64,000 nt of DNA from an uncultured Methanolobus sp. (GTDB lineage Archaea; Halobacteriota; Methanosarcinia; Methanosarcinales; Methanosarcinaceae): positions 2,187,562-2,251,561 of the forward strand of contig NZ_OY763421.1 in NCBI RefSeq assembly GCF_963667555.1. Direction: 5' to 3'. Under the pieces are notes generated by a model. The model made no database searches. It was not told the DNA's origin and worked only from the letters and a program-made list of their open reading frames with translations. The translations under genes were made by a program, and so were the position numbers. Positions 1-64,000 of the stretch are shown piece after piece (the first letter of the stretch is position 1; each line of letters opens with the position of its first letter).

Positions 1-15
1 GGAACTAACAGTTCC
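1..15. repeat. short inverted repeat at the window edge
   Basis: GGAACT-AAC-AGTTCC forms a 6 bp hairpin with a 3-base loop at the first base of the window. It could be the terminator of a gene to the left. The rest of 16-142 is AT-rich and I see no gene in it. Confidence 0.3.
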
Positions 16-142
16 AATATTATTGTGCCACATCTTTATAATGGAATAACAAGTTACTATATAAATTTTAAGATATTATCGATAGATAAATTTTATATAT
101 TTGACAATATATAGTGATTTTACGGAGATTTATAAAAACAAG

Positions 143-268
143 ATGAAAAATCTTACTGAGACCTTACCTATAACTTTACAGTACTTTGAGATGCAGCATT
201 ATTCAAAAGGTCTCAATATGGCTATGAATACAATTCAGATCAAGCACTACATTTCATTGATACTTTGA
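143..268 (+). CDS. possible 41-residue ORF, unrecognised
   Basis: An ATG at 143 opens 41 codons ending in TGA at 266-268. A GGAG lies 15 bases upstream, too far to be a convincing ribosome site, and a TATA-like run (ATATAT near 107-113) sits about 30 bases before it. The peptide is mixed polar and hydrophobic with no motif I recognise. Its 3' end overlaps the convergent membrane-protein gene by about 20 bases. It also contains the arms of an inverted repeat (158-165 with 207-214). It may be a gene remnant or chance. Confidence 0.2.
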   Translation: MKNLTETLPITLQYFEMQHYSKGLNMAMNTIQIKHYISLIL

Positions 269-867
269 TTCAATATTTCCATCCATCTTTTCAAATTATA
301 GCTATCAGATGTTTTAAAAGGGATTTGCCATTGTGGATATTGTGTATCTTTGACATTTATATACAGATACATATAAGGATGCTTATCTTCCCTTACAGAA
401 TAATTGTCTGTATAAGCGTCTTTCTGTATTGTTGTAGTACCTTGTTTTGTATAATAACCCCATTCTCTGACATCAAAAAATGTATAACTTTTCTCAATTA
501 ACTTGCGTCCTGATTTATTCCCCAGATGAATTGTTTTATTTGTCGAGTCTAAAGCGATATAATTACCATTTTTTACATATGTAAAATCCCATGTAGGATT
601 GTTACCTGTGTATTCTTCAAGACACACTTTGTCATTAAGACGTGCTTCAATTCTTTTCAAAATACTTAGAGGCACATACGCAAAAATAGAGAAAACTAAC
701 GCAGCTATTATCACAGAAAAATCAGTATATACAAGCACGATCATTAGTAGTAATAAACATACGTAACATATTGTATATAGTGTCGTAATTTTGCTAAAAA
801 AAGACAACTTTGCTGTATTTGAGGTCATACTAACACAATAACCATTCAAATTTCCACTAATTTTCAA
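247..867 (-). CDS. small membrane protein of unknown function
   Basis: About 206 residues if the TTG at 867 is used; an ATG at 828 would remove 13 residues and is equally possible, since neither has a clear Shine-Dalgarno. Two adjacent hydrophobic segments (about residues 26-46 and 48-68) form a membrane hairpin. The remaining 135 residues are soluble, rich in Tyr, Lys and Thr, and contain an aromatic segment (FFDVREWGYY) that resembles DUF4755-like proteins, a resemblance I cannot verify. It follows the coiled-coil gene at 873-1484 by a few bases and is probably co-transcribed with it. The AT-rich composition differs from most of the window, suggesting accessory DNA. Confidence 0.7.
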   Translation of the reverse strand: MKISGNLNGYCVSMTSNTAKLSFFSKITTLYTICYVCLLLLMIVLVYTDFSVIIAALVFSIFAYVPLSILKRIEARLNDKVCLEEYTGNNPTWDFTYVKNGNYIALDSTNKTIHLGNKSGRKLIEKSYTFFDVREWGYYTKQGTTTIQKDAYTDNYSVREDKHPYMYLYINVKDTQYPQWQIPFKTSDSYNLKRWMEILNQSINEM

Positions 868-872
868 ATAGT

Positions 873-1484
873 CTAGCGTTTTCTACGAATCCAGGTTGCT
901 AAGCCTTTCTTTTTACTCTGAATAGCTCCAAGAATGTCAGTATCTAAATTCGAGGACTTCAGTCCTTCAGTCTTATCCTGAATTTTTCCAATGACTGACT
1001 GGACTCCATTCTTTTGATTATCTGCATTTATTGATATGTATTCCTGCAAATCCTCGGTATTGTCAACATCAAGAAGCAATCCTAGTTCGGATTTTTCCAT
1101 TGTAGCCATTTCTATTTTTGATTCCAGTTTACTTAGCTTTTTACTGCAATCCTGTTCAGTAAGCTCACCAATTTTTAACCTGACATTAAGATCATTATGC
1201 TCTTTGTTGTAAGCTTTGATATCACCCTCAAGTTCAACCATCTTATCAGTAATTGATGTTTTAATAGAACTAATTTCATTATCAATTTCATCAATCTTTA
1301 ATGAGTATTCATTTTTCAGCTCTTCATACTGAACATCATCTAATCCCTCGGTTGACCTGAGGTCTTCAAGATTGGAGAGAAGTGAATCTATCTTTTCTTT
1401 ATTTAAGAAGACAGAATTCAGTTTGTTGGCAAAGTTCTTTGATGTTTTAGTAACAAACATACTATCAGCATTGATTTCTTCCAT
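873..1484 (-). CDS. coiled-coil protein of unknown function
   Basis: 203 residues from the ATG at 1484, chosen because GAGTGG lies 5 bases upstream; a GTG at 1493 is also in frame. Residues about 25-145 are a long charged heptad-like helix rich in Glu, Lys, Leu and Ile with no membrane segment and no catalytic motif. The C terminus is basic (ends RRKR). It is probably a cytoplasmic coiled-coil scaffold. The downstream membrane protein (247-867) starts about 5 bases after its stop, so the two likely form a two-gene unit, possibly a membrane anchor with a soluble partner. That pairing is inference from position only. Confidence 0.7.
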   Translation of the reverse strand: MEEINADSMFVTKTSKNFANKLNSVFLNKEKIDSLLSNLEDLRSTEGLDDVQYEELKNEYSLKIDEIDNEISSIKTSITDKMVELEGDIKAYNKEHNDLNVRLKIGELTEQDCSKKLSKLESKIEMATMEKSELGLLLDVDNTEDLQEYISINADNQKNGVQSVIGKIQDKTEGLKSSNLDTDILGAIQSKKKGLATWIRRKR

Positions 1485-1725
1485 AGATACCACTCAGTAA
1501 TACCACATTTAGCGAAAGCATCCTAGTATCCACGGATTTTAAACCTTTATCCCCCTTACCATGGAATAAATACTTTTCATAATACAAATATGTGGAATTC
1601 TAAATTATTATATCAGTCCTGAGAGATTTTACATATATAAATATTTCGAAATGAATTGAACTGCCTGTGCAAAGTACACTACTTTATGAAAAAAGTAACA
1701 GCCAACATAAAACTAAACCTATATA

Positions 1726-1740
1726 TAGGGATAATTCGTA
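1726..1740 (+). promoter_or_regulatory. TATA box for the lipoprotein pair
   Basis: ACCTATATATAGGG lies about 70 bases before the lipoprotein start at 1806, preceded by an A-rich BRE-like AAACTAA. A start of transcription near 1757 would leave a leader of about 50 bases containing GGTGG just before the ATG. The intergenic stretch 1485-1805 otherwise shows nothing but AT-rich DNA. Confidence 0.5.
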
Positions 1741-1805
1741 CACATACAAAATCTTTAGTATACTGGAGTGGAAATTGCCTAAGATGAAAATAAAATGGTG
1801 GAACA

Positions 1806-2330
1806 ATGATAAAAAATAAAAACATAATAATATCCCTGAGTTTAATTAGTGCTATTCTTTTTGCAGCAGTTGTTACAAGTGGTTGCACAGATTATGAAAC
1901 ATATAACAACAACTTATACGCCTACAGTATCCAATACCCTGATACATGGGATAAAGATACCGATTTAGGAGATGGCGGAGTTACTTTCACTAATCCTGAA
2001 GACGGCTCATATGTCAGACTAGCGTGTATAGACATGGACAGCTACTTTTACAGCTCTTACACTTTTGAAGAAGCTATCAAAAATCTAGTAGGGATACTTG
2101 AATATGAAGATGACTTTGATGTCATTGAGGAACAATATACAACTTTCAAGGATTATGACGCTTATGAGATAGAATACACCTACACAAATGTTAGAGAAGA
2201 TATGCATTGTAAGCAGATATTTTTTATTGATGGCGATTATCTGTTTGCGCTAACATATGAAGCTACTTCGGACAATTACAAAGATGACCTAAAAACTGCA
2301 AATAAAATCATGAAATCTACTGAACTATGA
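1806..2330 (+). CDS. PsbP-like lipoprotein, first of a tandem pair
   Basis: 174 residues. An N-terminal positively charged stretch and hydrophobic segment end in a lipobox (TSGC at about residues 25-28), so the protein is predicted to be exported and anchored by a lipid on Cys28. The mature part begins with the pattern Tyr-Ser-Ile-Gln-Tyr-Pro-x-x-Trp typical of PsbP/DUF1795-like domains that are common in archaeal lipoproteins of unknown role. Start supported by GGTGG five bases upstream. Its TGA overlaps a downstream ATG, and the next gene is a diverged paralogue, so the pair is a tandem duplication in one transcription unit. Confidence 0.8.
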   Translation: MIKNKNIIISLSLISAILFAAVVTSGCTDYETYNNNLYAYSIQYPDTWDKDTDLGDGGVTFTNPEDGSYVRLACIDMDSYFYSSYTFEEAIKNLVGILEYEDDFDVIEEQYTTFKDYDAYEIEYTYTNVREDMHCKQIFFIDGDYLFALTYEATSDNYKDDLKTANKIMKSTEL

Positions 2331-2344
2331 AAAGAGAGATTAAA

Positions 2345-2890
2345 ATGATTAAAAATAGAAATGCAGTGATTTCATTTGGAATAATAGGTATCATTTTATG
2401 TGCTTCATTAATGGTCAGTGGTTGTGCAGATAATGAAACTTACACCAATGAAGACTACGGTTTTAGTGTCCAATACCCCGGATCATGGAACATTGAAGAA
2501 CAAACAAATGAGGATTATTCACAGGTGAATATCACAAGCCCGGAAAAAGAAGCGGTATTCATGCTGTTAGTTTCGGATGTTTCATCTTTAGACGTTACCT
2601 ATGAAGATCTTGCAGAATCTGTATTCGGCAATTTTGAGTTATATGAACGATTTGAACCTGAGACAGACATTACTAGAGGACTCATAACTTTCAATGGACA
2701 GGAAGCTTATGAGGTCACATTAAGTCGCACAGATGATGAAAAAGAAACCCAGTATATGAGAGGAATATTTTTTATAGATAATAACATCCTCGGAGGAGAC
2801 AAAGGTTACTTTTTAGTATACTATTCAACTAAAGATGAACGTGAAAATGCAGATAAAATAATGGACTCTTTTACGTTTGATACTAATTAA
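2345..2890 (+). CDS. PsbP-like lipoprotein, second of a tandem pair
   Basis: 181 residues from the ATG at 2345. This start is preferred over the upstream ATG at 2327, which overlaps the previous stop, because AGAGAG lies just before it and because the N terminus then matches its neighbour (Met-Ile-Lys-Asn-x-Asn). A hydrophobic segment ends in a lipobox (VSGC), followed by the same Glu-Thr-Tyr and Gln-Tyr-Pro-x-x-Trp landmarks as the upstream paralogue. Predicted surface lipoprotein with a PsbP-like fold; no enzymatic residues are apparent. The two copies have diverged widely beyond these landmarks, so the duplication is not recent. Confidence 0.8.
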   Translation: MIKNRNAVISFGIIGIILCASLMVSGCADNETYTNEDYGFSVQYPGSWNIEEQTNEDYSQVNITSPEKEAVFMLLVSDVSSLDVTYEDLAESVFGNFELYERFEPETDITRGLITFNGQEAYEVTLSRTDDEKETQYMRGIFFIDNNILGGDKGYFLVYYSTKDERENADKIMDSFTFDTN

Positions 2891-2901
2891 ACAGAAATAT
2901 G

Positions 2902-2931
2902 GCCTTCGACGTTCAGAGAAGCGCCGAAGGC
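2902..2931 (+). terminator. GC-rich hairpin after the lipoprotein pair
   Basis: GCCTTCG (2902-2908) pairs with CGAAGGC (2925-2931) across a 16-base loop that can itself pair partly. It lies 12 bases after the stop at 2890. There is no strong T-run, so it may be an RNA-stability hairpin rather than a terminator. From here to 3265 (about 330 bases) I see no convincing gene. Confidence 0.45.
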
Positions 2932-3265
2932 ACTATTTAGAGAGCAGAACAAGTATTCAAGCATTAAAGTCTCAAAGTTCAGCGCACCATAAAATACAAT
3001 AACCAACCAAACTTCTGCTGCCTTCGTCCATAACATATTAAATATCATCTCTTGTTGAGGATTTTTCTGTTTTTCTTTTCATAAAGCCTTATTTAACACA
3101 TGGCAACTACTGGAATGATAGCTTTTTTTGATAATTCTCTGCAACTGGAAATATGTCCTATAAGTGAATGGATATTATTCCCCTTTAATTGGGATGGACT
3201 GCGCCTTCCACTACTATAAGGAAAATCCAAATTTACCTCCCTACTTAAATTACAACAGTACTTCC

Positions 3266-3284
3266 CGAAACCTTTTTATACAAT
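3266..3284 (+). promoter_or_regulatory. promoter of tRNA-Pro
   Basis: A purine-rich BRE-like CGAAAC followed by TTTTTATACAATATAT lies about 40 bases upstream of the tRNA 5' end, the usual layout for archaeal tRNA promoters. Confidence 0.55.
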
Positions 3285-3320
3285 ATATGCTATGTAAGGG
3301 CTACCCTTCTGAATCTGATT

Positions 3321-3398
3321 GGGATAGTAGGGTAGCTTGGTCCATCCTCGAGCGTTTGGGACGCTTGGACTGCGGTTCAAATCCGCGCTATCCCACCA
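3321..3398 (+). tRNA. tRNA-Pro (anticodon TGG)
   Basis: A complete cloverleaf can be folded by eye. The acceptor stem GGGATAG pairs with CTATCCC, the D arm carries GG in the loop, the anticodon stem GAGCG/CGCTT encloses TTTGGGA with anticodon TGG, and the T arm TGCGG-TTCAAAT-CCGCG is canonical. The discriminator is A and the CCA end is encoded (3396-3398). UGG reads CCN proline codons. It is a single gene with its own promoter; no neighbouring repeat of its 3' end is visible, so I find no sign of an integration site. Confidence 0.95.
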
Positions 3399-3522
3399 GA
3401 AATTTTTACAACTTTAAAAGTATCATTTCTACTTCTATTCTATCATTGTTTTGACCGTTAGCTTGGTCTCTTTCTTCTTACAGGATTAGTTTTATAATAT
3501 ATCCGTCTGGAATAATGTCCCC

Positions 3523-3804
3523 ATGGCAAACGTTAAAGTGAAACTATTTGCAAATCTCAGGGAGATTGCACAGACTTCTTTTTTATCACTCACAGGAGAC
3601 TCTGTTAAAGAGGTGCTCCTTTCACTTACAGAACAATATCCTGCCCTCAAAGAGCTTGTATTTGAGGCAGGAGACAATGTCAAACTTTGCGGTTATATCA
3701 ATGTATTTCTGAACGGAAACAACATCAAACACATGGAAGGAATTGATACCATCCTGAACGATGACGATGAACTGGGAATATTCCCTCCGGTATCCGGCGG
3801 TTAA
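3523..3804 (+). CDS. MoaD/ThiS-family ubiquitin-like sulfur carrier (SAMP-like)
   Basis: 93 residues with the beta-grasp pattern of MoaD: a short first strand (VKVKLFANLREIA), a central helix (SVKEVLLSLTEQYP) and the C-terminal Pro-Pro-Val-Ser-Gly-Gly. The terminal Gly-Gly is adenylated by an E1-like enzyme (MoaB/HesA/UbaA in archaea) and carries sulfur for the dithiolene of molybdopterin or tungstopterin. In archaea such proteins can also be conjugated to other proteins as SAMPs. It sits 21 bases ahead of moeA, which supports the pterin-cofactor role. A TATA-like TTTTATAATATA at 3490-3501 leaves a very short leader. Which of the two roles dominates cannot be told from sequence. Confidence 0.88.
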   Translation: MANVKVKLFANLREIAQTSFLSLTGDSVKEVLLSLTEQYPALKELVFEAGDNVKLCGYINVFLNGNNIKHMEGIDTILNDDDELGIFPPVSGG

Positions 3805-3825
3805 ACTGACAACAGAGGGACTTGA

Positions 3826-5010
3826 ATGATATTCAGAGAACGCACAGATGTCGGTGAGGCAAAGGAAATGTTCCTTGCCGGGATAAAAGGTATTGACAGA
3901 ACGGAAGTATTGCCTGCAAGGTCTGCTATTGGAAGAGTACTTTCAATAAGCGTACTTGCACCACGCAATGTTCCCCATTACAGACGTTCTGCTATGGATG
4001 GATTTGCAGTAAGGTCTGTGGATCTTATAGGTGCATCACCAACAAACCCGGTCATGCTCCAGATATCCGATGAGACCATGGAAGGAACCTGCGCCCCGGT
4101 CAATACGGGAGATTACGTGCCTGACGATGCAGATGCAGTCCTGATGATGGAAGATACCATTTCCATTGGGGACATGATAGAGATCAGGGCACAGGTACAT
4201 CCCGGAAAGAACGTTGGCGAGATTGGAGAGGATGTCAGGAAGAATGAGATCATATTCAACAAAAGCCACATACTCAGACCCTGTGACATTGCAGTGCTGG
4301 CATCACTTGGAATAAGTGAGGTCAAAGTCTATTCAAAACCTGTTGTTGCGATCATCCCAACAGGAAATGACCTTCTTCCGCTTCCGGGAGATGAAGAACC
4401 TGCACCTGGCAAGACGCTTGACATTAACAGCCTCATGATTGGTAAATATGTAGAGAAATGGGGCGGAAGTGCGAGATATTGCGACATCGTTCCCGAGGAT
4501 GCGAAACTCATAGAGGAAGCCATCAAAGCAAACCTCGACACTGACATGATCGTCGTTTCCGGTGGAACCTCAGTTGGAGACAGGGATTTTGTTCCGGCGG
4601 TTGTGGAGAAACTTGGCAAAAAGCTGGTTCACGGAGTAGGACTTAGTCCGGGAAAACCAACTGCACTTGGAATTATTGAAAACGTACCTGTACTATGTAT
4701 GCCCGGTTATCCGGCAGCAGGACTTGTAGCACTTTTTGCTTTTGGCAAACCAGCACTTAGAAAATCAGGGAACATACCCAATATACCTGACACAACAGTA
4801 AAAGCCACATTAAGCGGCAAAATACTTTCAAGAGAGGGCTACGTCAGCTATGCAAGGGTAATACTCGAAGGCAACATTGCTCACCCTCTGATGACAGCAG
4901 GTGCCGGAATACTGAGTTCCATTGCAAAATCCGATGGCTTTGTTATAATCCCGGAAAATGTGGAAGGGTGCGAAGAAGGAAGCGAAGTGGACGTAGTGTT
5001 AATTGAATAG
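3826..5010 (+). CDS. moeA: molybdopterin molybdenumtransferase MoeA
   Basis: 394 residues, full length for the family. Order: MoeA N-terminal/linker domains (about 1-165, with SAMDGFAVR near residue 56-64), the MoCF-biosynthesis domain (about 175-315, with SGGTSVGDRDF) and the MoeA C-terminal domain (about 325-394). The enzyme inserts molybdate or tungstate into adenylylated molybdopterin, needed in methanogens for formylmethanofuran dehydrogenase. It lies between the MoaD-like gene and the two FluC genes in one plus-strand run; its stop overlaps the next start. A single moeA is here; archaea often have a second one elsewhere. Confidence 0.95.
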   Translation: MIFRERTDVGEAKEMFLAGIKGIDRTEVLPARSAIGRVLSISVLAPRNVPHYRRSAMDGFAVRSVDLIGASPTNPVMLQISDETMEGTCAPVNTGDYVPDDADAVLMMEDTISIGDMIEIRAQVHPGKNVGEIGEDVRKNEIIFNKSHILRPCDIAVLASLGISEVKVYSKPVVAIIPTGNDLLPLPGDEEPAPGKTLDINSLMIGKYVEKWGGSARYCDIVPEDAKLIEEAIKANLDTDMIVVSGGTSVGDRDFVPAVVEKLGKKLVHGVGLSPGKPTALGIIENVPVLCMPGYPAAGLVALFAFGKPALRKSGNIPNIPDTTVKATLSGKILSREGYVSYARVILEGNIAHPLMTAGAGILSSIAKSDGFVIIPENVEGCEEGSEVDVVLIE

Positions 5011-5401
5011 TGATTATCTGAAAAACCAGGGCTCAGAACTTCTCACCATTGGAATGGGAGGATTCTTCGGAGCAATATCAAGATACCTTGTTGCAGGATA
5101 CTTTACTTCTGCATCCGGAACTCTTGTGGTAAATGTGCTTGGGAGCATACTGCTTGGTTTTCTTATGTACAGCTCCGAGTACCTTGGAATTGTGTCCCCA
5201 AGAACGCGTATGTTCTTCGGAATTGGTTTTTGCGGATCACTCACAACCTTTTCTACATTCACGGTCCAGACATTCCAGATGCAACTGGCTGAAGCTGCAT
5301 TCAACATTTTTGCAAACATCATCCTGACGCTTGCTGGAATTTTCACAGGCAGGGCACTGGTAATCTATCTGGTAAAAAGGAGGGAAGGATTTGGTTTCTG
5401 A
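5003..5401 (+). CDS. crcB: fluoride channel FluC/CrcB, first subunit
   Basis: About 132 residues with four hydrophobic segments. Family landmarks are present: GGFFGAISRYL at the N terminus, the pore Asn region VNVLGSILLGF, and GSLTTFSTF with the Phe-box and TM3 break. FluC forms dual-topology dimers that let fluoride leave the cytoplasm. Here two consecutive genes encode two paralogues, so the channel is probably a heterodimer of opposite orientations. The start is uncertain: the only standard in-frame codon near the expected N terminus is TTG at 5003, which overlaps the end of moeA. No fluoride riboswitch signature is seen ahead of the operon. Confidence 0.9.
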   Translation: MNSDYLKNQGSELLTIGMGGFFGAISRYLVAGYFTSASGTLVVNVLGSILLGFLMYSSEYLGIVSPRTRMFFGIGFCGSLTTFSTFTVQTFQMQLAEAAFNIFANIILTLAGIFTGRALVIYLVKRREGFGF

Positions 5402-5744
5402 GATCATTCTCGTAGGAATCGGAGGTTTTATCGGTGCAAACCTCAGATACCTTGTTTCCGGAGCGATTCCAAGAATAAATGAGATTCCTGCAGGAACTCT
5501 TGCAGTGAATACCATTGGCAGTTTTGTACTTGCTGTGCTGACGTTCACTTCCGTAGAAGGAACACTGCGTTACATGATAAGTGTAGGAATGCTTGGCTCT
5601 TTTACAACGTTCTCAACCTTTGCATATGAGAGCTTCAGGCTGCTTGATGAAGGAGAGAACAAACGTTTCCTGGCGAATATCGGTCTTAACGTCACGTTGT
5701 GTCTTTTTGCCGTTTTACTTGCATACAGTCTCATTATCAGATGA
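5391..5744 (+). CDS. crcB: fluoride channel FluC/CrcB, second subunit
   Basis: 117 residues, four membrane segments, with GGFIGANLRYL, VNTIGSFVLAV and GSFTTFSTFAYES matching FluC. The TTG at 5391 is chosen because AGGAGGGA, one of the best Shine-Dalgarno sites in the window, stands 6-8 bases before it; the gene overlaps the end of the first crcB by about ten bases. Differences in charge distribution between the two paralogues would fit opposite membrane orientation, but I have not computed it. A DUF190 gene, a family frequently found beside crcB, lies 1.7 kb downstream. Confidence 0.92.
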   Translation: MVSEIILVGIGGFIGANLRYLVSGAIPRINEIPAGTLAVNTIGSFVLAVLTFTSVEGTLRYMISVGMLGSFTTFSTFAYESFRLLDEGENKRFLANIGLNVTLCLFAVLLAYSLIIR

Positions 5745-5747
5745 ACA

Positions 5748-6869
5748 TTATATAATGTTCAACTGCAACAACGCAGCCAGTAATATCAATATTATTCCCG
5801 TAATCAGACGGACTTCAACACGTCTTTTTTCCCTGAACTCATTTACCTTTTCAGGATCAAGTCCAAAGGCAAGAAGAGCACCAAGTATCAGAATTGGCAA
5901 GACAACTGCGAAATTATAAAGACCCATGTACAGCACAGCATTTACAGTGTTGCCGCCGGAAAGGAGCATTTCAAGTATCATCAGGTAAACAGCGCCAACA
6001 CACGGAGCTTTTACCAGAGAGAATATTCCGCCGCCAACGAAAGAGATAAGAAGTATATTCTTGCCTCTGGCATGGTTCATAAGATCCACAAACGAATGAG
6101 GGGTTTTGAATGATGATTTTGAATTTTTCTTTATGTAATATCCATCATAAATGTGCCATACTCCAAAAATAGCTACAAGGAGTATCATAAATGACATTAT
6201 AGCGTCCCTGATCCATGGAAAAGAAGTAATGGTGTTCAGTATTCCAAAACCTACAACCATGTAAGTTACAAATATCCCGGCACAGAATCCGATTACAAGG
6301 ACCAGCATATCCTTACGGGAACCTCCTGAAGAAACGATTGCTGATGCGAGGAAAGCCATGACAGCAATAAGACAGGGATTGAAACCTGCAAGAAGACCTG
6401 CGATGAATATCACAGCAGGAGTCTGGTCACCTGAAGCTTCCCCGGATAGAGATTCGACTTTTGAGGAGTCAGTTTCTAAACTCATTACCGGAGCTGTTTC
6501 GATTGCTTCTGAAAGCATTGACCGGAGCTTTTCAGTGTCACCTTCATAATCATTGTAACTGATAACCGTGCTGCCATTCACAACGATAGCAGGAACTGTT
6601 GACACTCCGTAACTTTTCGCCAGGCTGAAAGCCGATTTGATCTCATATGAACTGAAGTTAGTATCAGAGTAACTGGAAACCACATCTTCAATTACAGGTG
6701 ATGCTTGGGCACATTTCAGACAGCCATCTTCGTAGAAGTATTCCACTGACACCGTAGCCTGAGCCATACCAGTAAAGAGTATCAGGGAAATGGAAAATAA
6801 AAATGCAAGTAAAAACCTGCATTTATTTCGTTCAGTGACAGGATGTCGATGAACAGGTCTTTTTATCAT
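5748..6869 (-). CDS. exported thioredoxin-like domain fused to a CcdA/DsbD-type membrane domain
   Basis: 373 residues from the ATG at 6869 (GGAAAGTGAG just upstream; an in-frame ATG at 6899 lacks one). Signal-like segment about residues 20-38, then a thioredoxin-fold domain with CLKC (about 49-52) and a cis-Pro region STVPAIVV, then six to seven membrane helices. Two cysteines lie in the DsbD/CcdA positions NPC and APC in the two membrane halves. Such proteins pass thiol electrons from cytoplasmic thioredoxin through the membrane to exported disulfides. It overlaps the upstream cysteine-bearing gene, which may be a substrate or partner. Convergent with crcB; only 3 bases separate the stops. 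Confidence 0.85.
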   Translation of the reverse strand: MIKRPVHRHPVTERNKCRFLLAFLFSISLILFTGMAQATVSVEYFYEDGCLKCAQASPVIEDVVSSYSDTNFSSYEIKSAFSLAKSYGVSTVPAIVVNGSTVISYNDYEGDTEKLRSMLSEAIETAPVMSLETDSSKVESLSGEASGDQTPAVIFIAGLLAGFNPCLIAVMAFLASAIVSSGGSRKDMLVLVIGFCAGIFVTYMVVGFGILNTITSFPWIRDAIMSFMILLVAIFGVWHIYDGYYIKKNSKSSFKTPHSFVDLMNHARGKNILLISFVGGGIFSLVKAPCVGAVYLMILEMLLSGGNTVNAVLYMGLYNFAVVLPILILGALLAFGLDPEKVNEFREKRRVEVRLITGIILILLAALLQLNII

Positions 6870-7257
6870 ACTCACTTTCCAGGACGGATTTGGTTTCAAT
6901 GCTCAGGAGTTCACCAGTATTTGCAGACACAAAACCTTCGATCACGAAAAGGTCTTTGATACCGGAACAGGCACAACTGCGCTCCATTATCCTGACTCTC
7001 CATATACTATTTTCCTGAACAGTACTATTAGGAATAGAATCTACAAGCTCGGTACTTGTAACTCTCCATTCTTCCACATGGAAAAATTCTTCGGAGTAAT
7101 TAATTGCCATTGAATTGTTCCCAACAATTGAAACAGCTTCTGAAGAGCTTACTTTAGTATCCACATTATCCGAACCCAAGTAGGTATAAGCACCTACAAT
7201 CCCCACAAGTGCCAGAACAGCTATAACTGCAATGACATTATTGTTGTTTTTTTCCAT
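6832..7257 (-). CDS. membrane-anchored protein with terminal cysteine pair
   Basis: 141 residues from the ATG at 7257 (Met-Glu-Lys-Asn4), which directly precedes a single N-terminal membrane helix (about 8-28); an ATG at 7275 would only add six residues. The exported part has a Cys-x-Cys (SCACSG near residue 96) and a C-terminal CSSTSC ending in His. The segment around VSANTGELLSIET is reminiscent of PepSY-like domains, but I am not sure of it. The 3' end overlaps the thioredoxin-CcdA gene, so the two are translated together and this is a good candidate client of that redox system. Confidence 0.75.
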   Translation of the reverse strand: MEKNNNNVIAVIAVLALVGIVGAYTYLGSDNVDTKVSSSEAVSIVGNNSMAINYSEEFFHVEEWRVTSTELVDSIPNSTVQENSIWRVRIMERSCACSGIKDLFVIEGFVSANTGELLSIETKSVLESEYDKKTCSSTSCH

Positions 7258-7424
7258 AAGTATTGGTATTAGCATTTAAGCTATAAAGTTTACTAAACAT
7301 CATCATGCAACTCAATCATACAACCGTACTTTCACAGGGAAAGCAGTTCTTATTTTGGAGATAACCAGAAAGAAGATGTAACATTACCTCATTTGCATTA
7401 ACAAGCAAAGTATCAAGGGAAAAT

Positions 7425-7754
7425 ATGAGAACATTACTTTTAAGAATATATCTGAGTGAGAATGACAAGTACAGGGGAAAAACTGCACATCATGCAGTCA
7501 TAGAGTTCCTGAAAGACAAAGGTATTGCAGGAGCCACTGTGCACCATTGCATGGAAGGATACGGAGTTCACCACAAGATACACACTGCAAGCGTCCTGAG
7601 ACTTGGAACAGACCTACCGGTCATAGTTCAGGCGGTTGACAGGGAAGAGAACATAAGAAATATCATCCCGGAACTAAAAGAAATGCTTCCCACTGAACTT
7701 ATGATAGTACAGGAAGTAGAAGTTGTTTCAGGAGAAGGGTTTAAAGATAAGTGA
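7425..7754 (+). CDS. DUF190 family protein (PII-like fold)
   Basis: 109 residues. The pattern LRIYLSENDKYRGKTAHHAVIEF and later GYGVHHKIHT is diagnostic of DUF190, small soluble proteins with a ferredoxin-like, PII-related fold. In many genomes they neighbour crcB, so a role in fluoride or metal-ion response has been suggested; none is proven. Here two crcB genes are 1.7 kb away on the same strand, separated by a minus-strand redox pair. A GGGAAAAT precedes the ATG. The stop codon lies within a hairpin shared with the convergent yhbY gene. Confidence 0.9.
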   Translation: MRTLLLRIYLSENDKYRGKTAHHAVIEFLKDKGIAGATVHHCMEGYGVHHKIHTASVLRLGTDLPVIVQAVDREENIRNIIPELKEMLPTELMIVQEVEVVSGEGFKDK

Positions 7755-7775
7755 AGAGACTGGAAGTCTCTTATC
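7746..7775. terminator. bidirectional terminator hairpin over two stop codons
   Basis: AGAGACT (7755-7761) and AGTCTCT (7765-7771) form a 7 bp stem with a GGA loop, extended by GATA/TATC at 7746-7749 and 7772-7775. The stop of DUF190 (7752-7754) lies in the 5' flank and the stop of yhbY (7774-7776) in the 3' flank. No strong T-run is present on either side. Confidence 0.6.
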
Positions 7776-8034
7776 ACCTGTAGATAACAACTGTGCTGCC
7801 CCTTACATCAATAAGGGTTGTATTGGTTGCCTCTGCAAGTTTCTCAGCACTTGTCTTGATATCCTCACCCTCAGCACTTGTCTTGAGCATTTTTATCTTT
7901 ACAAGGCGGTTTGCCTTGACCTGCTTCTTTATTTCCTCTATAACGGAATCGGTAATTCCGTTCTTTCCTATATTGATAATAGGTTTGATCTTTGTTGCTT
8001 CATTCTTTAATTGATATAATTTGTCTTTATCCAT
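7774..8034 (-). CDS. YhbY-family (CRM domain) RNA-binding protein
   Basis: 86 residues that are almost entirely one CRM domain. The GxxG RNA-binding loop appears as NIGKNGIT, and the alternation of basic helix (KKQVKANRLVKIKML) and C-terminal strand (VDVRGSTVVIYR-like) matches YhbY. In bacteria and archaea these proteins associate with pre-50S ribosomal particles. The stop is in the shared terminator hairpin with DUF190. No operon partner is evident: the next gene on this strand is 1 kb away in the other direction and separated by 160 bases of AT-rich DNA. Confidence 0.9.
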   Translation of the reverse strand: MDKDKLYQLKNEATKIKPIINIGKNGITDSVIEEIKKQVKANRLVKIKMLKTSAEGEDIKTSAEKLAEATNTTLIDVRGSTVVIYR

Positions 8035-8195
8035 GATGATACTCCGATAATTTGTATTGAATTCTGATCAATTGGTTATAGTCAACAGTTGGCTATTGAG
8101 TATTTGAAACTGACCATTGGCCATTAGATAGTATTAAAATTCTAGAATCACGCAAAACTAAGTCAAAAAGAACATGAATGCCTTTTACAGCAATA

Positions 8196-8894
8196 TTATG
8201 TTTTCTTAAGAACGATATCTTTTCCCTCAATCGCATACTCAAACCATGGAGTAGGCTTTGAGGTCATTCCCACTACCCTCATGGCATAGGCATCTCCTAC
8301 AGCCTTAATCTCGATCATTCCGTCAAAGAGCTGTTTCAGGGTAGCTATTGTTTGTGCATCGTGCATCTCATCTTCAACCACATACAGGCCAAAACCGTTG
8401 GCAGCTTTAACACGCCCGGTGAAGACATGCAGGAACCTGAAAACTGTCTGTATGTTGGAATACATGAGAATCGTTGACAGGGAGTTGATACACAGATGAA
8501 CCTGTTGCTTCTTCTTTTTCACCAGCATTTCTTCAAAGAACTGGCTTATCTTCACACCTATTCCGGTGAGATCCACAGGACTTGATGCCCTCTTGATCTT
8601 TTCAGTATCTGCTGCACCCAGTCCAAGTGTCTTGGTCACACAATCAACAATACCAATATCGGCTTTTGATGTGTCCAGACCATAATCTTCAAACCATCCG
8701 AGAACACGTTCCCCTGGCTCACGTGTAGATACTATAATAGCAGATCCGGCAGGACTCTGGCTGTTAAAAATAATGGCATCCAGCAGGTCATCTTTTCGGC
8801 TCATAGGTGGACCTATCATCATCAGATTGGTTCCTTCCCGGATGTCGCCTAAGAGCGCATCCAGTTCCTTGATGCCTAAAGAGTAGCCGGACAT
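8196..8894 (-). CDS. RAD55/KaiC-like protein with degenerate Walker A
   Basis: 232 residues beginning LGIKELDALLGDIREGTNLMMIG, the typical start of RecA/KaiC/RAD55-type ATPases. Where GxxGxGKS/T is expected it has GPPMSRKDDL: the glycines and the Ser/Thr after Lys are missing. The Walker B-like strand VHLCINSLSTIL also lacks an acidic end. The fold is therefore kept while ATP hydrolysis is doubtful. Haloarchaea and Methanosarcinales encode many such single-domain RAD55 relatives with unknown roles, often regulatory. Start supported by GAGGGA 4 bases upstream. It stands alone, with 170 bases free on each side. Confidence 0.75.
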   Translation of the reverse strand: MSGYSLGIKELDALLGDIREGTNLMMIGPPMSRKDDLLDAIIFNSQSPAGSAIIVSTREPGERVLGWFEDYGLDTSKADIGIVDCVTKTLGLGAADTEKIKRASSPVDLTGIGVKISQFFEEMLVKKKKQQVHLCINSLSTILMYSNIQTVFRFLHVFTGRVKAANGFGLYVVEDEMHDAQTIATLKQLFDGMIEIKAVGDAYAMRVVGMTSKPTPWFEYAIEGKDIVLKKT

Positions 8895-9065
8895 GTTTCC
8901 CTCTTCATTGGGATTGTATATAGGATTTGCCCTTTAGAGAATTATTGTTCCTCTTAAGGGATTCTATACATTTACTTCCATTACAAATATAAATATTAAC
9001 GTATATAAATGTGCCTTTTTGACACACTCTAATTAAATAAAATATACAATATAAACCTTTTTTGG

Positions 9066-9605
9066 TTACTGGCGAGCATGTTTCACAAGATGGCCGGTTT
9101 CGGGCAATATTATGTCCCTTAAGGCCAGTTCCACAGCATTGGGAGAACCTGGAATGCAGAATACTACTTTCCCTCTTAACAAACCTGCTGCTGCACGTGA
9201 AAGAATTACTGAGCTACCTATCTGTTCTATGCTTTTGAAACGGAAAAGCTCACCGAATCCCGGGATATCTTTGTCAAATAGAGGAGCTACAGATTCAATT
9301 GTAACATCCTTTGATGCAAGACCGGTTCCTCCACTTGTGATAACAACATCTGCATCAGATTCAAGGGCACGGTGTATAGCTCCTTTGATCAATGAAGGAT
9401 CATCAGGGATCAATTCGTACTTTGTAACTTTGTGACCAGCGGTAGTTACAAGTTCCTTCATTAGCTTTCCAGAACCATCGTTAGCTTCTTCGGGTAAGGT
9501 AACGGCTCCAAATTCACTGAACCTTGAACTGGAAACTGTAATCAGATAAAAGGAATAAGCCTTTTCTGTTCCTTCCTTATGTTCTTTTGTAGACTGACTG
9601 CTCAT
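9066..9605 (-). CDS. moaB: MoaB/MogA-family molybdopterin adenylyltransferase
   Basis: 179 residues with the MoCF-biosynthesis fold. The nucleotide site is visible as TSGGTGLASKDVT and the later IPGSPNAVEL, with an N-terminal extension of about 18 polar residues. It adenylylates molybdopterin, the step before metal insertion by MoeA (encoded at 3826-5010 in this window). The gene is divergent from the DUF1786 gene at 9653 and the two share a 47-base promoter region with a TATTTATAC element near 9612. Confidence 0.88.
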   Translation of the reverse strand: MSSQSTKEHKEGTEKAYSFYLITVSSSRFSEFGAVTLPEEANDGSGKLMKELVTTAGHKVTKYELIPDDPSLIKGAIHRALESDADVVITSGGTGLASKDVTIESVAPLFDKDIPGFGELFRFKSIEQIGSSVILSRAAAGLLRGKVVFCIPGSPNAVELALRDIILPETGHLVKHARQ

Positions 9606-9652
9606 ACGAAGTATTTATACCTGAAAAAGTATAAGAAACACTCGATTTGACC

Positions 9653-10735
9653 ATGAGGATACTTTCTATAGATGTAGGGACCGGTACACAGGATATACTG
9701 CTTTATGATACTGATCATGAGATAGAGAACAGTCTTGTGATGATAATGCCATCACCGACGGTGATCGTTGCAGAAAGGATCAAAAAGGCAACCCTAAAGG
9801 GACTGGATATAATCCTGACTGGAGATGTCATGGGTGGTGGACCTTCTGTCAGGGCCATTAAAAATCATATGGAAAAAGGATTTAAGGTCTATGCTACAGA
9901 GAAAGCGGCCCTTACCATCAAAGATGATATTGAAAGGGTCAGATCAATGGGCATCAATATAATCTCTGATGAGGAAACGGAATCACTTGCTGATGGAACC
10001 GAAAATATTACCCTCCAGGACATTGATATTAATGCACTCAGTAATGCCCTTGCCGGTTTTGAAGTCAGCATGCCTGAAATGATCGCTGTGGCAGTACAGG
10101 ATCATGGGAATTCACCACAGGAAAGCAACCGTATTTATCGCTTCAGGATATTTGAAAAACTTATAGATGAAGGCGGCAGCTTTGAGCAGTTTGCCTTCAG
10201 CGCAGATACGGTCCCGGAAGATTTCACCCGTATGGCAGCAGTTGCTAGAACCCTGAAAAAACAGGATTTCATTAAAGATACTATAATCATGGATACCGGC
10301 CCAGCGGCAATATTCGGTGCCTTACTTGATGAGAATGCAATGCAGCCTGCAATTGTTGTGAATATTGGAAATGGGCACACCCTTGCCGCTATTGTGAAAG
10401 ATAATCGTGTTGTGGCATTGTTCGAACACCACAGCTCGGCACTTGACGGTGAAAAGTTACAGAAATATATAATGGACTTTGCCAGCGGAAAGCTTAGTTT
10501 TAAAGATATCTTTGATGATGGCGGACATGGTTGCTATATCCGTGAAACTCCGGGATTTGACGGCATAAGGTCAATAATGATCACCGGACCAAGGCGTAAT
10601 ATACTGATGGATATGGATGAGGCAAAAAAGGATTGTGTTGTCTGGGATAAACTGCATTTTGCGTCCCCGTATGGCAATATGATGTTATCGGGTTGTTTTG
10701 GCCTTCTTACAGTACAACTGGACAAAGAGCTCTGA
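9653..10735 (+). CDS. DUF1786 protein, ASKHA-like fold
   Basis: 360 residues from the ATG at 9653; a TTG two codons upstream is less likely. The N terminus ILSIDVGTGTQDILLYD is the phosphate-1 motif of the actin/Hsp70/sugar-kinase superfamily and VVNIGNGHTLAAIV resembles the phosphate-2 motif, so it probably binds a nucleotide. The family is DUF1786, annotated in databases as possibly linked to pyruvate formate-lyase activation, which has no support here. The promoter element at 9612 would put the transcription start a few bases before the ATG. It stands alone between moaB and the ribosomal protein gene. Confidence 0.8.
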   Translation: MRILSIDVGTGTQDILLYDTDHEIENSLVMIMPSPTVIVAERIKKATLKGLDIILTGDVMGGGPSVRAIKNHMEKGFKVYATEKAALTIKDDIERVRSMGINIISDEETESLADGTENITLQDIDINALSNALAGFEVSMPEMIAVAVQDHGNSPQESNRIYRFRIFEKLIDEGGSFEQFAFSADTVPEDFTRMAAVARTLKKQDFIKDTIIMDTGPAAIFGALLDENAMQPAIVVNIGNGHTLAAIVKDNRVVALFEHHSSALDGEKLQKYIMDFASGKLSFKDIFDDGGHGCYIRETPGFDGIRSIMITGPRRNILMDMDEAKKDCVVWDKLHFASPYGNMMLSGCFGLLTVQLDKEL

Positions 10736-10932
10736 ACCTGTGACAAGACTTATAAACTACTAGGTAATATGAGGACAGCCATCGAGATTAATCCATATTG
10801 TTGAGAGCAACATCAACAAATACAAATATATACATATCAATTAGGGTACAAATCCAGATGCAAAAAATATCGGTACTATCATAGTTATGTACCGTATTTC
10901 ATTACAATAATTAATTCAAGGAGATTTTATTC

Positions 10933-11451
10933 ATGGTAAGAAAACCAGCAAGTATGTACAGGAACGTCAGACAACGCTCATACACCAGAAGGAAATACAT
11001 GGGTGGTGTGCCAGGTAGCCACATCATTCACTACGACATGGGTAACAAGAGCGCTGAGTTCCCGGTAAAGGTTACACTCGTAGTTAAAGAAAGATGCCAG
11101 TTACGCCACACCGCACTTGAAGCTGCACGTATCACCGCCAACAGGGCAATGGTAAACGCAGCAGGCCGTACCGGATTCCACATCAAGCTCAGAGTATTCC
11201 CACACGAGGTACTCAGAGAGAACAAGCAGGCTACCGGAGCAGGAGCAGACCGTGTATCCAGTGGAATGCGTGGAGCATTCGGAAAGAACGTAGGAACAGC
11301 AGCAAGAGTTTCAGCCGAACAGAAGATCTTTACAATATCTGTCAACAAAGAACACTTTGTAGCAGCAAAGGAAGCACTCAGAAAGGCTGGTCAGAAACTG
11401 CCAACCCCAGTCAGAATTGTAGTTGACCAGGGTATGGAACTTGTGCAGTAA
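10933..11451 (+). CDS. rpl10e: 50S ribosomal protein uL16 (L10e)
   Basis: 172 residues, full length. The sequence [20 protein letters not shown] at the N terminus and the central [19 protein letters not shown] are characteristic of archaeal/eukaryotic L10e, the homologue of bacterial L16, which contacts the A-site tRNA and central protuberance. AAGGAGAT stands 7 bases before the ATG. It is followed after 25 bases by aIF2-beta, so a two-gene translation operon ending in a strong hairpin is likely. The upstream 10736-10932 has a TATA-like ATATATACATA at 10823 and no gene. Confidence 0.97.
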
Positions 11452-11476
11452 GCAAAATTACAACGAGGGATAAAAG

Positions 11477-12085
11477 ATGGAAGATTACGAAGCGCTTCTG
11501 GATCGTGCAATAGCAAACTTACCCGACATGGAGACTACGGATGCCCGTTTCGTAATCCCTGAGCCAAAGATCATGGTTGAGGGTAAGACCACGATCCTTG
11601 ATAACTTCAACAATATTGCAGATGTCCTTAACAGGGAACCAGATCATGTGATGAAATACCTCACACGTGAAATGGGAACTGCAGGAAAGATAGAAGGACT
11701 TAGGGCAGTGTTCCAGGGTAGATTCTCCAAAGAACAGATCCAGTCCAATATCGAAGCATATGTTGAAGAATTCGTCATGTGTTCCGAATGTGGAAGACCT
11801 GACACCCAGCTTACCAAGATGGACAGGGTCCTTGTGCTTAAATGCGCAGCTTGTGGAGCACACAGACCGGTGAAGAAGAGACGTGCAAGTGCACCTGTCA
11901 AGCAGGATTCCATTGAAGAAGGCAAAGAATACGACGTTCGTATCGATGCAGTCGGCTCAAAAGGCGATGGAATTGCAAAGGTTGACAAGTTCACTATCTT
12001 TGTACCTGGTGCTGCAAAGGGTGAAACCCTCAAAGTAAGAATAAAGAGAATCAGCGGAACCCTCGCATTCTCTGAAAAAGTGTGA
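11477..12085 (+). CDS. translation initiation factor aIF2 beta subunit with C-terminal TRAM domain
   Basis: 202 residues, longer than the usual 135-140 of aIF2-beta. Residues 1-138 are the standard factor: helix, central domain with a KxxxVxGK-like [13 protein letters not shown] segment, and a C-terminal zinc ribbon with CSEC and CAAC. Residues 145-202 add a TRAM domain ([21 protein letters not shown]...[15 protein letters not shown]), a small RNA-binding beta-barrel otherwise found in tRNA methyltransferases. The beta subunit works with alpha and gamma to deliver initiator Met-tRNA. Such fusions are known from Methanosarcinales. Its TGA forms the first bases of the terminator stem. Confidence 0.93.
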
Positions 12086-12119
12086 TACCTGATACAGGTA
12101 TCAATATTCTTCTTTTTTT
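12083..12119 (+). terminator. terminator of the uL16-aIF2-beta operon, overlapping the stop codon
   Basis: TGATACCTG (12083-12091) pairs perfectly with CAGGTATCA (12095-12103) across an ATA loop, followed by a T-rich tract to 12119. The first three bases of the stem are the stop codon of aIF2-beta. Confidence 0.8.
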
Positions 12120-12205
12120 GCTATCTTTTTTTAAAAGCAATTGTTATATAATATTCGTGCAGTAAATATATTAAATTACTCGAAAATAATTGATCGAGGA
12201 AAGAT

Positions 12206-12985
12206 ATGGCACGAGTACCCACAGGAATACCAGGATTTGATGAACTTATCGAAGGTGGGTTCATTGAAAACGATGTTATCCTCCTGACAGGAGGGCCCGG
12301 TGCAGGGAAATCCACTTTCGGATCACAATACCTGTATGCAGGAATTACATTATATAATGAGCCGGGAGTCTACGTCACTTTTGAAGAAACACCTGCCCGC
12401 ATAATGAGAAATATGTGGAGATACGGATGGGATATGGAACGTCTCATCAAAGAGAACAGGCTCCGCATAATCCGGGCAGATCCTATTGCCTACGGACGCT
12501 ACATCAAGAAAACACTGGAGCCTGATAAGCACGACCACGACAGCGCAACACTTGAGACCGTGCTAAAGCAGATCTATGCAAGTGTAAAAGAGATCAACGC
12601 CAAAAGGCTTTTTATTGATTCGCTGACATCCCTGAAAATATCCCCTGATCCGGTAGATGTCAGACACATTATTCTTGAATTCATCAAGAACATTGAAAAC
12701 TTTGACTGCACCACGCTGATAACCAGTGAAGCAAATGTAGACCCCAACCATTTCAGTGTCGAAGAGTACCTTGCCGAAGGAGTTATCTGCCTTAAAGTCA
12801 ACAGGATTGCCGGAGAAAGGATCAGATCACTTGAGATATTGAAAATGCGGGGTGTGAAGCATGACGAGGTGCTTCGCCCATACGTGATTACTGATAATGG
12901 CATTTTTGTCTATTCATCCGATTCTGTTATAGGCAAGGAAGCTGATGTGTTCTCCCCACAACGATCTTCGATTCTAGGGGAATAA
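12206..12985 (+). CDS. KaiC/RAD55-like ATPase
   Basis: 259 residues, a single KaiC-type RecA domain. TGIPGFDELIEGGF leads to an intact Walker A (GGPGAGKST, Lys near residue 35) and a Walker B strand RLFIDSLTSL near residue 132. The catalytic Glu pair follows FEE at about residue 58-60. It is longer than and not closely similar to the degenerate RAD55-like protein at 8196-8894. GAGGAAAG lies 5 bases before the start. Five bases separate its stop from the radical SAM gene, so the two are translated as a unit; an ATP-driven regulator or chaperone of the radical SAM enzyme is one possible reading. Confidence 0.85.
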   Translation: MARVPTGIPGFDELIEGGFIENDVILLTGGPGAGKSTFGSQYLYAGITLYNEPGVYVTFEETPARIMRNMWRYGWDMERLIKENRLRIIRADPIAYGRYIKKTLEPDKHDHDSATLETVLKQIYASVKEINAKRLFIDSLTSLKISPDPVDVRHIILEFIKNIENFDCTTLITSEANVDPNHFSVEEYLAEGVICLKVNRIAGERIRSLEILKMRGVKHDEVLRPYVITDNGIFVYSSDSVIGKEADVFSPQRSSILGE

Positions 12986-12990
12986 TATAA

Positions 12991-14193
12991 ATGAAAACCG
13001 ATCATAAAAATACAGATAATAAAGACATTGCATTGGTTTCAATACCCGGACTTTCAATCAAAATGGATAAAAAAGCTGACTTTGTTCAGCTTAAAGCACA
13101 TGGACCGTTGAAAAAGGCCTGTGCACCTTTTTTAAAGAAGATAAACCAGCGCCTGAAGGAAGAAAAACCTGCTTTTGTTGATGACGATAAAGTAATAGCT
13201 TCAACATGGCTGCCACCAATTCCAAGTAAACCTTTTAACCGCCTGCTAGTAGCTGAGACCCAGATAGCTCTTGGCAGATACATACCTGAAACGGTTTCCT
13301 TTGAGATCACACGCAACTGCAAGTGTAATTGTGAGCACTGCGTGGTGAGCGGAGGAGAAGGCGACCTTGACATCGAAACTATAAAACAGGCCATCGATGA
13401 TGTGCTTGACATGGGTGCAATGGTAATCGTTTTCACAGAAGGCGACCCGATGCTTCGCGAGGAAATCTACGAACTTATCGATTATGTGGACAAGGAACGG
13501 GCAATTGTCAATATGTACACCCCGGGAACCGAGATGACTCCTGAGAATGCACGCAGGCTTAAGGAAGCAGGACTGCACAACCTGCTGGTCAGCATCTATT
13601 CCACTGAACCAGAGAAGCATGATGCTGTGAGAAGACTTGACGGTGCGTTTGAATTTGCAACAAATGCTATAAAAACCGGACTTGATGCAGGACTGCTTGT
13701 TACAATGGCAACCCATGTTTCCCCGAAAAACATTGACGAACTGCCTGCAATGTATGAGTTTGCAAGAGAAATTGGTGTTCATGAATTCTCATTATGGGAA
13801 TCCGTTCCGAAAAAGAAAGATGATCCTATAATCTCAGACGGTGACAGACAGAAAGTGCTTGAAATGTACCACCGTATAAACTCCACCAAAGGTGGGCCAC
13901 GTATCTTTGCCAATACATACTTTGAAGGAGAAATGCTCGGATGCATGGCTGGCCAGAGATGGATGCATGTCTGCGTTGACGGTCTTGTAAAAGGATGTCC
14001 GTACATCCCGTTCCACTACGGAAACATACAGGACAGCTCAATAAAGGACATCTGGACAAAGATTCGCAAGGACAAAGCTTTCAGAGGCCAGCGAAGCACA
14101 TGCCTGATGCAGGAAAAAGAGTATCTTCAGCTTGTGGACAAGATACCCGAGGATGCATCAAAACCTTATGATATTGACAAGATTCAGGCTTGA
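12991..14193 (+). CDS. radical SAM protein with SPASM-like C terminus
   Basis: 400 residues. An N-terminal extension of about 95 residues precedes the radical SAM core. The cluster motif CxxxCxxC is CKCNCEHC (about 110-117), which also carries one extra cysteine. The usual GGEP is TEGDP. The C-terminal region has cysteines at GCMAG, HVCVDG, GCPYIP and STCLMQ in the spacing of a SPASM/twitch domain, followed by GNIQDSSIKDIW, so an auxiliary iron-sulfur cluster is probable. Relatives include MoaA, heme-d1 and peptide-modifying enzymes; I cannot assign the substrate. Coupled to the KaiC-like ATPase and not near any pterin, heme or peptide gene. Confidence 0.85.
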   Translation: MKTDHKNTDNKDIALVSIPGLSIKMDKKADFVQLKAHGPLKKACAPFLKKINQRLKEEKPAFVDDDKVIASTWLPPIPSKPFNRLLVAETQIALGRYIPETVSFEITRNCKCNCEHCVVSGGEGDLDIETIKQAIDDVLDMGAMVIVFTEGDPMLREEIYELIDYVDKERAIVNMYTPGTEMTPENARRLKEAGLHNLLVSIYSTEPEKHDAVRRLDGAFEFATNAIKTGLDAGLLVTMATHVSPKNIDELPAMYEFAREIGVHEFSLWESVPKKKDDPIISDGDRQKVLEMYHRINSTKGGPRIFANTYFEGEMLGCMAGQRWMHVCVDGLVKGCPYIPFHYGNIQDSSIKDIWTKIRKDKAFRGQRSTCLMQEKEYLQLVDKIPEDASKPYDIDKIQA

Positions 14194-14209
14194 ATTTTGT
14201 TTTCTCTTT

Positions 14210-14755
14210 TTACTCTTTTGCCGGAATGCCGTTTTCAAGGTTTTCCAGCAGTTTTTTGTTTTGCCGATAAAATCCAGCTACGATAATAGTCATGATAAAG
14301 ATAAGAGACCAGATGTTTGTGAAAATATCAGGCCACAAATACGCAAATATCGAAGCTATTGCAATGCCCAAAATCCATATAGTAAATGAGTTAATGAAAG
14401 AGGCTTTTTTAGGGCCATACTTTTTGTTTAAACGATGCAGTATTTTCCAACCTGTGAATAAATCCACGAATTTTAGCGGCTCATCGTTCTTTGAATCACT
14501 TATGTAACGTTTCATTTTGCTTTCATTAGCCCGGCGTATTTTTTTAAAGTTAGCAAGAGCAAATATCATTGTAAGAAACATAGCAATGGAACCGAGAAGC
14601 ACTTTTGATATGATGAAGAGTGAAAAAGAAATGAACAGCATCAAACCTAATAATGCAGAAAGATAATTTTCTCCGTGCTTATGTGCAGAATATAAGTTGT
14701 AAACTGCCATTAAAACGAAGAACAGTGCTGCAAAATGAAAGAAGGTTATACCCAT
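14210..14755 (-). CDS. membrane protein of unknown function
   Basis: 181 residues. Hydrophobic segments at about 4-24, 34-52, 54-72, 124-144 and 146-164 give four or five membrane helices, separated by a basic cytoplasmic loop of about 45 residues (KKIRRANESKMKRYI...). No family motif recognised. It is convergent with the radical SAM gene, 16 bases away, and stands alone on its strand. Its promoter region 14756-14958 is shared, divergently, with trpS. Confidence 0.7.
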   Translation of the reverse strand: MGITFFHFAALFFVLMAVYNLYSAHKHGENYLSALLGLMLFISFSLFIISKVLLGSIAMFLTMIFALANFKKIRRANESKMKRYISDSKNDEPLKFVDLFTGWKILHRLNKKYGPKKASFINSFTIWILGIAIASIFAYLWPDIFTNIWSLIFIMTIIVAGFYRQNKKLLENLENGIPAKE

Positions 14756-14958
14756 TTACATTTCCCCATGAAATTGACTCCAATTAAGTTAATAGACAAT
14801 ATTAAATAAAAATTTTACTGATGATTGTAGTAAATTTTGCAGGTCCGTGCTGAAATGCAATAAGAACCTTTACATATCACAACGTATTTTTACTAACAAT
14901 TTTAAGTGGCGGACACTAAATACAAAAATCCGAGAAACAGGAGATTAAGAGGCAACAT

Positions 14959-16257
14959 ATGAACATGAAGATCGACCCCTGGAGCGCATTGAACATTGAT
15001 GATTATTCCAAATTATTCGATGAATTTGGTATTCAGCCATTTGATGATATGGTCCGGGAGATCGAGAATCCTCACAAGTTCATGAGCCGAAAGATAATCT
15101 TTGGTCACAGGAACTATGACCGCATTACTGATGCAATGAACAACAACAAACCGTTCTCTGTTATGAGCGGGTTCATGCCTTCCGGAAAGATCCACCTCGG
15201 ACACAAGATGGTTATGGAAGAGATCATCTGGCACCAGCAGCAGGGTGCCGATGCATTTGTCGGAATTGCAGACCGTGAAGCTCATGCTGTCAGAGGCATG
15301 TCATGGGAAAAATGCAGTGACATTGGTGTCAATGAATATATCATCAGCCTGATAGCTCTTGGATTTGAGCCGAACGGACACATTTACTTCCAGTCAGGAT
15401 CCGATCAGGTAAAAGACCTTGCATTCGAACTCAGTTCAAAGGCAAACTACTCCGAACTCAGTGCTATCTACGGTTTTACAGGCGAGACCAATGTCGCACA
15501 CATGCTGAGTGCTGTGACACAGAGTGCGGATATACTCCACCCTCAACTTGAGGAATACGGCGGACCAAAACCAACCGTTATTCCTGTAGGTTCTGATCAG
15601 GACCCACACATCAGACTTACAAGAGGACTTGGGCATAAGATGAATATGTTCAAGATCGAAGGCAGAGAAGACAAGGAAGGTAACCATTATTTGAGCATTC
15701 GCAGTAAAGCAGCACCTGAAGAAGCCCTGAAGGAAATTGCAGAACGTATTCCAGGTCAGACAAAACTCTTTGAAGGACATGTAGACGTATTAGGTGCAGC
15801 AGATTTCGATACACTCATAAAGATCGTACAGGACGTTGAACTGGAATTTGGAGGTTATGCTTTTGTTCCGCCTTCATCCACATATCACAGATTCATGTCA
15901 GGACTACAGGGCGGAAAGATGTCAAGCAGTGTGCCTGAAAGTTATATTTCACTTACAGAAGAGCCAAAGGGTGCTGCTAAGAAGGTAAAAAGGGCAAAGA
16001 CAGGCGGCAGAATGACCCTTGAGGAACAGAAGAAACTTGGCGGTGAGCCTGAAAAGTGCTCTGTATATGAGATGTTCCTATTCCACCTTGTAGATGACGA
16101 TGAGGAACTTGCACAGATATACACTGAATGTCGTGATGGAACCAGAATGTGTGGTCACTGCAAAGTCCTTGCAGCCGAAAGGACAGAAAAGTTCCTGAAA
16201 GAACATCAGGAACTGCGTGAGGTCGCAAAGGACAGGCTTGACGAATACGGGCTATGA
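14959..16257 (+). CDS. trpS: tryptophan--tRNA ligase
   Basis: 432 residues, class I synthetase of the archaeal/eukaryotic type. The HIGH signature is HLGH (about residue 79) and the KMSKS loop is KMSSS (about residue 320). An internal [13 protein letters not shown] stretch is typical of archaeal TrpRS. It charges tRNA-Trp. Start: ATG at 14959, with a second ATG two codons later; GAGATTAAGAGG lies upstream. It is followed after about 85 bases by pheS, so two aromatic aminoacyl-tRNA synthetases sit in series. Confidence 0.95.
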
Positions 16258-16343
16258 TAATAGAATTTCCGATAGCCAATTACCAATAATCAATTAATAC
16301 TTACAAATTACAGGATTTATAACTCAATTTAACAGGTGTGATT

Positions 16344-17822
16344 ATGAGCTCCCAGTACAACCTTACATCCAATGAGAAAAATGTATTGATCGCATTGGAA
16401 AATCTAAAAGACGCAAGTCCCGATGAGCTTGCTGAGAAGTCTAAAATGAAAATGGAAACTTCAATGCAGGCTGCTTTTTTACTTGAAGAGAAAGGACTCA
16501 CGAAGGTAGAGGAAACAATTACCGAGATCTTTGAGCTTACAGATGAAGGAAAAAAGTATGCTCAGGAAGGACTGCCTGAAAGACAGATAATCGATGCAAT
16601 TTCAGGTCCAACCTCAATGGATGATCTTAAGGATAAATTCAATCCTGCTGTTGCCGGCATTGCTACCGGATGGCTTCGCCGCAAGGGCTGGGCAGGAATT
16701 GAGAAAGGAATGATAGTTCCAACCGGCAATGCTGATAAAGGAGAGGATGAAAAGACTCTGGAAGCATTTGCAGGTGAAGCGAAGACATTCGATGAACTTG
16801 GAGCAGACAAGAATGTCATCAACGACCTGATAAAGCGTAAGCTTGTAGCTAAGACCGAAGACAAGAAAAGAAAGATCAGTATCACATCTGAAGGTAAGGA
16901 ACTTGTTGCAGCAGGCATCAGTGTTGAAGAAGAGGTTGCACAGCTAACTTCCGAACTCCTGAAAAGCGGAGAATGGAAAGAGAAAAAGTTCAGACCATAT
17001 AACATTCACACAGCTCCAAGACCAGTATACGGGGCAAAGATCCACCCATACCAGCGCCTCATTGACGAAATGAGACGTATCTTCCTTGACATGGGATTCA
17101 CCGAGATCAAGGGAGAAGCAGTTCAGAGCTCATTCTGGAACTTCGATTCACTGTTCCAGCCACAGGACCATCCTGCAAGAGAAATGCAGGACACATTCCA
17201 CCTTTCCAGCACATCAGAACTTCCTGCCGAATACAAGGACAAGGTCTGTGCAGCACATGAGAACGGCGGAGATACTAACTCAACCGGCTGGGGTGGAAAG
17301 TGGAGTGAGGACATTGCACGTAAGAATGTACTCAGAACCCACACAACAGCTCTCACTATCAAATACCTCGCAGACAACCCTGATGCTCCTGTAAAGGCTT
17401 TCTCAATTGACAGGGCATACCGCAGAGAGACGATCGATCCAACCCACACACCAGAATTCGAGCAGCTTGAAGGTGTTGTAATGGACAAGGACATGTCATT
17501 CTCAAACCTTCTGGGATGCCTTGCTGAGTTCTATCACAGAATGGGATTTGAGGATGTAAGATTCAGACCGGGATACTTCCCATACACAGAACCAAGTGTT
17601 GAACCTGAAGTTTACGTTGACGGACTTGGATGGGTTGAGCTTGGAGGAGCAGGCGTATTCAGGAAAGAAGTCACTGCACCACTTGGAATCAAATACCCTG
17701 TACTTGCATGGGGACTTGGAGTCAGCAGGCTTGCAATGCTGAAACTCGGACTCAAGGACCTGCGCCAGTTATATCACTCTGACATCGACTGGCTGCGCAA
17801 GAGTGAAGTATGTCAGCTTTAA
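16344..17822 (+). CDS. pheS: phenylalanine--tRNA ligase alpha subunit
   Basis: 492 residues from the ATG at 16344, which follows AGGTGTG; an in-frame GTG at 16338 would overlap that ribosome site. The N-terminal 200 residues are winged-helix DNA/RNA-binding-like repeats typical of the archaeal alpha chain. The catalytic class II core follows, with motif 2 around [13 protein letters not shown] and the C-terminal [13 protein letters not shown] (motif 3). The alpha subunit forms the catalytic site of an alpha2-beta2 enzyme; the beta gene pheT is not adjacent. The repeat element A begins about 100 bases after its stop. Confidence 0.96.
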
Positions 17823-17921
17823 GCTGAACATACAATTCTATTTTTACATCTTTTTATTTTGGCTCTTAGAAATCCTGATTACATGAGTGATACGAACTTG
17901 CTTTTTTTAGTACCAAAGCCA

Positions 17922-18138
17922 AAAAAAACAAATTCAAGCTAAAACCAGAGTGACTATCCGCCGAAGGCGGCACATTCCAATGATTCCATACAGAAGATTG
18001 TTGCATTTACGCTGAGAATTCTATAAAAGGAATGCGAAGAAAGTACTCCACTACAACATGTCAATTATTTAGTACTACTTGATGGGAAAACGCCGGCTTC
18101 GCCGGACCCTTCGGGATAATTCAAGTAATTCATGAAAG
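17922..18138 (+). repeat. intergenic repeat element, copy A (full length)
   Basis: About 217 bases 3' of pheS, with no ORF. Two modules are shared with copy C: a 5' part whose hairpin is CCGCC-GAA-GGCGG (17958-17970) followed by CACATTCC, and a 3' part with CCGGC-TTC-GCCGG (18093-18105) and CCC-TTC-GGG (18107-18115), then TTCAAG..ATTCATGAAA. The intervening sequence also aligns to copy C (for example ACAGAAGAT.TTGCATTTA). The GC-rich hairpins stand in an AT-rich intergenic region. Boundaries are estimated from where the alignment to copy C fades. No target-site duplication was identified. The rest of 17823-18245 is AT-rich. Confidence 0.85.
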
Positions 18139-18245
18139 AAAATAAATCAATATGCATGACAAAAATTGTCTACTTTCTTTAAGTAATATTAGCAGGATTT
18201 CTACATACCCTTTATTTTGAATATTGCAAAGTGCAATGCAATAAG

Positions 18246-19373
18246 TTATCTTTTGACTGTTATGATTATCTTTGCCACTAAGGACATATCGATATCAACT
18301 GCATTTGCAGGACAGAGTTCCCGGCAGCAGTAGCACATGATGCATTTGTCCTTGTTGATCACCAGGTGGTCATCTATTTCATCGATCGCCTTCACTGAAC
18401 AATTCACTGCACAGGCACCGCAGAGCACACATTTAGAAGTATTGATCTTTGGCTTCATTTCGAACTGCTTTCCGAAGAAGCGCATAACAAAAGGCGGAAG
18501 ACTGAAAAGAATGCCACCATTTGATGGTTTGTACTTCTGTGTGACGGTTTGCGGGTCAATACCTACCACTTCAGGATTCCGATTTCCAAACCCACGTTCA
18601 AGAGCTGCAACTGTTGTCGGGACATGCATGGGATCCACACCCATCATGCCGGAAGCTATCACATCCAGTGACACGCAATCATACGATGCCATGATTGCAC
18701 CGGTCTTTATAGGAGTTCCATGAGCAGGACCGTTGCCTTCCATACCTATAACTGCATCCATTACAGCCAGGTGAGGTTTTGCAATTGAATATAGGTCAAT
18801 GACAGCCTCAGCAAAGAGTTTCCTGTCACCCAGAAGATGCATTTCTTTTCTTGTTTTAAGTGGCAATGCACCGAACATATTTTTGACAGCGCCTGTGTAA
18901 TATGTAAGTTCGTGGGTTTTCATCTTGGGAAGTGAGATTATCACATCTGCATCCGTAATAGCTTTAGAAATATAAAGACTTGAAAAACGCATTGCATCAG
19001 GAACTGCTACTTCTACATAACCTTCTGTCTGGAAATTAAGTAGCTGAACTTCCTGAGATCTAGCCACCTCCTCAATGCCTGATGTTCTAAAAGCATCAGC
19101 TGTTGCGCCAGGTCTGGTGATTCCTGCACCATCACCAATTACAGGTATACCACCGGCATCCTTCACCAGCTCACACATTGCGGCAACTATAGACGGATGA
19201 GTTGTTACGGCATCCTCAGGTTTACGTGCGGCAAGGACATTTGGTTTTAGAAGAACCCGGTCACCTTCAGAGATGATGGACTTCAGGCCACCTATCATGG
19301 AAAGAGCTTCAATGATGTATTCTTTGGATTTAGAATAGTCATCACATTTTACAATGGAAACTTTGTCAGCCAT
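18246..19373 (-). CDS. DUF362 protein with two 4Fe-4S ferredoxin motifs
   Basis: 375 residues. The first 290 residues are the DUF362 domain (GDRVLLKPNV, a dinucleotide-like GIPVIGDG, and ISLPKMKTHELTYYTGAVKN). The C-terminal 60 residues carry two CxxCxxCxxxC ferredoxin clusters (CVLCGACAVNC and CIMCYCCRELC), each followed by Ser/Pro. Members are cytoplasmic iron-sulfur proteins of unproven role, often proposed as electron carriers or dehydrogenase-like. It stands alone; 190 bases of promoter region separate it from the divergent PEF-CTERM gene. Confidence 0.88.
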   Translation of the reverse strand: MADKVSIVKCDDYSKSKEYIIEALSMIGGLKSIISEGDRVLLKPNVLAARKPEDAVTTHPSIVAAMCELVKDAGGIPVIGDGAGITRPGATADAFRTSGIEEVARSQEVQLLNFQTEGYVEVAVPDAMRFSSLYISKAITDADVIISLPKMKTHELTYYTGAVKNMFGALPLKTRKEMHLLGDRKLFAEAVIDLYSIAKPHLAVMDAVIGMEGNGPAHGTPIKTGAIMASYDCVSLDVIASGMMGVDPMHVPTTVAALERGFGNRNPEVVGIDPQTVTQKYKPSNGGILFSLPPFVMRFFGKQFEMKPKINTSKCVLCGACAVNCSVKAIDEIDDHLVINKDKCIMCYCCRELCPANAVDIDMSLVAKIIITVKR

Positions 19374-19579
19374 TGAGAACTATATTAGAGAAGTAGCTTG
19401 AAAAATATACCGGAAAAACGTCTTTGTTTCAAAACATGTTTTGTTTTATCTGTATAAAAGCACGTACATCATCATTAGCATGATGGTGAGTTATTACCCA
19501 TATTGAGAAAGTATATAATCAAATAGAAAGAGAATATAGAGTATCAACACAATAATTATATTGAGTGGTGGTGCACAAG

Positions 19580-20077
19580 ATGAAGAAATTATTAATAATG
19601 ATGCTGATACTGCTGCTTGCCTTTACACAAATGGCAGCCGCACAGATGCCAGTTGTAGATGGTTATCTTGAATGGAATCACAAAAATGGCGCAGAGCAGA
19701 CTACAGATATGTTGGATTGCAGCGACTATGACCCGGTACTTGGAGACGGATATCTTCACTGGGTTGTCACACCTGATGCAAACTTTGCTGATGCATATAT
19801 TCAGGTTGGAGACGATGGTGACTGGTTCCAGATGGACACATCCAAGACCAGCGGTACTATGAGACATTTCTATACTGAACCATATTATACTGAAGATGAA
19901 CTAGCAGACATGAACGTGACTATGGAGTACTATGGAACAGCTTCAGATAAGACAAAAATAACACTTTCACACTACTGCCCAGGAGATGATTATGAGGTAC
20001 CAGAATTCCCAATGATCGCTCTGCCAATTGCAGCAATTATTGGACTTGCATTCATCTTCCAGCGCAGAAAGGAGTAA
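19580..20077 (+). CDS. exported protein with PEF-CTERM sorting signal
   Basis: 165 residues from the ATG at 19580 (GGTGGTG 7 bases upstream; an upstream in-frame GTG is in that site). A signal peptide (about 2-20, cleavage after AAA) precedes a beta-rich extracellular part of about 115 residues. It ends in VPEFPMIALPIAAIIG plus a basic tail, the PEF-CTERM signal that archaeosortase cleaves while attaching a lipid. No enzymatic motif is seen; the protein is probably a cell-surface component. Its stop codon lies at the centre of a perfect 22-base palindromic terminator. Confidence 0.82.
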   Translation: MKKLLIMMLILLLAFTQMAAAQMPVVDGYLEWNHKNGAEQTTDMLDCSDYDPVLGDGYLHWVVTPDANFADAYIQVGDDGDWFQMDTSKTSGTMRHFYTEPYYTEDELADMNVTMEYYGTASDKTKITLSHYCPGDDYEVPEFPMIALPIAAIIGLAFIFQRRKE

Positions 20078-20103
20078 ATTTACTCCTTTAAACTTTCTTT
20101 TTT
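20068..20103 (+). terminator. palindromic terminator overlapping the PEF-CTERM stop codon
   Basis: AAAGGAGTAAA (20068-20078) is the exact reverse complement of TTTACTCCTTT (20079-20089). A T-rich tract follows (CTTTCTTTTTTT). The TAA stop (20075-20077) is within the left arm. Confidence 0.8.
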
Positions 20104-20108
20104 TGAAA

Positions 20109-20852
20109 TTAATTATCCATAGCTTCTTCTACGCTTTTTCTGATGATATATCCAGCTTCATGTAGAATTGTATCGCATATCTGCGCATCCTTTTCCATAC
20201 TTGCAGTACATGGATATGAATGATGAGCACTTGAAATGATTTCCTTGTAATCCTTTACATCCGACCATTTCAGTTTCTTGGCAACGAACCATGTTGCACC
20301 GCAGGGAGCATCTCTAAGAACTTCAGCATGAGTGAAGATACCATTAGCATGATCCACTTCGATCTTAAGCAGAGGACGACCAAATCCCATTTTAACGAAC
20401 TCATCGATTGTGGGTTTTCCAGTTAATTCCAGTGAGCAGAAAGGTTTCGGACATTCAAACTCAATCCCCTGCGATTCAAGTTTTTTCCTTATCTGTTCGG
20501 TAAGACCTGCCGGAACAAGACGGGAATCGTCAACCGGGATTATAACTGCCTTTGCATTGCTTGACAGAGCAATATCGGGTACAGACATCATAAGGTCTGG
20601 ATGAAGATCAATTGCAATAATCAGGTCTGCCACCGGAAGATTTGACGGAATATACTCATCTGTGTCCTCTACAAAATCCGGCAGGTCAGTCCTTAGTTCA
20701 AAAAGACCCATGATCATAGGTGCAAAGCTCATCCTTGGTTCGCGACAATGATCACAGAGATCACCACATGAGACACAAAAACTGTCAGAGTTGATAAGGT
20801 TACCTACAACCTTTTTTCCAAACTCCCCTGAATAAAAAATGCTCAGACGCAT
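20109..20852 (-). CDS. DUF166 family protein
   Basis: 247 residues. The N-terminal beta strand MRLSIFYSGEFG, the cysteine-rich CVSCGDLCDHCR (about residues 27-38) and later cysteines (CPKPFCSLEL, APCGATWF) match DUF166, a family nearly confined to methanogens and sometimes described as thymidylate-synthase-like. The cysteines suggest metal or cluster binding. Downstream member of a minus-strand series with DUF531 and larE, separated by about 40 bases, so co-expression is likely. No function can be assigned. Confidence 0.78.
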   Translation of the reverse strand: MRLSIFYSGEFGKKVVGNLINSDSFCVSCGDLCDHCREPRMSFAPMIMGLFELRTDLPDFVEDTDEYIPSNLPVADLIIAIDLHPDLMMSVPDIALSSNAKAVIIPVDDSRLVPAGLTEQIRKKLESQGIEFECPKPFCSLELTGKPTIDEFVKMGFGRPLLKIEVDHANGIFTHAEVLRDAPCGATWFVAKKLKWSDVKDYKEIISSAHHSYPCTASMEKDAQICDTILHEAGYIIRKSVEEAMDN

Positions 20853-20892
20853 GAAAAACAGTATACAATTGATACTAAATAAAGTTCCCTAC

Positions 20893-21429
20893 TTACTTTA
20901 CTGAACTCTTTGTACGAACAATTCCCATAACATAAGAAGGTATGCAGCCAATCGCCGTACATGTTTCAAGTGAGACACCCTGGGAAGTTATGTCAAGATG
21001 ATACCTTGCAAGACTGAAAAGATCCTTTGGAAGCCCTTTTCTTCCAAGCCCGACAAGCACAAGGAAGGATTTATTATTTATAATCTCATCTGCAAAGGTT
21101 TCCGGAGTAATGGCAAATTTCTGCTCAGGCTTTGAAGTTGTCACAACCACAGAACCAAAATGCGCCTGAAAACCTTTCTTGGGAAGGTCGAAAACAAAAA
21201 GATGCTTTTTCTCATGCAGTAGCTTCAGGTATTTCCCGGATTCCCCGATCGTTGTTTTATCAGCAACAAATTCCACAAGCTCATCTGCATCCATCTTAAA
21301 AGGAAAGTCATAAAGAGCAAGAGAAAATCCATATGCATAACATATAGGTGCAGCCCTTGCGATTGCCCTGTAATGAGCATCCAGCACTTTGATCTTATCA
21401 TATGTGTTCACTATACCTAATGTCAGCAT
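20893..21429 (-). CDS. DUF531 family protein
   Basis: 178 residues from the ATG at 21429, chosen because AGGTG precedes it by 6 bases; a GTG at 21438 lies inside that site. The start MLTLGIVNTYDKIKVLDAHY and the middle section LGRKGLPKDL are typical of DUF531, a methanogen-enriched family with a SPOUT/RNA-modification-like look, which I cannot prove. It lies between larE and the DUF166 gene on the same strand. The conserved placement of these genes in methanogens would support joint function but has not been checked here. Confidence 0.72.
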   Translation of the reverse strand: MLTLGIVNTYDKIKVLDAHYRAIARAAPICYAYGFSLALYDFPFKMDADELVEFVADKTTIGESGKYLKLLHEKKHLFVFDLPKKGFQAHFGSVVVTTSKPEQKFAITPETFADEIINNKSFLVLVGLGRKGLPKDLFSLARYHLDITSQGVSLETCTAIGCIPSYVMGIVRTKSSVK

Positions 21430-21523
21430 GCATATCACCTTTTAGTCAAGTTTTCAGGCAGAACACAGATTACTTACACCTATTAAACCTGTTGCATTGA
21501 GCATAATGTACCTGATGGCCGAT

Positions 21524-22342
21524 TCATAGCTCGTGTTGTGCCCACAGGACTTCATCCATGCTTCCACTCCTGAAACCTTCAAGATCCATGGTAACATAAC
21601 TAAAACCAATCTCTTTAAAATAACGAACCACTTCATCTTTCATAGAAATCAGTTCAAGCATATCAGAAGCACTCACTTCTATACGTGCAATGCCTTTGTG
21701 GTCACGCACCCTGAATCCCTGTAATCCGTTATCGAAGAGAAATGATTCGGCAGAATCCACTCTACTGATGCCTTCTGCGGTAAGTGCCTCACCGTAAGGG
21801 AACCTTGAAGCAAGACACGGCGATGATAGTTTATCTGCAACCGAAATACCGAATTCATTTGCTATCTGGCGTATCTCGTTCTTACTTACATCCTGTGCCA
21901 TAAAAGGCGAGTGTACAACACCACCCGCTTCCTCTATTGCTTTTCTTCCGGGACGGTATGAGGCAAGGTCCGAAGAATTGCTGCCTTCAAGTATTACATT
22001 TAATCCAAGCTTTTTCCTGACCTTGTCCATGGAGGAGATGATCTCTTTTTTGCAATAATAACACCTTTTGGGGCTGTTCTCTGCAATCTGGGGAAAAGAT
22101 AGTTCATCAAGCTGTACAACCTTGTGCATGATGCCGATTTCAGCAGCTATTTTTTTCGCCGCTTTAAGCTCCCTGTCAGGGAATGAGCGGAGATTAACAG
22201 TTACAGCAACCGCCCTTTCTCCAAGTGCCTCATGAGCCAGAAAAGCAAGGGTTGCACTATCAACCCCGCCGGAAAACGCCACAAGTGCGCTTTCATAAGA
22301 AGCTATGTCCTTTTTGAGCAGTTCTACTTTAGATTTGATCAT
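21524..22342 (-). CDS. larE: LarE-family ATP-dependent sulfur transferase, probable [4Fe-4S] type
   Basis: 272 residues. The PP-loop SGGVDSATLAF (about 23-33) binds ATP. Cysteines at CYYC (about 89-92) and SPCLASRFPYG (about 179) form the three-cysteine pattern of LarE/TsuA-like proteins that hold a 4Fe-4S cluster and take sulfur from free sulfide, unlike the single sacrificial cysteine of lactobacilli. LarE makes the thiocarboxylates of the nickel-pincer cofactor. larB and larC are absent from this window, so in this methanogen it may serve another sulfur-transfer pathway. Divergent from glmM with 150 bases between. Confidence 0.85.
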   Translation of the reverse strand: MIKSKVELLKKDIASYESALVAFSGGVDSATLAFLAHEALGERAVAVTVNLRSFPDRELKAAKKIAAEIGIMHKVVQLDELSFPQIAENSPKRCYYCKKEIISSMDKVRKKLGLNVILEGSNSSDLASYRPGRKAIEEAGGVVHSPFMAQDVSKNEIRQIANEFGISVADKLSSPCLASRFPYGEALTAEGISRVDSAESFLFDNGLQGFRVRDHKGIARIEVSASDMLELISMKDEVVRYFKEIGFSYVTMDLEGFRSGSMDEVLWAQHEL

Positions 22343-22492
22343 TCAATTACTATATGCAGAATATATTATTAAGAATATTCTCATAAAATGTCGCAGGATA
22401 CAATAGAGAACGCTAAGACCGTATGTTCTTCAAAAAGCATAAAATAGGATTTTAGCATATACTTGCAATACTTTTAACAATGGTGATAATTG

Positions 22493-23833
22493 ATGGCATT
22501 TTTCGGAACTAATGGCGTAAGGGGAATAGCAAACGAATACATAACTCCGCAACTGGCAATCGATGTTGCAAGGAGTCTTGGAACCTACATGGGTTCAAAA
22601 GGCGTTGTTGCTATAGGAAGAGACACAAGAGCCTCAGGTGAGATGTTAAAATCCGCTGCAATTGCCGGTGCACTTTCAGCAGGACTTACAGTTATTGACG
22701 TGGGAATCTGCCCCACACCTTCAGTACAATACTACGTTAAAGAGTATGCAGATGCAGGAATTGTTGTAACTGCATCCCACAACCCAAGGGAGTACAATGG
22801 AATAAAACTCATCGCAGCTGACGGCAGTGAGATGTCACGTGAAGGCGAAAGAGAGATCGAGAAGATATACTATTCCAAAGAGTTCAGCGCAGCATCATGG
22901 GAAAAGACAGGAGACCTGCGCCATGACAGTAATGCCAATGAATTCTATGTTAATGGCATCATCAACTCTGTAGATAACAAGCTGATCCGTGAGAAGAAGT
23001 TCAAGGTCGTAGTGGACACCGGATGCGGCGCAGGTTCTGTAACATTGCCATTCCTCCTCCAGAAACTTGGATGTGAGGTTATCACCCTCAACGGCCAGGT
23101 TGACGGTACATTCCCCTGGAGAAACCCGGAACCAACACCTGATGTACTCACAGAACTTGCAGACATTGTGAAACTGGTTGGTGCAAACATGGGAGTCGCG
23201 CAGGACGGAGATGCAGACCGTGCAGTATTCTTTGATGAAAATGGAAATTTCATCGAAGAAGAGATCCAGCTTGCAATGATGGCAAAATATGTCCTTGAAA
23301 GAAAGAAAGGACCAATTGTCACACCGGTTAGCTCCTCATCACGTATGGTCGACGTTGCAAAAGAAGCAGGTGTTGAGCTCGCATGGACGGCCGTGGGTTC
23401 CATTAATGTTGCACGCAAGATGATGGAGATCGATGCAGTATTTGGAGGAGAAGGCAACGGAGGCCTTATTTTCCCTGAACACCAGTACTGCCGTGATGGT
23501 GCTATGGCATGTGCTAAATTCCTAGAGATAATTGCAAACGGACAGAAGCTTTCAGAACTTGCACAGAGTGTGCCTGAGTACTTTAACTCCAAGACAAAGA
23601 TAAAGATCAATGACGCAGTTGCAACCATGGAAAAAGTAAAGAATGAAGTCCTTGCAGGAGATAACGAGGTCGACACCAGAGACGGAGTTAAAGTATGGTA
23701 CAACGACGGTTGGGTGCTTATAAGACCATCAGGAACCGAACCAATAATCAGAATTTTTGCTGAATCAAAAACAAAGGAAAGAGCAGATACTCTCATGAAT
23801 GAGGGTGTTGAGCTTGTCAATAAAGCAAAATAA
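22493..23833 (+). CDS. glmM: phosphoglucosamine mutase (alpha-D-phosphohexomutase family)
   Basis: 446 residues from the ATG at 22493; the TTG immediately before it is unlikely. The catalytic serine loop is TASHNP (about 93-98), the metal loop is QDGDADRAVF, the sugar loop is GGEGNGG and the phosphate loop is RPSGTEPIIRI. All four sites of the family are intact. In archaea these enzymes isomerise glucosamine-6-phosphate or mannose-6-phosphate for cell-surface and glycan precursors; glucosamine is the more likely substrate here by similarity, but mannose is possible. Single gene, convergent with DUF99. Confidence 0.92.
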   Translation: MAFFGTNGVRGIANEYITPQLAIDVARSLGTYMGSKGVVAIGRDTRASGEMLKSAAIAGALSAGLTVIDVGICPTPSVQYYVKEYADAGIVVTASHNPREYNGIKLIAADGSEMSREGEREIEKIYYSKEFSAASWEKTGDLRHDSNANEFYVNGIINSVDNKLIREKKFKVVVDTGCGAGSVTLPFLLQKLGCEVITLNGQVDGTFPWRNPEPTPDVLTELADIVKLVGANMGVAQDGDADRAVFFDENGNFIEEEIQLAMMAKYVLERKKGPIVTPVSSSSRMVDVAKEAGVELAWTAVGSINVARKMMEIDAVFGGEGNGGLIFPEHQYCRDGAMACAKFLEIIANGQKLSELAQSVPEYFNSKTKIKINDAVATMEKVKNEVLAGDNEVDTRDGVKVWYNDGWVLIRPSGTEPIIRIFAESKTKERADTLMNEGVELVNKAK

Positions 23834-23870
23834 ATTCATTCAAAAAAAGGCTTGCTTTTGCAGAGAAAGA

Positions 23871-24470
23871 TCACGCCTTTCCTCTTGATTCACCAAGGAC
23901 AATTCCCGTAGCAATCAGATGAGCAACTCTGAGCGGTTCCGGGATATTGCTCCTTGTTGATGTTATTTTTATTATTTTTGCGGCAATATCGGGATCAATC
24001 CCGCAACACTGGAAGAAAACAGGATTCTCATTGTCTTTTGTAACCACACTGCTGATCATTCCAGCCTTTCTTATAATTTCCATCCGGGTTTCAGATTCAG
24101 GCAAAAATGAAAGAGCTTTTTCTATACTTTCAAAATCAGGCAGATCACGCATCAGAACGATTACCGGAACATCCGTCCTTTCATACAGGGCAACTATGTC
24201 CACCGGGTTGAATCCTCCATACGTGACACCATCTAGCATTATGGCACGAATCTGCGGCAAATGTTTACTGTTATTTACCATTGAAACGATGTTATCTGTT
24301 GCATCCAGGCCGTCCTTTGTGACCTCAGAACGGAGTACACCATCAAGCCATTTTCCGCCACGAAAGAAAGCTCCGACTATGACAATTTTATCGCTGATAA
24401 GCGCAGAATCATCTATACCAAGTATACGAATCTCATCTTTTATGTGAAAACTATGTTGTGCACTGTTCAC
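23871..24470 (-). CDS. DUF99 (endonuclease V-like) protein
   Basis: 199 residues. The N terminus IRILGIDDSAL and the segments LDGVTYGGFN and FFQCCGIDP..AA are landmarks of DUF99, an archaeal family related in fold to endonuclease V; some members cut DNA containing deoxyuridine. The acidic residues of the active site appear to be present (IDDS near residue 19 and LDG near 79). It is not part of an operon: PAN starts the next unit on this strand. Its 3' end faces glmM, with 37 bases between the stops. Confidence 0.82.
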   Translation of the reverse strand: MNSAQHSFHIKDEIRILGIDDSALISDKIVIVGAFFRGGKWLDGVLRSEVTKDGLDATDNIVSMVNNSKHLPQIRAIMLDGVTYGGFNPVDIVALYERTDVPVIVLMRDLPDFESIEKALSFLPESETRMEIIRKAGMISSVVTKDNENPVFFQCCGIDPDIAAKIIKITSTRSNIPEPLRVAHLIATGIVLGESRGKA

Positions 24471-24517
24471 AAAAAATAGTATGAAAAAAGGTAATGAAGT
24501 AACTTACCAGAGGAATG

Positions 24518-25807
24518 TCAGATGAACATTCCTTCCGGAAGAACTTCCTTTGGGGTTTCTTTCTTTGACATGACCTTCTGTACAGACTCAAGGAAATCAT
24601 CCATAGAGATCGTTTTCTTGTCAAGTCTTACAGCAAGCATACCTGCTTCCATGGCAATTGCATTCAGATCTGCACCGCTTGCCTTCTCGGTGAGTTTTGC
24701 CAGTTTCTTGAAGTCAATATCTTTTGCAACGGACATGAAACGTGTGTGTATCCTGAAGATATTCTCACGTGCCACTTCATCCGGCATTGGTACATTGACT
24801 ATCCTGTCAAATCTGCCAGGTCTGAGAATTGCAGGGTCAAGAACATCCAGCCTGTTAGTGGCTGCGATAATTCTCACATCACCTCTGTTATCAAAACCAT
24901 CCATTTCCGCAAGCAACTGCATGAGTGTCCTCTGGACTTCACGGTCTGCGCCGTTAGTGTCATTAAGACGCCTTGAAGCAATTGCATCCAGCTCATCGAT
25001 GAAGATGATACTAGGGGATTTTTTCCTTGCCATTTCAAATAGTTCTCTGACAAGTTTTGAACCGTCGCCAATGTATTTCTGTATCAGCTCAGAACCTACC
25101 ACCCTGATGTAAGTGGCTTCAGTCCTGTGTGCAACGGCCTTTGCCAGTAAGGTCTTACCGGTTCCTGGCTCACCGTAAAGGAGAACACCTTTTGGCGGAG
25201 TGATACCTATACGCTGGAAAGCCTCCGGTTTTGTTAGTGGTAATTCTACAGATTCTATAAGTTCCTGTATCTGTGAATCAAGTCCACCTATATCTTCGTA
25301 GTCAACATCCTGTGACTCTATTACCTCCATTGCTGAAACTGCAGGGTCTTCGCTTGTTGGGATAACTTCCACGATCGCAAGTGTCTGCTGGTTCAATGCA
25401 ACTTTTGCACCTGGAACTAAAGATTCTTCACTCAGGTACTGGGATACATTGACCATGAACTGCGGTCCTGTGGAACTTCTTACAAGCACCTTTTCCTCTG
25501 AAATGACATCCATTATCGTTGCCACTACAAGAGGAACGGTTTTCAGACGGTCAACTTCCGCCTGCAGCCTGCGCACCTCACGTTCGTATTTGAGCTTCTG
25601 GCTCTCAACAAAACGTTTTTCTGACTCGATCTGGTCGCATTGTTCCTTCAGGAGAGTATTCCTGGACTCTAACTGTCTCATTCGGTCTAACAGATATTTG
25701 GAAAAATCTTCCTCGTTACCTGTACCGACATAGTCATAGTCGGCTTTGTTCACAGAGGTAAAATCATACCTGCCGTGCTCAAAGTCACTGTCGCTGGTCT
25801 CGCTCAT
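24518..25807 (-). CDS. pan: proteasome-activating nucleotidase PAN
   Basis: 429 residues from the ATG at 25807, which follows GGAGG by 3-4 bases; an in-frame ATG at 25834 has no such site. An acidic, disordered N terminus is followed by a coiled coil (about 35-85), an OB-type domain (about 90-145) and the AAA+ domain with Walker A GEPGTGKT (about 210), Walker [10 protein letters not shown] and the second-region-of-homology arginines. PAN hexamers unfold proteins into the 20S proteasome. The C terminus reads ...EGMFI; the last three fit hydrophobic-aromatic-X but with Phe where HbYX has Tyr. Divergent from MBF1. Confidence 0.95.
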
Positions 25808-25890
25808 GTGCCTCCGAATACTATTTAAGTGCAAAGGGTATATAGCCCTTTCGTAAAGAAGAGATTAGACACTTTATGAGTTGAAGATCT

Positions 25891-26382
25891 ATGCAGTGTG
25901 AAATATGTGGCGCCGAGATCAGAGGCGATTCTTTTAAAGTAAATATTGACGGTGGTGAACTTACAGTATGTGGAAGATGTTCACAATACGGAACTGCAGC
26001 AGGCAAGCGCAGTCCTGTGTCCAAGAAAATTGCACCTGTAAGCCGTCGGCCAGCTCCTGCATCAGGAAGTGGCAGACCCCCTAGGAAAGCCCCTGGAATG
26101 ATAGTTGACGAACTTGTGGATGAATATGGACAGTTGATCAAAGAAGCAAGAGAAAGAAAGAAGTGGTCCCATGACCAGCTGGCTTCGAAGATCAAGGAAA
26201 AATCAACACTTATCAGAAAGATAGAGCGTGAAGAGATAGTTCCTGAAGACGATGTCCGCCAGAAGATCGAGAAAGCACTTGATATCAAACTCACGGAAAG
26301 GACCGGAGAGAATGACTGGAGTGGTGAAAGACTTAACCGTGGAACTACTCTTGGTGACATCGTGACCATCAAGAGGAAATAA
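25891..26382 (+). CDS. archaeal multiprotein bridging factor 1 (aMBF1)
   Basis: 163 residues. An N-terminal zinc ribbon with CEICGAEI and CGRC (about residues 2-30), a flexible Pro/Arg-rich linker, then a helix-turn-helix of the Cro/C1 type (about 80-140, ELIKEARERKKWSHDQLASKI). This domain order is diagnostic of archaeal MBF1, which binds ribosomes and may act in transcription. It is divergent from PAN, sharing an 83-base promoter. A long minus-strand open frame that covers this gene and proC is not coding. Next gene proC follows after 24 bases. Confidence 0.93.
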   Translation: MQCEICGAEIRGDSFKVNIDGGELTVCGRCSQYGTAAGKRSPVSKKIAPVSRRPAPASGSGRPPRKAPGMIVDELVDEYGQLIKEARERKKWSHDQLASKIKEKSTLIRKIEREEIVPEDDVRQKIEKALDIKLTERTGENDWSGERLNRGTTLGDIVTIKRK

Positions 26383-26406
26383 GAATCAAAATTACCGAGT
26401 GATAAA

Positions 26407-27222
26407 ATGAGCCTTGAAGGTAAAAAACTGGGATTTATCGGAACAGGAAAAATGGGTAGTGCATTAATTAAAGGAATATGCAATGCCGGACTTTTTTCTC
26501 CATCAAGCGTATATGCAAGTGATCTATACGAGCCATCCCTTGATGAACTTAAGCAGAATGTAGGAATTAATGTCTCTACAGACAATGCAGCTACTGTGAA
26601 TAATTCAGACATTATAGTGCTTGCAGTAAAGCCACAGATACTCAAAAAGGTAATTGCAGGCATAAAGGATGACATTGGTTCTGAGAAACTGGTAATATCC
26701 ATTGCAGCAGGTGTAAAACTGGCCGACATTGAAAAAGAGTTCAATGAAGGAACCAGGGTCATAAGAGTTATGCCAAACATTGCAGCAACTGTTGCAGAAG
26801 CTGCTTCTGCTATCACCCAGGGAAACAATGCATCCAAAGAAGATGCAGAGGATGCTCTGGCAATATTCGGTTCAGTTGGAAGTGCAATCCAGGTTCCTGA
26901 AAACCTCATGGATGCAGTAACAGGCCTTTCTGGCAGTGGACCTGCATACATTTTCCCGATAATAGAAGCAATGGCAGACGGTGCTGTATATGAAGGACTT
27001 GACAGGAAGAGTGCACTTGTACTTGCAGCTCAGACTGTCCTTGGTGCTGCAAAGATGGCACTTGAAACCGAAACTCATCCAGGGGAACTGAAGGATATGG
27101 TCACATCTCCTGCAGGAACAACCATCAGAGGAATAAAAGTCCTGGAAGAGTACGGAGTAAGGTCAGCTTTTATGCAGGCAGTCATTGAATCATCCAACCG
27201 TTCTAAAGAACTTGGAAAATAA
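26407..27222 (+). CDS. proC: pyrroline-5-carboxylate reductase
   Basis: 271 residues, normal length. The Rossmann motif GFIGTGKMGSALIKG is at residues 9-23 and the family signature near the dimer domain reads LSGSGPAYIFPIIEA followed by TVLGAAKM. The enzyme reduces 1-pyrroline-5-carboxylate to proline with NAD(P)H. No other proline gene is nearby; the 24-base gap to MBF1 suggests joint transcription. The start ATG follows GAGTGATAAA. Confidence 0.95.
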   Translation: MSLEGKKLGFIGTGKMGSALIKGICNAGLFSPSSVYASDLYEPSLDELKQNVGINVSTDNAATVNNSDIIVLAVKPQILKKVIAGIKDDIGSEKLVISIAAGVKLADIEKEFNEGTRVIRVMPNIAATVAEAASAITQGNNASKEDAEDALAIFGSVGSAIQVPENLMDAVTGLSGSGPAYIFPIIEAMADGAVYEGLDRKSALVLAAQTVLGAAKMALETETHPGELKDMVTSPAGTTIRGIKVLEEYGVRSAFMQAVIESSNRSKELGK

Positions 27223-27313
27223 TAAATACCAGAAAATAATAATCTCTATTATTGTTCTATTCCTGTATTTCCTAGAATAGAAAGGTTTATTACTGTAAAA
27301 AGTTTTAATTATA

Positions 27314-27356
27314 TTTAGGCTAGGAAATCCAGGCATATTAGGTGCGGGAGCCTAAA
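27314..27356 (+). promoter_or_regulatory. possible structured leader of the 122-residue gene
   Basis: TTTAGGCT (27314-27321) pairs with AGCCTAAA (27349-27356), an 8 bp closing stem around 27 bases that include GGAAATCC and a GGTGCGGG run. It lies about 55 bases before the ATG at 27412. Between them, an ATG at 27381 (GAGAG 6 bases upstream) opens a 15-codon ORF that ends at 27428, inside and out of frame with the main gene. Structured leader, riboswitch and chance are all possible; I recognise no known class. Confidence 0.4.
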
Positions 27357-27411
27357 AAACGCAAACAATGAGAGAAACATATGAAAAAATTATACAAGGG
27401 GATTTTCTGGA

Positions 27412-27780
27412 ATGGGGATTGGAGTTAAATCTTTTGCTGTGATCCGGGGTGACAATGCCGATAAAGTTAACGTGGCATTACATGACCTTGAGCATTACGG
27501 AAGAATGAGGTTTGTATCAAAACCAAAACGTATAGAACCTGTTTATGCAGACAACCTTCTGGTTAGCGTTGCAGGTGTACCACTGAAGGCCAGATGTAAT
27601 TCTGCTGCACTGGTGGAACTTGACAACAATGCAGGTGCTGCGATCAGTAAATTGAGGAAGATACACCCTCCTGCCCATGTAGTTATAGTTAGTCCAAGGC
27701 ATGACGTTTATGATGAGCTGATGGACAAATCTGAACTATATCCGGAATTTGAACGTAGTTTTGAACCCCAACACCACTAA
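27412..27780 (+). CDS. methanogen-type conserved protein, possibly DUF356
   Basis: 122 residues, soluble. It begins with hydrophobic strands (VKSFAVIRGDNADKVNVALHDLEHYG) and has a single cysteine in the centre (KARCNSAALVE), then IVSPRHDVYDEL. The look agrees with DUF356, a methanogen-only family of unknown role, but I am recalling this and cannot confirm it. GGGGAT lies 9-13 bases before the ATG. A possible structured leader and short upstream ORF precede it. It is convergent with the Toprim gene. Confidence 0.6.
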   Translation: MGIGVKSFAVIRGDNADKVNVALHDLEHYGRMRFVSKPKRIEPVYADNLLVSVAGVPLKARCNSAALVELDNNAGAAISKLRKIHPPAHVVIVSPRHDVYDELMDKSELYPEFERSFEPQHH

Positions 27781-27795
27781 ACAGGTGTAATGTAG

Positions 27796-28275
27796 TTAAA
27801 GAGAATCATTTACGTCTGTACCTGAGGTTATCTTTCTTAATTTTTCAACATAACTAGGCAGACTTTCAATATCTTTTATTTCTTTTTGTACCAGAGAGAT
27901 AATAAGTTCCCTTAGTCTTGTATCGGGATTGACTCCAAGAGCGTGCAGATTCTCCACAAGTTTATCAGCAAGTAAATTACCTCTGCGGTCCCAGTCAGTA
28001 AGTATCACTATTTGCACCCCGGTCTTTACGAGATCCTCACAGAAATTTACAAGAGAATGATGTGTGGCCAGCCGGAAGTCACCATGTATCCCAAGGGACT
28101 TAAATGCAATCACATCCCTTTTTCCTTCCACTACAATAATTGACCCATGATTGACAAAATCCTGTAGCTCATCCATTAATTTGTCCATTTGTTCCATCCT
28201 TTTTTCATATACTGCCAAAGGAGCTTTCAAATATCTTTTTGAGCCTGGTTTTTGTGGTCGCATGTGATTATCCAA
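27796..28275 (-). CDS. Toprim-domain protein (RNase M5/primase-like)
   Basis: 159 residues. The Toprim glutamate lies in IIVVEGKRDV (about residue 50) and the DxD equivalent in ILTDWDRRG (about 94-97). Toprim domains bind Mg2+ and act on nucleic-acid phosphodiesters in topoisomerases, DnaG and RNase M5. The small size fits the archaeal 'Toprim-only' family predicted to act on RNA. An ATG at 28263 is an alternative start that removes four residues. Convergent with the 122-residue gene, 15 bases apart. Activity is inferred from motifs only. Confidence 0.82.
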   Translation of the reverse strand: MDNHMRPQKPGSKRYLKAPLAVYEKRMEQMDKLMDELQDFVNHGSIIVVEGKRDVIAFKSLGIHGDFRLATHHSLVNFCEDLVKTGVQIVILTDWDRRGNLLADKLVENLHALGVNPDTRLRELIISLVQKEIKDIESLPSYVEKLRKITSGTDVNDSL

Positions 28276-28374
28276 TATTAAAAGAATTAGTTATTGTTCG
28301 AATATGAACGTAAATTGCCTTTCATTTGATTAAAGAATGACCTTTGAAAACGTAAAACAAAACAGAAATTAAAA

Positions 28375-28475
28375 AGAGATAACTATTACAAGTAAGACCT
28401 GTCACAATCGAAAGCAAACATTTTGGGATTGGGAGGGAATCGTTGCGACAGGATTGATGATTTTACTTGTAATAG
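28375..28475 (-). terminator. long 3' hairpin and T-rich tail of the 26-residue gene
   Basis: On the minus strand CTATTACAAGTAA (28475-28463) pairs perfectly with TTACTTGTAATAG (28395-28383). Inside, CCTGTC pairs with GACAGG (28452-28447 and 28403-28398) with further CAA/TTG pairing, giving a stem of about 25 bp with bulges and a loop of some 30 bases. The outer 5' arm contains the last codons and stop of the small ORF. A T-rich tail (TCTCTTTTTAATTTCTG) follows on that strand. Confidence 0.7.
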
Positions 28476-28543
28476 CGAACGAATTGATCGAACTGCTCAT
28501 AGTAGTATGCTCTTTCTACCAGGTTTTCGAAATATTCATCCAT
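28463..28543 (-). CDS. 26-residue small protein
   Basis: ATG at 28543 to TAA at 28463-28465. GAGGTG stands 6-7 bases before the ATG, the best kind of site in this genome. The peptide is acidic-aromatic and amphipathic: it starts MDEYFENLVERAYYY and ends FVRYYK, with seven Tyr/Phe pairs or singles and no Cys, Gly or Pro. It could form one amphipathic helix. It is not a membrane helix. Below the 60-residue cutoff of most gene callers. It lies about 100 bases after the DUF167 gene on the same strand and is flanked by two hairpins. Function unknown. Confidence 0.65.
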   Translation of the reverse strand: MDEYFENLVERAYYYEQFDQFVRYYK

Positions 28544-28546
28544 GTA

Positions 28547-28608
28547 TTTCACCTCAGATACTAGATTGTCATCAGCATATATTAAGGGAAGGCAAGCGAG
28601 GTGAAAGT
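28547..28608 (-). promoter_or_regulatory. hairpin that would mask the small gene's ribosome site
   Basis: On the minus strand TTTCACCTC (28606-28598) is the exact complement of GAGGTGAAA (28555-28547), which contains the Shine-Dalgarno of the 26-residue ORF. Pairing across about 42 bases would close the ribosome-binding site. Flanking bases extend the pairing with one bulge. Confidence 0.55.
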
Positions 28609-28644
28609 ATTCTTAAAAATGAAAATACAAATCGAGAAATAATA

Positions 28645-28971
28645 TCAAACAGCATCATCAGGCAACTTTTCTTTGAGAACTGCCACGATATGAGAATAAT
28701 CAACACCATGCAAAAGAAGTGATTTTTTTGAATTATGCATTCCATTCACAAAAGATATCTCAGAACTACGCAGTCCGAAAAGATTAGCCAGGGCAGAGAT
28801 GAGCTGCTCATTGGCCTTGCCTTTCTGGGCATTCTGAGACAGGCGAACTTCGATCCGTTTTCTCCAGAGATTATAGCCGCTTGGCACGCAAAGAACCTTA
28901 GAACCCGGTGTAACCTCAATATCAATAATGACTCCGGAATCTACTTCTTTTAATGCATCCTCAAAAGACAT
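28645..28971 (-). CDS. DUF167 / YggU family protein
   Basis: 108 residues from the ATG at 28971 (GGAG eleven bases upstream); the frame stays open 20 codons further but that part is a hydrophobic tail without similarity. Landmarks are VTPGSK, RIEVRLSQNAQKGKANEQLI and SSEISFVNG, typical of the single-domain YggU family whose structures are known but whose function is not. Minus-strand gene that probably reads into the small gene at 28463-28543. The gap 28972-29332 to the divergent amidohydrolase holds no gene I can support. Confidence 0.88.
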   Translation of the reverse strand: MSFEDALKEVDSGVIIDIEVTPGSKVLCVPSGYNLWRKRIEVRLSQNAQKGKANEQLISALANLFGLRSSEISFVNGMHNSKKSLLLHGVDYSHIVAVLKEKLPDDAV

Positions 28972-29301
28972 TGTGCCAATTCTCCAGATCCCGGATAAAT
29001 ATCGAACGAACAAAATAAATGATAAGATCAAAAGTAGGATAATGCTGTCGTCTGACGCACTAACTCCGGGAGATCACCCTATTGGAATGTCCGCTGTCCT
29101 TCCCAGTTTCCCTCGTGACAGGCTTTATCGCACTATCCGGAATGTTACGTATTGAGGTTGTCTGTACAATCACAGATAGGCTCTGCCATGCTCTCATGCA
29201 AGGACCTAACAATACGCATGTTTATTAACTACAGGTGAGACATATAAATATAGCGTTTCAAAAAGCATCTTAAAAGGCAAACTGGAAACATATGCTTAAT
29301 A

Positions 29302-29314
29302 AGTGCTTATAAAG
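29302..29314 (+). promoter_or_regulatory. TATA box of the amidohydrolase gene
   Basis: GTGCTTATAAAGG is centred about 26 bases before the ATG at 29333, so transcription should begin at or very near the start codon (leaderless mRNA). Confidence 0.5.
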
Positions 29315-29332
29315 GATAAAAGCCATTAATGA

Positions 29333-30439
29333 ATGTTCATGTCGTGGGAACAAACAATATCCGGGAAAATAATATACGGACCTGAGGCAGAGGTCATTGA
29401 AGGTTATATTGTCATAGAGGATGGCATCATTAAGGAAGTGCATGAGAAAAAAAATGATTCACAGATAATCATTGCACCCTGTTTTGTAAATGCACACACA
29501 CATATAGCTGATTCTGTCTGCAAGGATCCTGTTCTTGGCGAAACTGTTGGACACTATGTAAAAAGAGATCTTGACCAGCTTGTCAAACCACCGGATGGCC
29601 TTAAACACCGAATTTTGAACAGCACTCCGCGTAATGAAATGGTCGAAGCAATGAAAAGCTCGATCTGCGATATGAATTACACAGGCACCTGTGCTTTTGC
29701 AGATTTCAGAGAAGGTGGACTGAATGGGATCAATGTTCTCAAAGAAGCTCTCAGCTCATCAGATGTAGAAGGAAGGATATTTGCCAGGCCATCGCAAACA
29801 GGAGATACAGATAAACTCTGCACAGAACTGGATGAGATACTGACAAATGCTGACGGGCTCGGAATGAGTGGTGCTAATGACCTGGACATGAGAATACTTG
29901 AGACTGCAAGGGAACAGACTGAAAAATATGGTGCGACCTTTGCCATTCACTCCGGCGAGAATGACCGAAGTGACATAGACAAGGCACTATCGCTTGACCC
30001 TGATATATTGATACACATGACACATGCACAGAACGGTGATCTGAAAAGAGTTGCAGAAGCTGACATACCTATAGTGATCTGTCCGCGGTCGAATTTTATC
30101 ACAGGCGTGGGGATGGCACCGGTTGCAAAAATGCTTGATGAAGGCATCAAAGTTGCAGTTGGAACTGACAATGTCATGTTAAACTCAGCCAATATGTTCT
30201 CGGAGATGGAGATTTTGTCTAAAATTTTTGGCATAGAGGACAGACAAGTATTTATGATGTGTACGCTTATGGGAGCAACAATATTAGGACTTGAGAATGC
30301 CGGTTCTATTCTGGAAGGAAATAAAGCCGAAATAATGATCATTAATGGGAATTCGAGCAATCTTACAGGTATAAGGGAAATAATCAGTGGGATTGTAAGA
30401 AGAGCGCGACCCGATGATATACTATCTGTAATAATTTAA
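29333..30439 (+). CDS. amidohydrolase-family metal-dependent deaminase/hydrolase
   Basis: 368 residues (ATG at 29339 is an equally good start). The metal ligands of the superfamily are visible: HxH in NAHTHIADS, His in AIHSGEND, His in HMTHAQNG and Asp in GTDNVML. Small N- and C-terminal strands form the composite beta sandwich seen in cytosine-deaminase/TRZ-ATZ relatives. Substrate unknown; relatives act on chlorohydrolase, deaminase or guanine-like compounds. Followed by UspA and CBS genes with gaps of 30 and 11 bases, so the three may be co-expressed. Confidence 0.82.
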   Translation: MFMSWEQTISGKIIYGPEAEVIEGYIVIEDGIIKEVHEKKNDSQIIIAPCFVNAHTHIADSVCKDPVLGETVGHYVKRDLDQLVKPPDGLKHRILNSTPRNEMVEAMKSSICDMNYTGTCAFADFREGGLNGINVLKEALSSSDVEGRIFARPSQTGDTDKLCTELDEILTNADGLGMSGANDLDMRILETAREQTEKYGATFAIHSGENDRSDIDKALSLDPDILIHMTHAQNGDLKRVAEADIPIVICPRSNFITGVGMAPVAKMLDEGIKVAVGTDNVMLNSANMFSEMEILSKIFGIEDRQVFMMCTLMGATILGLENAGSILEGNKAEIMIINGNSSNLTGIREIISGIVRRARPDDILSVII

Positions 30440-30469
30440 ACAGGGATATATTCACGAAGGAGAGGGACA

Positions 30470-30928
30470 ATGACAAGTACTCTGTACAAAAATATATTTA
30501 TTGCAACCGATGGATCCAAACAAAACCAGAAAGCAGTTATGCACAGCGTCGAACTCGCTAAAATGAGTGGTGCAAAATTATATGCAGGATATGTTGTTGA
30601 TACTGCAGCTTTTGCATCTATCCCTATGGATGCCGGATGGGAAATGATGTATGAGCTTCTGGAAAAGGAAGCTAACGGAGCTACTGAGACTGTTGAAGAT
30701 TTGGCAAAGAAAGAAGGTATTGCCGTTGAAACCGTAGTCCTCGAAGGCAACCCAAGTCATGAGATCATTGAGTTTGCTGATAACAACAATATTGACCTCA
30801 TTGTAATGGGAACTCTCGGAAAGACAGGATTTGACAGGTTCCTTCTTGGAAGTGTCGCCGAAAAGGTAACAAGAAACTCAAAGGTACCCGTACTTGTAGT
30901 ACGAGGTAATTCTGAAGAGGAAGAGTAA
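30470..30928 (+). CDS. universal stress protein UspA family
   Basis: 152 residues, single UspA domain. The ATP-binding pattern G2xG9xG(S/T) is present in [21 protein letters not shown] and the N-terminal [14 protein letters not shown] carries the conserved Asp. Such proteins bind ATP and work as dimers in stress physiology. GGAGAGGGA lies 6 bases before the ATG. The next gene, with four CBS domains, begins 11 bases after it; the pair of nucleotide-sensing proteins probably responds to the same energy signal. Confidence 0.93.
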
Positions 30929-30939
30929 GGAGTTCCACT

Positions 30940-31797
30940 ATGCCAAAAAACATCAAGATCTCTGATATTATGAGAACCGAGGTTGCATACGCAACCCTTC
31001 CAGGATCAAGAGATGAAGTTCATACCCTGCTCAAAGAAAAAAGAGTGTCAGGAGTTCCGGTATTAAAAGATGGAAAACTAGTTGGTGTTGTGAGCAGAGC
31101 TAACCTTCTGAGGAATCCGGAAGAAGAGCAACTTGCACTTTTAATGACACGAAACCCTGTTGTTATAGGCCCTGATGGAAGTATTATCGATGCTGCAAGA
31201 GTGCTTCTTGAGCACAATATCCGAAGACTTCCTGTCGTAAAGGATGAGAAGCTTGTAGGCATCGTATCTGTTGCTGACATTGTTGCGTCCATTGCAGAAC
31301 TTAACATAACTGACCATGTTGGGCAATACATGAACACAACCGTAGTTCCAATATGGACAGACACACCTCTAAATGTCGCTGCGAGAGTTATGGAACTTGC
31401 AAAAGCAAAGGCTGCTCCTGTGATAGACAGCAACCTTGAAGTTGTGGGAATTCTCACTGACCGTGATGTCATAAGTGCAAGTGTCATTGAAGATTCCGTT
31501 GAGATGTCAGACATGTCCAATGGTTCCGATGATGATGAATGGACATGGGAATCCATGAGGGATACCATGAGCATTTACTACAGCGTTTCAAGAGTAAAAG
31601 TACCTGACATACCTGTAAAGGATGTAATGGTCAGTGACCTTGTAAAAGCTGCATACATTTCAGGTGTCAGCGAATGTGCATTGAAGATGAAGAGGAACAA
31701 GATAGATCAGATCCCAATCGTCAATGCAAACCAGAGATTCCTTGGACTCCTGCGTGACCGCAACCTCATGAAAGCAATTGTCAATTCTGAAAACTGA
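30940..31797 (+). CDS. four-CBS-domain protein
   Basis: 285 residues composed of four CBS motifs (about 5-60, 68-120, 125-180 and 220-280), each with the Val-Gly-(I/V)-(V/L)-(S/T) and D-R strand-loop typical of nucleotide-binding CBS pairs. An acidic insert ([13 protein letters not shown]) separates the second and third pairs. No catalytic domain is attached. CBS pairs bind AMP, ATP or SAM and here probably sense energy status. Immediately downstream of uspA. Confidence 0.9.
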
Positions 31798-31805
31798 TAA
31801 TTTCG

Positions 31806-31836
31806 TTGGGTAGCGATACCCAAACTATCTTTTTTT
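31806..31836 (+). terminator. terminator after the UspA-CBS unit
   Basis: TTGGGTA (31806-31812) pairs with TACCCAA (31817-31823) over a GCGA loop, followed by CTATC and an eight-T tract. The next gene starts only a few bases after it, so if it terminates efficiently that gene needs a promoter inside this region. Confidence 0.6.
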
Positions 31837-31849
31837 AATAGTGATTCCA

Positions 31850-32539
31850 ATGGAACGCCCATTTACATTTATAAATTCAGCAATGTCTGCCGATGGCAAG
31901 ATATCCACTAAAGAGAGAAAGCAAGTAAGGATCTCCGGCCAGATAGATTTTAATCGTATGGATCAGCTGCGCGCAGGATCTGATGCCGTGATGGTAGGTA
32001 TTGGAACTGTACTTGCCGATGACCCAAGTCTCACGGTAAAATCCCCTGAACTTAAGGAAGAAAGGATAACAGCAGGCAAGGACGAGAATCCCGTAAGAAT
32101 AATTGTTGACAGCAAAGCAAGAACTCCTCTTGATGCTGACATCTTTAAAAAAGGAAAAGGAAAACGCATCATTATCGTTTCAGAATCTGCTCCTGCGGAT
32201 AAAGTAGAAATGCTGAAAAAGCAGGCTGCAATTATAATAGCAGGAAAAGAAAACGTGGATCTTAAAATAGCAATGTCTGAACTCAAATCCCAGGGAATCG
32301 AGCGCCTGATGGTTGAAGGCGGCGCAACGCTTAACTGGGGAATGATATCTAACGGACTTGTGGATGAGATATATACCTTTGTAGGAAACCTGATAATCGG
32401 CGGAAAAACAGCACCAACATTCACAGATGGAGAAGGTTTCACGGAAAAAGAGATACAAAAACTTGAACTCATTAACGCTGAAAAGATGGAAGAAGGAGTT
32501 CTTCTAAGATGGAAGGTCATTACAAATAAAGAGCAATGA
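31850..32539 (+). CDS. arfC: 2,5-diamino-6-ribosylamino-pyrimidinone 5'-phosphate reductase (archaeal RibD-like)
   Basis: 229 residues from the ATG at 31850 (a GTG at 31841 is in frame). It has the RibD C-terminal reductase fold: SAMSADGKIST, GIGTVLADDPSLTV near the NADPH site, and LMVEGGATLNWGM. It reduces the ribosyl to ribityl side chain in archaeal riboflavin and coenzyme F420 synthesis, the step after GTP cyclohydrolase III and amidohydrolase. No other flavin gene is adjacent. The start lies only 13 bases after the eight-T tract of the preceding terminator and has no clear Shine-Dalgarno. Confidence 0.88.
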   Translation: MERPFTFINSAMSADGKISTKERKQVRISGQIDFNRMDQLRAGSDAVMVGIGTVLADDPSLTVKSPELKEERITAGKDENPVRIIVDSKARTPLDADIFKKGKGKRIIIVSESAPADKVEMLKKQAAIIIAGKENVDLKIAMSELKSQGIERLMVEGGATLNWGMISNGLVDEIYTFVGNLIIGGKTAPTFTDGEGFTEKEIQKLELINAEKMEEGVLLRWKVITNKEQ

Positions 32540-32666
32540 TGTATTCTTTTTTTGCCAGCAGGTTGTGTGCTATTTTGCCAAACTCATACACAAGATATAA
32601 ATCATCATACTTTAAATATAAGCCAGACAAAATGCTAACAAACCTAAGTCAGAGAAATGTGATATT

Positions 32667-33146
32667 ATGAACAAATTAGTCCTGCCAGTAATAATTGTAA
32701 TTTCAGTGCTCTTTATAGTCGCAGGAATGACAGGCGACAATAAAGAAGCAATGGAGAACAGTGCGATAATAGAGATCACAACTGCACAGGAACTTAATGA
32801 CCTGGTGGCAAAGGGACCTGTCCTGATAGAAATTGGCGCAGAGTGGTGTCCTGCATGTAACTCTCAAAAACCTATCATGGCAGACATTTCACTGGAATAT
32901 GAAGGACAAGCATCAGTAGTATACATCGATTCGGACAAAGCAAGAGCACTTGCCGCAAGTTTCAACATATACTCTATACCTGATTCTTTTATCATTGTTG
33001 AAAACAGTGAGAACGGCTACGTTTACATGGGAACGGATGGTCAGGTAACAACAGACAGAGTCTATGCAAGGTATATCGGCCTTACAACAAAAGGTACATT
33101 CACCAATGCCCTGGACAACGCGATCGAATACAGGAAACAAGAATAA
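32667..33146 (+). CDS. exported membrane-anchored thioredoxin-like protein
   Basis: 159 residues. One N-terminal membrane helix (about 5-22) anchors a thioredoxin domain with WCPAC (about 59-63) and the cis-Pro strand YSIPDSFIIV. Oriented outward, it would reduce or exchange disulfides of exported proteins. The gene is followed after 12 bases by ccdA, its likely electron supplier, giving a two-gene system parallel to the fused version at 5748-6869. Its start is 6-10 bases from a weak GAGAAATG. Confidence 0.88.
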   Translation: MNKLVLPVIIVISVLFIVAGMTGDNKEAMENSAIIEITTAQELNDLVAKGPVLIEIGAEWCPACNSQKPIMADISLEYEGQASVVYIDSDKARALAASFNIYSIPDSFIIVENSENGYVYMGTDGQVTTDRVYARYIGLTTKGTFTNALDNAIEYRKQE

Positions 33147-33158
33147 GTAGCTGATCAA

Positions 33159-33812
33159 ATGGTCGATGCAGGCACACTAACTCCAATGGCATCTTTTATT
33201 GCAGGCATTGTGAGTGTGCTCTCTCCCTGTGTCTTGCCCTTACTCCCCATTGTGCTTGCGTATTCAACAGGAAACAGCAAGCTTCGCCCTCTTGCGATAA
33301 TTGCAGGACTTACTTTTTCATTCACTGTAATGGGAATTGCAGCATCCGCTTTTGGCGAGTATATTTTACCATACATCAGCGAACTCAAGATAATTGCTGA
33401 ACTGATTATTATTTTCATGGGCATGGCGATGCTCATAGAAAAGGACATATTTGCATCCCTTTCACAATATACCGGGAAGATACATGTCGAAGGAAAAGGA
33501 CTTGCCGGCGGAATTGTCATCGGAGTATCGCTTGGAGTTGTATGGATCCCGTGCGTTGGACCCATACTTGCTTCAATACTCACCCTTGTGGCACTTGAAG
33601 GAAACGTGCTTTATGGTGCAGGACTTTTATTTATATACGCAATGGGTTTTGCAATCCCAATGCTGATAATAGCTTATTCTGCAAAACTATCCGGCGATAA
33701 GCTCAGCAAGATAGCTGAATATGATATAGAACTTAAAAAAGGCGCAGGTGTTGTTCTTATTATCGTTGGAATGTGGATGGTCTATTCCAATCACTTACGA
33801 GCTTACCTTTAA
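33159..33812 (+). CDS. ccdA: CcdA-type thiol-disulfide electron carrier
   Basis: 217 residues with six membrane segments. Cysteines in SPCVLPLLPI (first half) and WIPCVGPILAS (second half) are the two that shuttle electrons across the membrane in CcdA. It carries reducing equivalents from cytoplasmic thioredoxin to exported thioredoxin-like proteins, here the neighbouring gene; in methanogens this may serve cytochrome c maturation or surface protein disulfides. The ATG follows AGTAGCTGATCAA and lies 12 bases after the partner's stop. Confidence 0.92.
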   Translation: MVDAGTLTPMASFIAGIVSVLSPCVLPLLPIVLAYSTGNSKLRPLAIIAGLTFSFTVMGIAASAFGEYILPYISELKIIAELIIIFMGMAMLIEKDIFASLSQYTGKIHVEGKGLAGGIVIGVSLGVVWIPCVGPILASILTLVALEGNVLYGAGLLFIYAMGFAIPMLIIAYSAKLSGDKLSKIAEYDIELKKGAGVVLIIVGMWMVYSNHLRAYL

Positions 33813-33917
33813 CCATTAACACAAAACCAGACTAATTTCATAATGGTTAAATAAAAATGTAGCATCATTTTCAGTAATGCCGGTTGAGTTCATCTGGCAG
33901 ATCTGTTTGGTGGTATA

Positions 33918-35726
33918 ATGAATTTCAAAATATTATTATTGGCTGGATTAGTTTTCATTATCATGACAGGTATGGCAGGCACGTCATACGCAGCTATTTC
34001 TGACACAATAGGGGATTTTGACTCACAGGATATAAGCTCACTTGATGTTTCAAGTGATGGAAATAACCTTTACATAACAATAACCTGCACGGATGATATT
34101 ACATACTATGGTTTTTACGGGGCTGTCTTTATGGATACAGACAAGAATGTTCTGACAGGTTACTCCGATAACGGTGCAGATTACGTTTACCAGTTCGGTT
34201 ATATGAGCATTATCTATTCGGACCCTATAATCACTACGACCCTGAACGACAACACACTGTATATTAACTCTCTTTATGCTCAGGGAAATCAAATATTCAT
34301 AACACTGCCTCTTTCAGCACTTGGAAATGATGATGGGGACATGAATGTTGTTGTTGCGCTCCACGACCAGATGGTAAAAGCCCTTGATTTTGACAGGGCA
34401 CCTGATTACGGAGCAGTCGATTCACAGACAGGAGAGATCACTGCACCGAAAACCATCGAAAACACACTGCATGTTAACGACAGAACCGGAGATGGTGCTG
34501 CTGCAGATATCAAAAGTGTTGATGCCAGTATAGGGAACGGGATGCTGTATATTCTTATCACGTACAATAATAACATAGAACCCAGCGCTTATTCATATGG
34601 GGACGACATTACCGGATGGGTCCTCATAGATGCTGACCAGAACCTTGCAACAGGATTTACTAATACGGAACAGGCACCACCTACATTTGGAGTCGACTAT
34701 GTTATTGATTATAATGTAGGAAGCCTGACTGGAACCGATTGTTCTATCAGAAGGATAAATACAGAATCATCCCTCACCAGAGAAGGATATTCCGATACAA
34801 GCTCAGTAATTCTTGGAGTTCCTTTTAACGATGCCATGTTCAGGGTTTCCGGGGATCAGGTTCTTATTGGCGTGCCCCTGGCATTACTTGGAAATGATGA
34901 TGGAAGCATGTACATTGTAGTCGATTCCTTCACATTGAATGATATAATGGACAGTGACATTGACAGCATACCGGACAACGGACAGGGAGCTATCGATACA
35001 TCTGACGGTTCTGTTAAAGCCTTGTTGAGCTATGGAAATGACAGGATAACATTTACGGACTCACCTTCCGATTCCACTGGGTTTGGCCAGGATGGAGACG
35101 AAATAGTATCAATTGACACGGGATTTGATGAAGACAAAATGCTTATCACAGTTGAATATAGCAGCCTGAGCCTTGATGACGGTGCAATAACAACTATTTC
35201 CTTTGATACGAATCAGGATGGTACTGAAGACTACTCACTGGCATACAACCTTATGTACGGCAAACTTGCCGCAACAATGATAGGATACGATGGCGGTGAA
35301 TACGGAATAAAAGAAGTTTCACATCTCATCACCATGCAGGGAAACAAGATGTACCTGAGCATCCCGGCAGTTTACCTTGGAAATGATGACGGGAATATGA
35401 ACATAGACGTTGTGACCACACTTGTCGTTTACAGTGCAAACATACCGGAAACAGACAAAAAAGAATGGCTATCCGGAGAAGAAGTTAAAACGGGAGTCGG
35501 CCAGGTCCACCTCAACCCGGACAAGTTCAGCCGCACCATCTATGACAGGGCACCTGACACCGGATCATATACAATAGGAAGCACTAAAGAATTCCATCCT
35601 GACACAGGTAATGCAAACGTACCTCCGGCGGCACAGGAAGAAGATGTTCCGGGATTTACAGGACTTCCCGGAATAATTGCGTTGCTTGCATGTTCGCTAA
35701 TTGTGAAAAAGAGAAAAGAACAGTGA
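33918..35726 (+). CDS. surface protein with three repeats and PGF-CTERM signal
   Basis: 602 residues. Signal peptide (about 2-26), three homologous extracellular domains of about 150 residues each and a C-terminal PGF-CTERM tail (VPGFTGLPG followed by a hydrophobic stretch and KKRKEQ). The three domains are marked by the recurring Leu-Gly-Asn-Asp-Asp-Gly-(D/S/N)-Met near residues 135, 315 and 490, and by TGY/TGF-type turns rich in Asp. Predicted surface or S-layer-associated protein, lipid-anchored after archaeosortase cleavage. The repeats suggest internal duplication. A 100-base gap with a TATA-like element separates it from ccdA. Confidence 0.85.
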   Translation: MNFKILLLAGLVFIIMTGMAGTSYAAISDTIGDFDSQDISSLDVSSDGNNLYITITCTDDITYYGFYGAVFMDTDKNVLTGYSDNGADYVYQFGYMSIIYSDPIITTTLNDNTLYINSLYAQGNQIFITLPLSALGNDDGDMNVVVALHDQMVKALDFDRAPDYGAVDSQTGEITAPKTIENTLHVNDRTGDGAAADIKSVDASIGNGMLYILITYNNNIEPSAYSYGDDITGWVLIDADQNLATGFTNTEQAPPTFGVDYVIDYNVGSLTGTDCSIRRINTESSLTREGYSDTSSVILGVPFNDAMFRVSGDQVLIGVPLALLGNDDGSMYIVVDSFTLNDIMDSDIDSIPDNGQGAIDTSDGSVKALLSYGNDRITFTDSPSDSTGFGQDGDEIVSIDTGFDEDKMLITVEYSSLSLDDGAITTISFDTNQDGTEDYSLAYNLMYGKLAATMIGYDGGEYGIKEVSHLITMQGNKMYLSIPAVYLGNDDGNMNIDVVTTLVVYSANIPETDKKEWLSGEEVKTGVGQVHLNPDKFSRTIYDRAPDTGSYTIGSTKEFHPDTGNANVPPAAQEEDVPGFTGLPGIIALLACSLIVKKRKEQ

Positions 35727-35756
35727 CCAGACAAAAGTCTTGAAAATAAGAACAAG

Positions 35757-35784
35757 TTAATGTGTTCAGTCAAGAACACATTAA
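35757..35784. terminator. 11 bp hairpin between the PGF-CTERM gene and cbiC
   Basis: TTAATGTGTTC (35757-35767) pairs perfectly with GAACACATTAA (35774-35784) across AGTCAA. It contains the stop codon of cbiC (35781-35783 in plus coordinates) and probably terminates both converging transcripts. Confidence 0.75.
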
Positions 35785-36485
35785 TCTTCATTTGCTATTG
35801 TAACAAGCTCATTGATACAGGCAACTGCCATTGGTGTTCCGCCACGTGTGCCTACACATGTGATGGATGGAACTGGTGCGCCCCTGACAACTTCTTTTGA
35901 TTCTGCTGCGTTGACAAAACCTACTGGAGTGCCTACGATGATAGCTGGCTTGATGCCGTGCTCGATCATTCTGCATACTGCAAATGCGGCGGATGGTGCA
36001 TTGCCTATTGCGACAATTGAGCCTTCAAGAATGTCCTTGCATTTCAGGAATCCTGCTGCAGTTCTTGTTATACCGTACTTCTTGGCAAGTTCTGCATCCT
36101 CATCCTTGTCAAGTACACAAATGATCTCACAGTTGTGACCTCTCTTTGTTATTCCAGATTTTACCATGTTGATGTCAACAAGAATAGGAGCTCCTTTTCT
36201 GATTGCTTCAACACCTGCTGGAATAGGATCATTGACAAAGCGCATGATATCTGCTACTGCAGGGTCACCGGTTGATGTCACACAGCGCTGTTTAACGCGG
36301 TCCTCAGGAGTTTCATCACCAACAAGCTTGCGGGCGATGTTGCGGCTTGTCATGTAGATTGCCTTGGCTTCATCAGTCTGTGATCCAAGGTCATTGCAGA
36401 TAGCAACGAGATCAGGGTCGATCTCAGTTGTCATTTCCACAAGCTCTTCAATACTTGTGTCATTCTTTTTGGACTCAGTAGTCAT
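35781..36485 (-). CDS. cbiC: precorrin-8X/cobalt-precorrin-8 methylmutase
   Basis: 234 residues. It carries FVNDPIPAGVEAIRKGAP, the strictly conserved KxGxTKRGH-type segment containing the active histidine (SGITKRGHNCEI), and GTPVGFVNAAESKE. The enzyme moves the methyl from C11 to C12 of the corrin ring. Last gene of the minus-strand cbi operon; its ATG overlaps the end of cbiH by about ten bases. N-terminal extension of about 20 acidic residues (TTESKKNDTS) is unusual but could be a start-site matter. Confidence 0.95.
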   Translation of the reverse strand: MTTESKKNDTSIEELVEMTTEIDPDLVAICNDLGSQTDEAKAIYMTSRNIARKLVGDETPEDRVKQRCVTSTGDPAVADIMRFVNDPIPAGVEAIRKGAPILVDINMVKSGITKRGHNCEIICVLDKDEDAELAKKYGITRTAAGFLKCKDILEGSIVAIGNAPSAAFAVCRMIEHGIKPAIIVGTPVGFVNAAESKEVVRGAPVPSITCVGTRGGTPMAVACINELVTIANED

Positions 36486-37266
36486 ATTTCCGATGATACC
36501 CCCTTGGAGTGATTATTCTCTTGCCGTATGGTGAATCCCATATGCGGGAATCATTTGTAGTGATAAGGATGGTAGTGCTCATGTCGACCCAGTCGTTGTA
36601 GTCCATTACCTCGCCGAGGGTTGTAACAACGTAATCCTGGTCTGCATCCCTCAGAGCATTCTTAACGAGAGCTACAGGAACTGAATCTTCCTTGTGCTTT
36701 CTGATGATATCAATTGCTCTTGAGAAATTGGATTTGCGCTGGCGGCTCTTTGGGTTGTAGAGTGACATCACAAAGTCTGCTGATGATGCTGCATCAAGCC
36801 TCTTCTCAATAACTTCCCAAGGTGTCAGAAGGTCACTGAGACTTACGGTACACATATCATTGACAATCGGTGCTCCGACAACACTTGCTGCTGCTGTGAT
36901 TGCAGTTACACCTGGCAGAACCTCGATCTCAACATCAAGACCTGCGTGCTCTGCAACCTCAAGGACAAGACCTGCCATACCGTAAACGTTGGCATCTCCA
37001 CCACTGATCATGGATACAACTTTATCCTGTGCAAGCTCCACTGCCTTGCGTGAGCGGTCAACTTCCTTACCCATGGCGCTGCGGACTATCTCCTGTTTGT
37101 CCAGCAGACTTGCCATCTGGTCAAGATAGGTACCGTTTCCGACAATGTAATCTGATGTCATAATTACATCCCTTGCCTTCACTGTCAGCTGTTCGACTGA
37201 ACCCGGACCTATTCCGATGATGTAGAGTTTACCTTTACTCTGCGATTGCGATTGTGACCCTTCCAT
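36475..37266 (-). CDS. cbiH: cobalt-precorrin-3 C17-methyltransferase
   Basis: 263 residues, SUMT-like methyltransferase: LYIIGIGPGSVEQLT (about 14-28), SGGDANVYGMAG, and the family's MSLYNPKSRQR. It uses SAM to methylate C17 and contract the ring. The N-terminal Ser-Gln repeat (SQSQSQS) lies before the folded part, so the true start could be a few codons later. It overlaps cbiG's C-terminal gene upstream and cbiC downstream, consistent with translational coupling. Confidence 0.95.
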   Translation of the reverse strand: MEGSQSQSQSKGKLYIIGIGPGSVEQLTVKARDVIMTSDYIVGNGTYLDQMASLLDKQEIVRSAMGKEVDRSRKAVELAQDKVVSMISGGDANVYGMAGLVLEVAEHAGLDVEIEVLPGVTAITAAASVVGAPIVNDMCTVSLSDLLTPWEVIEKRLDAASSADFVMSLYNPKSRQRKSNFSRAIDIIRKHKEDSVPVALVKNALRDADQDYVVTTLGEVMDYNDWVDMSTTILITTNDSRIWDSPYGKRIITPRGYHRKYDY

Positions 37267-37588
37267 ATACCTTCTTCCTTAGTATCAATTGTTTTTTTTC
37301 CGACAACGCCAGTGCAGCAGGCTCTGCCACACCTGTAAGCCCGAAGCGTTTTGCCTGCGAAGCCGATGGCGCATCATAGTTATTCAATTCGTCGTGATCT
37401 ATGAACGTTATTGTGAGCCCGAAGAACTTAGCTGCTTCATGCAGCCCGGTCTCGTTCTCTTTAAGTTTTGCTGATGCCAGTCCTTCCACATCATCGATAC
37501 TTCTGCCTGCCTCTGCAAGCGCATTGTTTATCGCATCGATGGCTTCCTGGCTGTCAATACCCTTTCGGGCCCCCATACCTATGATCAT
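37235..37588 (-). CDS. cbiG: CbiG C-terminal domain, separate gene
   Basis: 117 residues corresponding only to the C-terminal domain of CbiG (starts [10 protein letters not shown], with SSIDDVEGLASAKLKENE-like and SASQAKRFGLTGVAEPAAL). CbiG opens the lactone of cobalt-precorrin-5A. The N-terminal and middle domains are encoded by the upstream gene; the two overlap in an ATGA, so they are translated as a coupled pair and the split is a clean one between domains, not a frameshift. Confidence 0.92.
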   Translation of the reverse strand: MIIGMGARKGIDSQEAIDAINNALAEAGRSIDDVEGLASAKLKENETGLHEAAKFFGLTITFIDHDELNNYDAPSASQAKRFGLTGVAEPAALALSEKKQLILRKKVYGRVTIAIAE

Positions 37589-38127
37589 TTGTCCTCAGCC
37601 TTTTCTTCTCTTTTCAAGACAGAAACATCGTCAGCGACTATGACGATCTTCGGACCTTTAATATCGAGGACTTCAACATCCTCATCAAGCAGAGCGCAAT
37701 TAACCTGAACAGTGGATGGCTTATTGACAATTTCACAGCCAAGTGCCTTTGCAATGCCTTCCACAGAGTTCCTGTTGTGAACTTCAGTAGCTGTTGTGAC
37801 AACCGGAATCGGTCCGATCTCTGCGATCTTCCTGACAACATCGTTGCCACCGTGATGACCACCAAGCAGTGGAATTGCAAAATTCATGTTGGAATCAACT
37901 ACAATAACTGCAGGATCCTTCCACTTATCCTCAATAAGAGGTGCGATCTCACGAACTACAATGCCGGTGGCAAACACTGCCACGATGGCATCATATTCTT
38001 CGAATGCTTTTCTGAAGATGGTTTTGTCGAACATCAGGATGTCAGCATCCAGATGTTCTGCCAGTCGCTCTGCAACCTCAAGATTTCTCTCAAAGGTTAT
38101 GACAGCGGTTCTTGTGCCACTCCGTAT
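37585..38127 (-). CDS. cbiG: CbiG N-terminal and middle domains, with no canonical start codon
   Basis: About 180 residues if translation begins at the ATA at 38127. The first standard start in frame is ATG at 38034, which would cut away about 31 codons that read like CbiG ([20 protein letters not shown]) and would delete the first strand and helix. No ATG, GTG or TTG lies between the in-frame TAA (38146-38148) and 38034, yet GGAGG (38136-38140) stands exactly 8 bases before the ATA. The segment overlaps the end of cbiF. Either ATA is used, or translation arrives by frameshift from cbiF, or the protein is shorter. Confidence 0.85.
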
Positions 38128-38840
38128 AAGTAAGACCTCCCGAAGTTACCATATTCCACAGGTTCTACTACTCCACCGATAAGGATCATTGCGGAGCGCT
38201 TGATACCTGCTTCCTTGACCTTTCCGGCAATGTCTGCAACAGTGCCCTTAATGATCTTCTGGTCTGGCCATGATGCATGGAAGACAACTGCCACAGGAGT
38301 GTCATCAGGATATTCCACCTTCTCCATGATCTGCTCGATCTTCTGGGTTCCAAGGAATACCGCCATTGTTGCACCATGTCTTGAGAGTTCCTTTATCTGG
38401 TCCTGCTCAAGTGTCTTACCTGCCGGACGTGTGATTATAAGAGTCTCTGAAACATCGTTAAGTGTAAGCTGGGTCTTCAGTGCTGCTGCTGTTGCGAATA
38501 CTGATGAAACACCAGGGATGATCTCAACCTCTACATCGAACTTCTTGAGTTCCTCGATCTGCTCAACGATAGAACCGTAGAGTGATGGGTCACCACTGTG
38601 TAATCTTACAACCTTCTTACCTGCTTCGAGATTGTCAACTATAAGCTGGTTTGTCTCATCAAGGGTAAGTCCGTAGCTGTCGATCTTTTCACCTTTACAG
38701 TAATTGACAACTTCAGGGTTTACAAGGGAACCTGCATAGATTACAAGGTCAGCCCCTTCAAGAAGCTCTTTGCCCATTACGGTAATGTATTTTGCATTTC
38801 CCGGGCCGGACCCTACAAAATAGACTTTTTTATCTGTCAT
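38097..38840 (-). CDS. cbiF: cobalt-precorrin-4 C11-methyltransferase
   Basis: 247 residues from the ATG at 38840 (AGGTG at a good distance; the ATG at 38849 is too close to that site). SUMT-family: [48 protein letters not shown] and [11 protein letters not shown]. It methylates C11 with SAM. It sits between cbiL (15 bases upstream) and cbiG, whose 5' end it overlaps by about 30 bases. Confidence 0.96.
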
Positions 38841-38855
38841 TGCATTCACCTTGTG

Positions 38856-39467
38856 TTATTCCTTCTGGGCGTAGATTATACTGAAATAGTTTCCTTTTTC
38901 AGGAATCTGATCCCTTTCTGTGATAATTACTTCCCTGTCACTGAAAAGGCGCTCACAGAAAGTGAACTTGTTAAAGCCTTCCTTTTCATATGATTCGATG
39001 ATCTCAACTGGCCTGCTTGCCTTGAGCCTTATTCTGTACTTACTGTCTGAACCATCGCTGACCTCAAAAGATGAGTCAACCTCAGCGCCGGTCTGTGCAG
39101 CGAATGAAGTAATAGAGCTGATTCCCGGAATCGTTGCTGTCTCAACATCAGGATAGAACTTCTTCATAACACGTTTTAAGTGAGTGAAGGTTGAGAAGAA
39201 ATTCGGATCTCCAATAAGACCAAAGACAACCAGATTGTCCTTTGATTCCTCAGCGATCATGTCAGCATTCTTTTTCCAGACCTCATTAAGTACCTCATAA
39301 TCGGTCAGCATTGGGAAATCAAGAATCTCTGATTCTGCATAAGGTGCTACAAGATCGGCTGCCATTCGACCGGGGACATATACCTTGTATGCATTTTTCA
39401 GGCTTTCAACAGCTTTCAATGTCAGAAGCTCCGGATCACCCGGACCAAGTCCTACTCCTACAAGCAT
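38856..39467 (-). CDS. cbiL: cobalt-factor II / precorrin-2 C20-methyltransferase
   Basis: 203 residues with GVGLGPGDPELLTLKAVE, VFGLIGDPNFFSTFTHL and ATIPGISSITSFAAQTG, matching CbiL of the SUMT family. It adds the C20 methyl. Slightly shorter than bacterial CbiL (about 230) but without an obvious gap. ATG at 39467 begins directly with the fold; 60 bases separate it from cbiT. Confidence 0.94.
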   Translation of the reverse strand: MLVGVGLGPGDPELLTLKAVESLKNAYKVYVPGRMAADLVAPYAESEILDFPMLTDYEVLNEVWKKNADMIAEESKDNLVVFGLIGDPNFFSTFTHLKRVMKKFYPDVETATIPGISSITSFAAQTGAEVDSSFEVSDGSDSKYRIRLKASRPVEIIESYEKEGFNKFTFCERLFSDREVIITERDQIPEKGNYFSIIYAQKE

Positions 39468-39528
39468 TTTTTATCACCATTAAATAAAGATTAGTTTAAA
39501 GATCAATTATAAGCCAACTAAGCCAGCT

Positions 39529-40083
39529 TCAGTTCTTACCGGACTTGCCGACAATAATGTATATCGGATTTTCCGGCTTGAACATAGTTTCGCCAGTAAT
39601 CGGAGCGCTGCGAGACACTATAATATGCAGTGCCTCTTCGAATAAGTCAAGTTCTTTCATCTTGTTTATTACGTTTACGACAGTCTCGATCCTGACTGCA
39701 TTCAATACAATGCTTTTTGCCTTTTTCTCGGCAAGTACTTCAAGCACACGGGAAATATTCTTTGTGCCGCCAATGAACGCACAATCTATTGAACCAACTT
39801 CCTGTTTTTCAAGGATGTCAGATGATTCGCCGGAAAACACTTGTGCGTTGGTAATCTTAAATGCTTCGAAATTTTTCTTCGTCACACTAATGGCTTCTTC
39901 CCTTGCATCAATAGCGCATATACTGATGTCACGTACCATTTTTGAAGCTTCTATTGACACGGCTCCTGTTCCACAACCAATATCAAAAAATCTGCAACCG
40001 TCTGCTAAATCAAGTTTAGATAACGAAACTGCGATAATTTCTGGTTTTGTAGGGCCGCCACTTACATGCAAAAGTTCAGTCAT
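39529..40083 (-). CDS. cbiT: cobalt-precorrin-6B C15-methylase/C12-decarboxylase, decarboxylating domain CbiT
   Basis: 184 residues. SAM-binding motif FFDIGCGTGAVSIEASK (about 34-50) and CAIDAREEAISVTKKN are typical of CbiT, which methylates C15 and decarboxylates the C12 acetate. CbiE, its usual partner, is not in this window. First gene of the minus-strand cbi operon; divergent from cbiP, with 114 bases of shared promoter region between starts. Confidence 0.95.
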   Translation of the reverse strand: MTELLHVSGGPTKPEIIAVSLSKLDLADGCRFFDIGCGTGAVSIEASKMVRDISICAIDAREEAISVTKKNFEAFKITNAQVFSGESSDILEKQEVGSIDCAFIGGTKNISRVLEVLAEKKAKSIVLNAVRIETVVNVINKMKELDLFEEALHIIVSRSAPITGETMFKPENPIYIIVGKSGKN

Positions 40084-40197
40084 GTTCCACCTAACTAAGA
40101 TAAACTGGAGTTAAGTAGATATAAGTTGCCCTTCATAAAACTGTTGCATTATTACGAAATAGTATGAAAATCCAAAAATATTATTAGGGCGGTTGCA

Positions 40198-41682
40198 ATG
40201 GAAAACAAGAAAAATGCAAAGAAATTACTGGTACTAGGCACTGCATCAGACGTTGGCAAAAGCATAATGGTCACGGGACTGTGCAGGATACTGTCCAGAA
40301 AATACAAGGTTGCACCATTTAAGGCCCAGAACATGAGCCTGAATTCATGGATAACAAAAGATGGAAAGGAAATTGGAATTGCCCAGGCGATCCAGGCCAA
40401 AGCTGCCGGAGTTGAACCAACGGCAGACATGAATCCGGTGCTTCTAAAGCCAAAAGGAGACAGGACATCGCAGGTCATCGTACTTGGAGAACCATATGCA
40501 GACAAGTCCGCCGGAAATTACTATGATTCCATCGAGGAAATGCACGGTGTGCTCAGAGGCGCTCTTGAAAGACTTGAATCTGAGTATGACCTCATCGTTA
40601 TGGAAGGCGCAGGCGGCGCCGCAGAAATTAACCTTTACGACCGCGATATCGTCAACGTGGGAACCGCACGCATCACACAGGCACCTATCATCCTTGTAGG
40701 AGATATCGAATCAGGAGGAGTATTTGCAAGCCTTTACGGCACAAAGGCACTGCTGCCGGAAGATGTCGCAAAGAACCTCAAAGGTTTTGTCATTAACAAG
40801 TTCAGAGGCGACCCTGCGATCCTTGAACCCGGACTTAAGCAGCTTGAGGATCTCACAGGAGTTCCGGTTCTCGGAGTTCTGCCATATTACAAGCTCAAGA
40901 TCCCATCTGAAGATTCAATGGCTATCAGGAAGAAGAAAAAAGGCCGTGAAGAGAGCGAAGATGTCAATGACATCGACATCGCAGTGATCCGTCTTCCAAG
41001 AATTTCAAATTTCACTGATTTCGAGCCGCTTGAGAGAATCGCAAAAGTCAGATACGTGGACCTTGACGAGAATCTTGGCAACCCGGATTGCGTTATCATT
41101 CCAGGAACAAAGAACACAGTCAGTGACTACCTTGATCTTCAGGCGAGCGGCATGGACGTGCAGATCAAGAACCTCAAAGGCAAGGCAGTCATTTTCGGAA
41201 TTTGCGGCGGCTACCAGATGCTTGGAAAGCTCATCCACGATTCAGGCGTGGAGAATGGAGTCGAGGCTGATTACGAAGGTCTCGGTCTTCTGGAAACTGA
41301 AACTTCATTTGGCGAATATAAAAAGAAGACCATTCAGGTCAAAAAGGAAATTGTCGCTGACGGACCTATATTCAACCACATCAAAGGTGATGAGATATGG
41401 GGATACGAGATCCACATGGGCGCAACAAAAACCCCAAGAACGGTTTTCGGAGATGACGGCAGCATTGATGAGAGCGGAACCGTAGTAGGCACATACCTGC
41501 ACGGACTTTTCGAGAACGAGAACATCCGCCATGCCCTCATGATATATCTTACTGAAAAGAAAGGTGTGGAGTATCACCCTGAAACTGTGACCACAGAAGA
41601 TGAGGCTTATGAGGAACTTGCCAGAGTAGTTGAAAGCTGCCTTGACATGGAAAAGATATACAAACTCATAGAAGACCAGTAA
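40198..41682 (+). CDS. cbiP: cobyric acid synthase (amidotransferase)
   Basis: 494 residues. N-terminal ATPase-like domain with GTASDVGKSIMVTGLCRIL (P-loop variant), and the C-terminal class I glutamine amidotransferase (GATase) domain with catalytic Cys in FGICGGYQMLGKL (about residue 332) and His in GTYLHGLFEN. It amidates four side chains of adenosylcobyrinic acid to give cobyric acid. Divergent from the rest of the cbi operon, so probably controlled by the same intergenic region. An IR forms around its stop codon and copy B of the repeat lies downstream. Confidence 0.96.
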   Translation: MENKKNAKKLLVLGTASDVGKSIMVTGLCRILSRKYKVAPFKAQNMSLNSWITKDGKEIGIAQAIQAKAAGVEPTADMNPVLLKPKGDRTSQVIVLGEPYADKSAGNYYDSIEEMHGVLRGALERLESEYDLIVMEGAGGAAEINLYDRDIVNVGTARITQAPIILVGDIESGGVFASLYGTKALLPEDVAKNLKGFVINKFRGDPAILEPGLKQLEDLTGVPVLGVLPYYKLKIPSEDSMAIRKKKKGREESEDVNDIDIAVIRLPRISNFTDFEPLERIAKVRYVDLDENLGNPDCVIIPGTKNTVSDYLDLQASGMDVQIKNLKGKAVIFGICGGYQMLGKLIHDSGVENGVEADYEGLGLLETETSFGEYKKKTIQVKKEIVADGPIFNHIKGDEIWGYEIHMGATKTPRTVFGDDGSIDESGTVVGTYLHGLFENENIRHALMIYLTEKKGVEYHPETVTTEDEAYEELARVVESCLDMEKIYKLIEDQ

Positions 41683-41718
41683 TGGTCTTCAGCTCTTCTT
41701 TTTATTATTCTTTTTTGA
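41671..41718 (+). terminator. terminator of cbiP, containing the stop codon
   Basis: GAAGACC (41671-41677) pairs with GGTCTTC (41684-41690) across AGTAAT, which holds the TAA stop (41680-41682). A T-rich tail (CTTCTTTTTATTATTCTTTTTT) follows. Confidence 0.75.
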
Positions 41719-41793
41719 ATCAATTCGACTTTTTGGTTATGTAGAAATCCTGAGACTTAAGTACAAGCTGTTTGCAGAACATTTTGTTTTTTC

Positions 41794-41849
41794 TGATGGG
41801 AAAGCGCCGGCTTCGCAGGACCCTTCGGGATAACTCAGGTTATTCATGA
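41794..41849 (+). repeat. intergenic repeat element, copy B (3' module only)
   Basis: About 56 bases matching the 3' module of copy A with few changes: GATGGGAAA, CGCCGGCTTCGC, AGGACCCTTCGGGATAA and TTATTCATGA. The stem reads CCGGC-TTC-GCAGG, so one base pair of the GC hairpin is lost. The 5' module with CCGCCGAAGGCGG is absent. The gap 41683-42040 otherwise contains no gene. Confidence 0.8.
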
Positions 41850-42040
41850 CTTACGGGAAATCAGTTTAACCGCTCTTTGAGTTTCAGAGGTAAAAATACT
41901 ACAGAACAGACGTTTCAGAGTTATTTTTGATTGGTTTTGAGCTTTGCTGCTCTAAAAACACAATCATGCAGGCGTGTTGCCAATTCTAATTTAAGTTTTT
42001 AACACTACACATAGTAAATCATTCAATTAAAAAAAGTGTA

Positions 42041-42084
42041 CCAAAAAGAGTATATACTAAATTAATCATGTTAGGCTTACCTAC
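42041..42084 (+). promoter_or_regulatory. feo promoter with DtxR-like operator
   Basis: A TATA box TATATA (42051-42056) preceded by an A-rich BRE is followed about 20 bases later by TTAGGCTTACCTA, an inverted repeat TAGG-CTTA-CCTA (42072-42083) centred at the expected transcription start. This arrangement fits repression of iron uptake by a DtxR/MntR-family regulator. Confidence 0.55.
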
Positions 42085-42112
42085 TAAAAGTAAACAAACA
42101 AAAGGTCATAAC

Positions 42113-42349
42113 ATGAATGAAAAAACACTGGATTTCATAGAACCTGACACCTCTGTGAAGGTTCTGAAAGTAACAGGCCAGAAATCCTCACGAAAGAGGA
42201 TCCTGGACATGGGACTTACTCCCGGTACAAGAGTAGACGTAATCAGAAGGGCACCTTTAGGCGACCCGGTTGAATTCAAGCTAAAAGGTTACAACCTCTC
42301 CCTCAGGAAAAGGGAAGCTGAAACTGTTCTTGTAGAGGTTCTTGAGTAG
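42113..42349 (+). CDS. feoA: ferrous iron transport protein FeoA
   Basis: 78 residues from the ATG at 42113, which follows AAAGGTC; the frame is open upstream into the operator but that part is not protein-like. SH3-like domain with GLTPGTRVDVIRRAPLGDPVEFKLKGYNLSLRKREAETVLVE. FeoA binds FeoB and regulates it. It is the first gene of the operon, 29 bases before feoB. Confidence 0.93.
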   Translation: MNEKTLDFIEPDTSVKVLKVTGQKSSRKRILDMGLTPGTRVDVIRRAPLGDPVEFKLKGYNLSLRKREAETVLVEVLE

Positions 42350-42378
42350 CGCAGGAAAATTGTGACAATGGTGGTAGA

Positions 42379-44400
42379 ATGACAGAAAAAATTACTGTTG
42401 CACTGGCCGGGAACCCGAATGTCGGAAAGACATCCATATTCAACGCAATTACCGGTTCAAAACAGCATGTGGGCAACTGGCCCGGCGTTACGGTGGAACG
42501 CAAGATCGGTAAAAGAGTGCACAATGATGTGATGATGGAGATAGTGGACCTTCCGGGCACATACAGTCTTACAGCTTACTCACTTGACGAGATCATAGCC
42601 CGGGACTTCATTATAGAAGAAAAGCCGGACGTGGTTGTTCAGGTCATCGACGCAACCAACCTTGAGAGGAACATGTACCTCACAACCCAGTTGATGGAAC
42701 TTGGTGTCCGGCTCATAATTGCGCTTAACATGACAGACCTTGCCCTTGCAAAAGGTGACAACATCGATGAAAAAAAGATGCAGGAATTCCTGGAAGTCCC
42801 GGTAGTTTCCACGATCGGAAGCAAGGGGAACGGCATCGAAGGACTTCTTGATGCTATCTCCGGTGAGTTACACAAGACACGGGTCACAGAGAACGTATTC
42901 ACCTATGATGATGAGATCGAAGATAAAGCGGACAAACTGGGAGTTATCCTTGACAGTGACCCGTATTTTGCACATTATCCTTCACGATGGTTCGGTTTGA
43001 AGTTGCTTGAGGGCGACGAGAACATAATAAAGAAAGCTAAGGAGAGTGATAGTTACCCGGAAATACAGAGAATACTGAACGAAACCGATGCCGATGTCCT
43101 TGAGGCAAAGGTTGCTGACCAGAGATACAAGACCATACAGACAATGCTGAGACAGGTCTGTAATATCAATACATCCCACCTCAGCGGTTCGGACATGGTT
43201 GACAGAGTTGTGACAAACAAAGCCCTGGGAATACCAATATTCCTCTCACTTATGTGGGCGGCTTTTGAGGTCACTTTCACCTTTGCAACCCCGTTCATGA
43301 ATATAATTGACATATTCTTCGGGTGGATGGCAGAAACAGCTACAACCGCAATCCCGATTCCGTGGATGGCATCCCTTGTTGGAGAAGGAATGATAGCAGG
43401 TGTAGGTTCAGTTATCATATTCCTTCCAAACATCCTCCTGCTCTTCTTCATGCTATCCCTTATGGAAGACAGCGGTTACATGGCAAGAGCTGCATTCATA
43501 ATGGACAAGGTCATGAGCAAGTTCGGGCTTCACGGAAAATCTTTCATACCCCTTGTTATGGGATTCGGATGTAACGTCCCTGCCATTATGGCAACCCGTA
43601 CCATTGAAGACACAAGGGACCGGCTCATCACCATCCTGATAACTCCGTTCATGTCCTGCGGAGCAAGGCTTCCGGTTTATGTTCTCCTGGCCGGAGCGTT
43701 CTTTGGCAGAGACGCAGGAGTTGTGATCTTCGGTCTGTATGCTCTTGGCATCCTGGTCGCAGTTGTAAGTGCAAAGCTCATGCGCAGTACAATTCTCAGA
43801 GGAGAGGACGCACCTTTCATCATGGAACTCCCGTCATATAAGATACCAACCCTTAAGGGAAGCCTCATTCACATGTGGGAGAGAGGAAAGATATACCTCA
43901 AGAAAGCCGGAACCATCATCCTGATCGGTGTGGTCGGTGTGTGGCTTTTGGCATCAATTCCCGCTCCCGGAAGCACAGGAGCATTCGCTTCCGAAGAGGT
44001 TTACGGCACTACTCAATCTGTAATAGGAATGATAGGACAGGCGCTCGAACCTCTGGTCGCACCGCTTGGATTTGACTGGAAGATAGCAGTTGCGCTTCTA
44101 TTCGGTGTTGTGGCAAAGGAGATAGTCGTCGGTTCTATGGGCGTGCTTTACGGAGTCGGTGAAGACGAGGAAAGTCTCTCAAACATACTCGCAGCCGGAG
44201 CAATGACACCTCTTGCAGCGCTTGGGCTCATGGTTTTTACCCTTCTGTACGTGCCATGTTTTGCCTGTATAGGTGTAATCAAAAGAGAAACAGGGTCATG
44301 GAAATGGACACTTTTCCAGTTGGCTTACGGAACCGCACTGGCATGGGGATTTGCATTTGTAATATACCAGGTCGGGACACGCGTGGGGCTGCTGGCCTGA
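42379..44400 (+). CDS. feoB: ferrous iron transport protein FeoB
   Basis: 673 residues. N-terminal G domain: G1 GNPNVGKTS, G3 DLPGTYSL, G4 NMTD; then a GDI-like helical segment and a membrane domain with eight to ten helices (from about residue 275). The cysteine-containing gates appear as GFGCNVPA and CFACIGVIKRETG. Transports Fe2+ with nucleotide control. Downstream genes at 44435 and 44896 are spaced 34 bases and overlapping, respectively, and belong to the same operon. Confidence 0.96.
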   Translation: MTEKITVALAGNPNVGKTSIFNAITGSKQHVGNWPGVTVERKIGKRVHNDVMMEIVDLPGTYSLTAYSLDEIIARDFIIEEKPDVVVQVIDATNLERNMYLTTQLMELGVRLIIALNMTDLALAKGDNIDEKKMQEFLEVPVVSTIGSKGNGIEGLLDAISGELHKTRVTENVFTYDDEIEDKADKLGVILDSDPYFAHYPSRWFGLKLLEGDENIIKKAKESDSYPEIQRILNETDADVLEAKVADQRYKTIQTMLRQVCNINTSHLSGSDMVDRVVTNKALGIPIFLSLMWAAFEVTFTFATPFMNIIDIFFGWMAETATTAIPIPWMASLVGEGMIAGVGSVIIFLPNILLLFFMLSLMEDSGYMARAAFIMDKVMSKFGLHGKSFIPLVMGFGCNVPAIMATRTIEDTRDRLITILITPFMSCGARLPVYVLLAGAFFGRDAGVVIFGLYALGILVAVVSAKLMRSTILRGEDAPFIMELPSYKIPTLKGSLIHMWERGKIYLKKAGTIILIGVVGVWLLASIPAPGSTGAFASEEVYGTTQSVIGMIGQALEPLVAPLGFDWKIAVALLFGVVAKEIVVGSMGVLYGVGEDEESLSNILAAGAMTPLAALGLMVFTLLYVPCFACIGVIKRETGSWKWTLFQLAYGTALAWGFAFVIYQVGTRVGLLA

Positions 44401-44434
44401 TACTATGACCTGAAACTAAAGGGAGATAATAGAT

Positions 44435-44896
44435 ATGACAAGAAGTTACGGCAATAAAGAAATAGCATTTGCAGCGCTCGCAGGAGTGCTGTATGCTTTC
44501 TTCGGACTCCTGCACATTGTGGAGGGTCTTGGAATCGATACAGGAATGGCAGGACTATTGTTCATTCCGGGAGACATATTAGGAGGATTCTGTCTTCTGG
44601 TGATTGGTGCAGTATTCCTTAACGGACTCAGGGAGATGCTTCAGGGAATTAACGCAGGAGTATCTTTTGTTTACGTAGGAATACTGATGTCACTGATATT
44701 TGCGGCAGTCTATTTGCTAATCATGGGTGGAAACCTGCTTGACTCGTTCATAGTTCCTGACGATTATGAAGGTTGGAGCGTAATGGAAACATTCAGGCCG
44801 GGCATCTATCTGGGACTGCTTTCACTTGCAGGTATCCTGTATTGGAGGGACAGGTTCTCACTTAACGAAGTACTTGTATTCAGGGAGGGAGCATAA
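44435..44896 (+). CDS. membrane protein of the feo operon
   Basis: 153 residues with four membrane helices (about 10-28, 40-62, 75-97, 120-138). No cysteine or His cluster for metal binding was noticed. It lies between feoB and the winged-helix FeoC-like gene, and its stop overlaps the next start (TAATG). By position it may help the transporter or sense membrane state; sequence alone does not say. AAGGGAGAT precedes the ATG. Confidence 0.75.
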   Translation: MTRSYGNKEIAFAALAGVLYAFFGLLHIVEGLGIDTGMAGLLFIPGDILGGFCLLVIGAVFLNGLREMLQGINAGVSFVYVGILMSLIFAAVYLLIMGGNLLDSFIVPDDYEGWSVMETFRPGIYLGLLSLAGILYWRDRFSLNEVLVFREGA

Positions 44897-45210
44897 TGGT
44901 TGTTGGTTACAGGTATTTCCTTAAAAGAATGGCAGAGATGATGGATTCCAGAGAGAATCTCACCATTCGCACAATTGCTGACAGGCTCAACCTGCGGCAG
45001 GATGAGTTCAGAGATCTTCTCAGGATAATGGAAAAGAAAGGCGACATTGAATGCTGCATTGAGAATGCGGCAGGTTGCACAGGTGGCTGCAAGGGCTGTT
45101 CAAAGGTCTGCGCAGGCCCTGAACTATCCTCAAAGAGCATGAACATGAAGTCATACAGACTTACCGAGAAAGGTAGAGCTAGCTGTGAAAGCAGCCTGAA
45201 TCTTCATTAA
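44896..45210 (+). CDS. FeoC-like winged-helix protein with cysteine cluster
   Basis: 104 residues. An N-terminal winged-helix (about 8-55, NLTIRTIADRLNLRQDEFRDLLRIM) is followed by a cysteine-rich loop CCIENAAGCTGGCKGCSKVC (about 53-72, six cysteines) before a second strand pair. FeoC of enterobacteria binds an iron-sulfur cluster in an analogous loop and stabilises FeoB; this gene is likely the archaeal counterpart, sensing iron or oxygen. Overlaps the upstream membrane gene by one base. Confidence 0.82.
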   Translation: MVVGYRYFLKRMAEMMDSRENLTIRTIADRLNLRQDEFRDLLRIMEKKGDIECCIENAAGCTGGCKGCSKVCAGPELSSKSMNMKSYRLTEKGRASCESSLNLH

Positions 45211-45282
45211 GAACGTGTCCAAAACACAGGGAGGAGAGGAGTGTAGAAAACTTCTTTAAGAATCAGAGAGTAGATTTTCTGA

Positions 45283-47523
45283 ATGGAGCAGGATAAAGTA
45301 CGTGTTAGTCTCAGCAGGGACCTGACACTTTTTGATATTACAATGATAGGTATTGCCGGCATGATAGGAGCCGGTATCTTTGCGCTGACAGGTTTTGCCA
45401 CAGGAATTGCCGGACCTGCCGTACTGCTTGCATTCCTGCTTAACGGAGTTATAGCTACATTTACCGGACTTGCTTATGCAGAACTTGGTTCTGCACTGCC
45501 TGAAGCAGGTGGCGGCGTCATATGGGTAAAAGAAGCCCTGGGAGACCACTTTGCTTTTTTTGCAGGATGGATAAACTGGATAGCCCATACGATCGCCTGT
45601 GCACTTTATGCAGTTACATTCGGTGCTTTTTTTTCAGAATTCCTTGTAATGTTCTTCGGTTTTGAACAAATACCTCAGGCCACTGTGATCAAAATATCCG
45701 CAGTGGGCATTGTCACTCTGATGACCTATCTCAACTATCTTGGCGCAAAAGAGAGCGGAAGGTTTGGAGGATTTATCACACTGTTCAAAATGTTCATCCT
45801 GCTGGTCTTTGCAGGGTTCGGCATTTACAGAACACTCACACAACCGGACTGGATCACTTCATACACCCTTGATCCTTCTTTCATGCCCAATGGAATAACC
45901 GGTGTGCTTGTTGCCATGGGCTTCACTTTCATCGCCTTTGAAGGTTATGAGATCATAGTCCAGAGTGGTGAAGAGGTAAAGGATCCGGAAAAGAATATTC
46001 CCCTTGCAGTCATAATTTCGCTCTGGACGGCGGTTATAATCTACATCCTGGTGGCCTTCGCACTTATCGGCAGCATCAGTACAGACATTCCAAGCTGGAT
46101 GTACCTTGGACAACTGGGTGAGTTCAGCATGATAAGGGTTGCTGACCAGATAATGCCCTATGGTGCTGTGGCAATAATTATTGGCGGACTTGTCTCAACC
46201 CTCAGTGCCATGAACGCAACAGTGTATTCATCATCAAGGGTTGCATTCGCACTTGGAAGAATGGGATTTTTACCGGAGGCACTTTCCAGGATCAATGAGA
46301 AGACCAGAACTCCGCATTTTGCTATTTTCTTTAGTTTTATCATTATAGCACTCATGGCACTTGTTCCGATAGAAGCAGTGGCTACAGTGGCTGATGTAAT
46401 GTTCATCATACTTTTTGTCATGGTAAACTCGGTACTGATAATTCTCAGGCTCAGGCGGCCTGATATCAAAAGAGCTTTCAAGATGCCGCTTACGCCATAT
46501 CTCCCGATACTTGCCATCGTATCACAGATAGCAATCGGATATTACCTTATCACTGAAATGGAACATGCCACATTTGTGATAATCGTAACAGTAGCATGGT
46601 TGATAATGGGTTCCATGATCTATTATACATATTCTGAAAAAGAAGTCAAGAAAAGAAGTTTGCCAAGCAAGAGAAAGGTCTATGAGGAAAAGCCCATTGA
46701 GCCTGAAGGCTACAAGATCCTTGTCCCGGTAAAGAATATGGCAACGGCTTCAATGCTTGCAAAACTTGCCAGTTCCATTGCCAAAGCCAAGGATGCACAT
46801 ATTATATTCGTAGAGGTTGTCACACTTCCTGAATCCACCCCGCTTTCAGCAGCAGATCAATCTATTGAGAAGAGAAGGGATTTCATACGTAAGCTGGTGG
46901 AAATGACCGATGTCCCGGCCGGAGGAGTCGTTAAGGTGGGCAGGAAAGCATCCGAGAACATCCTTGACACCATTGAGGAAGAAAAGCCGGACCTGGTGCT
47001 CATGGGCTGGAGAGGAAGGACATTCAGGAGCGACTTCATTCTTGGAAGCACCATTGATATGATAATGCTTAAAGCAAAATGTGATGTTACCATCGTCAGA
47101 TTCGGCAGGAAGGATGTACCAAGCATCAATAAGATACTGCTGCCAACCGCAGGAGGACCACACTCATCCCTTGCAGCCGAACTTGCCAAGGATATCGCAA
47201 AGCAGGAAGATGCAGAGATAACACTTCTGCATGTTGGAAAAACCCCTGAGATAAAAGAGCAGGCAGACGCTCATTTTGCAGAGATCAAGCCATCCTTTGA
47301 AGGGATCAGGACCACACCTAAATTTATGGTTTCCAGCAATGTGACAAAGACCATAGCCTCAGAAGCTGACAGGAACGATGTGGTTTTCATCGGAGCCACG
47401 AACCGTCCGTTCCTTAAGAACTTCCTGCTCGGAGTGTTCCCGGAAAAAATAGTAAATCAGACCAACACCACTGTCATTATGACCAGGAAATGGGTCAAGA
47501 TAGTTGATGTGCTGAAAAGGTGA
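45283..47523 (+). CDS. amino-acid permease fused to two universal-stress domains
   Basis: 746 residues. Residues about 1-450 are a 12-helix APC-superfamily permease (GIAGMIGAGIFALTGFATG near the substrate site). A charged linker (about 455-480) joins two cytoplasmic UspA domains (about 483-605 and 610-735), with the ATP motif clear in the first (MGWRGRTFRSDFILGSTIDM) and diverged in the second. USP domains presumably gate the permease by nucleotide. The ATG at 45283 directly follows a TGA and has no nearby Shine-Dalgarno; GGAGGAGAGGAG at 45229-45241 is 45 bases away. Confidence 0.88.
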   Translation: MEQDKVRVSLSRDLTLFDITMIGIAGMIGAGIFALTGFATGIAGPAVLLAFLLNGVIATFTGLAYAELGSALPEAGGGVIWVKEALGDHFAFFAGWINWIAHTIACALYAVTFGAFFSEFLVMFFGFEQIPQATVIKISAVGIVTLMTYLNYLGAKESGRFGGFITLFKMFILLVFAGFGIYRTLTQPDWITSYTLDPSFMPNGITGVLVAMGFTFIAFEGYEIIVQSGEEVKDPEKNIPLAVIISLWTAVIIYILVAFALIGSISTDIPSWMYLGQLGEFSMIRVADQIMPYGAVAIIIGGLVSTLSAMNATVYSSSRVAFALGRMGFLPEALSRINEKTRTPHFAIFFSFIIIALMALVPIEAVATVADVMFIILFVMVNSVLIILRLRRPDIKRAFKMPLTPYLPILAIVSQIAIGYYLITEMEHATFVIIVTVAWLIMGSMIYYTYSEKEVKKRSLPSKRKVYEEKPIEPEGYKILVPVKNMATASMLAKLASSIAKAKDAHIIFVEVVTLPESTPLSAADQSIEKRRDFIRKLVEMTDVPAGGVVKVGRKASENILDTIEEEKPDLVLMGWRGRTFRSDFILGSTIDMIMLKAKCDVTIVRFGRKDVPSINKILLPTAGGPHSSLAAELAKDIAKQEDAEITLLHVGKTPEIKEQADAHFAEIKPSFEGIRTTPKFMVSSNVTKTIASEADRNDVVFIGATNRPFLKNFLLGVFPEKIVNQTNTTVIMTRKWVKIVDVLKR

Positions 47524-47582
47524 AGATTTACTACACTTTTTTTAACGTAGCGTATGTAGCAGACAATATCGTCTAAAGCCTT

Positions 47583-47596
47583 CAAAGCCGGCTTTG
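47583..47596 (+). terminator. palindrome after the permease gene
   Basis: CAAAGCCGGCTTTG is a perfect 14-base palindrome about 60 bases after the permease stop. An eight-T tract (47536-47543) lies before rather than after it, so the palindrome itself may be an independent element. Confidence 0.4.
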
Positions 47597-47634
47597 TGTA
47601 AAAAGAATAAGGTATTCAGTTATCTGAATAAACC

Positions 47635-48036
47635 TTAATTTCTGTTTTTAAGCAGGAACTTGATCAGATCAGTGCTCATATGAAGTTCGCGTTCCATCTT
47701 TGCTGCAATTTCATCATCCGAAAGACCATCTGCTCTGTACTGATCAAAGCGTTCATATACACTTTCTGAAACTTCAGAGTATTCATTGATATCCTTTCTG
47801 TGACCCCATACATCACCCTCTATGAGTGCAATACCTCTCATATCCAAAAACATCTGAGTGGATTTGGAAATTGTTCTTATGTAGGAAGTTGGTATGTGGA
47901 GTGCTTTCACATTCGGGCAGTTTGTTATGAGTGTTAGGATATCTGTATTTGATGGCCTGAACGCAAGATGGATCATTTCTTCATTAGAACCGAGGTTATT
48001 GATCTCTTCTTTTGAACTTACAACTCTTATTTTCAT
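47635..48036 (-). CDS. DUF1699 family protein
   Basis: 133 residues. The pattern MKIRVVSSKEEINNL..NEEMIHLAFRPSNTDIL and LCPNVKALHIP-like CPNVKALHIPTSY identify DUF1699, a family largely confined to Methanosarcinales, of unknown function. A C-terminal helix-rich region (DDEIAAKMERELHMSTDLIKFLL) resembles a short DNA-binding or ParB-like fold but I cannot confirm that. Alone on its strand; its start region 48037-48340 is divergent from trpD. Confidence 0.85.
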   Translation of the reverse strand: MKIRVVSSKEEINNLGSNEEMIHLAFRPSNTDILTLITNCPNVKALHIPTSYIRTISKSTQMFLDMRGIALIEGDVWGHRKDINEYSEVSESVYERFDQYRADGLSDDEIAAKMERELHMSTDLIKFLLKNRN

Positions 48037-48270
48037 TATTTATCACCAATATTAGAATTAAATGAGATTTGCTGTCCAAAAGGATACAAATTACTTAAAA
48101 ATTACTGTATATACAAAATATGTTTGAAGTGCTGTTTTTTAATTATGATTTTTAAAGAGGGAGACTAAACTACTTTACGAAAATACAAAAAAAGCAAATT
48201 TTGAAATTTAGTTTGCGTTAAAGTCAAATCAAAATACCATTTTTACACAAACCCTCCAAAGCCATAATCC

Positions 48271-48307
48271 TTAAATACAATTAAGCATCTTTAACCACTG
48301 TTGTACA
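48271..48307 (+). promoter_or_regulatory. trp operon promoter with TGTACA
   Basis: A TATA-like TTAAATAC (48271-48278) is followed by TGTACA (48302-48307) at the expected transcription start, 34 bases before the trpD ATG. TGTACA is the known recognition sequence of TrpY, the tryptophan repressor of Methanothermobacter. Upstream, 48037-48270 is AT-rich with a TGTATATACA palindrome near 48102 and no gene. Confidence 0.5.
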
Positions 48308-48340
48308 TAAATATACATTGATGCGTTCAAAGGTGCTAAC

Positions 48341-49378
48341 ATGAAAGACTACATCAGGAAGGTAAGTGAAAAGCAGGACCTCACAATTACAGAAGCAGAG
48401 GATGCGATCACAAAAATATTCACAGAGGCCACAGACGCACAGATAGGCGGCCTCCTCATTGCTCTTAAAATGAAGGGAGAGACCCCGGATGAGATCGCGG
48501 GTTTTGCAACCGGTATGAAGAAAGCTGCAAACACGATCGCTCCGAAAGTTGAAGGCGCACTTGTGGATGTTGTTGGAACCGGCGGAGACAAGCGCAACAC
48601 CATCAATATCTCAACTGCCTCTGCAATCGTTACCGCAGCAGCCGGTGTAGCCGTTGCAAAGCACGGCAACCGCTCAATAACTTCACTTTCCGGTAGTGCC
48701 GATGTCCTGAGAGAACTCGGAATTAAAGTGGATAAAGCACCTGAAGAAGTAACGCAGTCCATCGAGAAGAAAGGAATCGGGTTCATGTTCGCACCGATCT
48801 TCCATCCTGCAATGAAAAGGGTTGGACCGATCAGACAGGAAATGGGAGTAAGGACAGTTTTTAACATACTCGGACCACTCACCAATCCTGCAAATGCAAA
48901 AGTGCAGCTTGTAGGTGTGTTTGACAAGAGTCTCTGCGAGCCTTTTGCCCAGGTAATGAAAAAGCTCGGAGTTGACAGGGCAATGGTAGTCCACGGTGAC
49001 GGGATGGATGAGATATCCAACTTCTCAGAAACATACGTTGCTGAGCTAAAAGATGGAAACATTACAACTTACACACTGACACCTGAAGAACTTGGAATCA
49101 AGAGAGCAACTCCTGAGGATATTGCAGGCGGCACACCTAAGGAGAATGCAATAGATATAATAAGAATATTGAAGGGTGAGAAGGGTCCGAAGAGAGACAT
49201 CATTGTAATGAACTCAGCCGCAGCCCTTTATGTTGCCGGCAAGGCAGCCTCGGTCAAGGAAGCAATTCCTATGGTAGAGGAAGTACTTGACAGCGGCAAA
49301 GCACTGGCAAAACTCATCGAATTCAGTGATGACGACAACATTCAGGGAGTCATAGATGAAGCATCTGCCCAGAGTTAA
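48341..49378 (+). CDS. trpD: anthranilate phosphoribosyltransferase
   Basis: 345 residues. The PRPP site is GTGGDKRNTINIST and KHGNRSITSLSGSAD; later MHGDGMDE-like VVHGDGMDEIS. All residues of the family's PRPP and anthranilate sites seem intact. First gene of the trp operon; its stop lies 22 bases inside trpF, which starts at 49356. Confidence 0.96.
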   Translation: MKDYIRKVSEKQDLTITEAEDAITKIFTEATDAQIGGLLIALKMKGETPDEIAGFATGMKKAANTIAPKVEGALVDVVGTGGDKRNTINISTASAIVTAAAGVAVAKHGNRSITSLSGSADVLRELGIKVDKAPEEVTQSIEKKGIGFMFAPIFHPAMKRVGPIRQEMGVRTVFNILGPLTNPANAKVQLVGVFDKSLCEPFAQVMKKLGVDRAMVVHGDGMDEISNFSETYVAELKDGNITTYTLTPEELGIKRATPEDIAGGTPKENAIDIIRILKGEKGPKRDIIVMNSAAALYVAGKAASVKEAIPMVEEVLDSGKALAKLIEFSDDDNIQGVIDEASAQS

Positions 49379-50033
49379 GATATGTGGAATGAAAACTGCT
49401 GAGGACATTGAACTGGCAGTAAGCTGTGGAGCCGATGCTGTGGGTTTCATCACAGAGGTTCCTGTGAATACTCCCAGGAAACTGGATGCACAGACCGCCG
49501 CAGAACTTGTCAGGAAAGTACCGGTCTTTGTTGACTCCGTGCTTGTGATAATGCCATCAAACGGACAGGATGCACTGGAACTTATTGAAAAGGTCAACCC
49601 GGATGTAGTTCAGCTACACAACGATCTCAGCGCAGATGAAATAGCGATCATACGTAACAACACACACCAGAAGATGATCAGAACATTTGTCGTTCCGGTG
49701 GAATGCAGGGAACTGCCATCTGAAATGATGTCAGAGATTGAGTCACTCTATGAGAATGACCTGATAGACGGCATTCTCCTTGATTCCGGCAAGGCAGGCG
49801 CAAGCGGTGGCACAGGACTTGTGCACGACTGGTCCGTAAGCAGAGAGATAGTAGAGAACACGGAAGCTCCGGTGATACTTGCCGGAGGGCTTAAGCCTGA
49901 GAATGTCAGGGATGCGGTTTGCAAAGTAATGCCCTTTGCCGTAGATACCGCTTCCGGTGTGGAAACAGATGGAAAGAAAGACCCTGCAAAGGTGTGCAGG
50001 TTTATAGAAGAAGCAAGGTGTATCAATGGTTGA
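49356..50033 (+). CDS. trpF: phosphoribosylanthranilate isomerase
   Basis: 225 residues, TIM barrel. KICGMKTAEDIELAVSCGADAVGF gives the catalytic Cys and the phosphate site; LDSGKAGASGGTG and VILAGGLKPENV complete it. Overlaps trpD by 23 bases and trpE by 8, so all four genes are translationally linked. Confidence 0.95.
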   Translation: MKHLPRVKICGMKTAEDIELAVSCGADAVGFITEVPVNTPRKLDAQTAAELVRKVPVFVDSVLVIMPSNGQDALELIEKVNPDVVQLHNDLSADEIAIIRNNTHQKMIRTFVVPVECRELPSEMMSEIESLYENDLIDGILLDSGKAGASGGTGLVHDWSVSREIVENTEAPVILAGGLKPENVRDAVCKVMPFAVDTASGVETDGKKDPAKVCRFIEEARCING

Positions 50034-51597
50034 TTTTGATCTTAATAAAGAGGATTTCAAAACCCTCGTTGAAAATTCACAGAAGCCTGCAATCGTGCAG
50101 CTCATGACAAAAGTGGATAGCATTTGCAGCCCGTTGCAACTCTATGCAACCCTGCAGAATGCAGGACATTCCTATCTGCTTGAATCCGTGGAGAAAGAAA
50201 AAAGGCATGCAAGGTACTCATTCGTAGGCTACGAACCTGAGATGGTCGTGTCAATCAAAGACAGATACATTACCATCGAGTGCCAGATGAACTCAGAACT
50301 TACAAAGTACATCTACAGCAAGCTCAAGGCAATGGGAAACGTGGAGTCACTTATCGGTGGCAAGTTCAGAGTAAAGGCCAGCGAAGGCGATGATGCCCTT
50401 GCAGCTTTCAGGAAAATATATCCTACAAGCACGGGCACCCGGCTCCTGAACCAGAAACGTTTCGACAGGCAGACATTCCTTGGCGGAGCAATCGGCTACA
50501 ACAGCTACGACCTTGTTTACGATTCATGGTTAGACCGGGACAAGAAACCTGATGCTGATGTACCTGACATGCACTTTGCCATCATGTCAAAGACCTTTAT
50601 CTTTGACCATATCACCAACGAGACATACATCGTAATCACACCATTCGTTACAGAATCAAGCGACCTCAATGATGTTTACGAGCATGCAGTTTCTGAAGCT
50701 CAGCTTATGGAAAGATCGCTTCAGATGGCTTCAGTCATTAGTATCATTGAGGATATTCCTGCGGCAGATACCGAGAAGCCGGTTGCCAACATGGACCAGG
50801 CGGCTTACGAAGAAGCTGTGAGAATTGCAAAACAGCATATCATTGACGGCGATATATTCCAGGTTGTTCCTTCCCGCAGGTACACTGTGAAAATGAAGCA
50901 GACACCACTGCAACTCTACATCAGGCTCAGGAATATCAATCCAAGCCCTTACATGTACATCTTCAACTTCAAGGACATAGGCATCGTAGGTGCAAGTCCT
51001 GAAACCCTTATGACAGTCTTTGACAGGAAAGTCATCACAAACCCAATCGCAGGAACCTGCCCGCGCGGTAATAATGATGAAGAGGACAGAGAACTTGCAC
51101 AGCATATGCTCAGTGACAAGAAAGAGCGTGCTGAACATGTTATGCTTGTTGACCTCGGACGCAATGATGTAAGAATGGTCTCAAAAGGTGGAACCGTAAA
51201 AGTTGACGACCTCATGAGCGTGGTGAAATACTCCCACCTCCAGCATATCGAGAGTACAGTCAGCGGAGAACTCAGGGATGAGTGTGACCAGTTCGATGCC
51301 ACACGTGCCATATTCCCGGCAGGTACACTTTCAGGTGCTCCGAAGATAAGGGCAATGGAAATAATTGATGACCTTGAACCTGAATCCAGAGGAATCTATG
51401 GTGGCGGTGTCGGTTACTATTCATGGAACGGCGATGCAGACTTCGCCATTGTCATAAGGACAGTGCTCATCAAGAACAACACAGCATATGTGCAGGCAGG
51501 CGCCGGTGTTGTGGCTGATTCTGACCCGACATACGAATACAACGAAACCGAAAGGAAAATGGCTGCAATGATAAAGGCTATAGGAGGTAAACAATGA
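50026..51597 (+). CDS. trpE: anthranilate synthase component I
   Basis: 523 residues. The N-terminal domain has the tryptophan-binding LLESVEKEKRHARYSF, so the enzyme is probably feedback-inhibited. The chorismate-binding domain has PSRRYTV, GTCPRG and the C-terminal AGAGVVADSDPTYEY. Forms a complex with TrpG to make anthranilate. Its stop overlaps trpG's start in ATGA. Confidence 0.96.
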   Translation: MVDFDLNKEDFKTLVENSQKPAIVQLMTKVDSICSPLQLYATLQNAGHSYLLESVEKEKRHARYSFVGYEPEMVVSIKDRYITIECQMNSELTKYIYSKLKAMGNVESLIGGKFRVKASEGDDALAAFRKIYPTSTGTRLLNQKRFDRQTFLGGAIGYNSYDLVYDSWLDRDKKPDADVPDMHFAIMSKTFIFDHITNETYIVITPFVTESSDLNDVYEHAVSEAQLMERSLQMASVISIIEDIPAADTEKPVANMDQAAYEEAVRIAKQHIIDGDIFQVVPSRRYTVKMKQTPLQLYIRLRNINPSPYMYIFNFKDIGIVGASPETLMTVFDRKVITNPIAGTCPRGNNDEEDRELAQHMLSDKKERAEHVMLVDLGRNDVRMVSKGGTVKVDDLMSVVKYSHLQHIESTVSGELRDECDQFDATRAIFPAGTLSGAPKIRAMEIIDDLEPESRGIYGGGVGYYSWNGDADFAIVIRTVLIKNNTAYVQAGAGVVADSDPTYEYNETERKMAAMIKAIGGKQ

Positions 51598-52184
51598 AAA
51601 TTTTGTTCATCAATAACAAGGATTCCTTTGTCTGGAACCTTGTGGACTATGTTTCCATCTACGAGCCGGACACCGTTGTTGTTCCAAACACCATCACACT
51701 GGATGAGATCAGGGAAATGAAACCTGACGCTATTGTTGTGTCACCCGGACCCGGTACGCCACACAAGGCAGAGGATATTGGTTCCTGTCTTGATGTTATC
51801 AGGGAGTTCGGACCAGAGATACCTGTACTTGGAGTTTGCCTCGGACACCAGGCCATCAACACTGCCTTTGGCGGCACCATAGGCCATGCAAAAGGAGGGC
51901 CGGTTCATGGGAAAACATCCGACATCAACCATGAGAATTCCCGGCTTTTTGAAGGACTTGAAGATAAGTTCAAGGGCGGCAGATATCATTCACTTGCCAT
52001 TGATAAACTGGCAGAGGAACTCAAAGTCACCGCAAAGACCGATGATGATATAATCATGGCAGTCGAGCACAGGGAATATCCCGTTTACGGTGTGCAGTTC
52101 CATCCTGAATCCATACTCACAGAGGAAGGAAAGAAGATCGTAAGGAATTTCCTGAAAATTGCTGAGGAAAAGAACAGGAACTAA
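51594..52184 (+). CDS. trpG: anthranilate synthase component II (glutamine amidotransferase)
   Basis: 196 residues. Class I amidotransferase with catalytic Cys in LGVCLGHQAINTAFGG and His/Glu in YGVQFHPESIL; the oxyanion PGPGTP is present. Supplies ammonia to TrpE. Last gene of the operon, ended by a hairpin. trpC, trpB and trpA are not adjacent, although in many methanogens they follow. Confidence 0.96.
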   Translation: MKILFINNKDSFVWNLVDYVSIYEPDTVVVPNTITLDEIREMKPDAIVVSPGPGTPHKAEDIGSCLDVIREFGPEIPVLGVCLGHQAINTAFGGTIGHAKGGPVHGKTSDINHENSRLFEGLEDKFKGGRYHSLAIDKLAEELKVTAKTDDDIIMAVEHREYPVYGVQFHPESILTEEGKKIVRNFLKIAEEKNRN

Positions 52185-52204
52185 TCAGCGGACTTTTTCA
52201 ATAC

Positions 52205-52235
52205 TTGCAGAGTAGTTCCTCTGCAACTAATTTTT
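52205..52235 (+). terminator. trp operon terminator
   Basis: TTGCAGAG (52205-52212) and CTCTGCAA (52219-52226) form an 8 bp stem with a TAGTTC loop, then CTAATTTTT. Confidence 0.8.
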
Positions 52236-52296
52236 AGATTGAATAGAGGAATCCCTGAAATTTCACTAAAAACAAAATTAAAATACGGAAGGATCA

Positions 52297-52436
52297 GTTT
52301 GGGAAAATATGGAATTAACCCGAAAACAAAACCATGGGAAGCATCCTGGAGAAAACGCTGGACTGGTGCACGAAAGTCCGTAGATTCTGCAAGAAACCAT
52401 GAGTTCTGGATAGAGCCTTCCAGGATTTCAGACTAG
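52297..52436 (+). CDS. small basic Trp-rich ORF of about 46 residues
   Basis: GGAAGGATC precedes a TTG at 52297 by a workable distance; the frame is open further upstream to a TTG at 52239 but that part runs close to the trp terminator. The peptide (GKYGINPKTKPWEASWRKRW, then ARKSVDSARNHEFWIEP) is strongly basic with four Trp and codon use like the neighbours. It could be a small nucleic-acid-binding protein. I recognise no family; chance remains possible. AK6 kinase follows 46 bases later on the same strand. Confidence 0.4.
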
Positions 52437-52482
52437 TGGGAACCATCACAATAATTAAGCACTTGAAGGCTTATTCTTAACT

Positions 52483-53034
52483 ATGCTTATCGGTATCACA
52501 GGAACACCGGGAACTGGAAAGACATCAGTTACCAGAATGCTTGAGGAAGAGAGGCTCTATCAGGTCATTCACCTTAATGAACTCATCAAGGAAGAGAAGC
52601 TCTACTCTGAAACAGATACCGAAAGGGACTGTGTTGTTGCTGATATGGATATGGTATACGACAGGGTTCTGGAGCTTCAGGACAGATCGTCTGCTGTGAC
52701 CATCGTTGACAGCCATCTTTCTCACCATATTGCTGATATTGTCATCGTACTCAGGACAGACCCTGCTGTGCTGAAAGGAAGACTTGAAAAAAGGAACTAT
52801 TCCGAAGAGAAGATAAAGGAGAACCTCGAAGCTGAAGCTCTTGACATCATTCTTGCAGAATCTGTGGAGTGGTGCGACAGGGTTTTTGAAATTAACACCA
52901 CTGACGAAAGTGCAGAAAAAACCTTGAAGAATATCATGAAGATAATCAGGGGACTCCGTAACGGTGATACTGAGGAACTTGAAGAAGAGTTCAGGCCAGG
53001 GACTGTTGACTGGTGTGATTATCAGTTTGATTGA
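52483..53034 (+). CDS. adenylate kinase AK6/Fap7-type
   Basis: 183 residues. P-loop GITGTPGTGKTSV (about 4-16) and the AK6-type core without a LID domain of bacterial adenylate kinase; VVDSHLSHHI-like IVDSHLSHHIADIVIVLRTDP is the conserved segment. The archaeal/eukaryotic AK6 (Fap7) helps the final cleavage of small-subunit rRNA. ATG at 52483 has weak upstream purines. The C-terminal 35 residues are acidic. Confidence 0.92.
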   Translation: MLIGITGTPGTGKTSVTRMLEEERLYQVIHLNELIKEEKLYSETDTERDCVVADMDMVYDRVLELQDRSSAVTIVDSHLSHHIADIVIVLRTDPAVLKGRLEKRNYSEEKIKENLEAEALDIILAESVEWCDRVFEINTTDESAEKTLKNIMKIIRGLRNGDTEELEEEFRPGTVDWCDYQFD

Positions 53035-53062
53035 TCTGGAATTAAGTTTTCAACTTATTATT

Positions 53063-54631
53063 TCAACCTGAATCCCCGACCGTACTTGTTTGTGCGTGCT
53101 TCAGGTTTTCAGGAACCCTAGGGAGTTTCAGCGTGAAAGTGCTGCCTTTTCCATATTCACTTTCCACTGTAACCTCGCCATTGTGCATTTTTGCATATTC
53201 CCTGACAAGCATAAGGCCAAGACCAACACCACCATGTTTGCGGGTTGCTGAGCCGTCAACCTGCACGAAAGGCTCGAATATCCTTTCCATATCCTCCTGC
53301 TTAATTCCAATTCCTGTATCCGAAACTGCAAAGTAGACATTCCCGCCATTCCCCTTTACAGATATTGATATCCTGCCGCCCTCGTGAGTGAACTTAATAG
53401 AGTTTTCCACAATATTATAGAGCATCTCAGTGACCTTGTCAGCATCGGCTATGATCTCTTCAAAACCCGGCTCAATCACGGAATTCATGCAAATATTCTT
53501 CTTGGCAGCCATCGAACTGGTCCTTTTAAGGACGATGGAAAGAACATAATCGGGATTGAAACTTTCATAGCTCAGATCCATCTTACCGGATTCTATCATA
53601 GAGATATCCAGCATCCTGTTGACAAGCTCAAGTAGCCGGCTTCCGCTCCTGTTGATTATTGAAAGATACTCTTTCTGGTCATTGTTCAACTGGCCGGGCA
53701 TTCCGTCAAGCAATACATCAGAAAAGCCGATCACTGAACTTAAAGGAGTTTTCAGTTCATGGGTGATGTTTGCCAGCAACTCATTCTTGTACTGATTAGC
53801 CTCCTCTGCAGCCATCTTAGCTTTTAACATCTGTTGCTCGGCAAGTTTTTGATCAGTAATGTCAATGCAGGTGCCAATTGCCCTGTGAGGAACGTTGTTC
53901 TCATCGATATCGAACGGTTTCCCATGGCCTGTGACCCATATCCATTCACCATTCTTTGAGCACATCCTGAAATCCATCTGGAATATTTCCCTGTGCCGCA
54001 GATTGTCAAGTAATCTGGAAAGAACAACATCCCTGTCTTCCGGATGTAATATGGACTTCCACGCATCAAACGTTTCTGGCAGTTCACCCGGGTCGTATCC
54101 AAACATGGAATACCATCCCTGACTGAAATATACTTTATCGGTATCCATGTCCCAGTCCCAGAAACCCTGACCTGAAACCTCCATTGCAAGTTTTAATCGT
54201 TCCTCACTTTTAAATAATGAGTATTCGGCAATTTCTTTTGCTAACAGGGCTTCTTTTTTGTCAAGGGCTTCCCTTACTGAGAAAGGCAGTCTTTTGATAC
54301 GGTCCTTGAGAACATAATCCGTTGCTCCCTCTTTCATGCATTTTACTGCTGTTTCCTCGTTAAGAGAACCTGTAAAGACGATGAAAGGGAGACTTTTATC
54401 ATGCTCCAGAAGCAACTTCAGAGCCTGCATGCCATCAAATGCAGGAAGACTGTAGTCTGAGATGACAAGATCAGGTTTGAACTCTGCTAGCTTTATCAGG
54501 AATTCATCGGCGGTTTCCACTCTGGTCGAGCTGAAGACCAAACCGTCCTTTCGCAGTATCCTCTCTGCCAGTTCCGTATCTGATGGAACATCCTCAACAA
54601 ACAATATCCTCAGGCCGGATTCGCTTTCCAT
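53063..54631 (-). CDS. receiver-PAS-histidine kinase
   Basis: 522 residues. An N-terminal receiver domain (about 8-125) with acidic pocket LFVEDVPSD, phospho-Asp in LVISDYSLPAFDG and the Lys in YVLKDRIKR; a PAS domain (about 155-270) with a PAC-like tail; HisKA (about 295-360) with phospho-His in NITHELKTPLSS; and HATPase (about 395-510). Probably cytoplasmic. It is the last gene of a signalling operon, its start two bases from the stop of the receiver gene, so signal flow between the three proteins is likely. Confidence 0.92.
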   Translation of the reverse strand: MESESGLRILFVEDVPSDTELAERILRKDGLVFSSTRVETADEFLIKLAEFKPDLVISDYSLPAFDGMQALKLLLEHDKSLPFIVFTGSLNEETAVKCMKEGATDYVLKDRIKRLPFSVREALDKKEALLAKEIAEYSLFKSEERLKLAMEVSGQGFWDWDMDTDKVYFSQGWYSMFGYDPGELPETFDAWKSILHPEDRDVVLSRLLDNLRHREIFQMDFRMCSKNGEWIWVTGHGKPFDIDENNVPHRAIGTCIDITDQKLAEQQMLKAKMAAEEANQYKNELLANITHELKTPLSSVIGFSDVLLDGMPGQLNNDQKEYLSIINRSGSRLLELVNRMLDISMIESGKMDLSYESFNPDYVLSIVLKRTSSMAAKKNICMNSVIEPGFEEIIADADKVTEMLYNIVENSIKFTHEGGRISISVKGNGGNVYFAVSDTGIGIKQEDMERIFEPFVQVDGSATRKHGGVGLGLMLVREYAKMHNGEVTVESEYGKGSTFTLKLPRVPENLKHAQTSTVGDSG

Positions 54632-54632
54632 A

Positions 54633-55094
54633 TCACAATTTCCTCTTAGTTATAGGATGCTCATTCATCAACAGCCAGTAGAAACCAATATTTCTTATTG
54701 CTTCCACGAAGTTATCGAAATCCACGGGTTTTACGATGTAACTGTTAACTCCCAGTCGATAGCTTTCAACAATGTCACATTCTTCTTTTGATGAAGTGAG
54801 CATAACAACAGGGATCATTTTCTTCTCAGGATCACTCTTTATTTCCTTCAGAACCTCAAGACCATCCATCTTTGGGAGTTTCAGGTCAAGTAAAATAAGA
54901 CGAGGATTCATAGTTGGATCACGTTCTGCATATTCACCTTTGCAATACAGATAATCAAGTGCCTGTTCCCCATCACCCAGAACTACAATATTGTTTGCAA
55001 TATTGTTCTTTTTTAGTGCCCTGAGAGCTAGTTCCATATCATTTTGATTATCCTCTACAAGTACGATTTCCACTTCATTCTCCACACACATCAT
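54633..55094 (-). CDS. single-domain response regulator (Rcp1-like)
   Basis: 153 residues, a receiver only. The acidic pair is VEDN, the phospho-Asp is in [13 protein letters not shown], Thr in VMLTSS and the Lys in YIVKPVDF. No output domain. The short insertion after strand 2 ([14 protein letters not shown]) is typical of Rcp1-type regulators. Lies between the two kinases and overlaps the end of the giant kinase by 20 bases; likely acts by relaying phosphate between them. Confidence 0.93.
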
Positions 55095-58000
55095 CTCCCT
55101 GTTTTATAGGTAATGAAAAGTAAAACGTTGCACCGTTATCAAGTTCACTCTCTGCCCAGACATCTCCGCCATGTCTTCTTGCTATGCGCTGTACAATTGC
55201 AAGCCCCACACCAGTTCCGGGGAATTCTTTTTCACTATGCAAGCGCTGGAATATCCCAAAGAGTTTGTGAGAGTATTTAGGATTAAAGCCCACACCGTTA
55301 TCCTTTACATAGTAAACATTTGTCCCATCTTTAATATAAGCTCCGACCTCTACGACACCTTTGTCCCTTGTAGAGCTGTATTTGATGGCATTGGATAGCA
55401 GATTTACCCATAGCTGTTTTATAAGGGCAGGGTCCGCATAACTCTCCGGAAGATCAGAAACATTTAGCACAGTGCGATTTTTGTTTTCATCTGGAATCAG
55501 ATCATTGAAAACAGATCTTACCATAGCATCCATATTTATTAGGACGCAACTCATCTCATTTCTTCCAACCCTGGAAAGAGCCAGTAGATCTGTAATCAGT
55601 TTGTCCATCTTCTGGGTATTATCCCTTATTACATTGAGAAGACGCTTTCCTTCGTCATCCATAATTGGTTCGTAGTCCTCTGTAATTATTCTTGAGAAAC
55701 CGTCAATGGCTCTCAGCGGAGCACGCAGGTCGTGAGAAACAGAATATGTGAAGGCTTCGAGTTCCTTATTTGCATCTTCAAGTTGTTCTGTACGTTCAGC
55801 CACACGCTGCTCAAGCTCATCTGCATGCTGGCGTATCTGGTCGTTCAGACGTGAGTGGTGGATAGCTATAGAGAGTTGGGTTGCAACTTCTTCTACTATA
55901 GCCCGATGCTCTTCTGTAAAGAAATCAACTTCAAAAGAAGAGAGATTTAAGACTCCCATTAGTTCTCCTTCAATAATTAATGGTGCAATAAGAACCGAAC
56001 GAACATCTTCGTTTCTGAATTTTGCTATGAGTTCATGGTTGTATGAATCATAAGAATAGAGATCCGGAACAATCACAGATGAACCGGATTTTAATTTATC
56101 CAGAGTAGGAGAGGGCATTATATATTCATGAGTTCCAACTTTTAATTCAGAATCGTATTCAGAATCCATAGCCAAAACAACAGTATCGTTTCTTTCATAG
56201 TCCATTGCCCTCAAGCGCACAATTGGACATGAGATCAATTCACGCAGATTCTTCAATACACTATTAATTATATCTTCAGAAGATGTTGAAGAGATTATTC
56301 CTTTATCAATAGCATGAAGCATATTCAAACGTTCTGTATATTGAAGGATCTCTGCTTCGGCCTCTTTTCTATCAGTGATGTCAATAGAAGTTCCCATATA
56401 GATCTCATTGTCATCTGTATCTTTGAAGAGCTGGGAATACATCAAGGCTTCAAAAGTGGAACCATCTTTACGTAAAGCTGTAAACTCAAAGGTACATTCA
56501 CCATTTTCCCTCAACTTGTTAAAGATGTCAACAGCAATTTCCGGATATTTAAAATAAGAACTTGGAGAAGATTCCAATACATCATTAAGAGTATCATATC
56601 CCCACATCCTGATGTAAGCCTTGTTTGCATAAACAAATGTACCATCTGAAGAAATAATATTGAAACCATTCAGTGAATTTTCCAGAGCATTGCTTTTCAG
56701 TTCAATCTCTGCTTCGGCCAGTTTACGACTATCTATATCCTCTACCATTCCGATAAAGTACAAAGGTTCTCCATCTGAAGATTTCACTAAGGCGACGGTT
56801 ACATTAACCCATAGCATTCGTCCACCTTTGCAAATAAAACGTTTTTCTATGGAATAATCCCGTCTTTTTCCTGAAACCAGCTCTTCAACCAGAAGTGTTT
56901 CTTTTTCAATATCTTCCGGAGAGGTAAAATCTGCAAAATTCATTATTATGAGTTCTTCACAAGAATATCCTGAAATATCACAAAAACGCTGATTCATCTG
57001 GATAAAACCACCATCCAATGAAGATAGGATCACTCCCACAGCTGCCTGTTCGAATGTTGCACGGAACCTGCTTTCACTTTCATGAAGCGAGGAGAGCAGT
57101 TCATCACGCTCGTTAAGGGTTCTTGCAAGTTTTACATTACTATAACTTAATGTGGATATCAGGTTGGTCAGAAGCGCGTAATAGGTCATCAGAGAATCTA
57201 CGGATTCCCTGCTCCAGCGTGGAACCTTTTCAAGTGCTTCTAAGTACTGTTTTTCATCAAAGCCATATTTCTCTGCCTGAAGCCTGAATGTATCATAGGG
57301 TATTTCTTCGTCGTCGAGGAAAAACTGGCCAACGAACAAATTACCTATATGCACACCACCCAGCACGATAGGGGTTACCATATCCCACATATGATTCTTG
57401 CACTTGTAGAATTTGTACGTCCCTGGTTCTACACCCCGGGTCAGCTCAAGATCACTTTCAATACAATGCTTGCAGGTCTGCGGGTGAACCCGATGGAATT
57501 TCGTGCATATGTCCTGCCACCCAATGTCTACAAGGACATTACCCTTAAGATCAAGTATAGCCATTCCACCCATTTTGGTCAGCTGGTAAAATTCATCCAT
57601 TAGCTCTTGCAGGGCCTTGATGTCAACTATATCAGCAAGTTCCAGTTCTCCAAGATCTCCTTCCGGTTCCAGAATGGCGTTCAGCTTCTTTCTTACCCGA
57701 AGCTCACTTTCCCGTAACATGTCAGCAGCTAACTTACGTTCGGTTATATCCTGCATTGATCCGGTCAGCTTCACAACCTTGCCGTCTTTCACAACCGGAC
57801 GGCCAATGGTACGCACCCATTTATTAACACCGTCTGCAGATATCAGTTCCAGTTCAAGGTCATAAGGTTCTGCATTGTCAATCGCATTCTGGATAGCAGC
57901 CTTAATTTTCTCCTGTGATTCATAGACAAACAAACTCACTCCAATATCCTTATTTGTAGGAACACCAGGATCTAAACCGTGTATTTTTGCAACTTCAGGT

Positions 58001-60885
58001 GTCCATGTACCTTCTCCGGTTATGACATCGAACTCCCATCCTCCGATCTTTGCAATATCACCAACTTCATCCAGAAGCACCCTCTCTTTCTGGAGTTCTA
58101 ACTCTACTTTTTTAAGATGAGTGATGTCCTGTAAAAATCCAACTACTTTAACAATTTTCCCGTCTTCAAAAACAGGCTGTCCACCCGTCCTTACCCATTT
58201 ATGCACACCTTTTGCAGAAAAGAATTCAAGCTCAAGGTCATAAGCTTCTCCCTTTTCAACAGCATTCTGGAAAGCCTTCGAAATTATTTCACGTGATTGA
58301 GGCGGATAATATTCCAAACTCATATCTACACTTGCACCTGTATCAGGATCTAAACCGTGGATCATTGCAACTTCGCGAGTCCATGTAGACGTACCTGCCA
58401 GAACATCAAACTCCCAACCGCCAATTTTTGCCACGTCTCCCATTTCATTGAGTAAACGGTCCTGTTTAAGGAGTTCAACCTCGGTCTGTTTTCTATCAGT
58501 AATATCCTGGAAAGAACCAATCATTTTTGTAACTTTGTTATCAACAACAATTGGACGACCACTTGCACGAACCCATTTATGATTACCTTTTGCAGTTATG
58601 ATCTCAAGTTCAAGATCATATGGCTGCTCTTTTTCTATTGCATCCTGAACAGCTTTGCTGATAATTTCTTTAGAAGCTGGAGCGTAATAATCCAAACCTT
58701 TGTTCACATTTATAGTGCCACTAGGTTCCATATCATGGATTTTGAACACCTCGTTGGTCCATGTAACTTCACCGGAAGAAACATCAAGACTCCAGCCACC
58801 AATGCTTGCTATTTCACTTACTTCGTCCAGAAGGAATTTGCTTTTCTTTAGTTCATCTGCCATATTTTGGAGTTCGGTGATATTCCTGAATACAGTAAGT
58901 ATATACTTTTCAGAATCTGTTGTGATGATATCCCCGGAAATAATAACCGAGTGTTTTTCTCCGTATTTGGTGTAAATATCAGTCTCAAAATTACGTACAA
59001 CTCCATGGAAAGTAAGCTGATGAATATACTGTTTACATATATCCGGGTCAGACCAAATTGTAAGATCACATAGTGAAATACCAAGGACCTCGTCCATTCT
59101 GTAGCCTTTGTTCTTCAGGAAGCTTTGATTGACATTGATGATCCTCCCATCAAAAGACGTGAGCATAATGCTGTCAGGTACAGTATTAAATACCGTAGCA
59201 AACATTTCCTCTGATTTTATGAGTGCCGATTGTGTCATCTTGCGCTCGGTGATATCACGGGCAACAATAAGGATACTGGGTTTGAGATTTTCTCCCTGCA
59301 TCGGAACAGAACTTACTTCAACAGGGATCTCATTTCCATCTTTATCAACGAACACCGTTTCATAAAGATAGGTCTCCCCGTTATTTTCAACACGGTGGTC
59401 CCGGCGCTCATACATTTTTGCCTGTTCAGCAGGAGAAACGAAATGTGTCACATTTAGTGACAGAAGTTCTTTTTCCGAATAACCGCTAAATTCCACAGCA
59501 ATCTTATTTGCATAGAGCAACTTGCCCTGCAGATCATGGACTATTATGAAATCTCTTGCTGTGTCAGTAAGCAGCCTATATCTCCTCTCACTTTCTGTGA
59601 GAGCTTTTTCTACTTCCTTACTTTCAGTAATATCCCTCACGCTGGCAAGAATGTATTTCTTATTATCCAGCTCAATAGGACTGGCATTTATGTGAACCGG
59701 GAATTCCGCTCCGTTCCTGCGTAAGTGGGTCCATTGGAACTGTGCGCCAGTATCCGTAATTTCTTTCAGGGGAGATATTTCATCACGAAGATTGATCGGT
59801 GACAGGTCACGGACCTTCATATTCAAAAATTGATTACGGTCATACCCGTAAAGATCCTCTGCAACCTTATTCGCATCCAGTATCTTACCATTTTCATCGA
59901 ACAGGAAAAGCGAATCGGAGTTATTGTCAAATAGCTGACGATAGCGACTTTCAGACTCTTTCAGGGAAGCTGTACGATTTTTTACTTCCATTTTTAAGGA
60001 AACACTATAACTCAGCAAAAGATAGACAACCAGTGTAAGAAGAATAGCAATAATGATGCCGCCTTTTTGAAATACCAGCAAGGTGTCGGCCACGGATTCA
60101 TCCCATCCGCCTTTTGGGACAGCTACGAGTTCCCAGCTGCCTTCAGGAAGCGTCACTTGATATATCAAAGGGTTCATCTGGAATGTTTCCTCTGAACCAA
60201 ATATTATCTGTCCGGAATCATCCCGTAAAGCCATATGTATAGTTTCATCTGCAGTGGTCAAACCTGATGAGCTCAGTAGCGGTGGTACGTCAATGACCAT
60301 TGAAACAACACCCCATAAGGAATCATTAATGTAGACCGGTTGCCGGGCAGCCATACCAAGACCGCCGCGCTGCATCTCATATGGGCCTGTGATCACCGGT
60401 TCCCTGGTTTGAATTGCATTTAGCAGATCCGCGCGAACGATAGGACGCTCATCATTGATAAGATCTTCAAGAGTGCGTTCAGCTACAAGTTCATTGTCTT
60501 CAAGGGGATAAACATAGGTTTCTGAAAAATTAGTGTAGATCTCTATGGAGCGCAGAGAGGGCGAACCTGCGTATAAACCAAAGGCAAATGATTCAAAATG
60601 TGTATCCAATGCAGTTTTTGTAGGGTTAGCCTTTGCAAAAGCATCAAGACCGTCCAGATGAGACAAAATATTGTTTATGCGATTTTCCAGAGAATTTCCA
60701 TTGGACGATAATTGCGCATTGACCTCGACCTGCTTGTTAAGTATCAGATTATCTTCATATATAGCGCAAGCCTGCCATAGTACAAACAATAAAATAACCA
60801 AGGTTAATGCCGCACCTAACAATGCTATGTAACCCTGCCCCCTGAGTGACAGAGTACCTGAGGTCCTTTCAGACCCTTTGGACAT
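55075..60885 (-). CDS. giant membrane histidine kinase: CHASE-like sensor, eight PAS, PocR, GAF, HisKA, HATPase
   Basis: 1936 residues. An N-terminal membrane helix (about 15-38) and another (about 275-297) enclose an extracellular CHASE-like sensor with [22 protein letters not shown]. Then PAS domains at about 310-425, 435-550, 558-675, 685-800, 805-925, 930-1050; a PocR domain (about 1070-1230) with CKHCIESD and CKNHMWD, a candidate ligand or metal site; two PAS (1275-1395, 1405-1525); GAF (1530-1690); HisKA with [16 protein letters not shown] (about 1710); HATPase to the end. PAS 4-6 are close tandem copies (IGGW.FDV...TWT.EV..IH). First gene of the operon. Confidence 0.93.
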
Positions 60886-61125
60886 CTATCTTCAACACTC
60901 CTTTATTCTGTTCTCAATTTCTGCCGAAGAGCCTGGAATGAGTATCTATAGTCCCAAACATCTATAGAAACCCGTTTTATTCCTGATCTTCTGAGAGAAG
61001 ACAAAAATAAGAAAACATTTTACACTTTTACCCGATTAAAGAAGATTGAATGTATTAATTAATAAATTTTTTCATGGTTATAGTATATAATAAATGAAGC
61101 CACGTAAATACAGATAATAAAGTGA

Positions 61126-61150
61126 TGCGAACACATAAATACATTAATAG
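61126..61150 (+). promoter_or_regulatory. TATA-like region for tRNA-Cys and cysS
   Basis: CATAAATACATTAATAG (about 61133-61149) lies 45-55 bases before the tRNA 5' end. The preceding 60886-61125 is AT-rich and serves also as promoter of the divergent giant kinase; I see no gene there. Confidence 0.4.
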
Positions 61151-61191
61151 AGTATGCTGTATAGGATTTTTAAAATCTCAGATATCATCCT

Positions 61192-61265
61192 GCCGAGATG
61201 ACAGAGTGGCTAATGTGACCGCCTGCAGAGCGGTTTTTCCGGGAGTTCGAATCTCTCTCTCGGCA
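61192..61265 (+). tRNA. tRNA-Cys (anticodon GCA) with A73
   Basis: Cloverleaf by eye: acceptor GCCGAGA/TCTCGGC, TG at 8-9, a D arm closed by ACA/TGT with AGTGGCTA loop, anticodon stem ACCGC/GCGGT around CTGCAGA (GCA), a variable loop of six bases, T arm GGGAG-TTCGAAT-CTCTC. The discriminator is A and no CCA is encoded. tRNA-Cys normally has U73, a main recognition base for CysRS. The cysS start lies only 22 bases after the tRNA, so both are probably made as one transcript and the tRNA must be cut out. Confidence 0.85.
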
Positions 61266-61287
61266 TTTTATTTATCAGGTGTTTATT

Positions 61288-62724
61288 GTGGTGCTCAGAG
61301 TTTACAATACATTGACAAGGGAAACCGAGGATTTTGTGCCCCTGCGGAACAACAAAGTAAATATGTACGTTTGCGGCCCCACGGTTTACGACCACTGCCA
61401 TCTGGGACACGCCAGAAGTTACGTTTCTTTTGATGTTATCAGACGCTACCTGATATACCGTGGATATGATGTGAACTATGTATCCAATATCACGGATGTT
61501 GATGACAAGGTGATAGACAGGGCAAAGGAAAGCGGAGAGGAAACCTTTGAACTATCAAAAAAGTTCACCGCATCTTTTGAAGAGGACATGCAGACTCTTG
61601 GAGTTATGGAACCTGACACCCGTCCTAAAGTTACAGAGCATATACAGGACATAATCGATACCGTTGCCCAGCTAATAGAAAATGGTTCAGCATACGCAAC
61701 CCCGAAAGAAAACGTGTACTATGACCTTGAAAAGTCTGCGGATAGAATTGGAATACTGAGCCACCAGACAGTTGAAGGCTTGATGGAAGGTTCAGGTTGT
61801 CGAATTGATGTTGAGGATGACAAGAGATTCCAGCTTGACTTTGTGCTCTGGAAAAGTTCTCCTGAAAACGAACCCGGATGGGACAGTCCCTGGGGCAGAG
61901 GAAGACCGGGATGGCATATTGAATGTACTGTTATGTCAATGAAATACTGCTCACAGCAACTGGACATCCACGGCGGAGGAATGGATCTCATATTCCCGCA
62001 TCATGAAGCTGAGATACACCAATCGGAAAGTTGCACAGGAATGCATCCTTTCAGCAAGTACTGGATGCACAATGGTTTTCTGACAATCGACAAGGAGAAG
62101 ATGTCAAAATCCCTTGGAAACTTCTTTACCATAAAGGAAGTGCTTGCTAAATTCCCTCCCGGAACTATCAGGTTCTTCATAGTTTATACTCACTACAGAA
62201 GTACCATTGACTTCAGCGAGGATGTTCTGGTAGAAGCAGGAAGAGCAAGAAAGCGATTACTGAACACCATCTCAAACGTGAAACATGCTGTATCTGAAGC
62301 ACCGGACAGCGACAATGACTGCGGCCTTTCAGAACTCATAGATGAAACCAGAACCGCATATATGGAGTCAATGGATGATGATTTCAACACCAGAGAAGCA
62401 ATTGGCAATCTTTTTGTGTTCAGTCGCAAGGTCAATTCCGTGTTGGCAAATGAAAAACCGGGAATATTAGCACTTGAAAATGTTCTTGCTTTCTATTCAG
62501 AGATTAACGAAGTTCTCGGTATCTTTGAAGATGACGGGAGTTCCGGGTCAGAGGAACTCAGCAACGGAATATCAGATGACGATATCAATGAACTGATAGA
62601 ACTCAGGGACAAAGCACGTGCTGAAAAAGACTGGGCAAAAGCCGATGCCATACGTGATGAACTGAAGGAGAAAGGTATCATCATCGAGGATGGAAAAGAT
62701 GGTGTTCGGTGGAGAAGAGAGTAA
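61288..62724 (+). CDS. cysS: cysteine--tRNA ligase
   Basis: 478 residues from the GTG at 61288, six bases after AGGTG; GTGs at 61279 and 61291 are alternatives. Class I synthetase: zinc-binding Cys and HIGH region in VYVCGPTVYDHCHLGHARS, further zinc ligands CTVMS and HHEAEIHQSE, and KMSKSLGN (KMSKS) near residue 270. It charges tRNA-Cys directly. Many methanogens use instead SepRS/SepCysS; Methanosarcina species have both. Repeat copy C follows 11 bases after its stop. Confidence 0.95.
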   Translation: MVLRVYNTLTRETEDFVPLRNNKVNMYVCGPTVYDHCHLGHARSYVSFDVIRRYLIYRGYDVNYVSNITDVDDKVIDRAKESGEETFELSKKFTASFEEDMQTLGVMEPDTRPKVTEHIQDIIDTVAQLIENGSAYATPKENVYYDLEKSADRIGILSHQTVEGLMEGSGCRIDVEDDKRFQLDFVLWKSSPENEPGWDSPWGRGRPGWHIECTVMSMKYCSQQLDIHGGGMDLIFPHHEAEIHQSESCTGMHPFSKYWMHNGFLTIDKEKMSKSLGNFFTIKEVLAKFPPGTIRFFIVYTHYRSTIDFSEDVLVEAGRARKRLLNTISNVKHAVSEAPDSDNDCGLSELIDETRTAYMESMDDDFNTREAIGNLFVFSRKVNSVLANEKPGILALENVLAFYSEINEVLGIFEDDGSSGSEELSNGISDDDINELIELRDKARAEKDWAKADAIRDELKEKGIIIEDGKDGVRWRRE

Positions 62725-62735
62725 GCTCATCTATA

Positions 62736-62949
62736 TTTCATGAATAACTTGAGTGAAAACGAAGGATTCGGCGAAGCCGGCGTTTTCCAAACAAATGAAA
62801 CGAAATCATTTTCATAGTACTCTGTGATACTTTCTCCGCAGGCCTTCTGTGATTTCTCGGTATAAATGCAATGATCTTCTGTACAGGATTATAGGAATGT
62901 GCCGCCTTCGGCGGATGTTTGCTCTGTTTTTATTTGCAGATTGTTTTTG
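62736..62949 (-). repeat. intergenic repeat element, copy C (full length, inverted)
   Basis: About 214 bases, reverse complement orientation compared with copy A, starting 11 bases after the cysS stop. Read on the minus strand it has CCGCC-GAA-GGCGG (plus 62902-62914), CACATTCC, ACAGAAGATCATTGCATTTA, later GGAAAACGCCGGCTTCGCCG and TCAAGTTATTCATGAAA. The CCCTTCGGG of copy A is TCCTTCGTT here. Its outer part ACAAAAACAA...AAACAGAGCAAAC also aligns with copy A. No ORF. Confidence 0.85.
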
Positions 62950-63068
62950 TGGAGATTATGGAAATGAAAAAGAGCCAAGTATATGCCATTCATTAAGCAG
63001 GAAAACAAGATTTTTACAAAGTACAAAATAAGTGGTGGTTTGCACCACCTTTTCTTAAGTATCAGATA

Positions 63069-64000
63069 TCAGACCGCACAGCTCAATGTAGCATGGTCTG
63101 ATCGGCTGCACTTGATGTGTTTGCTCAGAAGTTCAAAGTAGACCAGGATCGTCAGGATCATGAACACTACCAGAACTGCATAAAGCACGTTGCTTGTAAA
63201 TACAACATTGTGTGCGAATGATCCGAGAACTACAAATGCTACAAGAGGGCATATCAGGCCCCATTGGGTAACATAGAACTCTTTGAAATGGTTCTCCTTG
63301 AAGTAGTCTATCAAAAGGAAAAAGCCAAAAAGCATATACCAGATTTCAAACGCAAAGGACAGGCCGACTACAAAGTAGAAGTAAGCGCCCAGTTCAAAGC
63401 CATGTACGTGCTCAAGGTAATGACCCAGCCTGAAACCGCTTATTGCAAAAAGGGTTATGTTTGGTATAACTATCAGAAAGCTTGGCAAAAAGTGCTTTTC
63501 CGGAAGACCTTCAGACTGGAAGTGGCTCTTGAAAAGTATAACCATCTTTACAAACAGCAGGAACATTCCCATTGAACCGGATATGAGACACATAAAAGCT
63601 GCAGTGTCTGATATTACATGACTACTTGCCATAGCTGCTATTCCTGACCCTACTACTGTGAGCATTCCCAAAAGGAAAGGATGCAGCAACCAGCCGAAGT
63701 TTATCTTATTGATGTCAAATCCGTTCTTGAAGGATATTTCCAGAAGCCTTATCTCAGTGAACATTACCAGGATGAAGAACAGTGACCAAAATATCATTGC
63801 CGGCAGAAAGAGTGCTGCAAAATTGCCAGAGAGGACAGGCAAAAAGTATCTAAGAGGACCAATGAGAACGTTCATGGACATGAGGTAAGATATCAGAGGT
63901 GCCAGAATTCCCGTATTCCTCAGAGGATCTTTAATGAGAGTCGGGAAACTGTCCGTTCTCATCCATCTGAAAAGCTTGACACTGAATATTATAGTTAGAG
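63069..64000 (-). CDS. multi-helix membrane transporter of the TDT/SLAC1 type, open at the window edge
   Basis: At least 297 residues from the ATG at 63962, but the frame stays open without a stop to the right edge and reads plausibly (FSVKLFRW before the Met), so the start may lie outside. Nine or ten membrane helices are visible. Hydropathy and the opening of the second helix pair resemble the tellurite-resistance/dicarboxylate TDT family, but no signature I know is complete. The C-terminal tail carries CSRSDHATLSCAV. No partner gene is visible in this window. Confidence 0.65.
   Translation of the reverse strand, partial: LTIIFSVKLFRWMRTDSFPTLIKDPLRNTGILAPLISYLMSMNVLIGPLRYFLPVLSGNFAALFLPAMIFWSLFFILVMFTEIRLLEISFKNGFDINKINFGWLLHPFLLGMLTVVGSGIAAMASSHVISDTAAFMCLISGSMGMFLLFVKMVILFKSHFQSEGLPEKHFLPSFLIVIPNITLFAISGFRLGHYLEHVHGFELGAYFYFVVGLSFAFEIWYMLFGFFLLIDYFKENHFKEFYVTQWGLICPLVAFVVLGSFAHNVVFTSNVLYAVLVVFMILTILVYFELLSKHIKCSRSDHATLSCAV

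Follow-up and report, generated by a model that had tools for sequence, protein, structure and literature searches.

According to a 2024 review no mobile elements of bacteria and archaea have been studied less than MITEs (PMC10969869), and another paper states of its MITEs in general that the inverted repeats (IRs) alone resemble the IS (PMC3852290). The closest described systems are the IS5-family MITEs of the Methanosarcinaceae: Table 4 of the latter source gives an ISMbu10-related element of 185 bp in M. burtonii and an ISMba19-related one of 147 bp in M. barkeri, together with an ISMma12-related element of 140 bp and an ISMac15-related one of 252 bp in M. acetivorans, and these four are listed with 5-24 copies, IRs of 15-17 bp and duplications of 0 or 3 bp (PMC3852290). 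Among the matches listed from the open-access literature, judged by titles and the starts of abstracts, no Methanolobus MITE or repeat of such kind was found, which is weak evidence of absence.

The window analysed here is a stretch of 64,000 nucleotides from an uncultured Methanolobus sp. (C1:2187562-2251561 of the genome). In this window the initial annotation had recognized an intergenic repeat of roughly 215 bp (17922-18138), without an ORF, one copy of which follows pheS and a second, inverted one cysS. Both copies are real and align along their length as described, and the ORFs that overlap copy 1 reach 46 aa at most; the extent and the number of the copies had to be corrected. In an alignment of the copies conserved sequence reached past the noted borders, the noted stretch being the core of a wider element, and a third, partial copy had been overlooked; the window holds one full copy, one truncated copy and one with an internal deletion (Table 1). 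The outer ends of the element are inverted repeats (TIRs) of 17-18 bp, GGCTCTGTAGAAATCCTG, and copy 1 is flanked on both sides by a perfect 8-bp target duplication. With up to two mismatches allowed, the motif CCGCCGAAGGCGG is found 4 times in the window, where 0.24 occurrences would be expected.

Table 1. Copies of the element in the window and parts of copy 1
Feature	Position	Strand	Evidence
MITE copy 1, full length, 350 bp	17861..18210	+	profile match 275.9 bits, model 2-339 of 341; ends and 8-bp duplication
Left target duplication of copy 1, TTTATTTT	17853..17860	.	8 of 8
Left TIR of copy 1, GGCTCT-TAGAAATCCTG, one base deleted	17861..17877	+	sequence and alignment
Hairpin 1, CCGCC-GAA-GGCGG	17958..17970	+	
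Box CACATTCC adjoining hairpin 1, conserved in genus g4 too	17971..17978	+	
Hairpin 2, CCGGC-TTC-GCCGG	18093..18105	+	
Hairpin 3, CCC-TTC-GGG	18107..18115	+	
Right TIR of copy 1, GGGTATGTAGAAATCCTG on the minus strand	18193..18210	-	pattern match, 2 mismatches
Right target duplication of copy 1, TTTATTTT	18211..18218	.	8 of 8; empty sites of relatives: single T-rich stretch
MITE copy 3, about 174 bp, internal deletion	41735..41908	+	profile match 97.0 bits, model 168-340; left TIR 2 mismatches
MITE copy 2, truncated, without right TIR	62720..63021	-	profile match 203.7 bits, model 4-302 of 341

Copy 1 sits between pheS (PF01409) and a convergent DUF362/4Fe-4S gene, and copy 2 between cysS (PF01406) and a convergent SLAC1-type gene; the terminal bases of copy 2 at 62720, which overlap the cysS stop, may be a chance match. 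Copy 3, which retains the left TIR, hairpins 2 and 3 and a degenerate right TIR, is preceded by a CobB/CobQ-type gene and followed by a FeoA gene. Elsewhere in the window a single reading frame of 1936 aa, the longest ORF listed there, occupies 55075-60885 on the minus strand, and a tRNA at 61192-61265, directly before cysS, is the sole feature of the window to reach an Rfam gathering score.

The initial annotation had proposed to count the copies genome-wide and to inspect their termini and target duplications, and all three were found. Searching the 3.29-Mb genome with the core yielded 40 matches (the best 40 of 169 first-look candidates), extending down to E 1e-27 and far above chance. A profile built in one orientation gave 76 non-overlapping matches in 253,799 bases of the own genome, 70 of them scoring at least 100 bits, and 10 further places lie outside those bases, which amounts to at least 86 matches genome-wide, 80 of them strong. 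The TIR pattern (up to 3 mismatches) was detected at 127 sites of the own genome (70 + 57), the reversed control at 1; the pairs, which close the element at both ends, stand mostly about 310-360 bp apart, and 43 full copies of the own genome measure 291-430 bp. An iterated profile search had given the impression that nearly all copies match on both strands because it mixed orientations: the one-orientation model gave weak reverse matches (at most 46 bits among the 20 overlapping matches listed), and a simple local alignment between the consensus and its own reverse complement recovered the TIR alone. No match to the element was obtained in the plasmid records searched. The copies are diverged, with a median pairwise identity of 0.708 and 0.939 for the closest pair (43 own copies); since this holds for most of them, and since the partner insertion sequence of the own genome (below) has imperfect TIRs and no clear duplication, the present activity of the family is uncertain.

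The target duplications were evaluated on 76 full copies, 44 from the own genome and 32 from seven relatives. Their length peaks at 8 bp, where the mean identity is 0.676 compared with 0.366 after shuffling (maximum of 500 shuffles 0.438), the excess being much weaker at lengths of 5-7 and 9; at least 7 of 8 positions agree in 26 of the 76 copies, while 0.8 are expected. The target is AT-rich (0.80 vs 0.70 in the flanks) and symmetrical, roughly gAAATTTc as judged from 26 copies.

The positions of copies 1 and 2 are not shared by the relatives compared. After pheS the element is absent in all 26 other genomes of the genus, and five aligned relatives show a clean empty site, a single T-rich stretch. 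Directly after cysS it is absent in 24/24 genomes with a cysS orthologue (a true cysS match was not obtained for G080 and G101), one of which has a copy about 0.9-1.1 kb further; among six relatives aligned at this position L197 alone looked syntenic, and it is without the element. For one cysS orthologue the downstream stretch compared extended over just 184 bp, and for one pheS orthologue over 762 bp. The two copies do adjoin aminoacyl-tRNA synthetase genes, as had been noted, but the association is coincidental, since other genomes of the genus lack the element there.

A transposase partner carries the same ends. The TIR with up to one mismatch was present in 70 of 100 family genomes sampled, the control in none among the matches listed. 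TIR pairs that are identical over 17 bases enclose a DDE transposase gene in two insertion sequences, L112 of 998 bp and L113 of 1313 bp, and both have perfect 8-bp duplications (AATTTTGT and CATTTTTC, respectively); a stop interrupts the L112 gene, and the L113 gene is cut short at its end. In a third insertion sequence (L096, 1034 bp) the transposase is in one frame, the right TIR has two mismatches and no clear duplication was seen. The transposases of L096 and L113 belong to the IS5 family, matching NF033579 (IS5_2) with 211.6 and 215.1 bits at a cut-off of 140, and PF01609 as well. In the own genome a single relative of the L096 protein lies at C1:818524-819524, with an open frame of 324 aa and 66% identity; its family placement rests on the comparison with L096, one stop falls within the aligned part, at the C-terminal end of the translation, and the insertion sequence has two mismatches in each TIR and no evident duplication. 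Between the MITE and this insertion sequence the similarity is confined to about 17 bp at either end, with no further significant match. Within the IS5 family the closest group is the ISH1 group, which has 8-bp duplications. An IS6/IS240-type partner, suggested by the start of the TIR, was discarded: PF13610 gave one sub-cut-off match in the genome. In other genera pairs of the same TIR stand 132 bp apart (L114, L118, L122), apparently another, shorter MITE family.

On the basis of the TIRs, the 8-bp duplications, the empty site and the matching IS5 partner, it can be stated with a probability of about 0.93 that the repeat is a Methanolobus MITE family of about 330-350 bp with IS5-type ends; the MITE-like element that the initial annotation had offered as one of two alternatives is borne out, and the family is neither confined to two copies nor lacking conserved ends. 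The nature of the mobile part is settled by its anatomy, an IS5-type MITE being of a kind already known in Methanosarcinaceae (PMC3852290). An IS5 transposase acting in trans would cut at the TIRs of the MITE, and the copies would insert into AT-rich sites of the form gAAATTTc. They would persist mainly downstream of genes, since insertions into promoter regions would be selected against. In agreement with such a distribution, the own copies located between two ORFs (n=60) occupy 20 convergent, 28 tandem and 12 divergent gaps, compared with 6, 29 and 22, respectively, among the remaining gaps of 60 bp or more in the same regions (n=57; Fisher 0.0037 for convergent, on a small background); the count left out 6/76 matches below 100 bits and then 10/70 copies that are not between two ORFs. 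The bias for convergent gaps can be explained by selection against promoter insertions alone.

The three GC-rich hairpins inside the element are more strongly conserved than its TIRs. Over 72 aligned full copies (the 76 minus 4 longer than 375 bp) the hairpin columns are conserved at 0.93-0.97, the TIRs at 0.89 and the rest at 0.72, and the copies of the own genome alone give 0.96-0.97, 0.88-0.89 and 0.71-0.72. This conservation is not a product of the core-based search, since 21 own copies that were recruited by the TIR alone show the same values (0.958, 0.881 and 0.707). Outside the hairpins, G/C columns show no particular conservation (0.686 vs 0.722 for A/T).

Two readings of the hairpins have to be weighed in the first place. 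They may be kept for something beyond transposition; the host would most likely use them as a structure at the 3' end of genes, marking the transcript end or insulating convergent genes, or as a DNA hairpin, and we consider a host use plausible, at best an even chance. A role at gene 3' ends is the best guess because the copies gather there, and selection against promoter insertions explains this position too. Alternatively, the element may be an ordinary MITE with no role in the host, in which the hairpins aid its own spread, for example as a structure that assists transposition, or in which the similarity search favours intact hairpins; this is a substantial possibility that falls a little short of an even chance. 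It gains from the fact that hairpin conservation is equally strong among full copies with both TIRs, and from the statement in PMC3852290 that archaeal MITEs usually share just the IRs with their IS. What speaks against it is that the IS5 partner has none of the three hairpins, from which it would follow that the IS5 transposase does not need them.

More direct information comes from copies that have decayed at the same site in different species. Twelve insertion sites are each found in between two and six species and match on both flanks (grouped from 39 such pairs, 11 one-flank pairs being left out). Over these sites 64/409 hairpin columns are variable, compared with 50/230 in the boxes beside them, 99/343 in the TIRs, 789/2696 in the rest and 244/909 outside the consensus, columns gapped in any orthologue (11 hairpin, 38 TIR, 248 rest) having been excluded, in the per-site test as well. 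The variability of the hairpins is lower than that of the rest (p = 2e-9), of the TIRs (1e-5) and of the outside sequence (6e-6), with the reservation that the 12 sites come from copies found by similarity, which biases them towards intact hairpins; the TIRs and the rest vary alike (p = 0.90), the columns of lost TIRs being aligned to flanking sequence. That the hairpins change about half as fast, while the TIRs decay like the remaining element, argues against an ordinary MITE without a host role. The hairpins are less variable than the rest at all 12 sites, barely so at the L288 site (17/35 vs 114/230), and when the three hairpin blocks were shifted circularly, 3 of 310 positions gave a value as low, the lowest again falling on the hairpin columns.

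One of the 12 sites was retrieved through the neighbouring, convergent 4Fe-4S protein gene, where 9 of 26 loci, the own genome included, carry the core without TIRs; among the others, L352 and L354 hold other element arrangements and 15 are without a convincing match. In the nine species the hairpins vary in 10/35 columns compared with 116/172 in the rest of the core (p = 3.8e-5, columns with more than 2 gaps excluded), which again goes against the absence of a host role. The sequence outside the core at this site, partly coding, varies in 35/78 columns, and compared with it the hairpins are not clearly slower (p = 0.15), a result that favours the ordinary MITE. Without the gene-located site the remaining eleven give 55/374 for the hairpins vs 694/2508 for the rest (p = 3e-8). 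A second gene-located site, also among the 12, is common to 4 of 27 loci.

Hairpin 1 is also found outside the window's genome. An exact-match scan of named genomes with CCGCCGAAGGCGGCACATTCC, which may omit records very near the window's genome, gave 12 stretches. Ten of them belong to Methanolobus (M. vulcani, M. profundi, M. bombayensis, M. psychrotolerans); a Methanosarcinaceae MAG and a Clostridiales MAG contribute one each. In the latter contig (L155, 4939-4959) exact hairpin 1 and box are present; misbinning, chance or a transferred copy are possible. In a family search of 111 genomes, in which the best candidates (up to 6 each) were scored, at least 33 genomes matched, in at least 6 of 14 genera; the copy numbers in relatives are lower bounds, the best 26 or 6 candidates at most having been scored per genome. 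Several copies (L265, L266, L268, L409) have the hairpin modules in reverse order, 2-3 before 1, and seem to be rearranged; L265 is still framed by degenerate TIRs.

Five genomes of the related genus g4 match in hairpin 1, the CACATTCC box and their surroundings, and the TIR with up to one mismatch gave no match in the seven members of this genus sampled. The hairpin-1 unit appears to be older than its IS5 ends, since it is found without them in this related genus. The strict hairpin-1 motif is present in 12 of 13 g4 stretches (L395-L407), and in 7 it forms an inverted pair (L397, L399, L400, L402, L404, L406, L407). In the orthologous pair L397/L404 the hairpin and box columns have 1/42 changes, located in the loop, vs 158/959 elsewhere (p = 0.009), which is difficult to reconcile with hairpins that serve the spread of the MITE alone. 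In L403 a short tandem repeat (505-757), with units like AAACTCACAGTCT, starts close beside the hairpin-1 unit. Over 118 distinct contexts, taken as CACATTCC after a stem with at least 4 of 5 pairs and with each orthologous copy counted separately, 103 have a GNA loop (GAA 84, GCA 16, GTA 2, GGA 1), 11 an AAA loop and 4 another. GNA loops closed by C-G form very stable DNA hairpins.

We read this as a MITE that carries an older, retained hairpin unit, whose function would lie outside transposition. In its fullest form, which we put forward tentatively as possible rather than probable, the GNA-loop hairpin together with the CACATTCC box would be an old functional unit of the Methanosarcinaceae, either a signal or a structure located at the 3' ends of genes or the site of a DNA-binding protein, carried by differing transposon ends across genera and selectively kept where it lands well: a mobile element would thereby spread a useful archaeal hairpin.

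A structured RNA family, that is an sRNA or a cis-regulatory RNA spread by transposition, was the other alternative of the initial annotation and is improbable. The folds of copy 1 are better than those of shuffled sequences on the minus strand (z -4.2, 0 of 100 as good) and on the plus strand (z -2.6, 1 of 100 as good), but the pairing of the TIRs contributes to both, and the calculated folding energy of hairpins 1 and 2 is -4.6 kcal/mol on either strand, therefore the strands are not told apart by it. At the element Rfam gave a best match of E 0.76, below gathering score, and the positions of both window sites are unshared with relatives. The covariation that the initial annotation had proposed to look for in the stems was not found: over 72 copies hairpins 1 and 2 show no change on both sides of a pair and hairpin 3 one cell of this kind, the stems hardly varying and being too invariant to exclude an RNA. 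Among single changes in the stems of hairpins 1 and 2, 13 cells retain a wobble pair and 25 lose the pairing; the sole hints of covariation are two distinct CCACC/GGTGG contexts and the exchange of C-G for G-C between hairpins 1 and 2.

Least probable is a REP/BIME-type repeat moved by a Y1 (RAYT or IS200/IS605) transposase that gained its IS5 ends later, since the inverted pairs of hairpin 1 and box without IS5 TIR in g4, which do resemble paired REPs, are outweighed by the failure to find Y1 transposase genes in 6 of 9 genomes searched, one of which (G082) has at least 30 element matches, by the lack of the hairpins at the six Y1 loci over cut-off in the other three (L415-L418, L420, L421), by the assignment of the hairpins near a sub-cut-off Y1 hit (L419) to neighbouring MITEs, and by the consensus before hairpin 1, which reads ACCAT and not GTAG, the GT(A/G)G head being missing.

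It should be emphasized that the family offers insertions that are common to several species, in a genus with named, isolated strains. Because the shared insertions come with TIRs as a built-in yardstick of unconstrained decay, the domestication of a mobile hairpin is directly testable. Should the hairpins terminate transcripts or insulate convergent genes, they would be an added source of gene-end signals in methanogens.

Compared with the known systems, the element stands close to the 8-bp-duplication group of the IS5 family through its partner, whose transposase matches NF033579 and PF01609 and whose TIRs and duplications are as in the MITE, and it differs from the IS5 family proper in having no transposase and in sharing no more than about 17 bp at each end. 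With the IS5-family MITEs of Methanosarcinaceae, as PMC3852290 describes them, it shares the non-coding repeat, the IRs and the IS5 partner; from the four listed there it differs, by description, in the Methanolobus host, the length of about 330-350 bp, the at least 86 matches, the clear 8-bp duplications and the three conserved GC-rich hairpins. Short GC-rich hairpins in mostly intergenic positions, and in g4 their inverted pairs, recall REP/BIME and RAYT as presented in PMC2817692, but no associated Y1 transposase was found in the genomes searched, the GTAG head is absent, and in Methanolobus IS5 TIRs frame the element. SPRITE of S. pneumoniae, as PMC10969869 describes it, is likewise an intergenic repeat with a terminator-like structure; compared by description with SPRITE, BOX and RUP of that species, the present family lives in another domain, and here the retention after insertion was tested. 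What is new in this family is the retained hairpins and the occurrence of hairpin 1 without these TIRs in another genus.
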